IMG/VR virus record: IMGVR_UViG_3300028393_000144
Coordinates: 1 to 39,865 of that record
Strand: one strand, 5' to 3'
DNA: 39,865 bases
DNA from: a virus
The notes beneath the pieces are model-generated. The model did no database searches. It was not told the origin of the DNA and was given only the letters and a program-made list of their open reading frames with translations. How positions within the stretch are numbered: the first letter of the stretch is position 1; each line of letters starts with the position of its first letter. Made by a program: the position numbers and the translations under genes. This document shows positions 1 through 39,865 of the stretch, piece after piece.

Positions 1-148
1 GGTATCTCCTAGATAAGCCATTTGACCAAGGTTTGCAGCAGACTCAGCAGTAAGGCTTAGACCGTATTGCTTATACTTTGTCTTAACCATTGTGATGTTA
101 GAAGCAATAGCCATCTGGACATCTGGTTGTGCAAGGTATTGTGGGCTG
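1..148. repeat. Left copy of 148-bp terminal overlap (circular closure)
   Basis: Bases 1-148 repeat at 39718-39865. By eye the copies differ only at positions 1, 7 and 22, and bases 23-148 look identical. The long minus-strand gene crossing both copies stays in the same frame, so the window is one turn of a circular or circularly permuted molecule of about 39,717 bp. A genuine short direct terminal repeat is the alternative, but a repeat lying inside a coding frame that reads straight through favours assembly overlap. Confidence 0.93.
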
Positions 149-1443
149 TGCTTTACCTTCTTATCAAAATCTCCAAGACTTGTTGATGATTTGAATATTG
201 TCTGGAAGCTTTGATCTGAAATCTGGAACTGAGAATTAGATAACTTCAAAGCCTTCTTGTAAGTATCAATAAAATCTGAAGCAGCAGTTTGGAAATCTTG
301 ACCTGCTCGCATAAGCCTTGCTACATCTGGCTTAGTGGTATCTAACTGATAATCAGAGATAGCCTTTAAGCGAAGATCATATGAGACTTCTTCGATTGTC
401 TTTACCTTGCCAAGGATTTGGTCACGGTATGAATCGGTAGTCGCTTGATCTAGTTTAAGACCATTGCCAATAGCTGCCGCACCAATGAGTGAATATGTGC
501 GTTGGTTTACATCTTTATACCAAGCAGTATCACGAAGGTATGGTGCAACTACTGTATCAAAATCTGCATTCTGTTGAGCAAAAGTTATTAACTTATCGTA
601 GATAAGAGTTTTATATTTGCCATTTTCTGCTGTCTTAAAGTAATCAAGTAGGAACTTGCTTCCATATGTTCCAAGTGATTTCTGTTGATCTGCTGTAAGA
701 GTTCCGGCTTTGGCTGCTGCGGCATCGGCTTTTACTTTAGCGGCTGCATCTGACTTTACTTTAGCTGCTGCAATCTGTTCTGGAGTTTGTGCTACTTTTC
801 CAGTATCTCCAACTTTGGCACCAGCATCAGCAGACCCAACAACTTTTTCTGCAATAATCTTCTTACCTGTTGCATCCCAAGATCCAGTAGGAGATGTCCA
901 TCGAGTATTAGTTGCATCGTATGTAGCATCAGTTGGAACGCCCTTAGGGCGAGGTGTGGTGGCTGGGTTAGCACCGGCTTGATATTGATAATCAAATACA
1001 TTGCCACTTGGAGTTCCGCCAGTAGTTGCAGTAGTTCCCTGCTTTGCCTTTAACTTTCCAGAGTTATCTACTTCATACTTTCCGGCAGATAGGTCTTTTA
1101 CTTCTTGGTATGCAGTTGTTTGTGCAGTAAGAGTTGAGTTGTAACGCTTTGAGTAATACTGAATATCACGCTCTTGAGCCGGAGTGGTTCTTCCACCAGC
1201 ATCAGTAATATCTCTTACTATCTGTTTGATTCTTACTAGATCATCATCTAATGATGTCTGTAATCCTTCAGCATATTTAGTCCTGCTTTGAGCAGTAAGT
1301 TTAATTCTTTGTTCAGCAGCATTACTTGACTTTAGTTTATCTGCTGCTGCTTTTGCGGCAGCTTGTGAAGCCTTAGCGGCAGCAGCATTAGCTGCGGCAT
1401 CTTTAAGTAATTGACTTACATCGATTGGTTTGTTTTCAGCCAT
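1..1443 (-). CDS. Virion-associated protein, N-terminal 481 residues (continues at the right window edge)
   Basis: Translation starts at ATG 1443 and stays open to base 1. Through the terminal overlap it continues in frame to the stop at 39358, giving a 600-aa protein. Residues about 1-60 are Ala/Lys-rich and helical, a low-complexity A/K/D stretch lies near residues 210-240, and the rest is helical and hydrophilic without membrane segments or a recognisable catalytic motif. The start overlaps the stop of the 269-aa gene by one base (TAATG), implying coupled translation. Its place among very long virion genes between portal and capsid suggests an internal or ejected virion protein; that is inference from position and composition. 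Confidence 0.85.
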   Translation of the reverse strand, partial: MAENKPIDVSQLLKDAAANAAAAKASQAAAKAAADKLKSSNAAEQRIKLTAQSRTKYAEGLQTSLDDDLVRIKQIVRDITDAGGRTTPAQERDIQYYSKRYNSTLTAQTTAYQEVKDLSAGKYEVDNSGKLKAKQGTTATTGGTPSGNVFDYQYQAGANPATTPRPKGVPTDATYDATNTRWTSPTGSWDATGKKIIAEKVVGSADAGAKVGDTGKVAQTPEQIAAAKVKSDAAAKVKADAAAAKAGTLTADQQKSLGTYGSKFLLDYFKTAENGKYKTLIYDKLITFAQQNADFDTVVAPYLRDTAWYKDVNQRTYSLIGAAAIGNGLKLDQATTDSYRDQILGKVKTIEEVSYDLRLKAISDYQLDTTKPDVARLMRAGQDFQTAASDFIDTYKKALKLSNSQFQISDQSFQTIFKSSTSLGDFDKKVKHSPQYLAQPDVQMAIASNITMVKTKYKQYGLSLTAESAANLGQMAYLGDT

Positions 1444-2252
1444 TATTGTCCAGCCGCCAATCTAGCAATGCCATTTGCATAAGAGTTGAATTTAATGTTA
1501 GTTGCTTCTGTATTAAGTGCCTCATCAGATCGAATAGCCTGTTCCACTACTTCTCCTCTTCCACCGATTGTTCCACCACCGGATGAAGATACATTATATG
1601 AATTAGTACCAGTCTGTGTCTGAGTTGTTATTGAAGGGTTTGACTTTTCATACTTTGTAATAGCAGCAGTTAGATAGTTCATATCTGACTCGGATGGATC
1701 CCTGCCAAGTAAAGCTCTGACTCCGGCTCGTGCAGCATTTCGTGCAGTTGCTGGATCAGATAGGTTTACAGAACGAGTTGTAGTTGTAGTTCCTGCTCCA
1801 CCACCACCTGATGCAATACCTTTGATAACTTCTTGCCAAGTAGCACCAGCAGCGTTGGCATCTTTAAGTAAAGAAATCATTGCTTGGTTATCTGCATCAA
1901 TCCAGTTTGCTGTTTGATAGTTAGACTTTGATAAGTAATTGCCTTGTACCAACAATGCTTTGATAGCATTTTGATCTGGAAGTGTTGCAAATTGAGGTTC
2001 TGTAGAACGGATAGTTCCAATAGTCTTTAGCGTTGGATCATAAAGTGCTGTTTGAAATGCACCAGTAATCGTAGTTTTCTTACCATTGGCATCAGTAAAT
2101 GTTTGTCCGGGTCTCCATACATTTGTTCCTTTTGCTGTAAAAGAAGAACCAGTTGATCCTGCGGTTGGCAAAGAGGCAACGATGGCATCTTGACGAGCCT
2201 TAAGTTCGGCTGCTAGTCGAGCTTTCTTTTGTGCTTCTGTCTCTGTTGCCAT
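1443..2252 (-). CDS. Conserved virion-module protein, 269 aa
   Basis: No named family is recognised. It starts MATETEAQKKARLAAELKAR, a charged helix, followed by a Ser/Thr/Gly-rich segment, a central folded region, a Gly/Thr linker (GGGGAGTTTTT, about residues 150-160), a helical patch with LLGRDPSESD, and a second Ser/Gly-rich linker before a helical C-terminus. This reads like small domains joined by flexible linkers. It overlaps both neighbours by one base (TAATG), so it is coexpressed with the 1965-aa and 600-aa proteins and is probably a minor structural or ejection protein. Function unknown. Confidence 0.85.
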   Translation of the reverse strand: MATETEAQKKARLAAELKARQDAIVASLPTAGSTGSSFTAKGTNVWRPGQTFTDANGKKTTITGAFQTALYDPTLKTIGTIRSTEPQFATLPDQNAIKALLVQGNYLSKSNYQTANWIDADNQAMISLLKDANAAGATWQEVIKGIASGGGGAGTTTTTRSVNLSDPATARNAARAGVRALLGRDPSESDMNYLTAAITKYEKSNPSITTQTQTGTNSYNVSSSGGGTIGGRGEVVEQAIRSDEALNTEATNIKFNSYANGIARLAAGQ

Positions 2253-5200
2253 TATTGGTTTCCTGTTTCTGTTGCAAATATACGCCAGTACATAACACTA
2301 AACTCTGGATAAGCAGCAATCACTTGATATGCTGCATTATCTAGCCATTCTGCTATAGGTTTAACTGAAACACCTGTAAGGGTTTTGTATCCAGATTGTG
2401 CTGCTGCATCTGTTGCTGCCTTGCGATACTGCAAGAATTCTGCAAGACCTTTACCTGATTCAGTAGCTGCAAACTTATCGTTACTTAGAGCTGCTGTTAC
2501 TTCCTTAAGCAATGTCTCACGAGGAACACCTGCTGATCGATAATCAGGTTGACCACCAAAATCACCATCTAATGTTTCCTTGCGACTTTGATACATAGCA
2601 TGGGCATCTTTAGGATCTGTACCCTGCATGATTGCAGTTGCTTCATCTGACTGAAGCTTTGCTTTACGGGCTGAGTAAACATAACGGGCTGCTTCAGCCA
2701 TCATGTCAGCAGGAGATAACTTGAAACGCTGTCCTGTCTGCTCTTGCCATTTAGCAAATTCTTGCGAGAATTGACCACCGGGGAAGAACAAGGAGAATGC
2801 ATTCTTGTATTGAAGTGCATCATCTCTATTGTTGAGATAGAAATTCCATGCTTCGCTAGTTGGTTGAACACCACCACGAGATCCAGATACCAAAGCAAAG
2901 AGGGCTGAATCGCCATACTTCTCTGCCCACTTAGCAATGGATACTGCATAGTTATCTGGGTTGTTTGCACGAATCTGTAAGAAGTCATTCATCATCAATG
3001 CCTGAACATGGAAGTCACCAGTCTTATCTTTGGCAAGGATATTTGGTGCAATAGCACCGGGTGATAAGTTTGCAAAGATTCCACGCCATAGGGCAAGAAC
3101 TCGATTGAGTTTTCCTGAGTCTTCAAGAAGCCTCTGTTGGTTAGGGCCATCAAGTGGGAACTCACCATACTTACCAGTAGTAGCAAGGTAAGTCATAATT
3201 GGTCGAAGCGTTGAAAGGTTCTTTGCCTCGTATGAGTTAACGCCTAAACCATAAAGAAGTCTTTGGGCCCAAGCTGGAGTAAATGATTCTACTATTCCAG
3301 TCTTTGAGTCTGGGGCCCCAAATGGATAGATGATGTTACGGAGTTGATCCGCAATCCAACCATTTTGATTTTGAACAACTTTACCAACGGTAAGTTGAAT
3401 ACCCGGCCCAACACCCGGTAACAATTCGTTACTGAATGCAAGGTTCAAAGATGGAATTGAAAGTGATGTAGGCATACCGGGAACTTTTTCACCAGCAACG
3501 GTTCCAAGCATTCCACCAAGAATGTCACCAACAAATGGCAAGATCATACGAGGATCTCCATATGTTGGATCCTTATAGATAAACCCTTGACCCGGATCAT
3601 TCCAGTTGTCATTAGTCCACTCGTAGATAACGCCAGTCTCTGGATGAGTTAAAAACTCAAAAGCATTAATTGCCTTATAGGTACGGGCTTTGCCTTGAAG
3701 CTTAAAGGTATTAGTTACATCCTTAGCAATTAGCTTGCCCCATACATCCATAGTGTTAGCAAATGCTCCAATGAATGGTGCAACCATACGCAATGCAACG
3801 GCATACTGCCTCTGTCGCATAGCATCGTAATAAAGTTTTTGAATCTTATCTGCTGCTAGATTACTTGCAACACCATGCATATCATCAACAGATAGACCGC
3901 GATCATCTAATGTCTTAATTGCTTCACGCATCTTAGATAACGCTGGGTTAGTAAAGTTTGCAGGAACTCCAAAGATCTTAGTTCCGGAAAGTTCTTTCTC
4001 TGCAATAGGAAGAATCTTTTCAGCCTCTGCCTTGGACATAAGATTGATGTGTTCACCAACTGAGTTCCAATATTGTTGGCGATACTCTGGGCCAAGTGCC
4101 ATACGCTTTTCAACAGTTGCTGAAAAACGGAAGAACTTTGCTGCTGCTTTATCCCATGTGCCTTTTAATGCACCTGCTGTTTCGTATGATTCGGCAGGAA
4201 GCTTGAGCTGACCAATAGCATTATCCACATTGACAGCATCTGCATTACGATAATCTTTTAAGATACGAGATAGCCATACATCTTTAGCGGTATTGCCTTT
4301 AGGGTCAAAACCATTCTTACCCTTAAGTTTTTGTCCTTTGATGTCAACCATATGTTTTCCGGAAATGAAGTCACGGATCTCTTGGCGACCACCAGCAAGG
4401 TTATCAACACCTTTAACTATGATGTCCATATATTGAGATACTGCATCTTTAGCGACATTGAGATCTTCTGCATTAAAAATTGCATTGTGTTGTTGTGAGA
4501 TGCCACCAAGTTGCTTGCGTAGCAAGTTACCTTGTTCTGTCTCAAACATAAAATCTGTAATGATTTGTTTTTCATTGTTAGCCAATGTCAAACCTTGTGC
4601 TTCTTTTTTAGCAAGGAATGCTTTAGCTTCTGGGAACCAAGGCTTTAGTTTACCTGCGGCATCTCTGGATCCACCGTTAATTCCACCAGCCACTAAACGG
4701 GCTATAGTAGATTCACGATACTGCAAGATAGCACCAGCCCATGCACGGTTGAATTGCTTTTCGTCTTTGCCAATGAATCGCATTCCAGTAGGAAGCATTC
4801 TTTGACCTTGACCAACACCCATGCCATAGCTGCGAGACATCATAACTGCATACTTATCTGCATCAGATAAAGCTGCACCCTTGAAGCCATCAACATCTAC
4901 TTGCTTGACTAGATCATCAAAACGATTACCAAAAACTGTGTTATCAAATCTACTCATACGAGTTAGATACTTAGCCATTGCATTACCCTCTGGGTTGCCC
5001 ATTGACATAGCAATGAATCTCAAAGGATGATTGAATAAAGTTGTTGATCCGGCAAAGAATGAACGAACCTGCATATCCATAATGTTTCGCTCAATATAAG
5101 ATAGGCGACCTACAAGAACAGACTGCTTGAAGAATGTATCAAATAGTTCTGTGCTTACGGTTCTAAACTGTTGGGCCCCTTCAGATCTTGACAAAATGTT

Positions 5201-8149
5201 TCTTGTCTTACCTGTGAGCTGTCGCATGGCATTGGTATCAGGCCACTTGATATAGTTTGCAAGTTGTGAGTCAAGTAGTGGATCCAACTCTGAGACCGTG
5301 ATTTTTTTTCCTGCGCTAATAACCTCTTGAACATCGGTTCCGTTACCAGCGACTTGAGCAAGAAATCTACGGTTTGCATCCTGTTCTTTCTTAAATACTC
5401 TTGCTGCACTCTCAAGCATCTTGCCTTGCTCTTCTGAAAGTTTAGGCATTTGTTCTTTGACTACAGATGTAATGGTGTCAATAAAGACATTGAATCGTTC
5501 AGTAGATGTCTCTGACTTCATCATAGCTTTGACTGCACTTGTACGAAGAGCCTCTGAAGCACCGATGAATGGGAGAACATCGTGCATCTGATGGACTAAC
5601 TTATCTACATCATCAAGATGGATAAGATCCTTAGTAGGTGCCATGCGTGTGAAGATTGAATCATTTACTTTAGTAAGACCCTTTTCAACAAAAGAGTTAA
5701 GAAGAAATTTTTCTTTTGCTGCACGAGCAAGTTGAAGACTATTAGGATTGTAAAGTCCTGACTCAATCTTCAATGCACGAGACTGTGCAGATAAACCTAA
5801 ACGAGTTCCGGTTCCGAGGTCTAAACCAATCTGACCTGCAAGGATCTGTAGAACTTCTTTCTCTGTTCCGGCAGCAGCTAGTTCCTTGGCAACAGCAACA
5901 GTTACCTTGCCATTCATTGCTTTCCATAGATCATAGTATTGATCTGGTGCATAGTGAGTAGCAATCATCTTAGATACATTGCGACCTAATGGGCCAAAGA
6001 ATGCATCTGATGCTTTCTGATAATCAAGTATCTGCTTGCCAGCAATAGTGGTTAGACCAAAGTGTGATTCAGTTGCTAACTGACGGCGACCCATTGCTTC
6101 TTCTAATGCAGACTTTGCTTCTGCTTGAGTAGCTGCATGATCTTTAACAAACTTAAGATTAGATTGATAAATAGAATCATACTTATCAAATTCTTTTTGT
6201 GCTGCTGAAACAATCTTACCCTTTTCAGCAATCTGCTTATCTAGTTCAGCAATTTGTTCCATGACAGTTAAACGACCAGCAGCAGCACCTTCAGCCATGC
6301 CACCAACCTGTTGGGTAATTGCACCCTCAGTAGTTCCGGCTTGCTTTCCAAAGTCAAGAATATCTGGAGAGTTAATTGCATCTGCTTTGAAGCGACCAAA
6401 GTCGCTAAGCTTTGCTGCAAATGGATCTACAGTCTGTGGGAAGTAAGCGTATCCGCCACCACCAACACCACGAGTAGCACCTACCTGATCGAAACCTTGG
6501 ATGCCAGACTTCTGATAAGCCTGATAAAGATTATCAACGATACCAAGTTTGACTGCCGCATCGACTACTTCTCCATGCAATGCACCGGGTGTATCAATTA
6601 CATCTAAAACCTTTTGAACCTTCTCATCAGCAACGCCAGCCTTAGATGCAATATCGATAAGGTTAGATCCAAGTTCATTACCAAGGCGTGTAGCCTGTGG
6701 GGAATCTCCAGCTTTAACAAGTGCTGACCAAGTTGCCAATCGTGGCTTTTGTTTTGCAGCAACACGAACAACTAACTCATCAGTTCCCTGAAGACCTTGA
6801 ACTGCTGGGCGATCACCCTTCTTAAGGGCAGCCTCTTCAGTTGTATGAATAAGTCCGGGAGCAAACTTCTCTTGTTGTGCAAGTGCTTCGGAAGTCTTTA
6901 CGACTTCATCAAAACCCTTAGCATCTAAGATACCTTGAACTTCTGCTGCTCTACCAGCAGAGTTAAGCTCAAGACGGTGAGCCATAAGGTCTTCACCTTT
7001 ACGCTTCTTACCGACTAATTCAGCAGATGTATTTCCCTCTTTCTTGAGGGCTGCAAAGAGTGTGTCTCTACGCTGGCTGAGTTCACCATACTGTGCATCA
7101 ATTAAATCAGCTTGAGTCTTAGCAGTATGTGTTAATTCATATAGGCGATCCATCTCAGGCATGAGTTCTTCAACATCTGCTGCGTGTTTAGCTATGTCGC
7201 CTTCAAGCATTGCAATATCACCAGATGCAACTTTGGCATCAGCCATAGTTGCTTTGAGTTCACCAGCAATATCTTGACCTTCACGCAAGACATTCTTTAC
7301 TGGTTGTGCCTTGGCTAATGCTGCGGCTGCTGCCGCTTTAGGGCCAAAGCGTAATGTAGCTCCAGTTTTACTGAGCTTTATTAAGCCAACTCCGGGAACA
7401 TAAGTCAATGGATCTAATGCAAGGTTCATTACAAAACCTGCTGTTGCTTGGAATGTACGAGCAGCCTTAGATTCAGGATCTTCAAATAATGCTTGAGTCA
7501 TGCCAGAGGCATAAGTCCAAGGGCCGCCATACTTCATCTTTGGCCCACCGGAAATCTGTGCTTTCAGTAATGCTTTACCTACAGCAGAGTTAGCATCTGT
7601 TCCAAGAAAGCCTGATCCAACATCTACTTTGCCTGTTGTGAGCAATGATTTAATTGCTTGTCCTGATTGGGTTTCATCCCAAGTATTAAAAAGATTAGGG
7701 GCCCTACCTGCTGCTATCTGACGGATAGATCCTTCGAGCAACTCGAATGGAGTAGTAAGTGCCATAAATGCTGTACGAGTAAGCGGAGCAAGGAAGTCAA
7801 CAGGGGAACCTTTTGACACCTTATTAGCTTCTTTAAGTTTAGCTGCTGCTTGCTTAGCGGCTTCACGCTGAATATCTACAGATGATTGTGTATCAAGGGT
7901 TGCTGCTGCTGAAGAAGTTTGTTGATTAGGGCTGGCTCCAGCTTTACTTAATGCAAGTACAGTTCCTGCGCCAGCATTAGGGTATGTCTTAGCCATGGTT
8001 GCAACCTGAGATGCAAATGCTGGTGTAAGCCATTTGTTGTTCTCAGTCTTACGCCATTGTTCATAAGCAGCAGTTCCTTCTTGAGGAATGCTTGCAATGT
8101 CAGAACCTAAGGATGTACCACTAATAGTGCCGCCAATTTTTCCTGCCAT
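2252..8149 (-). CDS. Giant virion protein, 1965 aa (probable internal/ejection protein)
   Basis: At 5.9 kb this is about 15% of the genome. It is Ala-rich and mostly helical, with predicted coiled-coil stretches at roughly residues 285-395 and 635-710 and a moderately hydrophobic C-terminal third (for example RMVAPFIGAFANTMDVW). I see no clear lysozyme, protease or polymerase motif. Podoviruses use very large internal proteins, made next to portal and tail genes, that are ejected with the DNA; size and position fit that role. A tape-measure protein is less likely because no long-tail genes are visible. The start directly abuts the upstream stop (TAA then ATG). Confidence 0.85.
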   Translation of the reverse strand: MAGKIGGTISGTSLGSDIASIPQEGTAAYEQWRKTENNKWLTPAFASQVATMAKTYPNAGAGTVLALSKAGASPNQQTSSAAATLDTQSSVDIQREAAKQAAAKLKEANKVSKGSPVDFLAPLTRTAFMALTTPFELLEGSIRQIAAGRAPNLFNTWDETQSGQAIKSLLTTGKVDVGSGFLGTDANSAVGKALLKAQISGGPKMKYGGPWTYASGMTQALFEDPESKAARTFQATAGFVMNLALDPLTYVPGVGLIKLSKTGATLRFGPKAAAAAALAKAQPVKNVLREGQDIAGELKATMADAKVASGDIAMLEGDIAKHAADVEELMPEMDRLYELTHTAKTQADLIDAQYGELSQRRDTLFAALKKEGNTSAELVGKKRKGEDLMAHRLELNSAGRAAEVQGILDAKGFDEVVKTSEALAQQEKFAPGLIHTTEEAALKKGDRPAVQGLQGTDELVVRVAAKQKPRLATWSALVKAGDSPQATRLGNELGSNLIDIASKAGVADEKVQKVLDVIDTPGALHGEVVDAAVKLGIVDNLYQAYQKSGIQGFDQVGATRGVGGGGYAYFPQTVDPFAAKLSDFGRFKADAINSPDILDFGKQAGTTEGAITQQVGGMAEGAAAGRLTVMEQIAELDKQIAEKGKIVSAAQKEFDKYDSIYQSNLKFVKDHAATQAEAKSALEEAMGRRQLATESHFGLTTIAGKQILDYQKASDAFFGPLGRNVSKMIATHYAPDQYYDLWKAMNGKVTVAVAKELAAAGTEKEVLQILAGQIGLDLGTGTRLGLSAQSRALKIESGLYNPNSLQLARAAKEKFLLNSFVEKGLTKVNDSIFTRMAPTKDLIHLDDVDKLVHQMHDVLPFIGASEALRTSAVKAMMKSETSTERFNVFIDTITSVVKEQMPKLSEEQGKMLESAARVFKKEQDANRRFLAQVAGNGTDVQEVISAGKKITVSELDPLLDSQLANYIKWPDTNAMRQLTGKTRNILSRSEGAQQFRTVSTELFDTFFKQSVLVGRLSYIERNIMDMQVRSFFAGSTTLFNHPLRFIAMSMGNPEGNAMAKYLTRMSRFDNTVFGNRFDDLVKQVDVDGFKGAALSDADKYAVMMSRSYGMGVGQGQRMLPTGMRFIGKDEKQFNRAWAGAILQYRESTIARLVAGGINGGSRDAAGKLKPWFPEAKAFLAKKEAQGLTLANNEKQIITDFMFETEQGNLLRKQLGGISQQHNAIFNAEDLNVAKDAVSQYMDIIVKGVDNLAGGRQEIRDFISGKHMVDIKGQKLKGKNGFDPKGNTAKDVWLSRILKDYRNADAVNVDNAIGQLKLPAESYETAGALKGTWDKAAAKFFRFSATVEKRMALGPEYRQQYWNSVGEHINLMSKAEAEKILPIAEKELSGTKIFGVPANFTNPALSKMREAIKTLDDRGLSVDDMHGVASNLAADKIQKLYYDAMRQRQYAVALRMVAPFIGAFANTMDVWGKLIAKDVTNTFKLQGKARTYKAINAFEFLTHPETGVIYEWTNDNWNDPGQGFIYKDPTYGDPRMILPFVGDILGGMLGTVAGEKVPGMPTSLSIPSLNLAFSNELLPGVGPGIQLTVGKVVQNQNGWIADQLRNIIYPFGAPDSKTGIVESFTPAWAQRLLYGLGVNSYEAKNLSTLRPIMTYLATTGKYGEFPLDGPNQQRLLEDSGKLNRVLALWRGIFANLSPGAIAPNILAKDKTGDFHVQALMMNDFLQIRANNPDNYAVSIAKWAEKYGDSALFALVSGSRGGVQPTSEAWNFYLNNRDDALQYKNAFSLFFPGGQFSQEFAKWQEQTGQRFKLSPADMMAEAARYVYSARKAKLQSDEATAIMQGTDPKDAHAMYQSRKETLDGDFGGQPDYRSAGVPRETLLKEVTAALSNDKFAATESGKGLAEFLQYRKAATDAAAQSGYKTLTGVSVKPIAEWLDNAAYQVIAAYPEFSVMYWRIFATETGNQ

Positions 8150-8566
8150 TTAGCGACCTTCAGATGTAAGTCTTTGAACTAATCTGGTTAGGTCTGGGTC
8201 TGGAAACATTCCGGCTAATGCACGAAGAGTTGCAGCAGTATCATCTGGTGCAGAAGGTGCAGTAGGTAAAACCTCAGGGCCAGCACCGGGGCCAAATGAT
8301 GCACCGTGTGTGATCTCAGCATTCTGATCTGGATTAGGAGTGTTCAAATTATTTACTGGCATAGGCCTTGTTGCACCCATTGGGCCAGTACCTGCTGCTG
8401 GAGTTTCACTTGCTGCTAATGGTGCTGATGTTCCCATATTGTATGTGGCTTGTCCTTCACCATATGGCATACCCGGAACATATTGTGCAGCTTGACGACC
8501 ATTGTAACCTTGTAGATCTTGTCGCTTAGAATATTGTGCAGGGCCAGAGACCGTTACATCAGCCAT
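8150..8566 (-). CDS. Small Pro/Ala-rich virion-module protein, 138 aa
   Basis: Start chosen at MADVTVSGP because GGAGG lies 6 bases upstream on the minus strand; an in-frame upstream ATG would add 7 residues with no better site. The protein is rich in Pro, Gly, Ala and Thr, looks disordered over residues about 20-110, and ends in a short helix (TLRALAGMFPDPDLTRLVQRL). The start overlaps the end of the 82-aa gene. Small disordered proteins beside portal genes often act in head or core assembly, but nothing here proves a function. Confidence 0.75.
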   Translation of the reverse strand: MADVTVSGPAQYSKRQDLQGYNGRQAAQYVPGMPYGEGQATYNMGTSAPLAASETPAAGTGPMGATRPMPVNNLNTPNPDQNAEITHGASFGPGAGPEVLPTAPSAPDDTAATLRALAGMFPDPDLTRLVQRLTSEGR

Positions 8567-8807
8567 CTTTAGCCTCCATTTTCTCAATGTCTTTAGAATA
8601 CTTCTCCCACATATATCGCTTCTTGGCTTCGTTAACCGAATGCGAGTGAATAACCTTAGTTATCAAGGAGAAAAAATCTGCGAATGAATAACTTATTTTA
8701 TATAAAAGTTCTGCTACTGCGTAAATAAAATCTATTTTCTTAGCAGGGCGAGCCATAACGAACATATCATCTAGATCATCTAGATCATTGAAGTTATCTT
8801 CGTTCAT
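8559..8807 (-). CDS. Hypothetical protein, 82 aa, acidic N-terminus
   Basis: No family recognised. Residues 1-15 are very acidic (NEDNFNDLDDLDD), the middle (residues about 28-52) is amphipathic to hydrophobic, and the C-terminus is basic and helical. The hydrophobic stretch is interrupted by polar residues, so membrane insertion is uncertain. It lies in the late operon between the 48-aa basic protein and the 138-aa protein and overlaps the latter by 8 bases. Confidence 0.65.
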   Translation of the reverse strand: MNEDNFNDLDDLDDMFVMARPAKKIDFIYAVAELLYKISYSFADFFSLITKVIHSHSVNEAKKRYMWEKYSKDIEKMEAKDG

Positions 8808-8829
8808 AGCTCACCCCACTTAAGAATTG

Positions 8830-8976
8830 TTACTTAGCTTTCTTTCCTGCTGCTGATGCTGGCTTTCCGTTTGTTCCGAAAATACGCATTGCATTCTTAC
8901 CTTTAGCTGAAGTCTTGCCAGTTGTTGGAGCAAGTACTAACGCCTTGGCTACAGCACCTTTTTTAGTTCCGAACAT
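8830..8976 (-). CDS. Small Lys-rich protein, 48 aa
   Basis: A short reading frame in the gap before the portal gene, with a strong ribosome site (GGGAGG, then GTGCAAT, then ATG). The product starts MFGTKKGAVAKAL and ends AAGKKAK; it is strongly basic and has no Cys. It belongs with the other tiny Lys-rich late proteins at 34110-34744. Such peptides may bind DNA or travel in the virion; this is inference. Confidence 0.72.
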   Translation of the reverse strand: MFGTKKGAVAKALVLAPTTGKTSAKGKNAMRIFGTNGKPASAAGKKAK

Positions 8977-8997
8977 ATTGCACCTCCCGATGCTTTT

Positions 8998-10728
8998 TTA
9001 CGCTGCCCCACCGAGGGCTGCTAGTAGTTTTGCCATTTCTGGCCTTGCTCCACCGGGTGCTTGACCCGGAGGAATAGAGGAACCGGCAGCCGGGGCCGCT
9101 CCCGGAATCCCCATGGGGGATTGCGAAGCACCGGGGGCCATCGCAGTCGCTGCCGGTTCTGCTACTGGAGCAAACGCTTTAGCAACGATTGTCTCCAATG
9201 CTTGACCTTTTTGCCGACCTTCGATGATGTCGGCAAGTCTTTTAACAGCTTCTGTTGGATTCCCACCTTGAGTAGCAAGCATTGGTATTGCATTTGCATA
9301 CTGTGCAACGGCTGCACGGAGTGAGTCACGAAGTTCTTCGATGTCGATTCGTTGTTCTTCTTGAGTAACATTGATTGAGAATGGAAGGTTACGGCGTAGG
9401 AAATCACGAGATATGAGCTTGTCTCCACGAAGCTGCAATCCAAAGATTGCTGCACGGTTAGGATCAAGTCCAGCCATAAGTCCATATTGAACATCTACGG
9501 TGTAATCACCATTAATGTCACGAGCAGGAACATACTTAAGTTCATAAGGTGTTCCATCATCTGTACCACGGATTGTCTTCTGAGTAGATCCAAAGACCTT
9601 CTCATCTACAAGGAATGCGATACCGATAAGATTGATAAAGAAGCGAGCAAAGACAGCCTGTGCTGCTTTGATCTGTGAATCAAATCCACCCATAAGGGCT
9701 TGGACTCCACGACCTGTAACAATAGATGCATCGATAGTTCCGGTACGACCTTCTGGATAACGAGATCCAGTACGGAGTTCACGGTCTAGGTTCTGTGTCT
9801 CAGCAAAGACTCCGCTTGGGAGTTCGATTGGAACTCTACGGATCTTCTCTGGAGTATTAGAACGAAGCAAAGCATCAGGGCCAAGGGTAAATTCTTGGAC
9901 ATCTGGTGGGATAGCGATAGGTGCATTGACAGATTTCTTTGCAGCTTCTAGTTGCAATAAAGCAAAACGAGCCTTAGCCATCTGAACAGGTAGCACATCA
10001 TCAAACTGACCACGGGTTTGACCATCAACTGTTGGTCGTTCTGCAACATCTACAAGGACTTTACCTAGAAGATTAGGGGTAGAAGATAGAACTAAGTTAT
10101 CAACCTCTGGAAGAAAGATAGTATCTTGTTCTTTATCGTGGTAGCGAACCATAGATACGCTTGCTTTGTAGCCATACTTAGTCTTAATCTGACCTGCATA
10201 CTCCGGATACTGTGCAGCTAAAGATTCAGAATCAGACATAATGATTTGTGCAAGGGAAACCACAGACCCAAAGCGGTCTGTTTCATAGTACAAACCAAAG
10301 GGATTAAGCATACGAATCCGAGGATTACCACTATCAAGATCTAATTCAATCATTCCAGCAGCAAAGCCATAGGTGTAATACCAGTCAGCAGCTTGATACA
10401 TCTGAAGTTGTAGGTCTGACTTGTTGACATAATGTGTTGCAATACGAGTGCGAGTCTCAGCCTTTTTGCGAGCAGCATCAGAACTCATATTGGAAGAAGA
10501 GCAGTTAATAGCAGGAAGTGGTGCAGTTACCTCGGCAAGGTCACGAGCTGCAATGTCCACCATGTTTGCAATGAGGGGCTTAGGGTATTCATCAGAGAAC
10601 TGTCCGTAGAAGACATCTTGCATTCTGCCCTGACGGACAGCAAGAACATCTGACATACGGCGGTCGCGATCCATGTTGCGTGTTTTAAGGCGTTCAACCT
10701 TAGATGCGACTTCTTGAACTGAAAGCAT
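8998..10728 (-). CDS. Portal protein
   Basis: A 576-aa protein directly after the terminase gene, the normal portal position. The portal is the twelve-fold ring at the capsid vertex through which DNA is packaged and ejected. The N-terminal part (residues about 40-200) has the mixed helical/strand pattern of phage portals, with an aromatic-rich helix (YQAADWYYTYGF) and a QIKAAQAVFARFF helix further on. The C-terminus (about residue 520 on) is a Pro/Gly/Ala-rich tail. AAGGAG precedes the ATG. Identification rests on size, position and fold-like pattern more than on a signature motif. Confidence 0.85.
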   Translation of the reverse strand: MLSVQEVASKVERLKTRNMDRDRRMSDVLAVRQGRMQDVFYGQFSDEYPKPLIANMVDIAARDLAEVTAPLPAINCSSSNMSSDAARKKAETRTRIATHYVNKSDLQLQMYQAADWYYTYGFAAGMIELDLDSGNPRIRMLNPFGLYYETDRFGSVVSLAQIIMSDSESLAAQYPEYAGQIKTKYGYKASVSMVRYHDKEQDTIFLPEVDNLVLSSTPNLLGKVLVDVAERPTVDGQTRGQFDDVLPVQMAKARFALLQLEAAKKSVNAPIAIPPDVQEFTLGPDALLRSNTPEKIRRVPIELPSGVFAETQNLDRELRTGSRYPEGRTGTIDASIVTGRGVQALMGGFDSQIKAAQAVFARFFINLIGIAFLVDEKVFGSTQKTIRGTDDGTPYELKYVPARDINGDYTVDVQYGLMAGLDPNRAAIFGLQLRGDKLISRDFLRRNLPFSINVTQEEQRIDIEELRDSLRAAVAQYANAIPMLATQGGNPTEAVKRLADIIEGRQKGQALETIVAKAFAPVAEPAATAMAPGASQSPMGIPGAAPAAGSSIPPGQAPGGARPEMAKLLAALGGAA

Positions 10729-10736
10729 AGTTCTCC

Positions 10737-12590
10737 TTATGCCAGACGGCGATCAGAGATCCACTCGTCAAGGTTGACGACTTGTCTCTTCTCAGCATCT
10801 GATCGTGTTAGAAATTCATTCTTAACATACTGACCACCGTATTCACCAAACTGGCAAATCTCTCTGGCTCTAATCTCGCAGAACCACATGGCCATAACTA
10901 AGTCTGTTTTATTCTTTGTCTCTGGAGACCAAGTTACTAGTTGGTCAATGAGAAGTCGGATACCTTCATGGCGATCCGATGGAAGATGTATGAGGTTATC
11001 CCTGTGGTGTTTACCGTTAGGTTCCACAGATCCGAACAAGGCAGACATTGCTGCTACGCCGAATCCGACATCCCATTTGTTTCTAGATGTAGTGTGTTCA
11101 CGAAGAAGCACACCACGATTTGCAAGCCAAGCCCGTAGATTCTCATCCTGTGTCAGGTAACCCTGAAAGGCGTTCCGTTCAACCATCCATTCAGATGGTT
11201 TGTATTTTTCGGTTAATGTCGTGATGAGATCACGGATTGCTTGCGGAGACGGCTTAGTTATCGTAGCGGCATCCAAGATGTATCTTTTCTTCCGTCTACG
11301 ATCTACAGCCATTACGACTGCTGCCGTATCACCAACTATTGCAGGATCAAGTCCAGCAATGATGGTGAGACCTTCTATTGTTTCGGGGTGTCCGGGGTTG
11401 CCAGCAACCATTGGCCCGATCATTCTCATGCGATCGATAGAACCTTTAACGCATACTGTGTTGAAGACTGAATCTTCATCCACATCAGCTTGCTGGTAAA
11501 CCATCGACCAAGTTTTAGGATCTAATGCACCACGGCGCATTGAGAGATGGTGTCCATCCCAACGGGGATAGAGTCCACTATCATCGGCCTCATCCTCTCC
11601 ACCCTGCCATGGGCGGTCTGATTTAGGCCATAAGGTTTTCCAGTCCTTTGGATCTTCAGCAAATTCAAGAACTGCTGGCATTGCAAGGTATGTCCAAGGA
11701 GACTTGCCGGTGGGGTAGCGTTCTCCGTTACGGAGTTCTCTATACAAGTCAATGGAATCTACGCGAGTGCCTAAGACTAAAAGTTTGCCCGTAGGCCCAA
11801 GACGGGTAAGGACTTCCTGTTGAATCCAACGGATGTGTTTTTCATACTCGTGGGCATTGCTCATGGTTACACAGTCGTCAAGGATAATCAGGTCAGCTCT
11901 TGCACCGTAAACCTGACCACCAATACCGATAGCCTGAATGGTTGGGTCTTTCTGGTCTGAGTCACGGAGTTCATCTCCGAGATAGACTTGTGTTGCTTGC
12001 CATGTAGCAGACTTAGACTTAAAGCCAGAGCCAGCCGCATAGGCTAACTGCAACTTCTGCCACGATGGGTGAGTCAGTCTTTGTTTGATGGCATAAATAA
12101 ATTCTGTTGCCTTCTGCTGTGATTTGGATACGATCATGATTCGCACATTTGGATCCATACAGATTCGGTACACGGGGTAGTCGATTGAGGTTGTCATCGA
12201 TTTAGCGTGTTCCGGGGGCACATTCACCAGCACATACTGGGTGCGGCCTTGTTCAAATTGCATAGAGGTATGCATCCACTCAGGCTCATTACCTTCAAGA
12301 AGGTTAATGATATTCATCTGGTGTGGGAAAGTCTCAGCTTCTAAATACTCCTTGCGAAAATCGCGAAAGGACATCGTGAGAGATTCATCGGACTGGATAC
12401 GACCCTTTTTGGATCTAGCAGCACGGATCGTGTCAACTTGCTCTTTGAACTCTTTATCGGTGGAGCGGTAGTAATCCCATAGCTTTGCTGAGCGGCCTAC
12501 TTGCCTCATGGCATCTTCAACCGTACAGCCTTCAGTAATCAGGCGAATAACTCTAGCCTTGATCTTAGCTGTCTCTTCTTGCTTACTCAT
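10737..12590 (-). CDS. terL: Terminase large subunit with N-terminal HTH
   Basis: The packaging ATPase/nuclease. The start is set at MSKQEE because GAGGAG sits 5 bases upstream; an upstream in-frame ATG would read through the hairpin at 12601-12615. Residues about 15-50 look like a helix-turn-helix (CTVEDAMRQVGRSAKLWDYY). The ATPase has a Walker-A-like PPEHAKS (residues 125-131) and Walker B LIILDDC (about 234-240). The RNase-H-like nuclease begins at GLDPAIVGDTAAVV (about 435), whose first Asp is the expected metal ligand. Total 617 aa. No separate small terminase gene is evident, so the HTH may supply DNA recognition; that is inference. Confidence 0.93.
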   Translation of the reverse strand: MSKQEETAKIKARVIRLITEGCTVEDAMRQVGRSAKLWDYYRSTDKEFKEQVDTIRAARSKKGRIQSDESLTMSFRDFRKEYLEAETFPHQMNIINLLEGNEPEWMHTSMQFEQGRTQYVLVNVPPEHAKSMTTSIDYPVYRICMDPNVRIMIVSKSQQKATEFIYAIKQRLTHPSWQKLQLAYAAGSGFKSKSATWQATQVYLGDELRDSDQKDPTIQAIGIGGQVYGARADLIILDDCVTMSNAHEYEKHIRWIQQEVLTRLGPTGKLLVLGTRVDSIDLYRELRNGERYPTGKSPWTYLAMPAVLEFAEDPKDWKTLWPKSDRPWQGGEDEADDSGLYPRWDGHHLSMRRGALDPKTWSMVYQQADVDEDSVFNTVCVKGSIDRMRMIGPMVAGNPGHPETIEGLTIIAGLDPAIVGDTAAVVMAVDRRRKKRYILDAATITKPSPQAIRDLITTLTEKYKPSEWMVERNAFQGYLTQDENLRAWLANRGVLLREHTTSRNKWDVGFGVAAMSALFGSVEPNGKHHRDNLIHLPSDRHEGIRLLIDQLVTWSPETKNKTDLVMAMWFCEIRAREICQFGEYGGQYVKNEFLTRSDAEKRQVVNLDEWISDRRLA

Positions 12591-12600
12591 AACTCTCCTC

Positions 12601-12615
12601 GCCAGCTTCGCTGGC
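12601..12615 (-). promoter_or_regulatory. Hairpin abutting the terL ribosome site
   Basis: GCCAGC-TTC-GCTGGC forms a perfect 6-bp stem with a 3-base loop. On the minus-strand transcript it ends immediately before the GAGGAG ribosome-binding site of terL (12595-12600), so it could modulate terminase translation or mark an mRNA 5' end. Confidence 0.5.
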
Positions 12616-12720
12616 GTGATCGCCAAAGATTTTTCATTGGGTTTAGCGGTTCTAGAAAAGAACAGACTACTGGGCATTTACTAGGGGTACTTAGTCTGCC
12701 TTCGCTCGCTAGGGCTCGCT

Positions 12721-12739
12721 ACGGCCCCCTAAGGGCCGT
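12721..12739. repeat. Inverted repeat ACGGCCC/GGGCCGT
   Basis: A 7-bp perfect stem (12721-12727 with 12733-12739) with a 5-base loop. It has no T-run, so it is not a classical terminator on the plus strand. Together with the next two inverted repeats it forms a cluster of three within 92 bp in the divergent region. Confidence 0.6.
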
Positions 12740-12769
12740 TATAGTCGTCTAATTACTTTCCAGTAATTA
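12738..12769 (-). promoter_or_regulatory. Candidate minus-strand promoter with overlapping operator-like inverted repeat
   Basis: On the minus strand TATAAC (12743-12738) is a good -10 match, but the -35 position (TTACTG, 17 bases upstream) is weak. The inverted repeat TAATTACT-TTCC-AGTAATTA (12750-12769) has an 8-bp perfect stem and covers the -35/spacer, as an operator would. It would drive terL and the late genes. Confidence 0.35.
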
Positions 12770-12789
12770 TCCTCCTATATACAATAAGC

Positions 12790-12817
12790 CGGGATAAGTA
12801 GTGTTTATCCCGCTTTT
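12790..12817 (+). terminator. Hairpin with short T-run in the divergent region
   Basis: CGGGATAA (12790-12797) pairs with TTATCCCG (12805-12812) around a 7-base loop and is followed by CTTTT. No plus-strand gene lies upstream, so if it terminates it would stop antisense transcription leaving the terL region; otherwise it may be a protein-binding or origin hairpin. Confidence 0.45.
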
Positions 12818-13025
12818 GGTACTGTGAGTTACATCACATAGAAACCAATGTATCTATATCCGTGTATAAGTGCTGGTCAGAGTGCATATCAGAGATCACA
12901 GCTCCTATCAAAAATATCTTTCTGGGTACATATACATGGCCCCCGACCGCATTATTAGCACTCGGGTCATTTCTTTGCAGGGTGTGTCGAGCAGGGGGTC
13001 TGCCTGACTTACCCCTACCCCATAC

Positions 13026-13051
13026 GGGCAGACTTGGGCAGACTTGGCAGG
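13026..13051. repeat. 10-bp tandem repeat GGGCAGACTT
   Basis: GGGCAGACTT occurs twice in a row (13026-13045) and starts a third time as GGCAGG. Related words (GGGGTCTGCC, GGCAGACC) occur at 12996-13005 and 13190-13197. Short direct repeats in a non-coding control region are typical of iterons or terminase/regulator binding sites. Confidence 0.6.
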
Positions 13052-13156
13052 GTCTAGGGGCTGAGGCTTGGAGACTAAGACTCTTTCAATGTTCGCCGTC
13101 TAAGTAATCGCCTAACACTTGGGGCATTACTTGGGGCAGGGCTTGGCACTAATCGA

Positions 13157-13184
13157 GGGGGCAAGGGCAGGGCAAGGGGCAGGG
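13157..13184 (+). other. G-quadruplex-forming tract
   Basis: Five G-runs of three or more are separated by 2-3 bases (GGGGG-CAA-GGG-CA-GGG-CAA-GGGG-CA-GGG), which satisfies the standard intramolecular quadruplex pattern on the plus strand. Further G-runs flank it from 13120 to 13215. Such tracts can affect replication initiation, packaging or transcription. Confidence 0.6.
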
Positions 13185-13337
13185 AATCGGCAGACCTTGA
13201 GGGCTTGGGGTCTTGGGTCTTGGCCTCGGGTCTTGTCCGGAATCTGACTATGTCCGGAATCTCTGGAATCTCTGAAAGCCTTGTAATCCGCTTACTTTCG
13301 AGGCCTCGAGATTAGGCCAACACGATCTCGGGAATGC

Positions 13338-13366
13338 TTGAGATTTACGAGCTGAGGCCTCATACT
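13338..13366 (+). promoter_or_regulatory. Candidate promoter for the plus-strand early block
   Basis: TTGAGA (13338-13343) and CATACT (13361-13366) are separated by 17 bases. Both are imperfect sigma-70 matches (4 of 6 each). Transcription from it would begin near 13373, at the base of the hairpin at 13374-13392. Confidence 0.3.
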
Positions 13367-13373
13367 TGAGGTG

Positions 13374-13392
13374 TAAGGGAATCTCTCCCTTA
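13374..13392 (+). promoter_or_regulatory. Leader hairpin of early unit 1
   Basis: TAAGGGA (13374-13380) pairs with TCCCTTA (13386-13392) around a 5-base loop, 8 bases ahead of the leader motif at 13400. Hairpins also precede the other two copies of that motif. With no gene upstream on this strand, a 5' mRNA element is more likely than a terminator. Confidence 0.45.
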
Positions 13393-13399
13393 TTCATTA

Positions 13400-13408
13400 C
13401 CTACAGAA
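13400..13408 (+). promoter_or_regulatory. Early leader motif, copy 1 (CCTACAGAA)
   Basis: The motif CCTACAGAATG lies 12 bases before the ATG of the 160-aa gene. It recurs at 14119 and 15281 with the same gene-proximal placement. This copy lacks the CCAACCAA extension seen in the other two. GAGG (13411-13414) may provide the ribosome site. Confidence 0.6.
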
Positions 13409-13420
13409 TGAGGCTCTACT

Positions 13421-13903
13421 ATGAACGACATCAAGACCGATTTACCTACTCACCTCGAGGCTAAGAATGCACTCGATTCTCTTCTCGATTCATTCCAAGA
13501 TTCGAGAATGCTTGAAGAGGTAGCAATCAAGACCGCCACTCTTGGAATCGCTGAGAGTGTGCAGATTCGCGACTATGCACTCGGGGCGATTGGAATCGCT
13601 TTAGATTCTGAAGATTCTCTCGACTTCATAAATGCGATTCAATTACTCGGGCAAGATTCGGCAGCACTCGAGGCGATTCGAGGGGCTTATCTTTACGAGT
13701 TAGGCAATAAGACCGAGGCCAATAAGGCACTCGATAAGGCTTTCGAGTTACAGAATGGACACTCACTCGCTCTTCTCTTGCGCCGAGTCTTTAGTGCTGG
13801 CTGGCCTTGCGAGTCTTTCCGTTCAATGCGTAACGAGTTACACCCTCGAGTCGAGGCAGGTCTGAAAGACCTCGAGGAGGTGTTGGTCAATGCGAGCAAC
13901 TAA
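13421..13903 (+). CDS. DUF4192-like helical protein, 160 aa, first early gene
   Basis: Residues about 70-135 (LGQDSAALEAIRGAYLYELG, then ALDKAFELQNGHSLALLL) resemble the C-terminal helical-repeat part of DUF4192 proteins, which are common in actinobacteria and their phages and have no established biochemical role. The upstream half of that family is missing or unrecognisable. The protein is soluble, helical and acidic. Codons here favour CTC, GAG and CGA, unlike the late genes, and TCGA is very frequent. Being first behind the leader motif, it may be an early host-interaction protein; function is not shown. Confidence 0.82.
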   Translation: MNDIKTDLPTHLEAKNALDSLLDSFQDSRMLEEVAIKTATLGIAESVQIRDYALGAIGIALDSEDSLDFINAIQLLGQDSAALEAIRGAYLYELGNKTEANKALDKAFELQNGHSLALLLRRVFSAGWPCESFRSMRNELHPRVEAGLKDLEEVLVNASN

Positions 13904-14030
13904 TCCCGTAATTACTCTCCTCGATTCCGAGACTCGAGAGGTGCTTGTATTCGCACCTCTTAGCAAGACCCGACTCAATGCCCTAGTAAAGGCATACTCT
14001 CGGGCAGGTATCGAGGCCGTAATCGCTTAG
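13890..14030 (+). CDS. Small early protein, 46 aa
   Basis: Starts inside the end of the DUF4192-like gene (14-base overlap), with GAGGAGG at 13874-13880 ending nine bases before the ATG. The product (MRATNPVITLLDSETREVLV...) has a strand-strand-helix look and ends AGIEAVIA. No family recognised. Codon use and TCGA density match its neighbours. Confidence 0.7.
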   Translation: MRATNPVITLLDSETREVLVFAPLSKTRLNALVKAYSRAGIEAVIA

Positions 14031-14042
14031 GCCGTAAAGTGG

Positions 14043-14074
14043 GGGCAAGGCCTTAGGTCTTGCCCTTGCTTTAT
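14043..14074 (+). terminator. Terminator of early unit 1
   Basis: GGGCAAG (14043-14049) pairs with CTTGCCC (14059-14065) around a 9-base loop and is followed by TTGCTTTAT. It comes 13 bases after the stop of the 46-aa gene and before the next copy of the leader motif, as expected for a unit boundary. Confidence 0.6.
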
Positions 14075-14109
14075 GTCTAAGAGATTCCCACCGGAATCCT
14101 CGAGGCATA

Positions 14110-14130
14110 ACCAACCAACCTACAGAATGG
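14110..14130 (+). promoter_or_regulatory. Early leader motif, copy 2 (ACCAACCAACCTACAGAATGG)
   Basis: Core CCTACAGAA at 14119-14127, extended upstream by CCAACCAA. It ends 10 bases before the ATG of the 118-aa gene. A GATTCC/GGAATC inverted repeat (14083-14098) lies just upstream. The extended motif is shared with copy 3 (15272-15289). Confidence 0.65.
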
Positions 14131-14137
14131 ATACAAG

Positions 14138-14494
14138 ATGAAAGATGAGAAGAAAGCGCAAGAGTTTAGACCTTGCGACACAAGCGAGACCCTCGCTCAA
14201 CTCGGGAGAAATAATCTCTTGGCGATTAGTGGGGGAAGAGTAATCAAGCGCGAGAGTGGCGTTACCTTGCCCGTATCTAATGGGTATTCCGTAACGATTG
14301 ACCTCGCTTGGAATGATACTTATACAGTAAGAAGAATCTTTACTCGTAGCGGTAAAGAAACTATAAAAGAGCTGGTAAATGTTTACGCCGAGGACTTGCC
14401 CGAGGTTGCTTATTTTGCCTCTTGCTTTAGGTCTCACCCTGATTGGGGTAACAAGACTTGGCAAGATACTGTGAACGGGAAGGAATCCGCCTAA
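14138..14494 (+). CDS. Conserved hypothetical early protein, 118 aa
   Basis: It resembles a widespread conserved hypothetical protein of actinobacterial phages and mobile elements, with a NLLAISGG motif near residue 28 and an LAWNDTYTVRRIFTR strand pattern near residue 58, ending in a helical region ahead of EVAYFASCFRSHPDW. The function of that family is not known to me. It is a small alpha/beta protein without a signal peptide or membrane segment. It is the first gene of early unit 2 and overlaps the next gene by one base (TAATG). Confidence 0.82.
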   Translation: MKDEKKAQEFRPCDTSETLAQLGRNNLLAISGGRVIKRESGVTLPVSNGYSVTIDLAWNDTYTVRRIFTRSGKETIKELVNVYAEDLPEVAYFASCFRSHPDWGNKTWQDTVNGKESA

Positions 14495-14655
14495 TGAAAC
14501 TAACTAAACGAGGCGAGATAGTTCTCACGATCTCTTTACTAATCAACGGGGCGATTCTTATCGGTCTGCTTATGTGGGGTCTCGACCACCTGAATTGGGT
14601 CGGAGACCACTACTGCTTCAAGTCCTCTCTCGAGTGTTATTTTGGGGGTGAGTGA
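14494..14655 (+). CDS. Small membrane protein, 53 aa
   Basis: The start (MKLTKRGEIVL) is chosen at the TAATG overlap with the preceding stop; an upstream in-frame ATG would lie inside the previous gene. It has a basic N-terminus, one transmembrane segment at residues about 9-28 (VLTISLLINGAILIGLLMW), then a short polar tail with two Cys. It is probably inserted in the host membrane early in infection; function unknown. Confidence 0.72.
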   Translation: MKLTKRGEIVLTISLLINGAILIGLLMWGLDHLNWVGDHYCFKSSLECYFGGE

Positions 14656-14659
14656 TTAG

Positions 14660-14851
14660 ATGCCAATCTATACAATGGAGGTGGTAACTCAAGTCCTCAC
14701 TATCACCGCCGATAATGCAGAACAAGCCGAGGAGAAATACGCGGCTCACTTTGATTACAGCGAACCTTGCCCTTGCGGTGAAGGCGGTTGCGATTGCGTT
14801 GAAGATAGCGAAGATTGCTACCACATCACTACAGAAGAAGGTGCAGAATGA
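14660..14851 (+). CDS. Small acidic Cys-rich protein, 63 aa
   Basis: The N-terminal half is a short strand-helix unit (YTMEVVTQVLTITADNAEQAEE), and the C-terminal half holds five Cys in CPCGEGGCDCVEDSEDC, plausible for zinc or Fe-S binding. A related N-terminal pattern appears in the 135-aa protein at 15681. GGTG at 14646-14649 may serve as a weak ribosome site. It overlaps the next gene by four bases (ATGA). No family recognised. Confidence 0.72.
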   Translation: MPIYTMEVVTQVLTITADNAEQAEEKYAAHFDYSEPCPCGEGGCDCVEDSEDCYHITTEEGAE

Positions 14852-14955
14852 GGATTCCAACGAAGGCGAAGTGTCCGGAATGTTCTCGGGTCTTCGACCT
14901 GCTAGATGATAACGATTGCCAAGAGTGGGCTTATGGCCACGATTGCGAGGCATAA
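14848..14955 (+). CDS. Zinc-ribbon-like micro-protein, 35 aa
   Basis: A very short gene overlapping its neighbour by ATGA. It has CPEC near the N-terminus and two further Cys plus a His (DC...GHDC), a plausible four-ligand zinc site. Similar micro-proteins are common in actinophage early regions. It is small enough that coding status rests on overlap, composition and motif. Confidence 0.6.
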   Translation: MRIPTKAKCPECSRVFDLLDDNDCQEWAYGHDCEA

Positions 14956-14958
14956 GCG

Positions 14959-15054
14959 GTGCTAACTATTCACGCTGGAGATTGCTCGACCGATTGCCCG
15001 ACTTGCGTGGCGAATTGTGATTGCCCTAAGTGCAAGAAAGGGGGTGAGGAATGA
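14959..15054 (+). CDS. Cys-rich micro-protein, 31 aa, GTG start
   Basis: It begins with GTG three bases after the previous stop and overlaps the next ATG by four bases (ATGA). Its 31 residues include six Cys (CSTDCPTC, then CDCPKC), a metal-binding pattern. No ATG alternative exists in frame. The tight chaining with both neighbours supports it as a gene. Confidence 0.5.
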   Translation: MLTIHAGDCSTDCPTCVANCDCPKCKKGGEE

Positions 15055-15218
15055 GCGTTCATAAAACTTGGGTCGTGATTTATTCAAGCGACCCTCTCGC
15101 AACACACGACTTGGCAACAAGACTCGAAGGGCTTGAGTGGTGGATTACCGATAGGGATAACAGCGAAGAAAGCAAGACAGCGACTCGAATGATTGACCTA
15201 ACGCAACTAAAAGATTAG
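15051..15218 (+). CDS. Small early protein, 55 aa
   Basis: Begins at ATGA with GGGGGTGAGGA just ahead, a good ribosome site inside the preceding gene. The product (MSVHKTWVVIYSSDP...) has an N-terminal hydrophobic strand, an aromatic patch (LEWWITD) and a polar C-terminus. Last gene of early unit 2, followed 10 bases on by a hairpin. No family recognised. Confidence 0.65.
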   Translation: MSVHKTWVVIYSSDPLATHDLATRLEGLEWWITDRDNSEESKTATRMIDLTQLKD

Positions 15219-15228
15219 TAGCCGATAG

Positions 15229-15254
15229 GGCAGGGGGTTATCTCCCTGCCTCTT
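15229..15254 (+). terminator. Terminator of early unit 2
   Basis: GGCAGGG (15229-15235) pairs with CCCTGCC (15244-15250) around an 8-base loop, followed by TCTT. It lies between the stop of the 55-aa gene and the third leader motif, the same arrangement as at 14043-14065. The T-run is weak. Confidence 0.55.
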
Positions 15255-15271
15255 CGGGTGTTCATCTGAAT

Positions 15272-15289
15272 ACCAACCAACCTACAGAA
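15272..15289 (+). promoter_or_regulatory. Early leader motif, copy 3 (ACCAACCAACCTACAGAA)
   Basis: Identical to copy 2 over 18 bases. The core ends 9 bases before ATG 15299, close to the spacing in copies 1 (12) and 2 (10). This placement helps choose 15299 over the nearer ATG at 15293. AGAAAG (15286-15291) may be the ribosome site. Confidence 0.65.
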
Positions 15290-15298
15290 AGAATGATA

Positions 15299-15688
15299 AT
15301 GAAGATAAGTGATAGCAAGATAGAAGTTATCGAGGCTGATAATTTCTCTATTGAAACTAAATACAGAATGACCCTGAAACACGAAGATGAAACTGTCCAT
15401 TGGATTGGATTCATTGGTGAGTATGGAATGGTAAGTGAATGGTGGAGTGCAGACGAGAAGAGAATTGAAGAACCCGATTGGATTGACGGGGAAGATTCTT
15501 TATTCGACATAGCAGAAGAGAAGTGCAAGGAGAATGAAAAGAGCTTCGATTGGCTCGTTACTAAAGTTCTCGAGATCTGTCCGAGTGCAACTTTCGAGAG
15601 AGATAATGAAGGCCAAGTTGTTATCTATACAGGACTCGAAGAAGATGAGACTGGCACACTAAAGAAGTTAGAGGTGGATAATGCCTAA
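15299..15688 (+). CDS. Early protein, 129 aa, first gene of unit 3
   Basis: The start is set at MKISDSKIEV because AGAAAG lies 7 bases before it; ATG 15293 would put that site almost on the start codon. The protein is acidic, with an N-terminal beta-rich part (residues about 1-50, including WIGFIGEYGMVSEWW) and a helical middle (DSLFDIAEEKCKENEKSF). No family recognised. It overlaps the next gene by 8 bases. It is probably an early host-takeover or regulatory protein, by position only. Confidence 0.75.
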   Translation: MKISDSKIEVIEADNFSIETKYRMTLKHEDETVHWIGFIGEYGMVSEWWSADEKRIEEPDWIDGEDSLFDIAEEKCKENEKSFDWLVTKVLEICPSATFERDNEGQVVIYTGLEEDETGTLKKLEVDNA

Positions 15689-16088
15689 GTATCGAGTAAC
15701 CCTGAAAGAGATAGTCCTACACGAGTTGTTTATTGAGGCAGATAACGAGTCTGATGCACGAGAGATTGCTCGTGGAATGGACTCGCCTGAAGGCTCAACC
15801 GAGGTGCAAGGTGCTGGCTGGGTAGAAACCGGCGACATTCTAGAAGTGGGTTACTACTGCTTCGATTGTGGTTGGGAAGATTCCAACCATACTTTCTTTA
15901 CTGAGGTCAATGGAAAGTTCTATTGCTCTATTCACTTTAGTAAATGCTGTAAATCTTTATCAACTTGGAAAGATTGCAGAGAACACTTGGAGTCTCCTTG
16001 TTATGAGACCACTTGCGATAAGTGCCACGAGGTTACTTGGGCTGAGTGCAAGGAACACGAACTCGGAGTTAGGGGGGTGAATGTATGA
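15681..16088 (+). CDS. Early protein with multiple Cys/His pairs, 135 aa
   Basis: The N-terminus (YRVTLKEIVLHELFIEADNESDAREIA) is a strand-strand-helix unit seen in several small phage proteins. From residue about 58 there are CFDC, YCSIHFSKCC, CREH, CYETTCDKCH and CKEH: up to eleven Cys and several His, enough for two zinc sites, suggesting a small zinc-binding adaptor or nucleic-acid-binding protein. It overlaps both neighbours (8 and 4 bases). Function unknown. Confidence 0.78.
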   Translation: MPKYRVTLKEIVLHELFIEADNESDAREIARGMDSPEGSTEVQGAGWVETGDILEVGYYCFDCGWEDSNHTFFTEVNGKFYCSIHFSKCCKSLSTWKDCREHLESPCYETTCDKCHEVTWAECKEHELGVRGVNV

Positions 16089-16321
16089 GTTATGCATACC
16101 GAGTTACTTTCGTAACTGACTATCTGACTATCACTACAACTGTGGAGTTAGAGGCTGATGATTCTTTCCAGAATCTAAGCAACGAGGCCTATGAGCAAGC
16201 GGCTATTTGCGGTATGAACAATGTCCAAGATTCGATTGGCAAGATAGATGAGTCAATTATCAACGACATAACTGTAACCCTGCTACTTGATGATGAGGAG
16301 GTAGAACTAAATGAAGGATAA
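16085..16321 (+). CDS. Small acidic early protein, 78 aa
   Basis: Linked to the previous gene by an ATGA overlap, with GGGGGTGA just upstream. The product is acidic, with an N-terminal beta strand (YAYRVTFVTDYLTITTTVELEA), a helical middle and a C-terminal strand ending EEVELNEG. No motif recognised. The C-terminal GAGGAGG also serves as the ribosome site of the next gene. Confidence 0.72.
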   Translation: MSYAYRVTFVTDYLTITTTVELEADDSFQNLSNEAYEQAAICGMNNVQDSIGKIDESIINDITVTLLLDDEEVELNEG

Positions 16322-16598
16322 GTGGCTAGTAACGATTGAGATAGATACCTATGACGGAGATCCGCGCTATTGGGATTGGGACATAATCTTTTCCGGCGAG
16401 GAAGACATAAAGATAATCAGCAGCAATCGCAAGGGTCGCGTATTTCCTACACAAGAGGGAGAGAGCGACCAAGACTCGATTTCGTGGGGTGAATTGGCGG
16501 AACTCACACACGCCACTCAGCTCGAACGATTCAACTGGTGTTCTTGCGAAGAGCAGGAAGACTTTCCATACAGCGACTGCCCTAGAAAGGTGGTCTAG
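16311..16598 (+). CDS. Small early protein, 95 aa
   Basis: Starts 11 bases before the previous stop, behind GAGGAGG at 16295-16301. It has an N-terminal strand-rich part with aromatic residues (WLVTIEIDTYDGDPRYWDWDIIF) and a C-terminal WCSCEEQEDFPYSDC with three Cys that could bind a metal. No family recognised. It stops directly before the TTG start of the next gene. Confidence 0.72.
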   Translation: MKDKWLVTIEIDTYDGDPRYWDWDIIFSGEEDIKIISSNRKGRVFPTQEGESDQDSISWGELAELTHATQLERFNWCSCEEQEDFPYSDCPRKVV

Positions 16599-16724
16599 TT
16601 GATAGGCTTTGGACTATTCATACTTACATTCTTTACCTTGCCTCTTGGAATTACCGAGGGGCAACCATTACTAATAACGATACCTCTCCTCGCTTGGGGA
16701 GTGGCTATCTTGTTTGGGGGATAA
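16599..16724 (+). CDS. Membrane micro-protein, 41 aa, TTG start
   Basis: It begins with TTG directly after the previous stop, with AAAGG (16586-16590) 8 bases upstream, and its own stop directly abuts the next ATG. Two hydrophobic segments (LIGFGLFILTFFTLPLGI; LLITIPLLAWGVAILFG) form a probable helical hairpin in the membrane. It precedes a secreted Rpf-like protein, so a holin-like or envelope role is possible but unproven. Confidence 0.6.
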   Translation: MIGFGLFILTFFTLPLGITEGQPLLITIPLLAWGVAILFGG

Positions 16725-17129
16725 ATGCACCGACTAACACTCGGTTTGGTTGCGTTGGGGCTGGCTCTTATGCTTGCCCCAACTGCACCCATAACCGCAA
16801 GAACAGAACCAACACAGAATCAAGTGCCTATTTTGATTAGAGTTCCAGACATTGAGATCACCGATCTCCCATTGGCTTGGCAAAAACTTGCCACCTGTGA
16901 GTCCGGTCAAAGACACAATGCCGTCAGCGGCAAACGCGATCAGTTCCAAGGATATTTTCAGATTGAATATCCCCGGACTTGGAAAGCCCACGGCGGCACA
17001 AGCGGCACACAACCCAAGAATGCAACGCTAAGAGAACAGTTCGCTGTAGCTCTGCATATATATGTAAACCGAGGCCATAGTCCTTGGCCTTACTGTGGAA
17101 AATTCCTCAAGGAATACTATGGTAAGTAA
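16725..17129 (+). CDS. Secreted resuscitation-promoting-factor-like muralytic protein, 134 aa
   Basis: Residues 1-25 form a signal peptide (hydrophobic LGLVALGLALMLAPTAPITA). Residues about 50-130 match the Rpf/transglycosylase fold family: WQKLATCESG with the conserved Glu after Cys, the QGYFQIEYPRTWKAHGG core, an EQFAVALHIYVNRG helix, and SPWPYCG, whose Cys pairs with the first in Rpf domains. Rpf proteins cleave peptidoglycan and stimulate regrowth of dormant actinobacteria. Here it is the last plus-strand gene, away from the endolysin. It could act in wall remodelling, entry or host activation. The domain call is strong; the phage role is open. Confidence 0.85.
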   Translation: MHRLTLGLVALGLALMLAPTAPITARTEPTQNQVPILIRVPDIEITDLPLAWQKLATCESGQRHNAVSGKRDQFQGYFQIEYPRTWKAHGGTSGTQPKNATLREQFAVALHIYVNRGHSPWPYCGKFLKEYYGK

Positions 17130-17134
17130 TTGAC

Positions 17135-17152
17135 AATGCCGTAAGCGGCATT
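17135..17152 (+). terminator. Short hairpin after the Rpf-like gene
   Basis: AATGCCG (17135-17141) pairs with CGGCATT (17146-17152) around TAAG. It has no T-run, so it probably stabilises the 3' end or assists the stronger terminator that follows. Confidence 0.4.
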
Positions 17153-17163
17153 AGAATGGTACA

Positions 17164-17210
17164 ACTAAGACCCCTCCGGACTGTAGGCCGTGAGGGGTCT
17201 TAGTCTTTTT
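17164..17210 (+). terminator. Strong terminator between convergent blocks
   Basis: A 13-bp perfect stem (17164-17176 with 17192-17204) with a 15-base loop, followed by CTTTTT. It closes the plus-strand block after the Rpf-like gene. The stem may also stop minus-strand transcripts, though no T-run follows in that direction. The T-run overlaps the stop codon of the convergent zinc-ribbon gene. Confidence 0.85.
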
Positions 17211-17394
17211 ATCCCCTTGGATTCTCTATCGAGTAGAAACCGCCAGCTTTGAAAATCGTAGGCGTTGCTGTCCACTTGCGATTGAATTGTGAATGACAGT
17301 TATCGCAAATGTATGTCTCTTCAGGATCAGTTATCTTGCGTTCGATCTCTCGAACATCACCGCAACCCGGACATTCGTATTCGTATGTAGCCAT
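17209..17394 (-). CDS. FmdB-like zinc-ribbon protein, 61 aa
   Basis: The start is at MATYEYECPGCG, joined to the previous stop as TAATG; an upstream in-frame ATG lies inside the previous gene. The pattern MATYEYxCPxCG followed by CDNC is the FmdB-type putative regulatory zinc ribbon, with two CxxC pairs (residues 8-11 and 30-33) binding one zinc. It ends with the usual FKAGGFYS. The family occurs across bacteria and phages; DNA or RNA contact is suspected but not established. Last gene of the block. Confidence 0.85.
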   Translation of the reverse strand: MATYEYECPGCGDVREIERKITDPEETYICDNCHSQFNRKWTATPTIFKAGGFYSIENPRG

Positions 17395-17870
17395 TAGTTT
17401 ATGTAACTCCCTCTGAACTTGCGTAGTGCATCTTCCGGCACACAATAAAGCTCTGGCCTCTTCCAGTCTGGCTTGTCTAAGAACTCTGGTTTCTTAGCAT
17501 CACCACCCATGATCCAACCAATGAGTTCATAGTCCGGCATACCACCCTTGACCAATACAAACTTCACATCATCATCAGCTTCAGGTCTGATTAACAACCT
17601 GCCATTCTGGTGCTTGGTAAACTTTACATCTATATTCGGCTTTATATCTACACCATTCTCACCAAAGTTTGCACCCCAGTAAAGACCAAGATACTTAGCA
17701 ACTGCAATCTCTGATCCACATCCATCAACATCTAAAAGTATTCGCTCCCAAGGATTCATATCCTTAAGGCCATGCATCTGTGCGTTCTTCATGGTAGATA
17801 CATATCGTTCAATCGCTGTGTTCGCTGCGAGTACCACCTCGTAGCGTTCTAGCGTTACCTTTAACCCCAA
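17394..17870 (-). CDS. Putative PD-(D/E)XK-type protein, up to 158 aa
   Basis: The central segment (GCGSEIAVAKYLG, then VDIKPNIDVKFTK, then GRLLIRPEADDDVKFVLV) looks like the core of a restriction-endonuclease-like fold, with a Glu on the first helix and D-x-K on the following strand. This is a resemblance, not a firm assignment. The longest frame begins with TTG 17870, overlapping the sigma-like gene by 10 bases; a later GTG or ATG start is possible because no clear ribosome site is seen. It is cotranscribed with the zinc ribbon downstream. Confidence 0.65.
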   Translation of the reverse strand: MGLKVTLERYEVVLAANTAIERYVSTMKNAQMHGLKDMNPWERILLDVDGCGSEIAVAKYLGLYWGANFGENGVDIKPNIDVKFTKHQNGRLLIRPEADDDVKFVLVKGGMPDYELIGWIMGGDAKKPEFLDKPDWKRPELYCVPEDALRKFRGSYIN

Positions 17871-18496
17871 GGCGTGGGCCCACCTAGATGGTCAATCATT
17901 TTGCGTAAAGCTTTCTGAATCTTTCTATCAACTGTAGAGTCTGAGTACCCCATCTCTGTTGCTATATCCGAGAGGATCATTGGAGATGCACCGTATCTAC
18001 TGGTGAGTATGAGTTGCTGTTCATCATCCAATAATTCAAATGCAGATCGTATGTCTATGACCATGGCTAATACATTGCCACCCTCACTAGGCACCGGTGG
18101 TTTACGAGGAGTGCCATCATCAACTCGATCAATAAGAACTGCACCCTGCGATTCAAACTGCAACGCTACCGGTAGTAGTGATGCCAAGGTTATGGTGTCG
18201 TAGAAGAACTCATCACCTGTTGAATAGCCTAGCTTTGCTGACTTCTCTTTACGAGAATACTTTTCTATGTGCCTACGGAACCGAGCCATCAACCTGCGAG
18301 CAACCCACTTGGTCTCTTCTTTGCTGACTTCATACGATGCATCAAGTGACTCAACCAATTTAGGTCGCTGGATTATATACATCCTCAGCTCTTGCTCGAG
18401 GTCGCTGCGTTCTACATAGTCATGAAATCTACGATGGATAAATGCAGAGGTGATCTTTACCAGATCCTCGATATGCTCGTCAGCCCGTTCGGTCAT
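17861..18496 (-). CDS. Sigma-70-family-like transcription factor, 211 aa
   Basis: The N-terminal part (RRFHDYVERSDLEQELRMYI, then WVARRLMARFRRHIEKYSR) fits a region-2-like helical domain, and the C-terminus carries a region-4-like HTH: FELLDDEQQLILTSRYG, then LSDIATEMGYSDSTVDRKIQKALRKM. A linker of about 60 residues lies between. Such proteins bind host RNA polymerase and redirect it to phage promoters. It overlaps the 34-aa gene by ATGA. As no phage RNA polymerase is present, it is the leading candidate for switching gene classes, perhaps via the leader motifs at 13400-15289; that link is inference. Confidence 0.75.
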   Translation of the reverse strand: MTERADEHIEDLVKITSAFIHRRFHDYVERSDLEQELRMYIIQRPKLVESLDASYEVSKEETKWVARRLMARFRRHIEKYSRKEKSAKLGYSTGDEFFYDTITLASLLPVALQFESQGAVLIDRVDDGTPRKPPVPSEGGNVLAMVIDIRSAFELLDDEQQLILTSRYGASPMILSDIATEMGYSDSTVDRKIQKALRKMIDHLGGPTPWG

Positions 18497-18597
18497 TCTT
18501 CTTCTAGCTCTATGAGTGCATCCATAACAAACTTAGCAACGAATACCACCAATGTAATTACAACAAGTGGTGTCAAAAAAAATATGATCTTCTTCAT
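18493..18597 (-). CDS. Membrane micro-protein, 34 aa
   Basis: A very short gene chained by ATGA overlaps to both neighbours. It is almost entirely one transmembrane segment (IIFFLTPLVVITLVVFVAKFVM) with a basic start (MKK) and an acidic end (LEEE). The double overlap and clean topology support it as real. No family recognised. Confidence 0.62.
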   Translation of the reverse strand: MKKIIFFLTPLVVITLVVFVAKFVMDALIELEEE

Positions 18598-19049
18598 GGC
18601 TGGTTATTCTCCGGCCATGTGCCACGAGTAACCATCATGGCAATGATGCAATAGTTTGCTAGATCTTTGAAGGAATCCTCAATGGATTCATGCTCTGGAT
18701 CATGCCCAGATGCCAACAGATTCTTTAGCCGCTCTAACTTATCACCCATGCGTACCATTAGGCCGTTGATAGGGCCACCGAAGGCATTGTTGATGTTGCC
18801 GGGGCCGTAGTCACGCTGCTTACTAATGAGTAAGTTACCAAGCTCATCGATAATATCCCACGAGTCAGTAACAAACTTGTTCATCATCGGGTCTGCGGTA
18901 GTTGAACTACTATCTCGAGGGCCAAAGGCTGACTTGAGCTTTGTTTTAGGCTGAGGATTTTGAGACCTAAGTCCTCCAATAATTTCCTTAAAATCTCTGT
19001 CGTCATTTGATCTACTGATTCCATCCTCATACTCGCTCATCGATTCCAA
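18594..19049 (-). CDS. DUF1599 / nucleotide-modification-associated domain 1 protein, 151 aa
   Basis: Residues about 70-145 carry the domain signature: LLISKQRDYGPGNI, then GLMVRMGDKLERLKNLL, then ESIEDSFKDLANYCIIAMM. This all-helical domain is found in phages and has been linked by gene context to modified-base systems or nucleotide metabolism (Nmad1). The first 60 residues are polar and probably disordered. It overlaps the primase gene by 23 bases; ATG 19040 is an alternative start. No thymidylate-synthase-like or glycosylating base-modification enzyme is seen nearby, so its exact role is open. Confidence 0.82.
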   Translation of the reverse strand: MESMSEYEDGISRSNDDRDFKEIIGGLRSQNPQPKTKLKSAFGPRDSSSTTADPMMNKFVTDSWDIIDELGNLLISKQRDYGPGNINNAFGGPINGLMVRMGDKLERLKNLLASGHDPEHESIEDSFKDLANYCIIAMMVTRGTWPENNQP

Positions 19050-19677
19050 GCCTCCTTCGTAATCCTTCTAAACCCTCATCTAATACTATAGAGTTTACAT
19101 CACTTCCGAGTGGAAGTGCTATCAATTCAGCGTGTTCAACCTCCTGTAATACTTTCTCTGCCAATTCCATTCCGGGATTAGAACCATCTTTCTTATCGTC
19201 ATTATCTGCAAGAACAACAACTCTTCGGTAGCCACTAAATAACCTATTGAAGTGTGGCTTCCAAGCTTTGACCCCTGCCACTCCAACTGCTGGTAACAAC
19301 TGACTTGCAACGACTGCATCCAGTTCTCCCTCGCAAATAGCAACGATGTCACTAGGCTTCTGTAGATCTATAGCATTGAATAACCTTGCAGGTTGATGCA
19401 TTGGTGCCATGTATCTTGGCCCCGGAGAATCATCTACCCTGCGAAACTTAAACCCTGCTACACCATTGACCACTCGGTATGGGATAGCAAGCCATCCAAT
19501 AAATTGGGAATGGCTAGGATCACAGTCGACTGGTACGGTTCCGAGCAGATGCTCGCTTGCCAGTTCTTGACTGAAGCCCCGGCCTTTTAGATAAGAGACC
19601 GTCTCCTCGTTTATTTTCTTGTGATAGTTCAATGCCAGATCGTTTAGCAATGTCAACCGCTCTATCGAAAGCAACAC
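19027..19677 (-). CDS. Primase Toprim module (downstream frame of a split primase)
   Basis: This frame holds YHKKINEETVSYLKGRGFS (about residues 18-36), the linker typical of DnaG/gp4-type primases, and a Toprim domain: VAICEGELDAVVASQL (catalytic Glu in EGELD) and VVVLADNDDKKDG (Asp motif). Toprim domains catalyse primer synthesis with metal ions. The frame overlaps the zinc-binding gene by 158 bases, its only early starts are GTG or TTG, and no ribosome site is visible. Fusion to the upstream frame by +1 frameshifting, reinitiation, or a 1-base sequence error are all possible. The first ~16 residues as given may not be translated. Confidence 0.78.
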   Translation of the reverse strand: MLLSIERLTLLNDLALNYHKKINEETVSYLKGRGFSQELASEHLLGTVPVDCDPSHSQFIGWLAIPYRVVNGVAGFKFRRVDDSPGPRYMAPMHQPARLFNAIDLQKPSDIVAICEGELDAVVASQLLPAVGVAGVKAWKPHFNRLFSGYRRVVVLADNDDKKDGSNPGMELAEKVLQEVEHAELIALPLGSDVNSIVLDEGLEGLRRRLGIDERV

Positions 19678-19900
19678 GAAAGTCCACCCCTTCTTTCCAC
19701 ATTAGTAATGAGTATGCATCTCCACCTATGCCACAGGTATGGCAGAAGTAAAGCCCTGCCTTCTCTCCATCTGTACTCATTACGGCAGATCGATGAGAGT
19801 CCTCGTGAAAGCAACATCTAACTGGCTTTGAATAGCCGTCTCTTACTTCTCCTCCGTAGTGCTGGATTACGGCCTTGAGAAGATCGGGATCGGCAGCCAT
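19520..19900 (-). CDS. Primase CHC2-type zinc-binding module (upstream frame)
   Basis: Residues about 1-92 match the N-terminal zinc domain of DnaG-like primases: LLKAVIQHYGGEV, a CCFHEDSH motif, LYFCHTCGIGGDAYSLL, then FDRAVDIAKRSGIEL. The CxH and CxxC residues would bind zinc and recognise template DNA. After about residue 95 the sequence (KRGDGLLSKRPGLQ...) is unlike a primase, while the +1 frame carries the expected linker, so the natural continuation is in the Toprim frame. Residues 95-126 may be a shadow or a real tail. Confidence 0.8.
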   Translation of the reverse strand: MAADPDLLKAVIQHYGGEVRDGYSKPVRCCFHEDSHRSAVMSTDGEKAGLYFCHTCGIGGDAYSLLMWKEGVDFRVAFDRAVDIAKRSGIELSQENKRGDGLLSKRPGLQSRTGKRASARNRTSRL

Positions 19901-20091
19901 TAGTAATTCTTTCTGACTGGTTTCTTCTTTGTTGTTGCTCCTAAACTGGCAAGGTAGCTATTGAATTCAGCCACCTGTCGTTCCATCTTTTTCTGTTCAA
20001 TCCTTGCATCTAGTGTGTAATACAGATGCTCTAAGAAATGATAGAGAGCAACACCTGCAATGACTACTAATACACTTACTACTGTTTCCAT
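19900..20091 (-). CDS. Small membrane protein, 63 aa
   Basis: One N-terminal transmembrane segment (VVSVLVVIAGVALYHFL, residues about 4-20), then a charged helix likely to form a coiled coil (LDARIEQKKMERQVAEFNSYL) and a basic end. It overlaps the nuclease gene by 13 bases and meets the primase start at one base (TAATG). Membrane attachment of the replication machinery is one idea; the sequence gives no direct evidence. Confidence 0.68.
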   Translation of the reverse strand: METVVSVLVVIAGVALYHFLEHLYYTLDARIEQKKMERQVAEFNSYLASLGATTKKKPVRKNY

Positions 20092-20456
20092 TTTACTACC
20101 TCCACGAATGTATCGAGTTCCATTATTACGAATGACTTACCTACTGATGATTGCCTACGCTTTGCAATAACTATTCCTACTGCTGGCGTTGACTTTCTTT
20201 TCTTTACCCAGTTCTTTGATTCTTCTACTGACTCTTGGATCCATGGCCCCGGCTTGAATGACTTCTCATTCTTTGCCTCGACAACTATGAAAGTCTGAAT
20301 ATCTTGGGCCCATAACCACAGATCCCCTTCATCGCTGGTTCCGGTCAGGCGTAATCTCTCAACTGGAGTGAACTCTTTATCCCTGAAGTATTCAACGAGG
20401 TCGCTTTCCCATGTTGCACCCTTGCGTTTGTTAGCTCGAGATTGCTTGGAGTCCAA
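20079..20456 (-). CDS. Hjc/VRR-type Holliday-junction-resolvase-like nuclease, 125 aa
   Basis: The sequence fits the restriction-endonuclease fold of Hjc-like resolvases: Glu in GATWESDLVEYF (residue 17), GTSDEGDLWLW with Asp (about 46), and FIVVEAKNEKSF with the E-x-K pair (about 60). These residues bind metal in the family. The protein could resolve branched DNA before packaging. Its length is normal for the family. It overlaps the ATPase gene by 26 bases, placing it firmly in the replication operon. Confidence 0.78.
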   Translation of the reverse strand: MDSKQSRANKRKGATWESDLVEYFRDKEFTPVERLRLTGTSDEGDLWLWAQDIQTFIVVEAKNEKSFKPGPWIQESVEESKNWVKKRKSTPAVGIVIAKRRQSSVGKSFVIMELDTFVEVVKWKQ

Positions 20457-21282
20457 CGAAGTTCACCCCCGGTCTTACATCTGCCCTACCTTGCTGGTCT
20501 GAATCTGCTATCTGAACCCTTGCTGGATCAATCAACAGAGTCACATACTGCGTTGCATCTGCTGAGTGTTCACCAAATCTATTCTTTACAGCAGCAACTC
20601 TGAACTGTCCATACTCTGGATCCATTGCAATAGATAAGATCATAGAAGGAAGTTGAGATGCCTTACCAAGTATTGCTCTTCGTGGTGCTGGCAAGGTAGG
20701 ACTTCCGGTTCCTGCCTCACTCATGTGAGTTAGTGCAAGGACACAAGCACCGGTCTTGCGAGCAACATGATGCAACTCTGACATGATTGCACGAATACCC
20801 GACCACTCTTCTCCAGTTACAGAGACACAGTTCATTAGGTTATCAATGACAATCAATGCAGGTGCCATGCCATAGACCTCGCCATAAGCGAGGATCTCTA
20901 GCTCTATTGAATCCATATCCGGCGATGGATCGAATACCCATTTGATATGGGAACCCTTCTCCTTTAGTAATGGATCGAAGTAATGCGAGTCTGTATCTAA
21001 GTAAGTCTCTACTTGTTGTTGAGATATACCAGTCAGACCTGCAACTGTTCTAAACATCTGAGTAATGGGGTCGGTATCCGCCGAGAAGTAAAGGGTTGGA
21101 ACCCCTGTCCTCAAGGCGTATACCAACGCCATCAAACTCTTACCTGAGTTTGGCTGACCTGCGATAAGACACAACTGTGACTGACGGAATCGCATACCAG
21201 ATCTCCGAAGAGATTCCCATACATCGGGTAAGGGTTTAGCAGAAGAGTTTGTGCTATGCACAGCTTGAAGCAAGTTCAACAT
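20431..21282 (-). CDS. DnaB/RecA-like ATPase (replicative helicase-type), 283 aa
   Basis: Walker A GQPNSGKS lies at residues 42-49 and Walker B LIVIDNLMN near 145, followed by a VLALTHMSE sensor strand near 180: the layout of RecA-fold DnaB-like helicases and related ATPases. It lacks the N-terminal primase-binding domain of full DnaB. It is probably the helicase or loading ATPase of the phage fork, working with the split primase two genes on. The C-terminus ends a little after the core. The start overlaps the WhiB stop by one base (TAATG). Confidence 0.85.
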   Translation of the reverse strand: MLNLLQAVHSTNSSAKPLPDVWESLRRSGMRFRQSQLCLIAGQPNSGKSLMALVYALRTGVPTLYFSADTDPITQMFRTVAGLTGISQQQVETYLDTDSHYFDPLLKEKGSHIKWVFDPSPDMDSIELEILAYGEVYGMAPALIVIDNLMNCVSVTGEEWSGIRAIMSELHHVARKTGACVLALTHMSEAGTGSPTLPAPRRAILGKASQLPSMILSIAMDPEYGQFRVAAVKNRFGEHSADATQYVTLLIDPARVQIADSDQQGRADVRPGVNFVGLQAISS

Positions 21283-21611
21283 TATGCAGCAACACTCCTC
21301 TTCCTAACAAGCTTTAATGATTTTCGTAACTCTCTTCGTTCTATTGCAGAAGATGCACCCCAATAGTTGTGGTCTTCATTATGTAATGCCCAGTTGAAAC
21401 AAGATACTAATAACGGACAAGCATTACAGATCTTATTTAGTTCTGGGTAGTGAGTGAAATCTTTTTCGTCTGTGCAGAACAGTTCACTACCAACTGATGC
21501 ACAGGCTTCTGTTCCGGTGAATGCCGGGTACTTTGGTGTACCCGGCTCCACTAGACTCGTTAGGAAGCGTTGGCTCTGAAGTCGCATTGCTGGCCTTGCG
21601 GTCTTTGACAA
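21282..21611 (-). CDS. WhiB-family Fe-S transcription factor, up to 109 aa
   Basis: Residues Cys37, Cys62, Cys65 and Cys71 have the WhiB spacing (C-x24-C-x2-C-x5-C) for a redox-sensitive 4Fe-4S cluster; an extra Cys46 is present. YWGASSAIERREL is the G-W-G turn after the cluster, followed by a basic DNA-contacting tail (KLVRKRSVAA). WhiB proteins occur in actinobacteria and their phages and act with the main sigma factor. The frame starts with TTG 21611; ATG 21587 (MRLQSQ) is an equally plausible start. It overlaps the previous gene by 52 bases or 28. It probably reprogrammes host transcription. Confidence 0.92.
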   Translation of the reverse strand: MSKTARPAMRLQSQRFLTSLVEPGTPKYPAFTGTEACASVGSELFCTDEKDFTHYPELNKICNACPLLVSCFNWALHNEDHNYWGASSAIERRELRKSLKLVRKRSVAA

Positions 21612-21961
21612 GCATAGAAGGCACGATATGCCTTGCCACTTGTCTTTGATGTGCCAGCAGGAACTAACTTTGCTTGCTCACCATGTTTACAGACCGGACT
21701 GCCAGATGCAGGTGGAGCTTGGTTGCCCCATTGTTGCGGTTGAATGATAGTTGCACCTAAAGCGTTCGCCACTTCAGGTATGGACATTGGCTGTGGGCCT
21801 CCGTCAAATGCAGAAGCCATATTATTCAATAGGTTTTCTGCTCCAGATTGTCCAAGTGCTTCAGCTAATTTCTGTGTGAAGCCAAGGTATGTTGCATCCG
21901 CTATGACAAAGATGGTTCCATCGTTTGTCTTAGTCGAGACTTGAAAGCCGAGTTCGGCCAT
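21560..21961 (-). CDS. Replication-block protein with C-terminal zinc-binding motif, 133 aa
   Basis: GAGGAG precedes the ATG. The N-terminal ~75 residues form a helical domain (TYLGFTQKLAEALGQSGAENLLNNM). After a Pro/Gln-rich linker (QPQQWGNQAPPASGSP) comes C-x-H ... C-x7-C ending DFRANAS, which resembles small zinc-binding tails on nucleic-acid enzymes. It is often found beside a RecB-like nuclease in actinophages. A role as an ssDNA-binding or nuclease partner is inference. Confidence 0.72.
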   Translation of the reverse strand: MAELGFQVSTKTNDGTIFVIADATYLGFTQKLAEALGQSGAENLLNNMASAFDGGPQPMSIPEVANALGATIIQPQQWGNQAPPASGSPVCKHGEQAKLVPAGTSKTSGKAYRAFYACQRPQGQQCDFRANAS

Positions 21962-21962
21962 G

Positions 21963-22919
21963 TTAGATCTCCTCTATGTGTTTGATGTTCAACCGTACTG
22001 ATTCTTTTCCGGCTGCTTTTTTAGGAACAAAGCCCAACAGTTTCTCTACTTCTTTTTCATCAGTAGCTTGGCGACCAGCGACAGTTGTCCAACTGATCTC
22101 CACTCCGCTAAGAGTTCTACCAAAGATGCCTTCTAAAGAAGAGCGAATACCATCACGCCTTGTTTCTAGTTCATCTATTTCTTTGTTCAGTTGTAAGAAC
22201 AGCAAGGCATTGCTGTCCACCTCAGTATCTACGATTGGGACTTCCGAGGTTTTCTTCAGTTCTTTTTTTAGTCCAGTACAACCCAACTCCCCGGAAGGAT
22301 CGTAGAACTTACAATAGAACTGACAGTAGCTGACATCCTTTTCAGGTTCAGGTGCCGAAGGTGTTGCCTTAATAACTTCAAGCCATGCTAATGCTTCTTC
22401 TGCAATCGCTGGATCATAGTCTTCAGTATGCACCTTGACATCTCGTTCATCCCCATCCCGGGCTATGGCACAAAGATTGACCCGAGTCACTTTGTAACCG
22501 TTCTTCTCCAACAGATAGCCATAAGTATGAACTTGCCAACGCTGGTTCTTTGATGGGAAGTAACTTAGGTTCTTAACCTTTGTTGTCTTCCAGTCCACCA
22601 CATCACCAGTTTCAGGAATGAATAGATCTATATGAGCTTTCATTCCATTGTATTCGACTTCAGTCTCCACTAGATACTTCTTATGTTCTGGATCCAAAGC
22701 CTCGATTGATTTCTCAATCTCAGCATGGATAGCCGTTCCCATAATTGCTGCTAGTTTCAACTCTCCATCGTTGGTTTCGGGTTGCTCGTTTAACCGATAC
22801 CAAACCTTGCGACTGCACCCACCTAATTCCGATGGGCCAATCTGCACCTGTGTACTGCGAGACTTGCTCGCATCCTTTGCTCTTAATACTTCAAGCAGAA
22901 GATTCTTTATATCACTCAC
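21963..22919 (-). CDS. RecB/Cas4-like PD-(D/E)XK exonuclease, 318 aa
   Basis: The start is set at GTG 22919 because GAGGAG lies 8 bases upstream; a longer frame from ATG 22991 would bury this site in the previous gene. The nuclease core has GDVVDWKTTK (D-x-K, residues about 106-115). Cys35 (LGGCSRKVWY) plus YCQFYC and GELGC further on give four Cys in the arrangement of an Fe-S-stabilised Cas4/AddB-type nuclease. It probably processes DNA ends in replication or recombination. No CRISPR array is present, so Cas4 here refers to fold only. Confidence 0.82.
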   Translation of the reverse strand: MSDIKNLLLEVLRAKDASKSRSTQVQIGPSELGGCSRKVWYRLNEQPETNDGELKLAAIMGTAIHAEIEKSIEALDPEHKKYLVETEVEYNGMKAHIDLFIPETGDVVDWKTTKVKNLSYFPSKNQRWQVHTYGYLLEKNGYKVTRVNLCAIARDGDERDVKVHTEDYDPAIAEEALAWLEVIKATPSAPEPEKDVSYCQFYCKFYDPSGELGCTGLKKELKKTSEVPIVDTEVDSNALLFLQLNKEIDELETRRDGIRSSLEGIFGRTLSGVEISWTTVAGRQATDEKEVEKLLGFVPKKAAGKESVRLNIKHIEEI

Positions 22920-23658
22920 TAGTTTTACTCTCCTCTTCTGTTTGTGCCTTGTTGTATAGAGTCCAGAACATTGCGTAATAAGATAAATCAAATGGGAATG
23001 TCTTCATGTGTGCAGCTACTGCACCAGTATGTGCGTGGATCTTAAAGCCAACTTCTTTTACCTTGCGGAAGAAGATTATATCTTCACCTACAAAGTTTTC
23101 TTTACCAGCATATTCTTCTGTGTATAAACAATCATCCCCGAACTTAGCCCTAAGTGCAGGAATGATTGACTTATGTAGTAATACTAAGCCAAGCCCAGCA
23201 GAATCTACTTCAATGACTTGGTTCTCTGGCAATGGTAATACAGATTTGATCTGATACTTATGTGTGCCTTCCCAGAATAGAGCAGGGATTGGTACCGGCA
23301 AGGTACCAACAAGATCTTTCCAGATAAAATACACACCAGAAACTACTGGCCTAGCAATCTTATCTGCTGTATCCCATAAAGTTTTTAGAAGTTCTTTAGT
23401 TAGAACTACATCAGAATCAATGCACAGTAACCAATCGGTCTTAGCTTCATCAGCCCACTTATCAAATAGATCTTGGCGTTGTCGAACAAGCTGATTACCC
23501 TTGACTCGCATCAAAGAATTGATAGGAACACCAACAGATGGTGCCATTAACTGAGTATATGCAAGTCCTTCAGCAAACTTGCCATCCACCATTCCGTTGT
23601 CACACCATCCAATGGTGAGTGTTTCTTTATTACTGTGTGGCAACTGGTGACCTTTCAT
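22912..23658 (-). CDS. GT-A glycosyltransferase-like protein, ~248 aa
   Basis: TIGWCDNGMVDGKFAEGL near the N-terminus and WLLCIDSDVV near residue 85 (a DxD metal/sugar-nucleotide motif) fit family-2-like GT-A transferases, with a C-terminal GEDIIFFRKVKEVGF acidic segment. It could glycosylate phage DNA, a virion protein or a host surface glycan. The start is uncertain: ATG 23658 is chosen, a longer frame opens at 23679, and no strong ribosome site is visible. It overlaps the next gene by 8 bases. Confidence 0.72.
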   Translation of the reverse strand: MKGHQLPHSNKETLTIGWCDNGMVDGKFAEGLAYTQLMAPSVGVPINSLMRVKGNQLVRQRQDLFDKWADEAKTDWLLCIDSDVVLTKELLKTLWDTADKIARPVVSGVYFIWKDLVGTLPVPIPALFWEGTHKYQIKSVLPLPENQVIEVDSAGLGLVLLHKSIIPALRAKFGDDCLYTEEYAGKENFVGEDIIFFRKVKEVGFKIHAHTGAVAAHMKTFPFDLSYYAMFWTLYNKAQTEEESKTSE

Positions 23659-23785
23659 CTTGCATAATTTTAATTGCAAACTCTAAGCCATCTACTAATC
23701 CCATATTGTATTCGCTTGTTGGCTGCGGTTCAATAGATTTCAGCTTCTTTGTAAACTGATCTATGTAAAAATCTTTAAGCAACAT
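23630..23785 (-). CDS. Small protein, 51 aa, first gene of the replication block
   Basis: AAAGGA lies 8 bases before the ATG. The product (MLLKDFYIDQFTKKLKSIEP...) is helical with charged residues and contains YNMGLVDGLEFAIKIM. No family recognised. It is the first reading frame after the candidate promoter at 23828-23857 and overlaps the start of the glycosyltransferase-like gene by 29 bases. Confidence 0.68.
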   Translation of the reverse strand: MLLKDFYIDQFTKKLKSIEPQPTSEYNMGLVDGLEFAIKIMQDERSPVATQ

Positions 23786-23818
23786 TATCTAATCCTTTGA
23801 TTGTTAGTCATGGATAAA

Positions 23819-23829
23819 GTGTGACACAC
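23819..23829. promoter_or_regulatory. Palindrome GTGTGACACAC at the replication-block promoter
   Basis: A perfect 11-base palindrome (GTGTG-A-CACAC) overlapping the downstream edge of the candidate -10 and the predicted start site. This is the usual place for a repressor operator. Confidence 0.45.
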
Positions 23830-23857
23830 CCTACTGACATACCCGTGGGCATTTCAA
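23828..23857 (-). promoter_or_regulatory. Candidate promoter of the replication block
   Basis: On the minus strand TTGAAA (23857-23852) and TAGGGT (23833-23828) are separated by 18 bases; TAGGGT fits the TAnnnT -10 of actinobacteria. Transcription would start near 23821, about 36 bases before the first ATG. The rest of the gap 23786-24067 holds further hairpins (23890-23903, 23927-23939) and no gene I can support. Confidence 0.4.
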
Positions 23858-24019
23858 ATCAATCGGCGTGTCTGTGCTAATGTTCTCCTACCTCGTAAGA
23901 GGTGGGGCAGAAACTTCAAGGCGACACTACACGGTGTAGCACCTAACCACCATAAGTTTTTTATGGGGGGTAGGGGGGCATTTCTTCTTGCTCTCCTGCC
24001 GGTGTAGTTTTTGGGCAAC

Positions 24020-24047
24020 AAAAAAGAGGGGCCCCCGAAAGGGCCCC
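24020..24047 (-). terminator. Strong terminator of the late operon
   Basis: On the minus strand GGGGCCC (24047-24041) pairs with GGGCCCC (24034-24028) around a 6-base loop, followed by TCTTTTTT. It lies about 20 bases after the stop of the last lysis gene and before the replication block. Confidence 0.88.
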
Positions 24048-24067
24048 GTCTAGTTTGTAACGAAATG

Positions 24068-24274
24068 TTATTCGTCAGCATCCTCTGGATTTGTCCAAAG
24101 AGCTGCTTCTGTCTTCTGATTCTCAATCTTTTGAGATTGGAATGAAAGACCTGTTGCTGCCGCAATGAAGGCTAAGACAGCCCCCTGTGGCAAGCTTGGT
24201 ACATAGACAGCAACAAGTGCCATCGCTGCCTGAATTATTCCAGCCCAAGCGGCTGGTGATTTCTTAAAGTTCAT
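24068..24274 (-). CDS. Holin, 68 aa
   Basis: Two transmembrane segments (residues about 9-27, AWAGIIQAAMALVAVYV; and 31-47, GAVLAFIAAATGLSF) joined by a short turn, with a polar acidic C-terminus. This is the size and topology of small class II-type holins and it follows the endolysin gene. Holins form the membrane lesion that releases or triggers the endolysin. The basic N-terminus (MNFKK) and last position in the late operon agree with the call. Confidence 0.75.
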   Translation of the reverse strand: MNFKKSPAAWAGIIQAAMALVAVYVPSLPQGAVLAFIAAATGLSFQSQKIENQKTEAALWTNPEDADE

Positions 24275-24285
24275 ATCTTCTCCTC

Positions 24286-24741
24286 TTAAGGGCGAGCAAC
24301 ACCCATGATTAGGGAGTATGCCCGTTTCTTTAGGTAAACGCCATCTCCATTTGATTGACTTCCCTTAGTATCCCCGGAGGTATTTCCTTCGTAGACCATA
24401 AGGGTTTTCTTTCCATCGTTACTAGCACAGATCCCAACATGATCGGGTTGTGCATCATCATCGAATTGAAAGAAAACTATATCTCCTGCTTGTGCCTTAC
24501 CAACTGGCACAGTCTTTCCATTTTTAACAAACCATTTAAGTCCTGCATCACAACCAGCAAAACCTTTCTTAGTAGAAGCTGCTACCTTTTCAGCTAGTCC
24601 AGCCTCTGAGAAGCACCACGAAACAAACATTGCACACCATGGTTGGTTATTCATTCCATACCATTTGCCATACTTTGTATCGTTATTGCCAGTCTCTTGA
24701 TAACCAAGTTGAGACTTGGCTATGTCAATTACATTACTCAT
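24286..24741 (-). CDS. CHAP-domain endolysin, 151 aa
   Basis: A stand-alone CHAP cysteine hydrolase: IAKSQLGYQE at the start, catalytic Cys36 in PWCAMFVSWCFSEAGL, GDIVFF near residue 87 and catalytic His101 in QPDHVGIC. CHAP enzymes cut the peptide part of peptidoglycan (amidase or endopeptidase). No signal peptide or separate wall-binding domain is present, so export would rely on a holin. It sits between the 51-aa membrane protein and the 68-aa holin. Confidence 0.92.
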   Translation of the reverse strand: MSNVIDIAKSQLGYQETGNNDTKYGKWYGMNNQPWCAMFVSWCFSEAGLAEKVAASTKKGFAGCDAGLKWFVKNGKTVPVGKAQAGDIVFFQFDDDAQPDHVGICASNDGKKTLMVYEGNTSGDTKGSQSNGDGVYLKKRAYSLIMGVARP

Positions 24742-24889
24742 CGCTATCCTTTGGGTTTCTAATTGGGTAAGTTATAGACCAGACAAGGAGGGTTCCCCAT
24801 ATGGCTATGCCTACAATACGCTTTGCACTTCCATCTAATACTACCCATGCAATACCCATGCCAAGTAGTGTCCAAAGCTGATCCAACAT
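24734..24889 (-). CDS. Small membrane protein/second holin candidate, 51 aa
   Basis: Two hydrophobic segments (LWTLLGMGIAWVVL and IVGIAIWGTLLVWSITYPI) with a short basic turn (DGSAKR) form a membrane hairpin. It overlaps the endolysin start by 8 bases. Size and place suit a holin or antiholin paired with the 68-aa protein. Confidence 0.65.
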   Translation of the reverse strand: MLDQLWTLLGMGIAWVVLDGSAKRIVGIAIWGTLLVWSITYPIRNPKDSDE

Positions 24890-24906
24890 ATCTTTGAAAA
24901 AATTTT

Positions 24907-26379
24907 TCAAGGTTTTCTTCTCCTTACGCCTTTACTCTCTCTACCCGATGCGGCTCCGCCACCACCGGTAGATCCACCACCAGAGGGGGTTCTGGTAGTA
25001 GTTGATTGAGCCGCCATCCCGGCGGCTGTTACTGCTGCTTGTCCAGCAATAACTGAAGCAACAATAATTTTCTCTGATTCAGTTCTTTCTTCCTTACTCA
25101 TATCAGCACCAATGTTTGATATGGCAAGCAAAACTTGTCCGGGATCACTAAAGATTGCAGAGATCAACTCTGCTGGGTTTTCTAAAACTATAAGAGCAGC
25201 AGCTACTTCAGCCGTGATAACAACTTCGTTACCATTGGCATCCTGCCTGACTTCAACGGGAGTATCTGGCGGTAGATCTGCATATGTAATGCCAGCCTCA
25301 GCCAATGCTGCTGCTGTTACATTTTCACCGGAGGCAATAGCCTCAGCAATTATGTTCTCTGCTATAGCCTGTCGCTCTTCCGGTGTTGAATTTTCTGTTG
25401 CTACCATTGGTGGTTCAGGTGCAATAACAGGGGGTTCGGGTTGAGAAGGTTTTGGGTCAAGCTCTGGCGCAGGTTCTGGGTCAGGTGCAGGTTCGGGAAG
25501 AGGCTGTGGTTCTGGCTGTGGATCAGGAGCAACAGGTAATGGAGGTTCTTCCACAGGTGCAGGATCTACAGGAACAGGAGCTACCTCTGGAGCTGGATCA
25601 ACAGCCACCGGTGGCTCTACAGGAGCAGGTTCTACCGGTAATGAAGCTTCTGGTAGAGGCTCTGGAGCAGGTGGTTCAGGTAACTGCTCAGGAACTGGAG
25701 TTGGTACGGGCTGAGGTTCTGGAACTGGCTCTGGCCGTGGGATTGGTTGAGGTTCAGGAACGACCGCTACTGGCTGTGGTACCGGATCTGGTACAGGTTG
25801 AGGAGCAGGTTGAGGTTCTGGAACCGGGGTGGGTGTAGATGATGGTATGGGTGAAGGTTCTACTATCGGTGTTACTACTGGAGTGGGTGTTGGTGATGGT
25901 GTCGGTGTTGGACTTGGCTGCTCTGGAGTGGGGCTTGGTTGTGGGATTGGTGACTGGCTTACTACTGGGGTTACTGTTTGTGTTTCTGATGGAGAAAGAC
26001 TCGGAGTAGGTGATGCAGTCACAGTTGCAGTCTCTGATGGACTTGGACTTGGTGTTGGGGTAGGTATTGGTGCTACACCACTATCATAAAATCTTCCGGG
26101 GCCTGAGTAGTTATCGCTAATGTAGGTAGTCCACTCACCACCAAAGCCACCTTCGCAAAACAATCTTGCTATATCACCCTTGCCATTGAAGTAAGAGTTG
26201 TCTGCATCCCAACCGATAGTTGCTGTGTGTGTTTCACCGGCAGGGTTACTGCAAATGATGGTTACATTTCTAACCATTAACTCTGGAGGGGTAGCATAAG
26301 CTGATTCAATAAACCAAAGAAAAGTTCCAAAAGTTAAAAATAATACTGCTAGTAGGCTTCTAACCTTTTTCTTATCCAT
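24907..26379 (-). CDS. Secreted Pro-rich protein, 490 aa
   Basis: Residues 1-29 are a signal peptide (basic MDKKK, hydrophobic core, AYA cleavage site). Residues about 30-98 form a small domain with a Cys pair (IICSNPAGE and LFCEGGFGG). Residues about 100-330 are Pro-rich, first P-T-P-S-P repeats then PEPQPVPEP/PAPVEPP repeats, a stiff extended spacer. Residues about 330-460 are Ala/Glu-rich and helical, then a Gly-rich tail ends VRRRKP. Such a spacer could span the actinobacterial wall. No sortase motif is evident. It lies inside the lysis block and overlaps the methyltransferase gene by 31 bases. Function unknown. Confidence 0.82.
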   Translation of the reverse strand: MDKKKVRSLLAVLFLTFGTFLWFIESAYATPPELMVRNVTIICSNPAGETHTATIGWDADNSYFNGKGDIARLFCEGGFGGEWTTYISDNYSGPGRFYDSGVAPIPTPTPSPSPSETATVTASPTPSLSPSETQTVTPVVSQSPIPQPSPTPEQPSPTPTPSPTPTPVVTPIVEPSPIPSSTPTPVPEPQPAPQPVPDPVPQPVAVVPEPQPIPRPEPVPEPQPVPTPVPEQLPEPPAPEPLPEASLPVEPAPVEPPVAVDPAPEVAPVPVDPAPVEEPPLPVAPDPQPEPQPLPEPAPDPEPAPELDPKPSQPEPPVIAPEPPMVATENSTPEERQAIAENIIAEAIASGENVTAAALAEAGITYADLPPDTPVEVRQDANGNEVVITAEVAAALIVLENPAELISAIFSDPGQVLLAISNIGADMSKEERTESEKIIVASVIAGQAAVTAAGMAAQSTTTRTPSGGGSTGGGGAASGRESKGVRRRKP

Positions 26380-26954
26380 ACTTGTGAGCCGACTCCTAAC
26401 AATTCAAGGTGGTCTTTCATTAGTGTGACGAATAGATCGATGGCTTGCTTAGGTTGTTGTCCAAGTGGCAACTCTCCGCCCCACTCATAATCATCAAAGG
26501 CCATAATCCCACCGGGTTTAAGGGCTTTCCAAGAAAGCATTGCATCTTTGTAAACAGCTTGAGCTGTGTGATCTCCATCAATATATATAAAATCGTAGAT
26601 CTCTTTATCATCTGACTGCATTAAAAATTTATGACTATTCATTTTGCACTTGATGGCTCGTGAATGATCCATCATTTTCCAGTCATATGTCTTTTCTACA
26701 TCAGAGAAATCCATAGAGTGGTGTGCTTCTTCATCAGATCCATGCCAAGTATCAACATCCGTAAGGATGGAAGACTTGTGGGTAAGTATGTTCTTCATCA
26801 ACCATATGCTGGCATCACCAGTAAATGCACCTATTTGAAGAAAGTGCAAGTTCTCTTTATCTTTGAATTCTTGTAACAGATCAGTAAAATATTTTACTGC
26901 ACATATAGCAAACCAGTTAGGGTAGCTACTTTCGTTTAGAGATGATGAGGTCAT
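26349..26954 (-). CDS. Class I SAM-dependent methyltransferase (Methyltransf_24-like), 201 aa
   Basis: FLQIGAFTGDASIWL (residues about 40-54) is the glycine-rich SAM loop, ILTDVDTWHGS the acidic strand 2, and YDFIYIDGDHTAQAVYKDAMLSWKALKPGGIMAFDDYEW the later strands with the D-G-D-H motif of Methyltransf_24 proteins. These often act on sugars or small molecules in glycan pathways; the substrate here cannot be read. It overlaps both neighbours (29 and 31 bases). Together with the glycosyltransferase it may alter a surface or virion glycan. Confidence 0.82.
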   Translation of the reverse strand: MTSSSLNESSYPNWFAICAVKYFTDLLQEFKDKENLHFLQIGAFTGDASIWLMKNILTHKSSILTDVDTWHGSDEEAHHSMDFSDVEKTYDWKMMDHSRAIKCKMNSHKFLMQSDDKEIYDFIYIDGDHTAQAVYKDAMLSWKALKPGGIMAFDDYEWGGELPLGQQPKQAIDLFVTLMKDHLELLGVGSQVWIRKRLEAY

Positions 26955-27126
26955 AGATTAAGTCTACCTTTACCTGAAGAGCATTGACCTGATCCTTGAC
27001 ACTCTGCCCCCCATTGGGGCGAAGCTCATACAGGAAATGCTTTACAAGCCATCTAACTGATGCAGCAAAGCTGCCTACTATTGTGGCTACGGCTACGGTT
27101 AAACCGGCCCACTCAAATGCTGACAT
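26926..27126 (-). CDS. DUF2746/holin-like single-TM protein, 66 aa
   Basis: A transmembrane segment at residues about 7-27 (LTVAVATIVGSFAASVRWLV) is followed by ELRPNGGQSVKDQVNALQVKVDLIYDL, an arrangement typical of DUF2746 and related actinophage membrane proteins with a short C-terminal coiled coil. These are often listed as holins or minor tail proteins. It starts right after the stop of the 668-aa tail gene, between tail and lysis genes. Confidence 0.72.
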   Translation of the reverse strand: MSAFEWAGLTVAVATIVGSFAASVRWLVKHFLYELRPNGGQSVKDQVNALQVKVDLIYDLIISKRK

Positions 27127-29133
27127 CTATACAACCGTTCTCATAGTAATGGTAATGATGCCACCAAAGTTCTCATTGTTAGCAGATGGTGGTGTCGTTC
27201 TGGAAAATGAAATCTCTTCAATAACTGCATCGAAGTTTTCACCAGATGTAAAGTCCTGAACAAGGACTGTAGATCCAGCAGACTCAATAGACTCAAGAGC
27301 ATTGAGACGATACTTAGCTCCACCTAATGTTCCGTAACGAGCATTACGGCGGTCTGACTCAAAGTCATAACACATCAATGGAAGCTGGATAAGACGAGAA
27401 CGAGTCGGACTTGGAATAGCTTTGATTGCATATCCTTTTAGAATTGCACCGGTAGATAATGTGGTTGTATTCCTATACAAAGTAAAGGCTAACTGTCCAT
27501 TTACTTGTGTAGTTGGATAAGCAGAAGATAAATCAAAGTCCGTATTGTATGCATTTGATGTTGTCAATGTAGTGATCTGGGTTCGACCTTCAATGGCATC
27601 GGCATATACTTCAATGTTTCCAGCAAGGGTTCCGGTCTCAACACGGACTCTCTTCCATGCTTTCTTTTCTAGAGTTCCCCAGTTTACTGTTGCAGTTGTA
27701 AGGGTTCCTTCAGATACTAATTGTGTAGCGTGTTGTAGCCATGTTCCACTTCCATACACAGAGAAAAATAACTGTGCAGAAGTTGGGAAGAAAGCAATAG
27801 AGTCAACTGCTCCAGTAGTTCCAGCAGCAATAACATCCGTGGCATATGGATAAGATCCATCATCTAGTAATGCACCAAGATAGATGCGATAGGTGCCAGA
27901 GGCACCACCAATTCCAGCCTTAACTCCAGCCCAGATATAAGAATCTCGAGCAGCAAAAGATGTTACTGGGTTGGTTGTATTAAAAATCAATGGGCCATAG
28001 ACGATGGTTGCATCATCTGCAATGGCGGCTATACGAACACCACGGCTAGTTCCAATGGCAAGGAATGTTCCAAGGTATCCAAAGATTGCTTGTACTGTTT
28101 CACCACGAGGGATGTCTGCTACAGATACAGCAGCACCCAAGGCACCAGTTGTATCCGGGGTGATCTTAAAGATTGCTGACTTATCTCCAGCATATCCAGC
28201 GATGTAGATTGCTCCACGACCTTCAGCAATGCTAGACCAGATCCATCCAATAGGAACGGTGCTGGTATTAGCTACTGCTGTGATTGCAGAAAGGTTTGTT
28301 GCTGCTGCTCCAGTTCCCTTATTAGGAAACGGCAGTTCATATACAGCAGCAATAGGTGTAGTTCCAGTTACATAACTGACACCAGCCATTACTCTGTTCT
28401 TTACATACTTAAGAGATACATTTGTAGCATTAGCTGTATTTATTGAATAATGATTATGAAGAGAAGGGCTTGCTGCCGTCAAATCGTAATCATAAATGTT
28501 TGTTGCAGTAGCAAGATAGAGTGTAGTTCCATCTGTCTCTGCTGCAAGAATCTGTGTAGATAAAGCAGATCCAAGGATAAGTGTTGTTGCAGTTCCTGCT
28601 GCCGTTACTTTAGCAACTCGTATCGATGCACCGCTTGCTGCTGCACAATCAATATGTAATACATAATCTGTACCAGAGATGGTAGCTGGAAGAGCAATAA
28701 CTTTGCCGGTAGAAGAAGTGGCTGCTGGATACAACTTACTCGTATCCTTTAGAAGACCAATCTGACCCGGAGTCCATGGGTCAATGCCTGTTCCAGTAAA
28801 GTATCTAAAGCGTAGTTGATCCACATTTCCAGACAAGGCTTCCTGATACTGAACACCTTCACCAAGGTGAAATGATGTCTGAGATCTAACCCAAAGACCA
28901 GAGTCAAGTGTCTGCTCACCCGGTTCACGGGCTTGGTCAATACGCTCATACTTCCATCGTGCAGTAGATCTGCGATATGGAGTAGTGTCATTGACATTCA
29001 TAAGAAAAGGCAAGCCACCAATAGCCACATCAAAGGCGTAGGTGTTTGGATCGTAGTATTGAGAGCTTCGACCTGTGAGGTCGACAATGACTGTCTCCGT
29101 AATATCCGGAGATTTAGATGCCTTTAATACCAC
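27127..29133 (-). CDS. Large tail protein, probable nozzle/propeller type, 668 aa
   Basis: It starts with GTG behind AAGGAG. The N-terminus (SPDITETVIVDLTGRSSQYYDP) leads into repeated beta strands of 40-50 residues (for example TDGTTLYLATATNIYDYDLT; GTFLAIGTSRGVRIAAI; RDSYIWAGVKAG), a beta-propeller-like middle, and a beta C-terminus ending GGIITITMRTVV. Podovirus tail nozzle (gp12-like) proteins have a propeller fold and similar size, and the location among tail genes fits; a receptor-binding tail protein is the alternative. No catalytic motif seen. Confidence 0.68.
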   Translation of the reverse strand: MVLKASKSPDITETVIVDLTGRSSQYYDPNTYAFDVAIGGLPFLMNVNDTTPYRRSTARWKYERIDQAREPGEQTLDSGLWVRSQTSFHLGEGVQYQEALSGNVDQLRFRYFTGTGIDPWTPGQIGLLKDTSKLYPAATSSTGKVIALPATISGTDYVLHIDCAAASGASIRVAKVTAAGTATTLILGSALSTQILAAETDGTTLYLATATNIYDYDLTAASPSLHNHYSINTANATNVSLKYVKNRVMAGVSYVTGTTPIAAVYELPFPNKGTGAAATNLSAITAVANTSTVPIGWIWSSIAEGRGAIYIAGYAGDKSAIFKITPDTTGALGAAVSVADIPRGETVQAIFGYLGTFLAIGTSRGVRIAAIADDATIVYGPLIFNTTNPVTSFAARDSYIWAGVKAGIGGASGTYRIYLGALLDDGSYPYATDVIAAGTTGAVDSIAFFPTSAQLFFSVYGSGTWLQHATQLVSEGTLTTATVNWGTLEKKAWKRVRVETGTLAGNIEVYADAIEGRTQITTLTTSNAYNTDFDLSSAYPTTQVNGQLAFTLYRNTTTLSTGAILKGYAIKAIPSPTRSRLIQLPLMCYDFESDRRNARYGTLGGAKYRLNALESIESAGSTVLVQDFTSGENFDAVIEEISFSRTTPPSANNENFGGIITITMRTVV

Positions 29134-29214
29134 TAGGACTCCTTATGGGAAATTATGAAAGTTCTTACTTATGACATTGGGCGAGGACACTTTCTAAACT
29201 GCCCCTGTTTCAAA
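29134..29214. other. 81-bp intergenic gap in the tail genes
   Basis: No gene seen. On the minus strand it holds the ribosome site of the 668-aa gene near its downstream end and a weak GGGGCAG...CTCGCCC pairing. No convincing promoter or terminator. Confidence 0.5.
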
Positions 29215-29553
29215 CTATTCTGTTACTTCAACCCAAGAGGTTGTTGCTTCATCCCATGTATAACGCTTGCCATCTGTAGGATAAAAAACTGGTGGTTGCC
29301 AATCAAAGTTTGTATCTAATGACCAAGAAGAAAATGGTTGAGGTGTAATAAATACATCATTGATTGCATCATAAGTATAGTCAACTCCTGCATATTGTTT
29401 GCGGATGCTATTGTTGTATGATGTTTTTATCCAAGTACCACCAAGATTATCTATTAACCATTGGTAACCTTCATCATTATTTGGGTCATTGTTGTCGCCA
29501 ACTACAACTCTAATAACTTTATTATTATTATCAATTTCTGCCCAATGACTCAT
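29215..29553 (-). CDS. Small conserved tail-fibre-region phage protein, 112 aa
   Basis: It resembles a small protein shared by many aquatic phages, including T4-like cyanophages: MSHWAEIDNNNKVIRVVV at the start, a Gly-Thr-Trp-(I/V)-KTSYNNSIRKQYAG core, YTYDAINDVFI, and a Pro/Trp-rich end (YTWDEATTSWVEV). It is found with tail-fibre genes; its exact function is not established. It overlaps the Gly-rich fibre gene by four bases (ATGA). Confidence 0.78.
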   Translation of the reverse strand: MSHWAEIDNNNKVIRVVVGDNNDPNNDEGYQWLIDNLGGTWIKTSYNNSIRKQYAGVDYTYDAINDVFITPQPFSSWSLDTNFDWQPPVFYPTDGKRYTWDEATTSWVEVTE

Positions 29554-30503
29554 GCTGCATACCTCACAATAACAATTCCAGAGCCGCCAGTTCTGCCAGC
29601 ATAACCCGGGCCTGATGCTGCATACCCTGAACCTGCGCCACCACCTGTATTTGCTGTACCATTTTGATAGTAACCATCGTTAGTATCTGTTCCACCACGA
29701 CCGCCACCGCCTGTTCCGCCTGTTCCGCCTGTGTTTCTGCCTTGACCTCCGCCACCACCAGCATAGTAATAATTACTGCTTGATAATTGACCTGTTCCAG
29801 TTGCAGCACCCATAGCGTTAATAAAATTAAATGGTCCTGCGGTACCACCTACTGTTGAGCCGTCAGTAGCACCTATGCCGCCGTTGCCGCCCGCGCCAAG
29901 GCTTCCGCTAGGTGCGGCTCCGCCAGCACCTCCACCGCCACCACCTGAACGCGATACACCGCCTCCAGTATCTTGGTAACCATTACTTCCTGCGTTACCT
30001 TGACCTGATGTTCCACTTGTTGGCTGTCCATCTGGATTGTAAGCACCACCGCCACCTGAACCTCCACCAGAACCAGCGTTAATATAAGCCGCGCCTGTGT
30101 AGCCGCCTCCGTATGCTCCGCCAATAGCGGTTGTACGGGAAGTAAATGTTGTGCTTATTCCATTTGTCGGATAACTTGATGTACCATCTCCAGCCGTTCC
30201 GCCACCGCCAATTACAATGTTGTAAGTACCTGCTGTTAAAGCATTTCCAGTATAACCAACAAGTCCACCAGCACCAGCACCACCACCAGCACCAATAGAC
30301 CCACCACCGCCAGCAACAATTAACAAGTCAGCGGTAAGCGTTCCACCCGTTACAACAAGCGAGCCATTACCTGTAAAGACTCTATAATTGTATCCTCCAG
30401 AAGTATAAAGAGTTCCCCCTGTTACTGTAACAGAAGATCCATAAGTTCTTAGACCGCCTAAACCTCTAGCCGAGGCTCCTGCTAATGTACTGATAAGTGG
30501 CAT
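29550..30503 (-). CDS. Gly-rich tail fibre protein, 317 aa
   Basis: After a ~40-residue N-terminus come dense Gly runs (GGGG, GGAGGA, GGNGG, GGTGGTGG) over residues about 80-300, broken by short conserved strands (YNIVIGGGG; FNFINAMG). It ends in GGSGIVIVRYAA, the classic end of Gly-rich phage tail-tip and fibre domains, which fold into polyglycine-II-like lattices and bind receptors. It is 15 bases after the preceding fibre gene. A receptor-binding role is likely by family resemblance. Confidence 0.82.
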   Translation of the reverse strand: MPLISTLAGASARGLGGLRTYGSSVTVTGGTLYTSGGYNYRVFTGNGSLVVTGGTLTADLLIVAGGGGSIGAGGGAGAGGLVGYTGNALTAGTYNIVIGGGGTAGDGTSSYPTNGISTTFTSRTTAIGGAYGGGYTGAAYINAGSGGGSGGGGAYNPDGQPTSGTSGQGNAGSNGYQDTGGGVSRSGGGGGGAGGAAPSGSLGAGGNGGIGATDGSTVGGTAGPFNFINAMGAATGTGQLSSSNYYYAGGGGGQGRNTGGTGGTGGGGRGGTDTNDGYYQNGTANTGGGAGSGYAASGPGYAGRTGGSGIVIVRYAA

Positions 30504-30518
30504 TTTTAGATCTCCTTA

Positions 30519-31166
30519 TTAGGCAAACTTAGTTTGTGTCTCAAGAACTGTAAATGTTGCTGATGCTGTTTTAACAATAGTAAATGAATACGCATCAACA
30601 GATGATGCATTACCAGCCGAAATTGCTGCTGGAACTTTTGGGGTTACAGCAGTTCCATCAATCTGAATAACATTGGGATAGTAAGCAGTAGTTCCATTGG
30701 TATTCATCCATACTACAGTAAGTGAATCACCTGTGTTCATAAAGGTATTCAATGAAACAGTAGCTGAATATCTAATGTTTAGAGTGTGGTTTGCTGTTGC
30801 ATTTGTGGTGTAATACCAAATTGAAGCAGTTCCCACATTTAAGTTGATTGTGCCAGTTGCAGCAGAAGCCACAACATTCACATTTTCGTTCAAACCTCTA
30901 ACCCTGTTATCGGTAATTGTTCCAGTTGCAACATTAGATGAGTTAAGACCAACATTGCTTCCTGTATTTATTGTAGGGCTTGTAAGGGTTTTATTAGTAA
31001 GAGTATCCGTTGTTGCTTTACCAACAAGAGGGTATCCACCTGCTAGTGATCCATCGTGTACTACTACTGTGTTTTTGTCGGTATCAACTGTTAGCTCAGC
31101 AAGTAACCCAGTAAAGGTAGAATGCTGGGAAGTTGTACCCCTACGGCGTTGAAATGCAAAACTCAT
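30519..31166 (-). CDS. Tail fibre protein with Mtd-like N-terminal motif, 215 aa
   Basis: The start MSFAFQRRRG is set at the ATGA overlap with the 590-aa fibre gene. Residues 1-45 (RRRGTTSQHSTFTG, AELTVDTDKNTVVVHDG, AGGYPLVG) match the small N-terminal module found in major-tropism-determinant-like and other fibres. It is followed by TDTLTNKTLTSPTI, a common fibre linker also present in the 590-aa protein, and a beta-rich C-terminus. Probably a receptor-binding or fibre-tip subunit working with its two neighbours. Confidence 0.8.
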   Translation of the reverse strand: MSFAFQRRRGTTSQHSTFTGLLAELTVDTDKNTVVVHDGSLAGGYPLVGKATTDTLTNKTLTSPTINTGSNVGLNSSNVATGTITDNRVRGLNENVNVVASAATGTINLNVGTASIWYYTTNATANHTLNIRYSATVSLNTFMNTGDSLTVVWMNTNGTTAYYPNVIQIDGTAVTPKVPAAISAGNASSVDAYSFTIVKTASATFTVLETQTKFA

Positions 31167-32935
31167 ACGATTGTTCCCCAATCTGCGAGGCTACTCCAAG
31201 AAGCAGCCGTACCATTTGTTGTTAGAAATTTACCACTATTGCCAGTCTGCGAAGGTATATACCCTGCTGCTGTAGTGGCACTAGCAGCAGCCGATGTAGC
31301 TGATGTGGCTGCCGAAGATGCGGATGTTGAAGCTGACGATGCAGAAGATGCTGCCGAGGTGGCAGATGTTGCTGCATTCGTTGCTGAAGTTGCAGCAGCA
31401 GATGCACTTGATGCAGCAGATGTGGCACTTGTGGCCGCATTTGTAGCAGAAGTTGCAGATGCTGTTGCACTAGTAGATGCTGAAGTCGCACTTGTAGCTG
31501 CACTAGTTGCACTAGTAGATGCATTAGTGGCAGAAGTAGCAGAATTTGTTGCACTCGTTGCTGCTGATGTAGCAGAAGTAGAAGCACTAGTTGCACTAGT
31601 GGCTGCTGATGCAGCCGAGGTAGAAGCACTTGCTGCTGATGAAGCACTAGTTTCCGCACTTGTAGCACTAGTGGCTGCACTCGTGGCTGAGGTTGCAGCA
31701 TTAGTAGCACTAGTTGCCGCAGCAGAGGCAACTGTTGCAATGTTTATATAAGTAGTTGAAGTTGTATCAGCATCTACAACAGATCCCATATCACGGACAA
31801 GTCCGGATCCAGTCAACCCAGTTACAGATGAATAACTAGATGCAGCAGAAGTAGCTGATGTTGCAGCACTTGTGGCTGAAGTAGATGCCGATGATGCTGA
31901 AGTAGCGGCTGAAGTAGCACTAGTAGATGCAGAACTTGCTGATGTAGAAGCACTCGATGCTGAGGCAGCAGCAGAGGTAGCAGATGTAGCAGCAGATGTA
32001 GTAGATCCAAAGAGAGTATCTACATAAGTTTTATTGACAGCATCTGTGGATGCAGTAGGTGTTCCAAGGGATGTAATTTTATTAGTACCCATTGATAAGG
32101 CACCGGTCATAGAGTCGCCAGCTTTGGCAACCTTAGTTCCAATGGATGTAGCCACGGTAGTTGAGAATGATGCATCGTTGCCAAGGGCTGTTGCTAACTC
32201 ATTAAGAGTATCAAGTGCTGCCGGAGCAGAGGCAACCACATTGGCTACTGCTGTATCTACATAAGACTTAGTTGCTGCATCTGTATTAGCAGATGGGGTT
32301 CCAAGACCTGTGATCTTGTATGTTCCAGCAGCTAGATCAGAACCTAAGGTTCCAGATGTAATAGTCTTAGATGTAAGAGTTGATGCAACGCCATCAAGGG
32401 TTACTGTGCCAGTTGCATTAGGAAGAGTAATTGTTCGATCTGCTGTTGGATCAACTACTGTAAGCGTAGTCTCAAATGTATCATTAGTTGCACCTTCAAA
32501 GTCAATTCCACTTGAAGCAATAATTGCACCAGAGATAATTTTATTTGTAAGGGTTTGTGAGTCAGATGTTCCGACTACATCACCAGTTACACCGTGAACA
32601 CCCGTTGTGGTAGGTGAAGCAACAGATCCAACATGGGCAGAGAATTCATTAAAGTCTTGACCAGAAACCACATGGCGAACCGTAGCTCCAGCAGAGTGAG
32701 CAACATTTGTAGTGTTATCTTCTCCACGAGCAACAGTAAGAGTAGTTCCGCCACCGGATGCAGTTACTTTTACAAGTTCTTCTTTGTTAGTATCTGGATC
32801 AATAACAAGTGTGTATGGATAATTGCTAGGAAAACCTGTTACCAAGTCAAGGGTGATAGATGTAACAACGCTATCGATACCTGTTGATAGCGATGCTTGT
32901 TTTGCAGTAGAGGCGTAATATCTTTTCTGGGCCAT
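31163..32935 (-). CDS. Long tail fibre with Ala/Ser/Thr repeat shaft, 590 aa
   Basis: Residues about 1-120 form an attachment domain (including FPYTLVIDPDT-like and TTTGVHGVTGDVVGT segments), then a beta section with TNKIISGAII and LTSKTITSG linkers and two GTPTASTDAVNKTYVDT-type trimer-linker motifs. Residues about 310-565 are a nearly pure Ala/Ser/Thr stretch in SATSAA-type seven-residue periods, predicted to be a rigid trimeric shaft. The C-terminus is short (GNSGKFLTTNGTAASW). The whole looks like a fibre whose tip is provided by the following genes. Confidence 0.85.
   Translation of the reverse strand: MAQKRYYASTAKQASLSTGIDSVVTSITLDLVTGFPSNYPYTLVIDPDTNKEELVKVTASGGGTTLTVARGEDNTTNVAHSAGATVRHVVSGQDFNEFSAHVGSVASPTTTGVHGVTGDVVGTSDSQTLTNKIISGAIIASSGIDFEGATNDTFETTLTVVDPTADRTITLPNATGTVTLDGVASTLTSKTITSGTLGSDLAAGTYKITGLGTPSANTDAATKSYVDTAVANVVASAPAALDTLNELATALGNDASFSTTVATSIGTKVAKAGDSMTGALSMGTNKITSLGTPTASTDAVNKTYVDTLFGSTTSAATSATSAAASASSASTSASSASTSATSAATSASSASTSATSAATSATSAASSYSSVTGLTGSGLVRDMGSVVDADTTSTTYINIATVASAAATSATNAATSATSAATSATSAETSASSAASASTSAASAATSATSASTSATSAATSATNSATSATNASTSATSAATSATSASTSATASATSATNAATSATSAASSASAAATSATNAATSATSAASSASSASTSASSAATSATSAAASATTAAGYIPSQTGNSGKFLTTNGTAASWSSLADWGTIV
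31270..31990. repeat. Degenerate DNA repeats coding the fibre shaft
   Basis: Several hundred bases of imperfect repeats built on GCAGAAGTAGC, GCACTAGTTGC and GCAGATGTGGC-like words in 21-base (seven-codon) periods. ACTAGT recurs many times. The repeat is interrupted near 31735-31830 by a non-repetitive segment. Length variation by slippage or recombination is plausible. Confidence 0.75.
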
Positions 32936-32938
32936 TGG

Positions 32939-33844
32939 TTACCTCGTGTAATGTAGTCGTGGTGGGTATAGATCTCGGAGATTTGCTGCTTCTTGTTGCA
33001 AGCGTTGCTGGTATAGACCAAGGTAGAAACGAGCAACAGATGAACCAGAACCAATAGGTTTTGATTGATCTAACATATCCGCTTCTACTGATTGTGCAGG
33101 AACTCGTGCAGCATCGATTCCAACAATTAGACGGGCAATAGCTCCATAAGTAATTAGATCAACTGTAGTAGCTGGTAATCCAGTAACAGTTTCAAATATG
33201 TCTGTTCCGCTAGATAGAACCGTAGGTGCTTTTGCATAAATAACTTGAACTGTTCTTCCGGGATCTATGCCATCAAAAATGTTAATTGATTTGCCATAAG
33301 CAAATGAAGTCGTATTAGCTGTTTTGTCTGTGTCATATCTACGGACATTGAGCCACTCCTTGGTTGAACCAAGGGTCTTCCACTTAACATTGAGAACATA
33401 GTCAACGGCTGCCGGTAATTGGTAAGTAGTCACGGCTGAGTTAAAGGAGAATGTGTATGTGCCTACCCCAAAGAGGTTTGGGTAGACCCCTTGAATAGTG
33501 TCATTGATGGCCTGTTTGACCATGAATCGTGGGTAGGTAGGTGCAATCACAACCTTGGTCTCGTTGGCTGCTGTAGCGGCTGTGGTGCCTCTAAATGCCC
33601 TACCCCACGGGGCTAGGTAAACCTGCTTGGTGAGGTTGTCTGTACGGTCTACATACATAAGCTCATCGCCTACCTCAATAAGACCTCGACCCATCTGGGC
33701 GGTCTCATTGACCACAAAATCTGTGGCTGTGGTGGTGGCAATGCCACCAGTCTGATTAACCCATGTGGCTGTTTCCTGCTGGGATCCATAGTTCTGGATC
33801 TGGCCAAGGACTCGTTCTACTAGGGCATTAAATGTAGTTGTCAT
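32939..33844 (-). CDS. Tail tubular/adaptor-like structural protein, 301 aa
   Basis: The N-terminus (FNALVERVLGQIQNYG) is helical; residues about 20-110 contain a beta domain with EVGDELMYVDRTDN and RGFRGTTA-like strands, also seen in the fibre N-terminus; then FMVKQAINDTIQGVYPNLFGVGTYTF, the helix-strand pattern common in tail tubular A and adaptor proteins; and a C-terminal helix (SSVARFYLGLYQQRLQQEAANLRDL). It lies between the connector-type genes and the fibres, as expected for a tail-tube or adaptor. It overlaps the upstream gene by four bases. Confidence 0.7.
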   Translation of the reverse strand: MTTTFNALVERVLGQIQNYGSQQETATWVNQTGGIATTTATDFVVNETAQMGRGLIEVGDELMYVDRTDNLTKQVYLAPWGRAFRGTTAATAANETKVVIAPTYPRFMVKQAINDTIQGVYPNLFGVGTYTFSFNSAVTTYQLPAAVDYVLNVKWKTLGSTKEWLNVRRYDTDKTANTTSFAYGKSINIFDGIDPGRTVQVIYAKAPTVLSSGTDIFETVTGLPATTVDLITYGAIARLIVGIDAARVPAQSVEADMLDQSKPIGSGSSVARFYLGLYQQRLQQEAANLRDLYPPRLHYTR

Positions 33845-34110
33845 GAAGTCCTCGCTCTTAGGGCTGCGGCAGCAGCCTTATCAGTAGTACCACCAAGTTG
33901 ATTACAAACACCACGAAGGTCTTTGTAGGCAGATCTAGAGTTTCCGGCTTTAGCATTTAAGGCACCAACAACACTAAGTCCTGTGGTTCCAGCAAAAGTG
34001 TTTGCAGCCTGAGCTGCACCAACATATGACTGAATAGCAGGATAGGTGCCACCATTGGCAAGACGATTAAGTTCTGCTTGAAGTGTGCTTCCATTGGTAC
34101 CAAGTGCCAT
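33841..34110 (-). CDS. Small head-tail region protein, 89 aa
   Basis: It begins at a one-base TAATG overlap and contains GTNGSTLQAELNRLANGGTYP, a short helical segment, and DLRGVCNQLGG, followed by an Ala-rich end. No family I can name. Size and position between the small basic proteins and the adaptor-like protein suit a head-completion or tail protein. Confidence 0.72.
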   Translation of the reverse strand: MALGTNGSTLQAELNRLANGGTYPAIQSYVGAAQAANTFAGTTGLSVVGALNAKAGNSRSAYKDLRGVCNQLGGTTDKAAAAALRARTS

Positions 34111-34268
34111 TACTTAGCCTTTCTCTTTGCTGCTGCGTTATCTACAAGATTTGGATAAGGTCTTCCGGCTTTCTTAGCAGAAGCTTTAGCCTTTGATTTC
34201 TGTGCAGGAGTTAATGGGGTAGATTTTTTATTAGGATTCTTTGTATCCCAGAATGCTTTCTTTTTCAT
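34110..34268 (-). CDS. Small Lys-rich protein, 52 aa
   Basis: Linked by ATGA to the upstream gene and by TAATG to the downstream gene. The product (MKKKAFWDTKNPNKKSTPLT...) is strongly basic, with a central Lys/Ala helix and end AAAKRKAK. One of four consecutive or near-consecutive basic late peptides. No family recognised. Confidence 0.72.
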   Translation of the reverse strand: MKKKAFWDTKNPNKKSTPLTPAQKSKAKASAKKAGRPYPNLVDNAAAKRKAK

Positions 34269-34567
34269 TTTTTACCCTTGTTTCTTTTAGATATTGCTGC
34301 TGCTTTCTTTTTAGCATCAGCCTTTGACGATGCACCCCATGCTTGAAGTGATAAAAGTAAACGAGTTGGTTCACCATTAGGCTTGCGTTCTGGGCCGGGG
34401 TTACCACCTGCACGAGCAAGGTAACTTGCTCTGCGTGGGTTATCACCAGATTTAACCGGAGCCTTTAAGTTCATTCCTTGTGCTTTAGCAGAGGCACGAC
34501 CTTTAGCGTTGAGACCACCCTTAGGGTTCTTGCCCTCTTTGCGTTGCCACGCTGGAGTCTTTGCCAT
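34265..34567 (-). CDS. DUF6321-like basic protein, 100 aa
   Basis: MAKTPAWQRKEGKNPKGGLN is the hallmark N-terminus of a small basic protein spread across aquatic phages and uncultured microbes (DUF6321-type), continuing with KGRASAKAQG and LKAPV. The C-terminus is also Lys-rich (KKKAAAISKRNKGKK). Function unknown; its charge and late expression suggest nucleic-acid or virion contact. It starts directly after the DUF6496-like gene. Confidence 0.78.
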   Translation of the reverse strand: MAKTPAWQRKEGKNPKGGLNAKGRASAKAQGMNLKAPVKSGDNPRRASYLARAGGNPGPERKPNGEPTRLLLSLQAWGASSKADAKKKAAAISKRNKGKK

Positions 34568-34744
34568 TTACTTCTTCTTACCCATTTTCTTATTAGACAT
34601 CTTTGCCTCAGATAATGCAATAGCAACTGCTTGCTTTTTATTAGTTACTACTGGGCCCTTTTTAGAACCTGAGTGAAGGGTGCCGGTCTTAAACTCGTGC
34701 ATTACCTTCTGAACTTTCTTTGAAGCTTTAGAAGGTTTTTTCAT
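34568..34744 (-). CDS. DUF6496-like Lys-rich protein, 58 aa
   Basis: The sequence (KVQKVMHEFKTGTLHSGSKK, then VTNKKQAVAIALSEA) matches the small DUF6496-type phage protein. It ends NKKMGKKK. The last seven residues are the same as those of the Ntn hydrolase encoded just upstream, and the DNA there is nearly identical (34570-34591 against 34746-34767, one mismatch). Starts at a TAATG overlap. Confidence 0.8.
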   Translation of the reverse strand: MKKPSKASKKVQKVMHEFKTGTLHSGSKKGPVVTNKKQAVAIALSEAKMSNKKMGKKK

Positions 34745-35523
34745 TACTTCTTCTTGCCCATTTTCTTCATTGAAGAATTCTTCATCATTTTCTTACCCAT
34801 CATGTGCATACCTGACTTCATCTCTTTGGCTTTCTCGCCTTTTGATTCACCAGATTTTAATTCTTTAGCCTTCATAGATTTAGATTCTGTTTTTTCGTAT
34901 GCTGCATACGCTGCCTTCTTTGATACTTTTTTTGCTGCTGCCATTTTATTCTCCCTTTGTGTGATTACTTTGACTTTCCCACCGGTGTTTATATCAAACG
35001 AGATGGAAATCTCTATTGCTTTGCGAGCCTCATTGGCTGCTGTTCTTGTATTCGTTGGAGATAGTGTGGCTCTGGCTAATGCACCAAGTGCATACGAGCT
35101 ACCGGATCCAACTCCGTAGATACCACGATCATCTCTTACCCAAGAAAAGTCATTATCAATTTGATAAATCTTTCCTCGAAGGCAAATCAATGCATCAAAA
35201 CCTGAACCATCTTTGAGATCATTATCAGCGTTGCGTGGCGATGGATCGTATCCATAATCGACATAAGCTCGTTTAAGTGATGGCAGTAAATCTGTCATCA
35301 TAAATTTATCTAAGTTCACACCTCGTGGAATCTTAGGAGCATTCCAACTGTGTAGGGCTATATCCCCGGCGATTGCATCGCCAGCAAAGGCAAATACATA
35401 CTCGCCTTTTTCTACTACCTTCTCCATACCAGAGGCTATGAACTTCTGATCTCCACCAACTATCAAAGAATCTGCTGCAATTAAACCCCAACCTTTACCT
35501 TGGATTCCGATAATAGTTGTCAT
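34744..35523 (-). CDS. Proteasome-beta/HslV-like Ntn hydrolase with Lys-rich tail, 259 aa
   Basis: MTTIIGIQGKGWGLIAADS matches proteasome beta/HslV subunits: Thr2 would become the N-terminal nucleophile once Met is removed, the Asp in AADS is at the Asp17 position, a Lys lies near the Lys33 position (MEKVVEKG), and AFAGDAIAGD, GSGSSYALGAL (Ser129-like) and SFDINTGGKVKVI follow. The fold spans about residues 1-192. Residues about 195-259 form an unusual Lys/Met/Ser-rich tail ending KKMGKKK. It lies in the head genes, where a maturation protease is expected; no other prohead protease is seen. Self-assembly and substrate are unknown. Confidence 0.85.
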   Translation of the reverse strand: MTTIIGIQGKGWGLIAADSLIVGGDQKFIASGMEKVVEKGEYVFAFAGDAIAGDIALHSWNAPKIPRGVNLDKFMMTDLLPSLKRAYVDYGYDPSPRNADNDLKDGSGFDALICLRGKIYQIDNDFSWVRDDRGIYGVGSGSSYALGALARATLSPTNTRTAANEARKAIEISISFDINTGGKVKVITQRENKMAAAKKVSKKAAYAAYEKTESKSMKAKELKSGESKGEKAKEMKSGMHMMGKKMMKNSSMKKMGKKK

Positions 35524-35525
35524 GC

Positions 35526-35798
35526 TTATTCCTTAAATGAGTTAGTAGTTGAGTCGAATGCCTTACCGGCAATGTTACTTAACTCAACAGCTCCACGAAT
35601 GTCCTTCATGTTAGTTGTTGCTGGTTCTATGCCTTGGTCTATCGCTGACTTGTAGGCATTTAATTCTGCATCCCATTTCTTCTGAGACATCTGCTTTGAG
35701 CTACCGGCATCACCAACGGATAGTTGTAATCCCGATGCTCTGAGGCAATCTCCCCAATTTTCATGATCTTGAGTAGGGCATCCAGTTCTGCAACTCAT
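35526..35798 (-). CDS. Small conserved head-region protein, 90 aa
   Basis: Cys-containing N-terminus (CRTGCPTQDHENWGDCLRAS) with three Cys, then a helical middle (KKWDAELNAYKSAIDQG) and an end rich in Ser/Thr. I associate the CPTQDH...CL pattern with small proteins of aquatic phages but cannot name a family. It overlaps its upstream neighbour by one base and precedes the Ntn hydrolase by two. Probably a head or connector component. Confidence 0.72.
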   Translation of the reverse strand: MSCRTGCPTQDHENWGDCLRASGLQLSVGDAGSSKQMSQKKWDAELNAYKSAIDQGIEPATTNMKDIRGAVELSNIAGKAFDSTTNSFKE

Positions 35799-36109
35799 CA
35801 GACAACCTGTACTAAAAATCCATCATGTGCAGAATTGGATGCTGTATCTGCTTCTGCTTGTGTCTTAATAACAAAACCCTGCCCAACAAGAATATCCTTT
35901 ATTGTTTCGCTAACAATATGATTGCGACCACCAAGGAACACATAATCAGCAGCAGCCATTTCATCCTCCGATATTGCACGAGCTAAGGATAAAACACCGT
36001 CTTTAATAACGACTGCTTCGCCACGCTGAGAAACAACTCTACGCCACCACCTGTCTTTGGATGGAAATCCTTCCATCACCTGTGGTGTATAAAAAGTGTA
36101 TTTTGCCAT
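35798..36109 (-). CDS. Head-completion-position protein, 103 aa
   Basis: AAGGGGAG lies just before the ATG. The protein has an aromatic N-terminus (YTFYTPQVMEG, DRWWRR), a central strand-rich region (AVVIKDGVLSLARAI) and a helix-strand end (ETIKDILVGQGFVIKT). Directly downstream of the capsid gene, where capsid decoration or head-completion proteins usually lie. No family recognised. Confidence 0.72.
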   Translation of the reverse strand: MAKYTFYTPQVMEGFPSKDRWWRRVVSQRGEAVVIKDGVLSLARAISEDEMAAADYVFLGGRNHIVSETIKDILVGQGFVIKTQAEADTASNSAHDGFLVQVV

Positions 36110-36126
36110 TTCTCCCCTTTAGTAGA

Positions 36127-36152
36127 GAGGGGGCAGGTTGCCCCACCCCCTC
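36127..36152 (-). terminator. Hairpin after the capsid gene (attenuator-like)
   Basis: GAGGGGG (36127-36133) pairs with CCCCCTC (36146-36152). It has no T-run on the minus strand, so it may partially terminate or protect the 3' end of capsid mRNA, raising capsid expression over the genes that follow. Confidence 0.55.
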
Positions 36153-36168
36153 AACTAATTAGCTCCTA

Positions 36169-37092
36169 TTAGAGAGCTGAACCGCCTGTTTCCAAGCGAA
36201 CTACTGATGCATCGCGGAAGATGCCCCAGCCGCCGAAGTACTTCCAGCCAAGGGCTGTCTTACGGCGTAGGTAGTCAATCTGAGGAGCTATGACAGTTTG
36301 TACATCATAAACATTTGCCTCAAGAAGAGCTTCCTTACCAACTGCGATTGCCTTGTAGACAGAAGCAGATGATGCACCTTCAGTTGTGACAGGTACACGA
36401 GATGTCTGAACAACTTGGAATCCTTCAAGAACACCAATGGTGCCTGTAAGAAGGTTGCCAACATTTTCAGTTGTGTATTTGTGGATGTCCACAAATCCGC
36501 CTGTACCAGTCTCTGCCCGAAGGTCATAAGCTTGGCGTGGGTGGATGAACAATGTGTAGAGATCTCCAACGCGAGGTTGTGAGTTGGCCTCTAGAAGTGC
36601 TGTCTGTGCCTTGCGAAGCATAGCTGTCGATATGACATCTGTTGCTGTCAAGGTAGCAGTTGTTGTACGGCTTCCGCCGTACTTAACTACAGTTCCACCG
36701 ATTAGGGCAGAAGCGACAAGTTGATCCAATGTATCTGCTGCGTTGTAAGCAATCGCATCAGCAATCATGGTGTCGATAGAAGAGAATGAAGCCATGTTGA
36801 CCTTCTCTGTCTGCTCAACAGCATTACCGTATTCAGTAACTGTGACTGAAATCTGTGATGGGTTTGCTAATGCAACAGGGGTTACATCAGATGTTTCTGT
36901 TAAAGCTGTGGTTGCTGCTGACAAGTTTGCATATAGTGCGAACTTGAGAGTAGTTCCCGGGTTGGTTAGAGATACTGGTCGTAGATCAGCAACTGAACGC
37001 ATGACAGGTAGGGAGCGGAGTGCAGCTCTTACATATGTGTCATATGCATTGACTACTAAGTTGCCAACACCAGAGATTTGAGTGGTTGCCAT
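36169..37092 (-). CDS. Major capsid protein (N4-gp56-like, HK97 fold), 307 aa
   Basis: It follows the scaffold gene and has the pattern of the N4-gp56 family: LVVNAYDTYVRAALRSLPVMRSVADLRPVSLTNPGTTLKFA at the start, SQISVTVTEYGNAVEQTEKVNMASFSSIDTMIADAIAYNA in the middle (the spine helix and E-loop region), and DLYTLFIHPRQAYDLRAET, EGFQVVQTSRVPVT and FGGWGIFRDASVVRLETG toward the end. It assembles the icosahedral shell. Strong hairpins and a promoter candidate nearby fit high expression. Confidence 0.92.
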   Translation of the reverse strand: MATTQISGVGNLVVNAYDTYVRAALRSLPVMRSVADLRPVSLTNPGTTLKFALYANLSAATTALTETSDVTPVALANPSQISVTVTEYGNAVEQTEKVNMASFSSIDTMIADAIAYNAADTLDQLVASALIGGTVVKYGGSRTTTATLTATDVISTAMLRKAQTALLEANSQPRVGDLYTLFIHPRQAYDLRAETGTGGFVDIHKYTTENVGNLLTGTIGVLEGFQVVQTSRVPVTTEGASSASVYKAIAVGKEALLEANVYDVQTVIAPQIDYLRRKTALGWKYFGGWGIFRDASVVRLETGGSAL

Positions 37093-37114
37093 TTAAGGTA
37101 ACCGCCTTTCTGAG

Positions 37115-37585
37115 TTAGTACCCAGCCTTACCAAGATCTGCAAATAACGCCTTCAATGCATCTGGCCCCTTAGTAGCGGCCTCATCCATCTGGGCTTGAA
37201 TCATCTGTTCACGATCGGCACTAATGCCGCCATCAATAGTTGATTGAGCTTTCTTGTAGTTCTCTGCAAAACCTTCAGGTAAACCTGAGTTAGGTTGGTT
37301 GGATGGCACACCAAATACATCACCGTATTCTGTGAGCCATGACGACAACGAATCCTCCGTGAGGTCGATGTCCTGCGGAATGAAAGCCGAAATCTTCGGG
37401 TTCACTCCTCGAGCCGTGAGGACTTCTGAAATAGTCCGGTCTCTTTTATCTTTACGCAAACTTAAAAGCTCTTCCTGAATTTCTTTCAGTTGCTTTTCTT
37501 TTGCCTTATTGGCCTTGCGTAGTTGACCGAGAACATCATTCGATTCCGTATCGAAATCATCCTCATCGTCTTCGTAATTGGACAT
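37115..37585 (-). CDS. Capsid scaffolding protein, 156 aa
   Basis: The start is at MSNYEDDEDDFD because GGGAG lies upstream with suitable spacing; an upstream in-frame ATG adds 13 residues with no site. The N-terminus is very acidic, followed by a coiled coil (LGQLRKANKAKEKQLKEIQEELLSLRKDKRDRTI) and a helical tail with ISAFIPQDIDLTEDSLSSWL. Acidic, coiled-coil proteins encoded just ahead of capsid genes are typical phage scaffolds that shape the prohead and then leave. They could be cut by the Ntn hydrolase nearby; inference. Confidence 0.85.
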   Translation of the reverse strand: MSNYEDDEDDFDTESNDVLGQLRKANKAKEKQLKEIQEELLSLRKDKRDRTISEVLTARGVNPKISAFIPQDIDLTEDSLSSWLTEYGDVFGVPSNQPNSGLPEGFAENYKKAQSTIDGGISADREQMIQAQMDEAATKGPDALKALFADLGKAGY

Positions 37586-37660
37586 TTGTCCTACTCCCTT
37601 TTCTATGTTAGTCGCTGGCCACAATGCAATCGGGGATGTGCATCGGCTCCAACTTCCGGT

Positions 37661-37691
37661 CTTATACTCATCTCAAGTTCCGGCGATTCAA
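37661..37691 (-). promoter_or_regulatory. Candidate promoter for scaffold-capsid genes
   Basis: On the minus strand TTGAAT (37691-37686) and TATAAG (37666-37661, preceded by TGAG) are separated by 19 bases. The -10 is a 5-of-6 match; the spacing is slightly long. It lies between the folded element (37702-37741) and the scaffold start. Confidence 0.45.
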
Positions 37692-37701
37692 GAGACGGAG
37701 T

Positions 37702-37741
37702 GGGTGTTCAGGTCTTGAACCTGAATGACTGCCAGTCACCC
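37702..37741 (-). ncRNA. Three-way-junction element with tRNA T-arm-like hairpin
   Basis: GGGTG (37702-37706) and CACCC (37737-37741) form an outer stem enclosing a 7-bp hairpin (37707-37713 with 37719-37725) and a small ACT/AGT hairpin (37728-37736). On the minus strand the larger hairpin reads as TCAGG-TTCAAGA-CCTGA, matching tRNA T-arm positions 49-65. No D or anticodon arm is found, so it is not a tRNA. It starts 7 bases after the LysM stop. It may be a processing signal or a tRNA remnant. Confidence 0.45.
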
Positions 37742-37747
37742 TATTTA

Positions 37748-39358
37748 TTAAATTATGCCTAAGGTCTTTGTTCCAAGTGCTGAACGACCGATAGCACTTG
37801 TACCACCAAAGGCTGCTGCACCAGTTGCCTGAATACGAGCTGCCTTCAACTGTGCTGCTACATCTCCACCAAACTCAGCAGAGATTGCTTCTTGGGCCCC
37901 ATAATTTTCGCCATAGATCTGTGCCAATGCACCAGTAGTTTGAAGATCTTTTTGAACCTTTGAATAGGCTTGGCGTTGTTGACCATAAGTCAAGTTACCT
38001 GCACCATATTGCTGACCAATGTTAGCTTGTTCTTTACTTAGCCCTGAAATAAGGGCTGCTGCTGTATTCATATTCTTACCAGCAATAGATTCAAGGATTG
38101 GTTGACCCTTGGTTGGATCAGCAAAGTATGCTGTCAAAGCTTCATCGCCAATACCGTATAGGTCTTTAAGTTGACCACGAATACCCGGATCTGTTGACTT
38201 AACAAAGTCGCTATAGGCTTGCATTGTATTAGCAACATCTGTCACATTGTAATTGTTCTTTAAGAATGTTTGGAAATCTGCTGTCTGGTCATAGAAACCT
38301 TTTGGAGCATTATATGCTTGCATTGTCTTCTGGTACTCATCTTCCATACCAACAATGGTCTTCTCATCTAATGCCTTAAATCCATTGGCTAAACGATCTT
38401 CATTGACTTTACCAAAGCGATCATAGTAAGACTTGGTATTGATAAGTGCTAAATAGAATCCTTCTGATGAAGTAGGGATTTCGTCAAATGCTTTACCAAA
38501 TCTATCTTTACCTGTGCCATTATAGATGTTAACAATTTCTTGTCCAAGCTCTGCCATACCTGCTTGGGCAAAGCGTTCTTTGGTAATCTCAAATGCTGAT
38601 TTACGCTGGGCGTTAAGGGCATCAGTTTTGGCTTGGTTCTGTTGATCCTGAAGTTGCTTGAGAAGAGCTGCATTATTGTCAGCCATCATCTTATTTATTT
38701 GATCTGTAGTAAGACCGGGTTGGGATTTAGTTCCTGTAATCTCAGATGTTCCATCTGAATAAAATGTTGTAAATGTTCCATCACCATTAGCAGCAATTCT
38801 AGTTACGGTTTTACCTGTTGATGTTTTGGTTCCAGTAATTTCAGTAGTGCCATCGCTATATGTAACAGTAAATGTTCCATCACCATTAGGAACGGTTGAT
38901 ACTGTAGTTTTACCACTAGCAGCAGATCCAGCAGTTGGAACATATTCACCAGTTGTTGGATCTAACTTAAATGGGGCTGTTGGATTTACAGCAGTTCCAG
39001 ATTCATCTACATATCCAGTAGCAGTACGAGTTGAACCTACTGGAATTGGCCCAGTAAACATTCCATTGGCTGGGTTTCCTTGAGTAAGACCAGTTGGAGT
39101 TCCAGAAGCTTCAGCAACACCGGCAGCAGTAGATGTATCTACAGTTTTTCCAACACCTTGATCCCCAGCTACTGGAGTTTTAGCAGGGATTGCTACAGAT
39201 GAACCATTAAAGATTGCTGTTTGACCGGCTTCAACACGAGCTGCAATGGTGGCATTGCGTGGGTCAGCAAGAATTGCTGAGACTGTAGTTCCGTTTGCCT
39301 TAGCAATACCGGAAAGCGTATCTCCAGATTTTACTGGAACTTTAGCTGTTTGTGCCAT
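37748..39358 (-). CDS. LysM-domain virion protein, 536 aa
   Basis: Residues about 8-57 form a LysM domain (VKSGDTLSGIAKANGTTVSAIL ... VEAGQTAIF), a peptidoglycan-binding fold. Residues about 150-215 hold two tandem repeats of NGDGTF(T)V/TYSDGTTEITGTK type. From about residue 220 to 500 the protein is helical and hydrophilic, with an AYxxxK-like helical pattern, and it ends Ala/Gly-rich (AAAFGGTSAIGRSALG). With the 600-, 269- and 1965-aa proteins it is probably part of the ejected or internal virion set, LysM helping at the host wall. The start overlaps the 600-aa stop by one base. Confidence 0.85.
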   Translation of the reverse strand: MAQTAKVPVKSGDTLSGIAKANGTTVSAILADPRNATIAARVEAGQTAIFNGSSVAIPAKTPVAGDQGVGKTVDTSTAAGVAEASGTPTGLTQGNPANGMFTGPIPVGSTRTATGYVDESGTAVNPTAPFKLDPTTGEYVPTAGSAASGKTTVSTVPNGDGTFTVTYSDGTTEITGTKTSTGKTVTRIAANGDGTFTTFYSDGTSEITGTKSQPGLTTDQINKMMADNNAALLKQLQDQQNQAKTDALNAQRKSAFEITKERFAQAGMAELGQEIVNIYNGTGKDRFGKAFDEIPTSSEGFYLALINTKSYYDRFGKVNEDRLANGFKALDEKTIVGMEDEYQKTMQAYNAPKGFYDQTADFQTFLKNNYNVTDVANTMQAYSDFVKSTDPGIRGQLKDLYGIGDEALTAYFADPTKGQPILESIAGKNMNTAAALISGLSKEQANIGQQYGAGNLTYGQQRQAYSKVQKDLQTTGALAQIYGENYGAQEAISAEFGGDVAAQLKAARIQATGAAAFGGTSAIGRSALGTKTLGII

Positions 39359-39865
39359 TACCCGATTACTCCGAATCTGCTAAATACATCTAGCGTTTTT
39401 GAATCTAAGTTTTGTCTAGCGTTAGATGTATATTGCCAACGACTATCCTTGTATAAATTTTGTTCAAACTCCCACAACGGTGTTACTTCTGTGCTTGTCT
39501 TATCTCCTACTGTTGTAGTTTTGCCCATCATTGCCTTACGAATAGTTGGATCCTCAAGATCCAATGACCCTTCAGGAATCTCAAGGATTCTTTGAACTGC
39601 TCCGATATAAGGACTTGCGATAGATAGAACTGACTCACCATTCATAATGCGATCTTTGAATGCTGGGAATAGTTTTACTGCTTCATTGCGAAGGTTCTCA
39701 TCAATAGCCTCAGTAGATGTATCACCTAGATAAGCCATCTGACCAAGGTTTGCAGCAGACTCAGCAGTAAGGCTTAGACCGTATTGCTTATACTTTGTCT
39801 TAACCATTGTGATGTTAGAAGCAATAGCCATCTGGACATCTGGTTGTGCAAGGTATTGTGGGCTG
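39358..39865 (-). CDS. Virion-associated protein, C-terminal part (continuation of the gene at 1-1443)
   Basis: Open to the right window edge and in frame with the gene starting at 1443. The segment past the overlap adds about 119 residues. It contains GLSLTAESAANLGQMAYLGDTSTEAI and VLSIASPYIGAVQRILEIPEGSLDLEDPTIRKAMMG, then WEFEQNLYKDSRWQYTSNARQ near the end. These resemble conserved motifs of internal proteins in aquatic phages, though no family name is certain. An ATG at 39831 lies inside the gene and is not its start. Confidence 0.82.
   Translation of the reverse strand, partial: SPQYLAQPDVQMAIASNITMVKTKYKQYGLSLTAESAANLGQMAYLGDTSTEAIDENLRNEAVKLFPAFKDRIMNGESVLSIASPYIGAVQRILEIPEGSLDLEDPTIRKAMMGKTTTVGDKTSTEVTPLWEFEQNLYKDSRWQYTSNARQNLDSKTLDVFSRFGVIG
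39718..39865. repeat. Right copy of 148-bp terminal overlap
   Basis: Matches 1-148 with three differences (39718, 39724, 39739). All three are at third codon positions of the gene on the minus strand and change no amino acid. Confidence 0.93.

Follow-up and report, generated by a model that had tools for sequence, protein, structure and literature searches.

Actinophages have been known since 2011 to carry start-associated sequences, for which the original description gave no mechanism. In the cluster K mycobacteriophages, the SAS/ESAS GGGATAGGAGCCC has been proposed to act in translation initiation, with no mechanism attached (PMC3203893), and SAS/ESAS of the form GGGAAAGGACCCC are known from the Microbacterium cluster EF phages (PMC7302621). 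For phage phi29, UAGAAAG is listed as the Shine-Dalgarno (SD) sequence of gp6 and gp7 (PMC5427494). The stretch of viral DNA that we analysed (39,865 bases in full, hereafter the window) holds exactly three copies of a core motif, CCTACAGAA, all of them within a + strand cluster of small genes (13421-17129) divergent from terL [Table 1]. From our analysis, the leader to which this motif belongs is genuine, specific to its clade and most readily understood as an RNA element, and the sequence comparisons suggest, with modest confidence, that the copies form the 3' part of a modular translation-initiation leader for the first gene of each of three units.

Dinucleotide shuffles of the window contained 0.30 copies of the core on average and 2 at most, and none of 100 shuffles held three or more. 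These sole exact copies lie where the earlier note had located them, and the distances that it gave from the core to the start codons (12, 10 and 9 bases, to the ATGs at 13421, 14138 and 15299) hold if unit 3 starts at 15299; a second in-frame ATG lies at 15293, only 3 bases past the core of copy 3, and homologues favour 15299. The identical 18-base block that it saw in copies 2 and 3 was also recovered (ACCAACCAACCTACAGAA, at 14110-14127 and 15272-15289). The motif in its title, however, heads all three units only as the core, the 17-base form being confined to copies 2 and 3 while copy 1 reads TTCATTACCTACAGAA. Of the hairpins that it placed ahead of the motifs, the one in unit 1 (13374) is indeed adjacent to the motif, but those at 14043 and 15229 are upstream, terminator-like hairpins, and a second hairpin next to the motif in units 2 and 3 had been missed. 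The label 'early' for these units is inferred from their position in a divergent small-gene operon beside terL.

Table 1. Features of the three gene units, with positions in the window and the basis of each assignment.
Feature	Position	Strand	Basis or remark
Predicted sigma-70-type promoter of unit 1, TTGAGA-17-CATACT	13338..13366	+	Promoter scan, 9/12 matches; conservation
Predicted transcription start of unit 1, 7th base past the -10	13373	+	Promoter geometry; one base ahead of the hairpin
Unit 1 motif-adjacent hairpin, TAAGGGA-ATCTC-TCCCTTA	13374..13392	+	All stem pairs standard in 18/18 relatives
Motif copy 1, CCTACAGAA	13400..13408	+	Exact-copy search; motif columns invariant in aligned unit 1 leaders
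Unit 1 gene, 160 aa, all-helical, TPR-like	13421..13903	+	Weak DUF4192 similarity; AlphaFold model
Unit 2 upstream hairpin (H1), followed by TTGCTTT	14041..14067	+	Fold; terminator-like; 3' of the stop of the preceding gene
Unit 2 motif-adjacent hairpin (H2)	14071..14110	+	Fold; whole-leader z -3.61
Motif copy 2, within ACCAACCAACCTACAGAA	14119..14127	+	Exact-copy search
Unit 2 gene, 118 aa	14138..14494	+	ORF list; slot 2 genes non-homologous among relatives
Unit 3 upstream hairpin (H1)	15228..15251	+	Fold; stem nearly invariant in 15 relatives
Unit 3 motif-adjacent hairpin (H2), GGTGTTC-ATCT-GAATACC	15257..15274	+	Fold and covariation
Motif copy 3, within ACCAACCAACCTACAGAA	15281..15289	+	Exact-copy search
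Unit 3 gene, 129 aa (131 aa if ATG 15293)	15299..15688	+	Start picked from homologues

The unit 1 protein matched Pfam PF13830 (DUF4192) at E 3e-4, which is under the curated cut-off, and its AlphaFold model has a pLDDT of 91.8; comparison with PDB structures returned weak TPR-type matches only, none at E <= 0.001. The best matches of the terminase are those of the 'Ca. Planktophila' phages E7 and F5 (~49%), followed by Streptomyces phages (42-43%). The host used to isolate E7 and F5 was a freshwater 'Ca. Nanopelagicales' strain (PMC10202952). Gene products of the window phage include a transglycosylase as well as a sigma-like protein (17861-18496) and a glycosyltransferase, the latter two of which are likewise reported for E7 and F5. 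Because its terminase is nearest to those of E7 and F5 and it has gene content in common with them, the window phage probably infects a low-GC freshwater actinobacterium. Against genome contigs, the terminase found one match, in Phytoactinopolyspora (42%), which is distant, and therefore no host was assigned from it. A DNA-level BLAST of positions 12000-17000 against phage records gave no match, and a tRNA search found none.

We gathered relatives by a 17-base scan, by protein searches (unit 1 and unit 3 products, terminase) and by shorter motif scans. Among the matches listed from the 14- and 16-base scans of viral contigs most were due to chance, and when scan matches were filtered for a hairpin, an ATG and an ORF, most of the remaining ones came from the same phage group. 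By hand count, at least ~28 related contigs have the hairpin-motif-ATG arrangement at the corresponding slots, so the search of related phages proposed in the earlier note does find the motif at the same positions. Even contigs whose unit 1 protein has fallen to 61% or 48% identity (the latter in L021) retain the motif, and variants are few (CCTACGGAA in L018 and CCTACAGAG in L020). A fourth copy in L053, L116, L183 and L255 was set aside as probably coincidental; it lies within the end of the upstream coding frame (ENLQKEGK, by eye) with no strong hairpin adjacent.

In the main slots, an RNA hairpin ends 5-10 bases ahead of the motif, and the motif ends 9-15 bases ahead of the ATG. The sequence of these motif-adjacent hairpins differs between relatives while the pairing is kept, and the motif is nearly constant. 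In unit 1, the 18 relatives show TA, GC, CG, AT and GT changes with every stem pair still standard, a count that leans towards structure because the hairpin arms were set by hand; the mean shuffle z of this hairpin is -2.65, and the unit 1 leader including TGAGGTG folds no better than its shuffles (z -0.63). In unit 2, the upstream hairpin has 4 of its 10 pairs changed on both sides with 100% of cells paired, and its covariation score (0.455 versus 0.158 shuffled) was reached by none of 500 shuffles; it was not in the output of the terminator scan. The motif-adjacent hairpin of unit 2 is replaced by different hairpins in L041 (GGGGTTACTAAACCCC), L053 and L107 (both AGTGATTA-TAATCACT) and L058, and hairpin energies are weak in leaders of the L004/L006 type (in a short folding window). 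The motif-adjacent hairpin of unit 3 likewise has 100% of cells paired, with two pairs changed on both sides (GC, AU and GU types), and versions slid along the sequence pair in only 44-53%; its covariation score does not exceed the shuffle control, because most columns are invariant, and none of 500 shuffles reaches its count of cells changed on both sides. Taken one by one, the hairpins have moderate z-scores against shuffles (-0.5 to -4.6). A search of Rfam 15 gave no match above the gathering score in the window, nor on E7 and F5.

Behind these leaders the genes are exchanged. Three non-homologous gene families occupy slot 2 (8, 4 and 2 members), and slot 3 holds one family of 12 and three singletons, which indicates that in these slots the leader belongs to the slot and not to the gene. 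The unit 1 gene was never swapped in our sample, and its leader is kept.

Promoter-like matches in the scanned region are no more numerous than in shuffles, so the weight of the promoter call for unit 1 comes from its conservation in relatives: in the 17 aligned unit 1 leaders, TTG, the 17-base spacer, the -11A and the -7T (xAxxxT) are invariant. The stem begins 7 bases past the -10 in nearly all relatives and 8 in L020 (read by eye). This conserved TTG-17-xAxxxT ahead of the hairpin thus predicts a transcript that starts at the hairpin base, and this start, together with the covarying hairpins, would place the motif inside the RNA rather than make it a promoter itself. No comparable promoter-like element was seen ahead of the hairpins of units 2 and 3. 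An inverted repeat across the unit 1 -10 (CCTCAtacTTGAGG) was considered as an operator and dropped because it is absent or broken in L006, L018, L020, L027 and L036 (by eye).

For pairing with 16S rRNA, we used an actinobacterial tail ending CACCTCCTTTCTAA, which comes from another actinobacterium and may differ from that of the true host. With this tail, the motif-led leaders of the window gave -7.8, -6.3 and -5.6 kcal/mol, whereas the internal genes at ~14660, 15051, 15681, 16085 and 16311 gave -14.3, -21.3, -12.3, -15.8 and -14.0 kcal/mol. A similar contrast between weak motif-led and strong internal genes is seen in six relatives, where it rests on genuine internal genes picked by eye, because the comparison group (65 ORFs, mean -9.65 versus -7.35) includes spurious ones. 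The weak SD of the motif-led genes could equally reflect deliberately low or regulated translation. AGAA in units 1 and 2 and AGAAAG in unit 3 can pair with UUCU/CUUUCU of the 16S tail 12-15 bases ahead of the ATG, which amounts to an SD in an extended sense (4 or more uninterrupted pairs within the allowed distance), again with a 16S that is not necessarily the host's. The permitted range is given as 12-23 for B. subtilis with a UCU-ending tail (PMC5427494). CCTAC has no partner in the 16S 3' tail, and outside the tail the motif was complementary to 16S in one 7-base run only (~467), about what composition predicts. In essence, SD-like pairing accounts for AGAA(A)G and leaves the strictly conserved CCTAC unexplained.

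A role at translation start fits these observations best, because the motif has one orientation, lies 9-15 bases from the ATG, stays constant behind covarying hairpins and is kept through gene swaps. Such a leader would be read in the order hairpin, 5-10 unpaired G-poor bases, CCTACAGAA(A/T), 9-15 bases and ATG. In unit 1 the transcript would start at the hairpin base, and the 5'-terminal hairpin would shield the mRNA end and keep the start region open; in units 2 and 3 the motif-adjacent hairpin would insulate the start region against whatever lies upstream, and the terminator-like hairpin before it would mark the 3' end of the previous unit. AGAA(A)G, which in the window has a normal spacing of 12-15 bases to the ATG, would pair with the UUUCU at the 3' end of 16S rRNA, and CCTAC would be an extra sequence-specific signal, read by the ribosome, a host factor or a phage factor. 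Conceivably, though this extension is speculative and in our view unlikely, a phage or host factor devoted to CCTACAG reads it as a sequence-specific translation-start signal and so takes the place of canonical SD recognition at the lead genes, with factor and motif changing together between lineages (CCTACAGAA here, GACAGGAGAA in E7 and F5, GAAAGGAC in L078).

The strongest rival, which we nonetheless regard as doubtful, is a translational operator, in which an RNA-binding protein of phage or host, or an RNA, would bind the unpaired CCTACAGAA beside a generic hairpin and repress or switch on the lead genes of the three units together. Where translation of the three genes begins, a constant single-stranded element lies next to hairpins that are conserved only as structure, as would be expected of such an operator, the intrinsic SD of the motif-led genes is weak, and related phages carry a different motif that is uniform across the operon. 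Nevertheless, no candidate regulator was found, the unit 1 protein being TPR-like and helical with no clear nucleic-acid-binding match, and a scan of both strands of the window detected no exact complement of the motif elsewhere.

RNA processing or stability is a less probable reading. In units 2 and 3, an endonuclease would cut the linker that separates the two hairpins, and each released mRNA would be monocistronic with a hairpin at either end; the motif would be part of the recognition site or an unstructured spacer. The short linker between the tandem hairpins and the tRNA-like elements in the upstream-hairpin slot of E7, F5 and L078 are consistent with it, but unit 1 carries the same motif and, since it has its own predicted promoter at the hairpin, needs no cut there; moreover, the hairpin-directed nucleases known to us do not demand a strict CCTACAGAA. 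Still less likely is that the leader is a recombination boundary, conserved since homologous exchange there shuffles gene cassettes between phages. The same leader before non-homologous genes in slots 2 and 3 suits this idea, yet the hairpin arms covary rather than being identical, a pattern of which a recombination site has no need, identity is limited to the motif, and the unit 1 leader is kept although its gene is unswapped in the sample. That the motif itself is a promoter particular to the phage, or a DNA operator, is highly improbable. The sequence does recur ahead of three gene units and the phage does encode a sigma-like protein, yet the motif keeps a set position relative to both the ATG and the covarying RNA hairpins, the conserved TTG-17-xAxxxT of unit 1 is a distinct element located before hairpin and motif, and no accompanying hexamers were seen at a constant distance in units 2 and 3. 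A nut/put-type antitermination site is an RNA site near a promoter that lets polymerase pass terminators, and the position of the motif at start codons would speak against one. Of the roles that the earlier note had offered for the motif (promoter, translation enhancer or RNA-processing site), the translational one therefore fits best and the promoter is disfavoured, while processing is needless at the motif in unit 1 and could still act on the linker that joins the successive hairpins in units 2 and 3.

To our knowledge, few genetic parts exist for the abundant freshwater actinobacteria, and the leader may serve as an expression module for them. Within the operon itself, genes with a strong SD can act as internal controls; the clade also offers natural gene swaps behind a constant leader, and the cultured relatives E7 and F5 ('Ca. 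Planktophila') carry a matching leader that is open to testing.

Compared with the cluster K SAS/ESAS, the leader shares a short asymmetric repeat in one orientation just ahead of non-structural gene starts (here 3/3 copies on the + strand, in a divergent operon), an upstream element of inverted-repeat form (directly upstream at many cluster K sites, here a hairpin) and a position before genes of different families. It works like SAS/ESAS and is not a member, because it lacks AGGAG, differs in sequence, has fewer copies set farther from the start codon and is headed by covarying hairpins: CCTACAGAA(A/T) is unrelated and pairs with the anti-SD tail at -5.6 to -7.8 kcal/mol; there are 3 copies in 39,865 bases of a record that may be incomplete, against 11-19 per genome; the motif lies 9-15 bases from the start (6-12 if the three bases past the core are counted), against 3-7 bp; and the 17-bp inverted repeats of cluster K are conserved in sequence, with little support for RNA pairing according to their authors, whereas the hairpins here vary and covary. 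The cluster EF SAS/ESAS likewise joins a conserved motif at the ribosome-binding position to a linked upstream element in an actinophage, but that motif contains the SD and differs in sequence, and its upstream element is weakly conserved, centred on GTAGAG and without a covarying hairpin. The UAGAAAG of phi29 gp6 and gp7 is likewise an SD without AGGAG that pairs at the very end of the 16S tail; unlike our leader, it lacks CCTAC, and the accessible part of that source describes no conserved hairpin module (PMC5427494). E7 and F5 (OX376640, OX376641) have a syntenic divergent small-gene operon beside terL and the same order of hairpin, motif and ATG, and their operons have 7 and 6 GACAGGAGAA-type sequences, respectively, in place of the motif, several behind hairpins; unlike the motif of the window phage, GACAGGAGAA is an overt SD with an AGGAG core, and tRNA-like elements take the upstream-hairpin slot at several sites. 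In L078, GAAAGGAC occurs three times, also with tRNA-like elements in that slot. In L022, with a unit 1 homologue of 39% identity, GATAGGAGAA comes after a hairpin. These layouts indicate that the architecture is wider than the motif, with one motif per lineage. What this clade adds to the older cases is RNA covariation of the upstream element and a motif without a canonical SD.

Word usage in the divergent operon, the run of small plus-strand genes beside terL, is distinct from that of the remaining window: CTCGA occurs at 4.7 per kb in positions 12678-17129 vs 0.42 per kb elsewhere in the window, and GANTC at 10.3 vs 3.6 per kb. The ∼660-base stretch between genes at 12678-13337, G-rich on the plus strand, contains repeats (TGTCCGGAATCT and GGGCAGGG among them), and similar stretches were found in relatives; it is perhaps an origin or packaging region.

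In two 'Ca. Planktophila' phages with a syntenic operon, E7 and F5, and in the contig L078, intergenic tRNA-like elements occupy the slot of the terminator-like upstream hairpin (see table). These comprise an acceptor-like stem of 7 bp and a T-arm of 5 bp with the loop TTCAAGA or TTCGAGA, without D or anticodon arms. A pattern scan returned two in E7 and one in F5, vs 0.15 per shuffled genome; at the weaker E7 element, the two phages differ by paired changes. The elements are possibly RNase P/Z punctuation of the phage operon.

tRNA-like elements in relatives of the window
Element	Genome	Position	Strand
tRNA-like	L110 (OX376640, E7)	about 2205-2160	minus
tRNA-like	L110 (OX376640, E7)	about 1430-1380	minus
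tRNA-like, weaker	L110 (OX376640, E7)	about 1810-1755	minus
tRNA-like	L109 (F5)	about 23538	+
tRNA-like	L078	divergent region	

The motif copy embedded in the end of the upstream coding frame has grown in L183 to three tandem 15-base units (2146-2184), directly 5' of ATG. Read by eye, several units in the divergent region of L074 each have their own TTGAxT-17-TAxxxT-like promoter, its -10 overlapped by an inverted repeat whose arms vary from unit to unit.

The product of the operon's first gene (window 13421-13903) was confidently modeled as an all-helical, TPR-like fold (pLDDT 91.8), and is weakly similar to the C-terminus of actinobacterial DUF4192.
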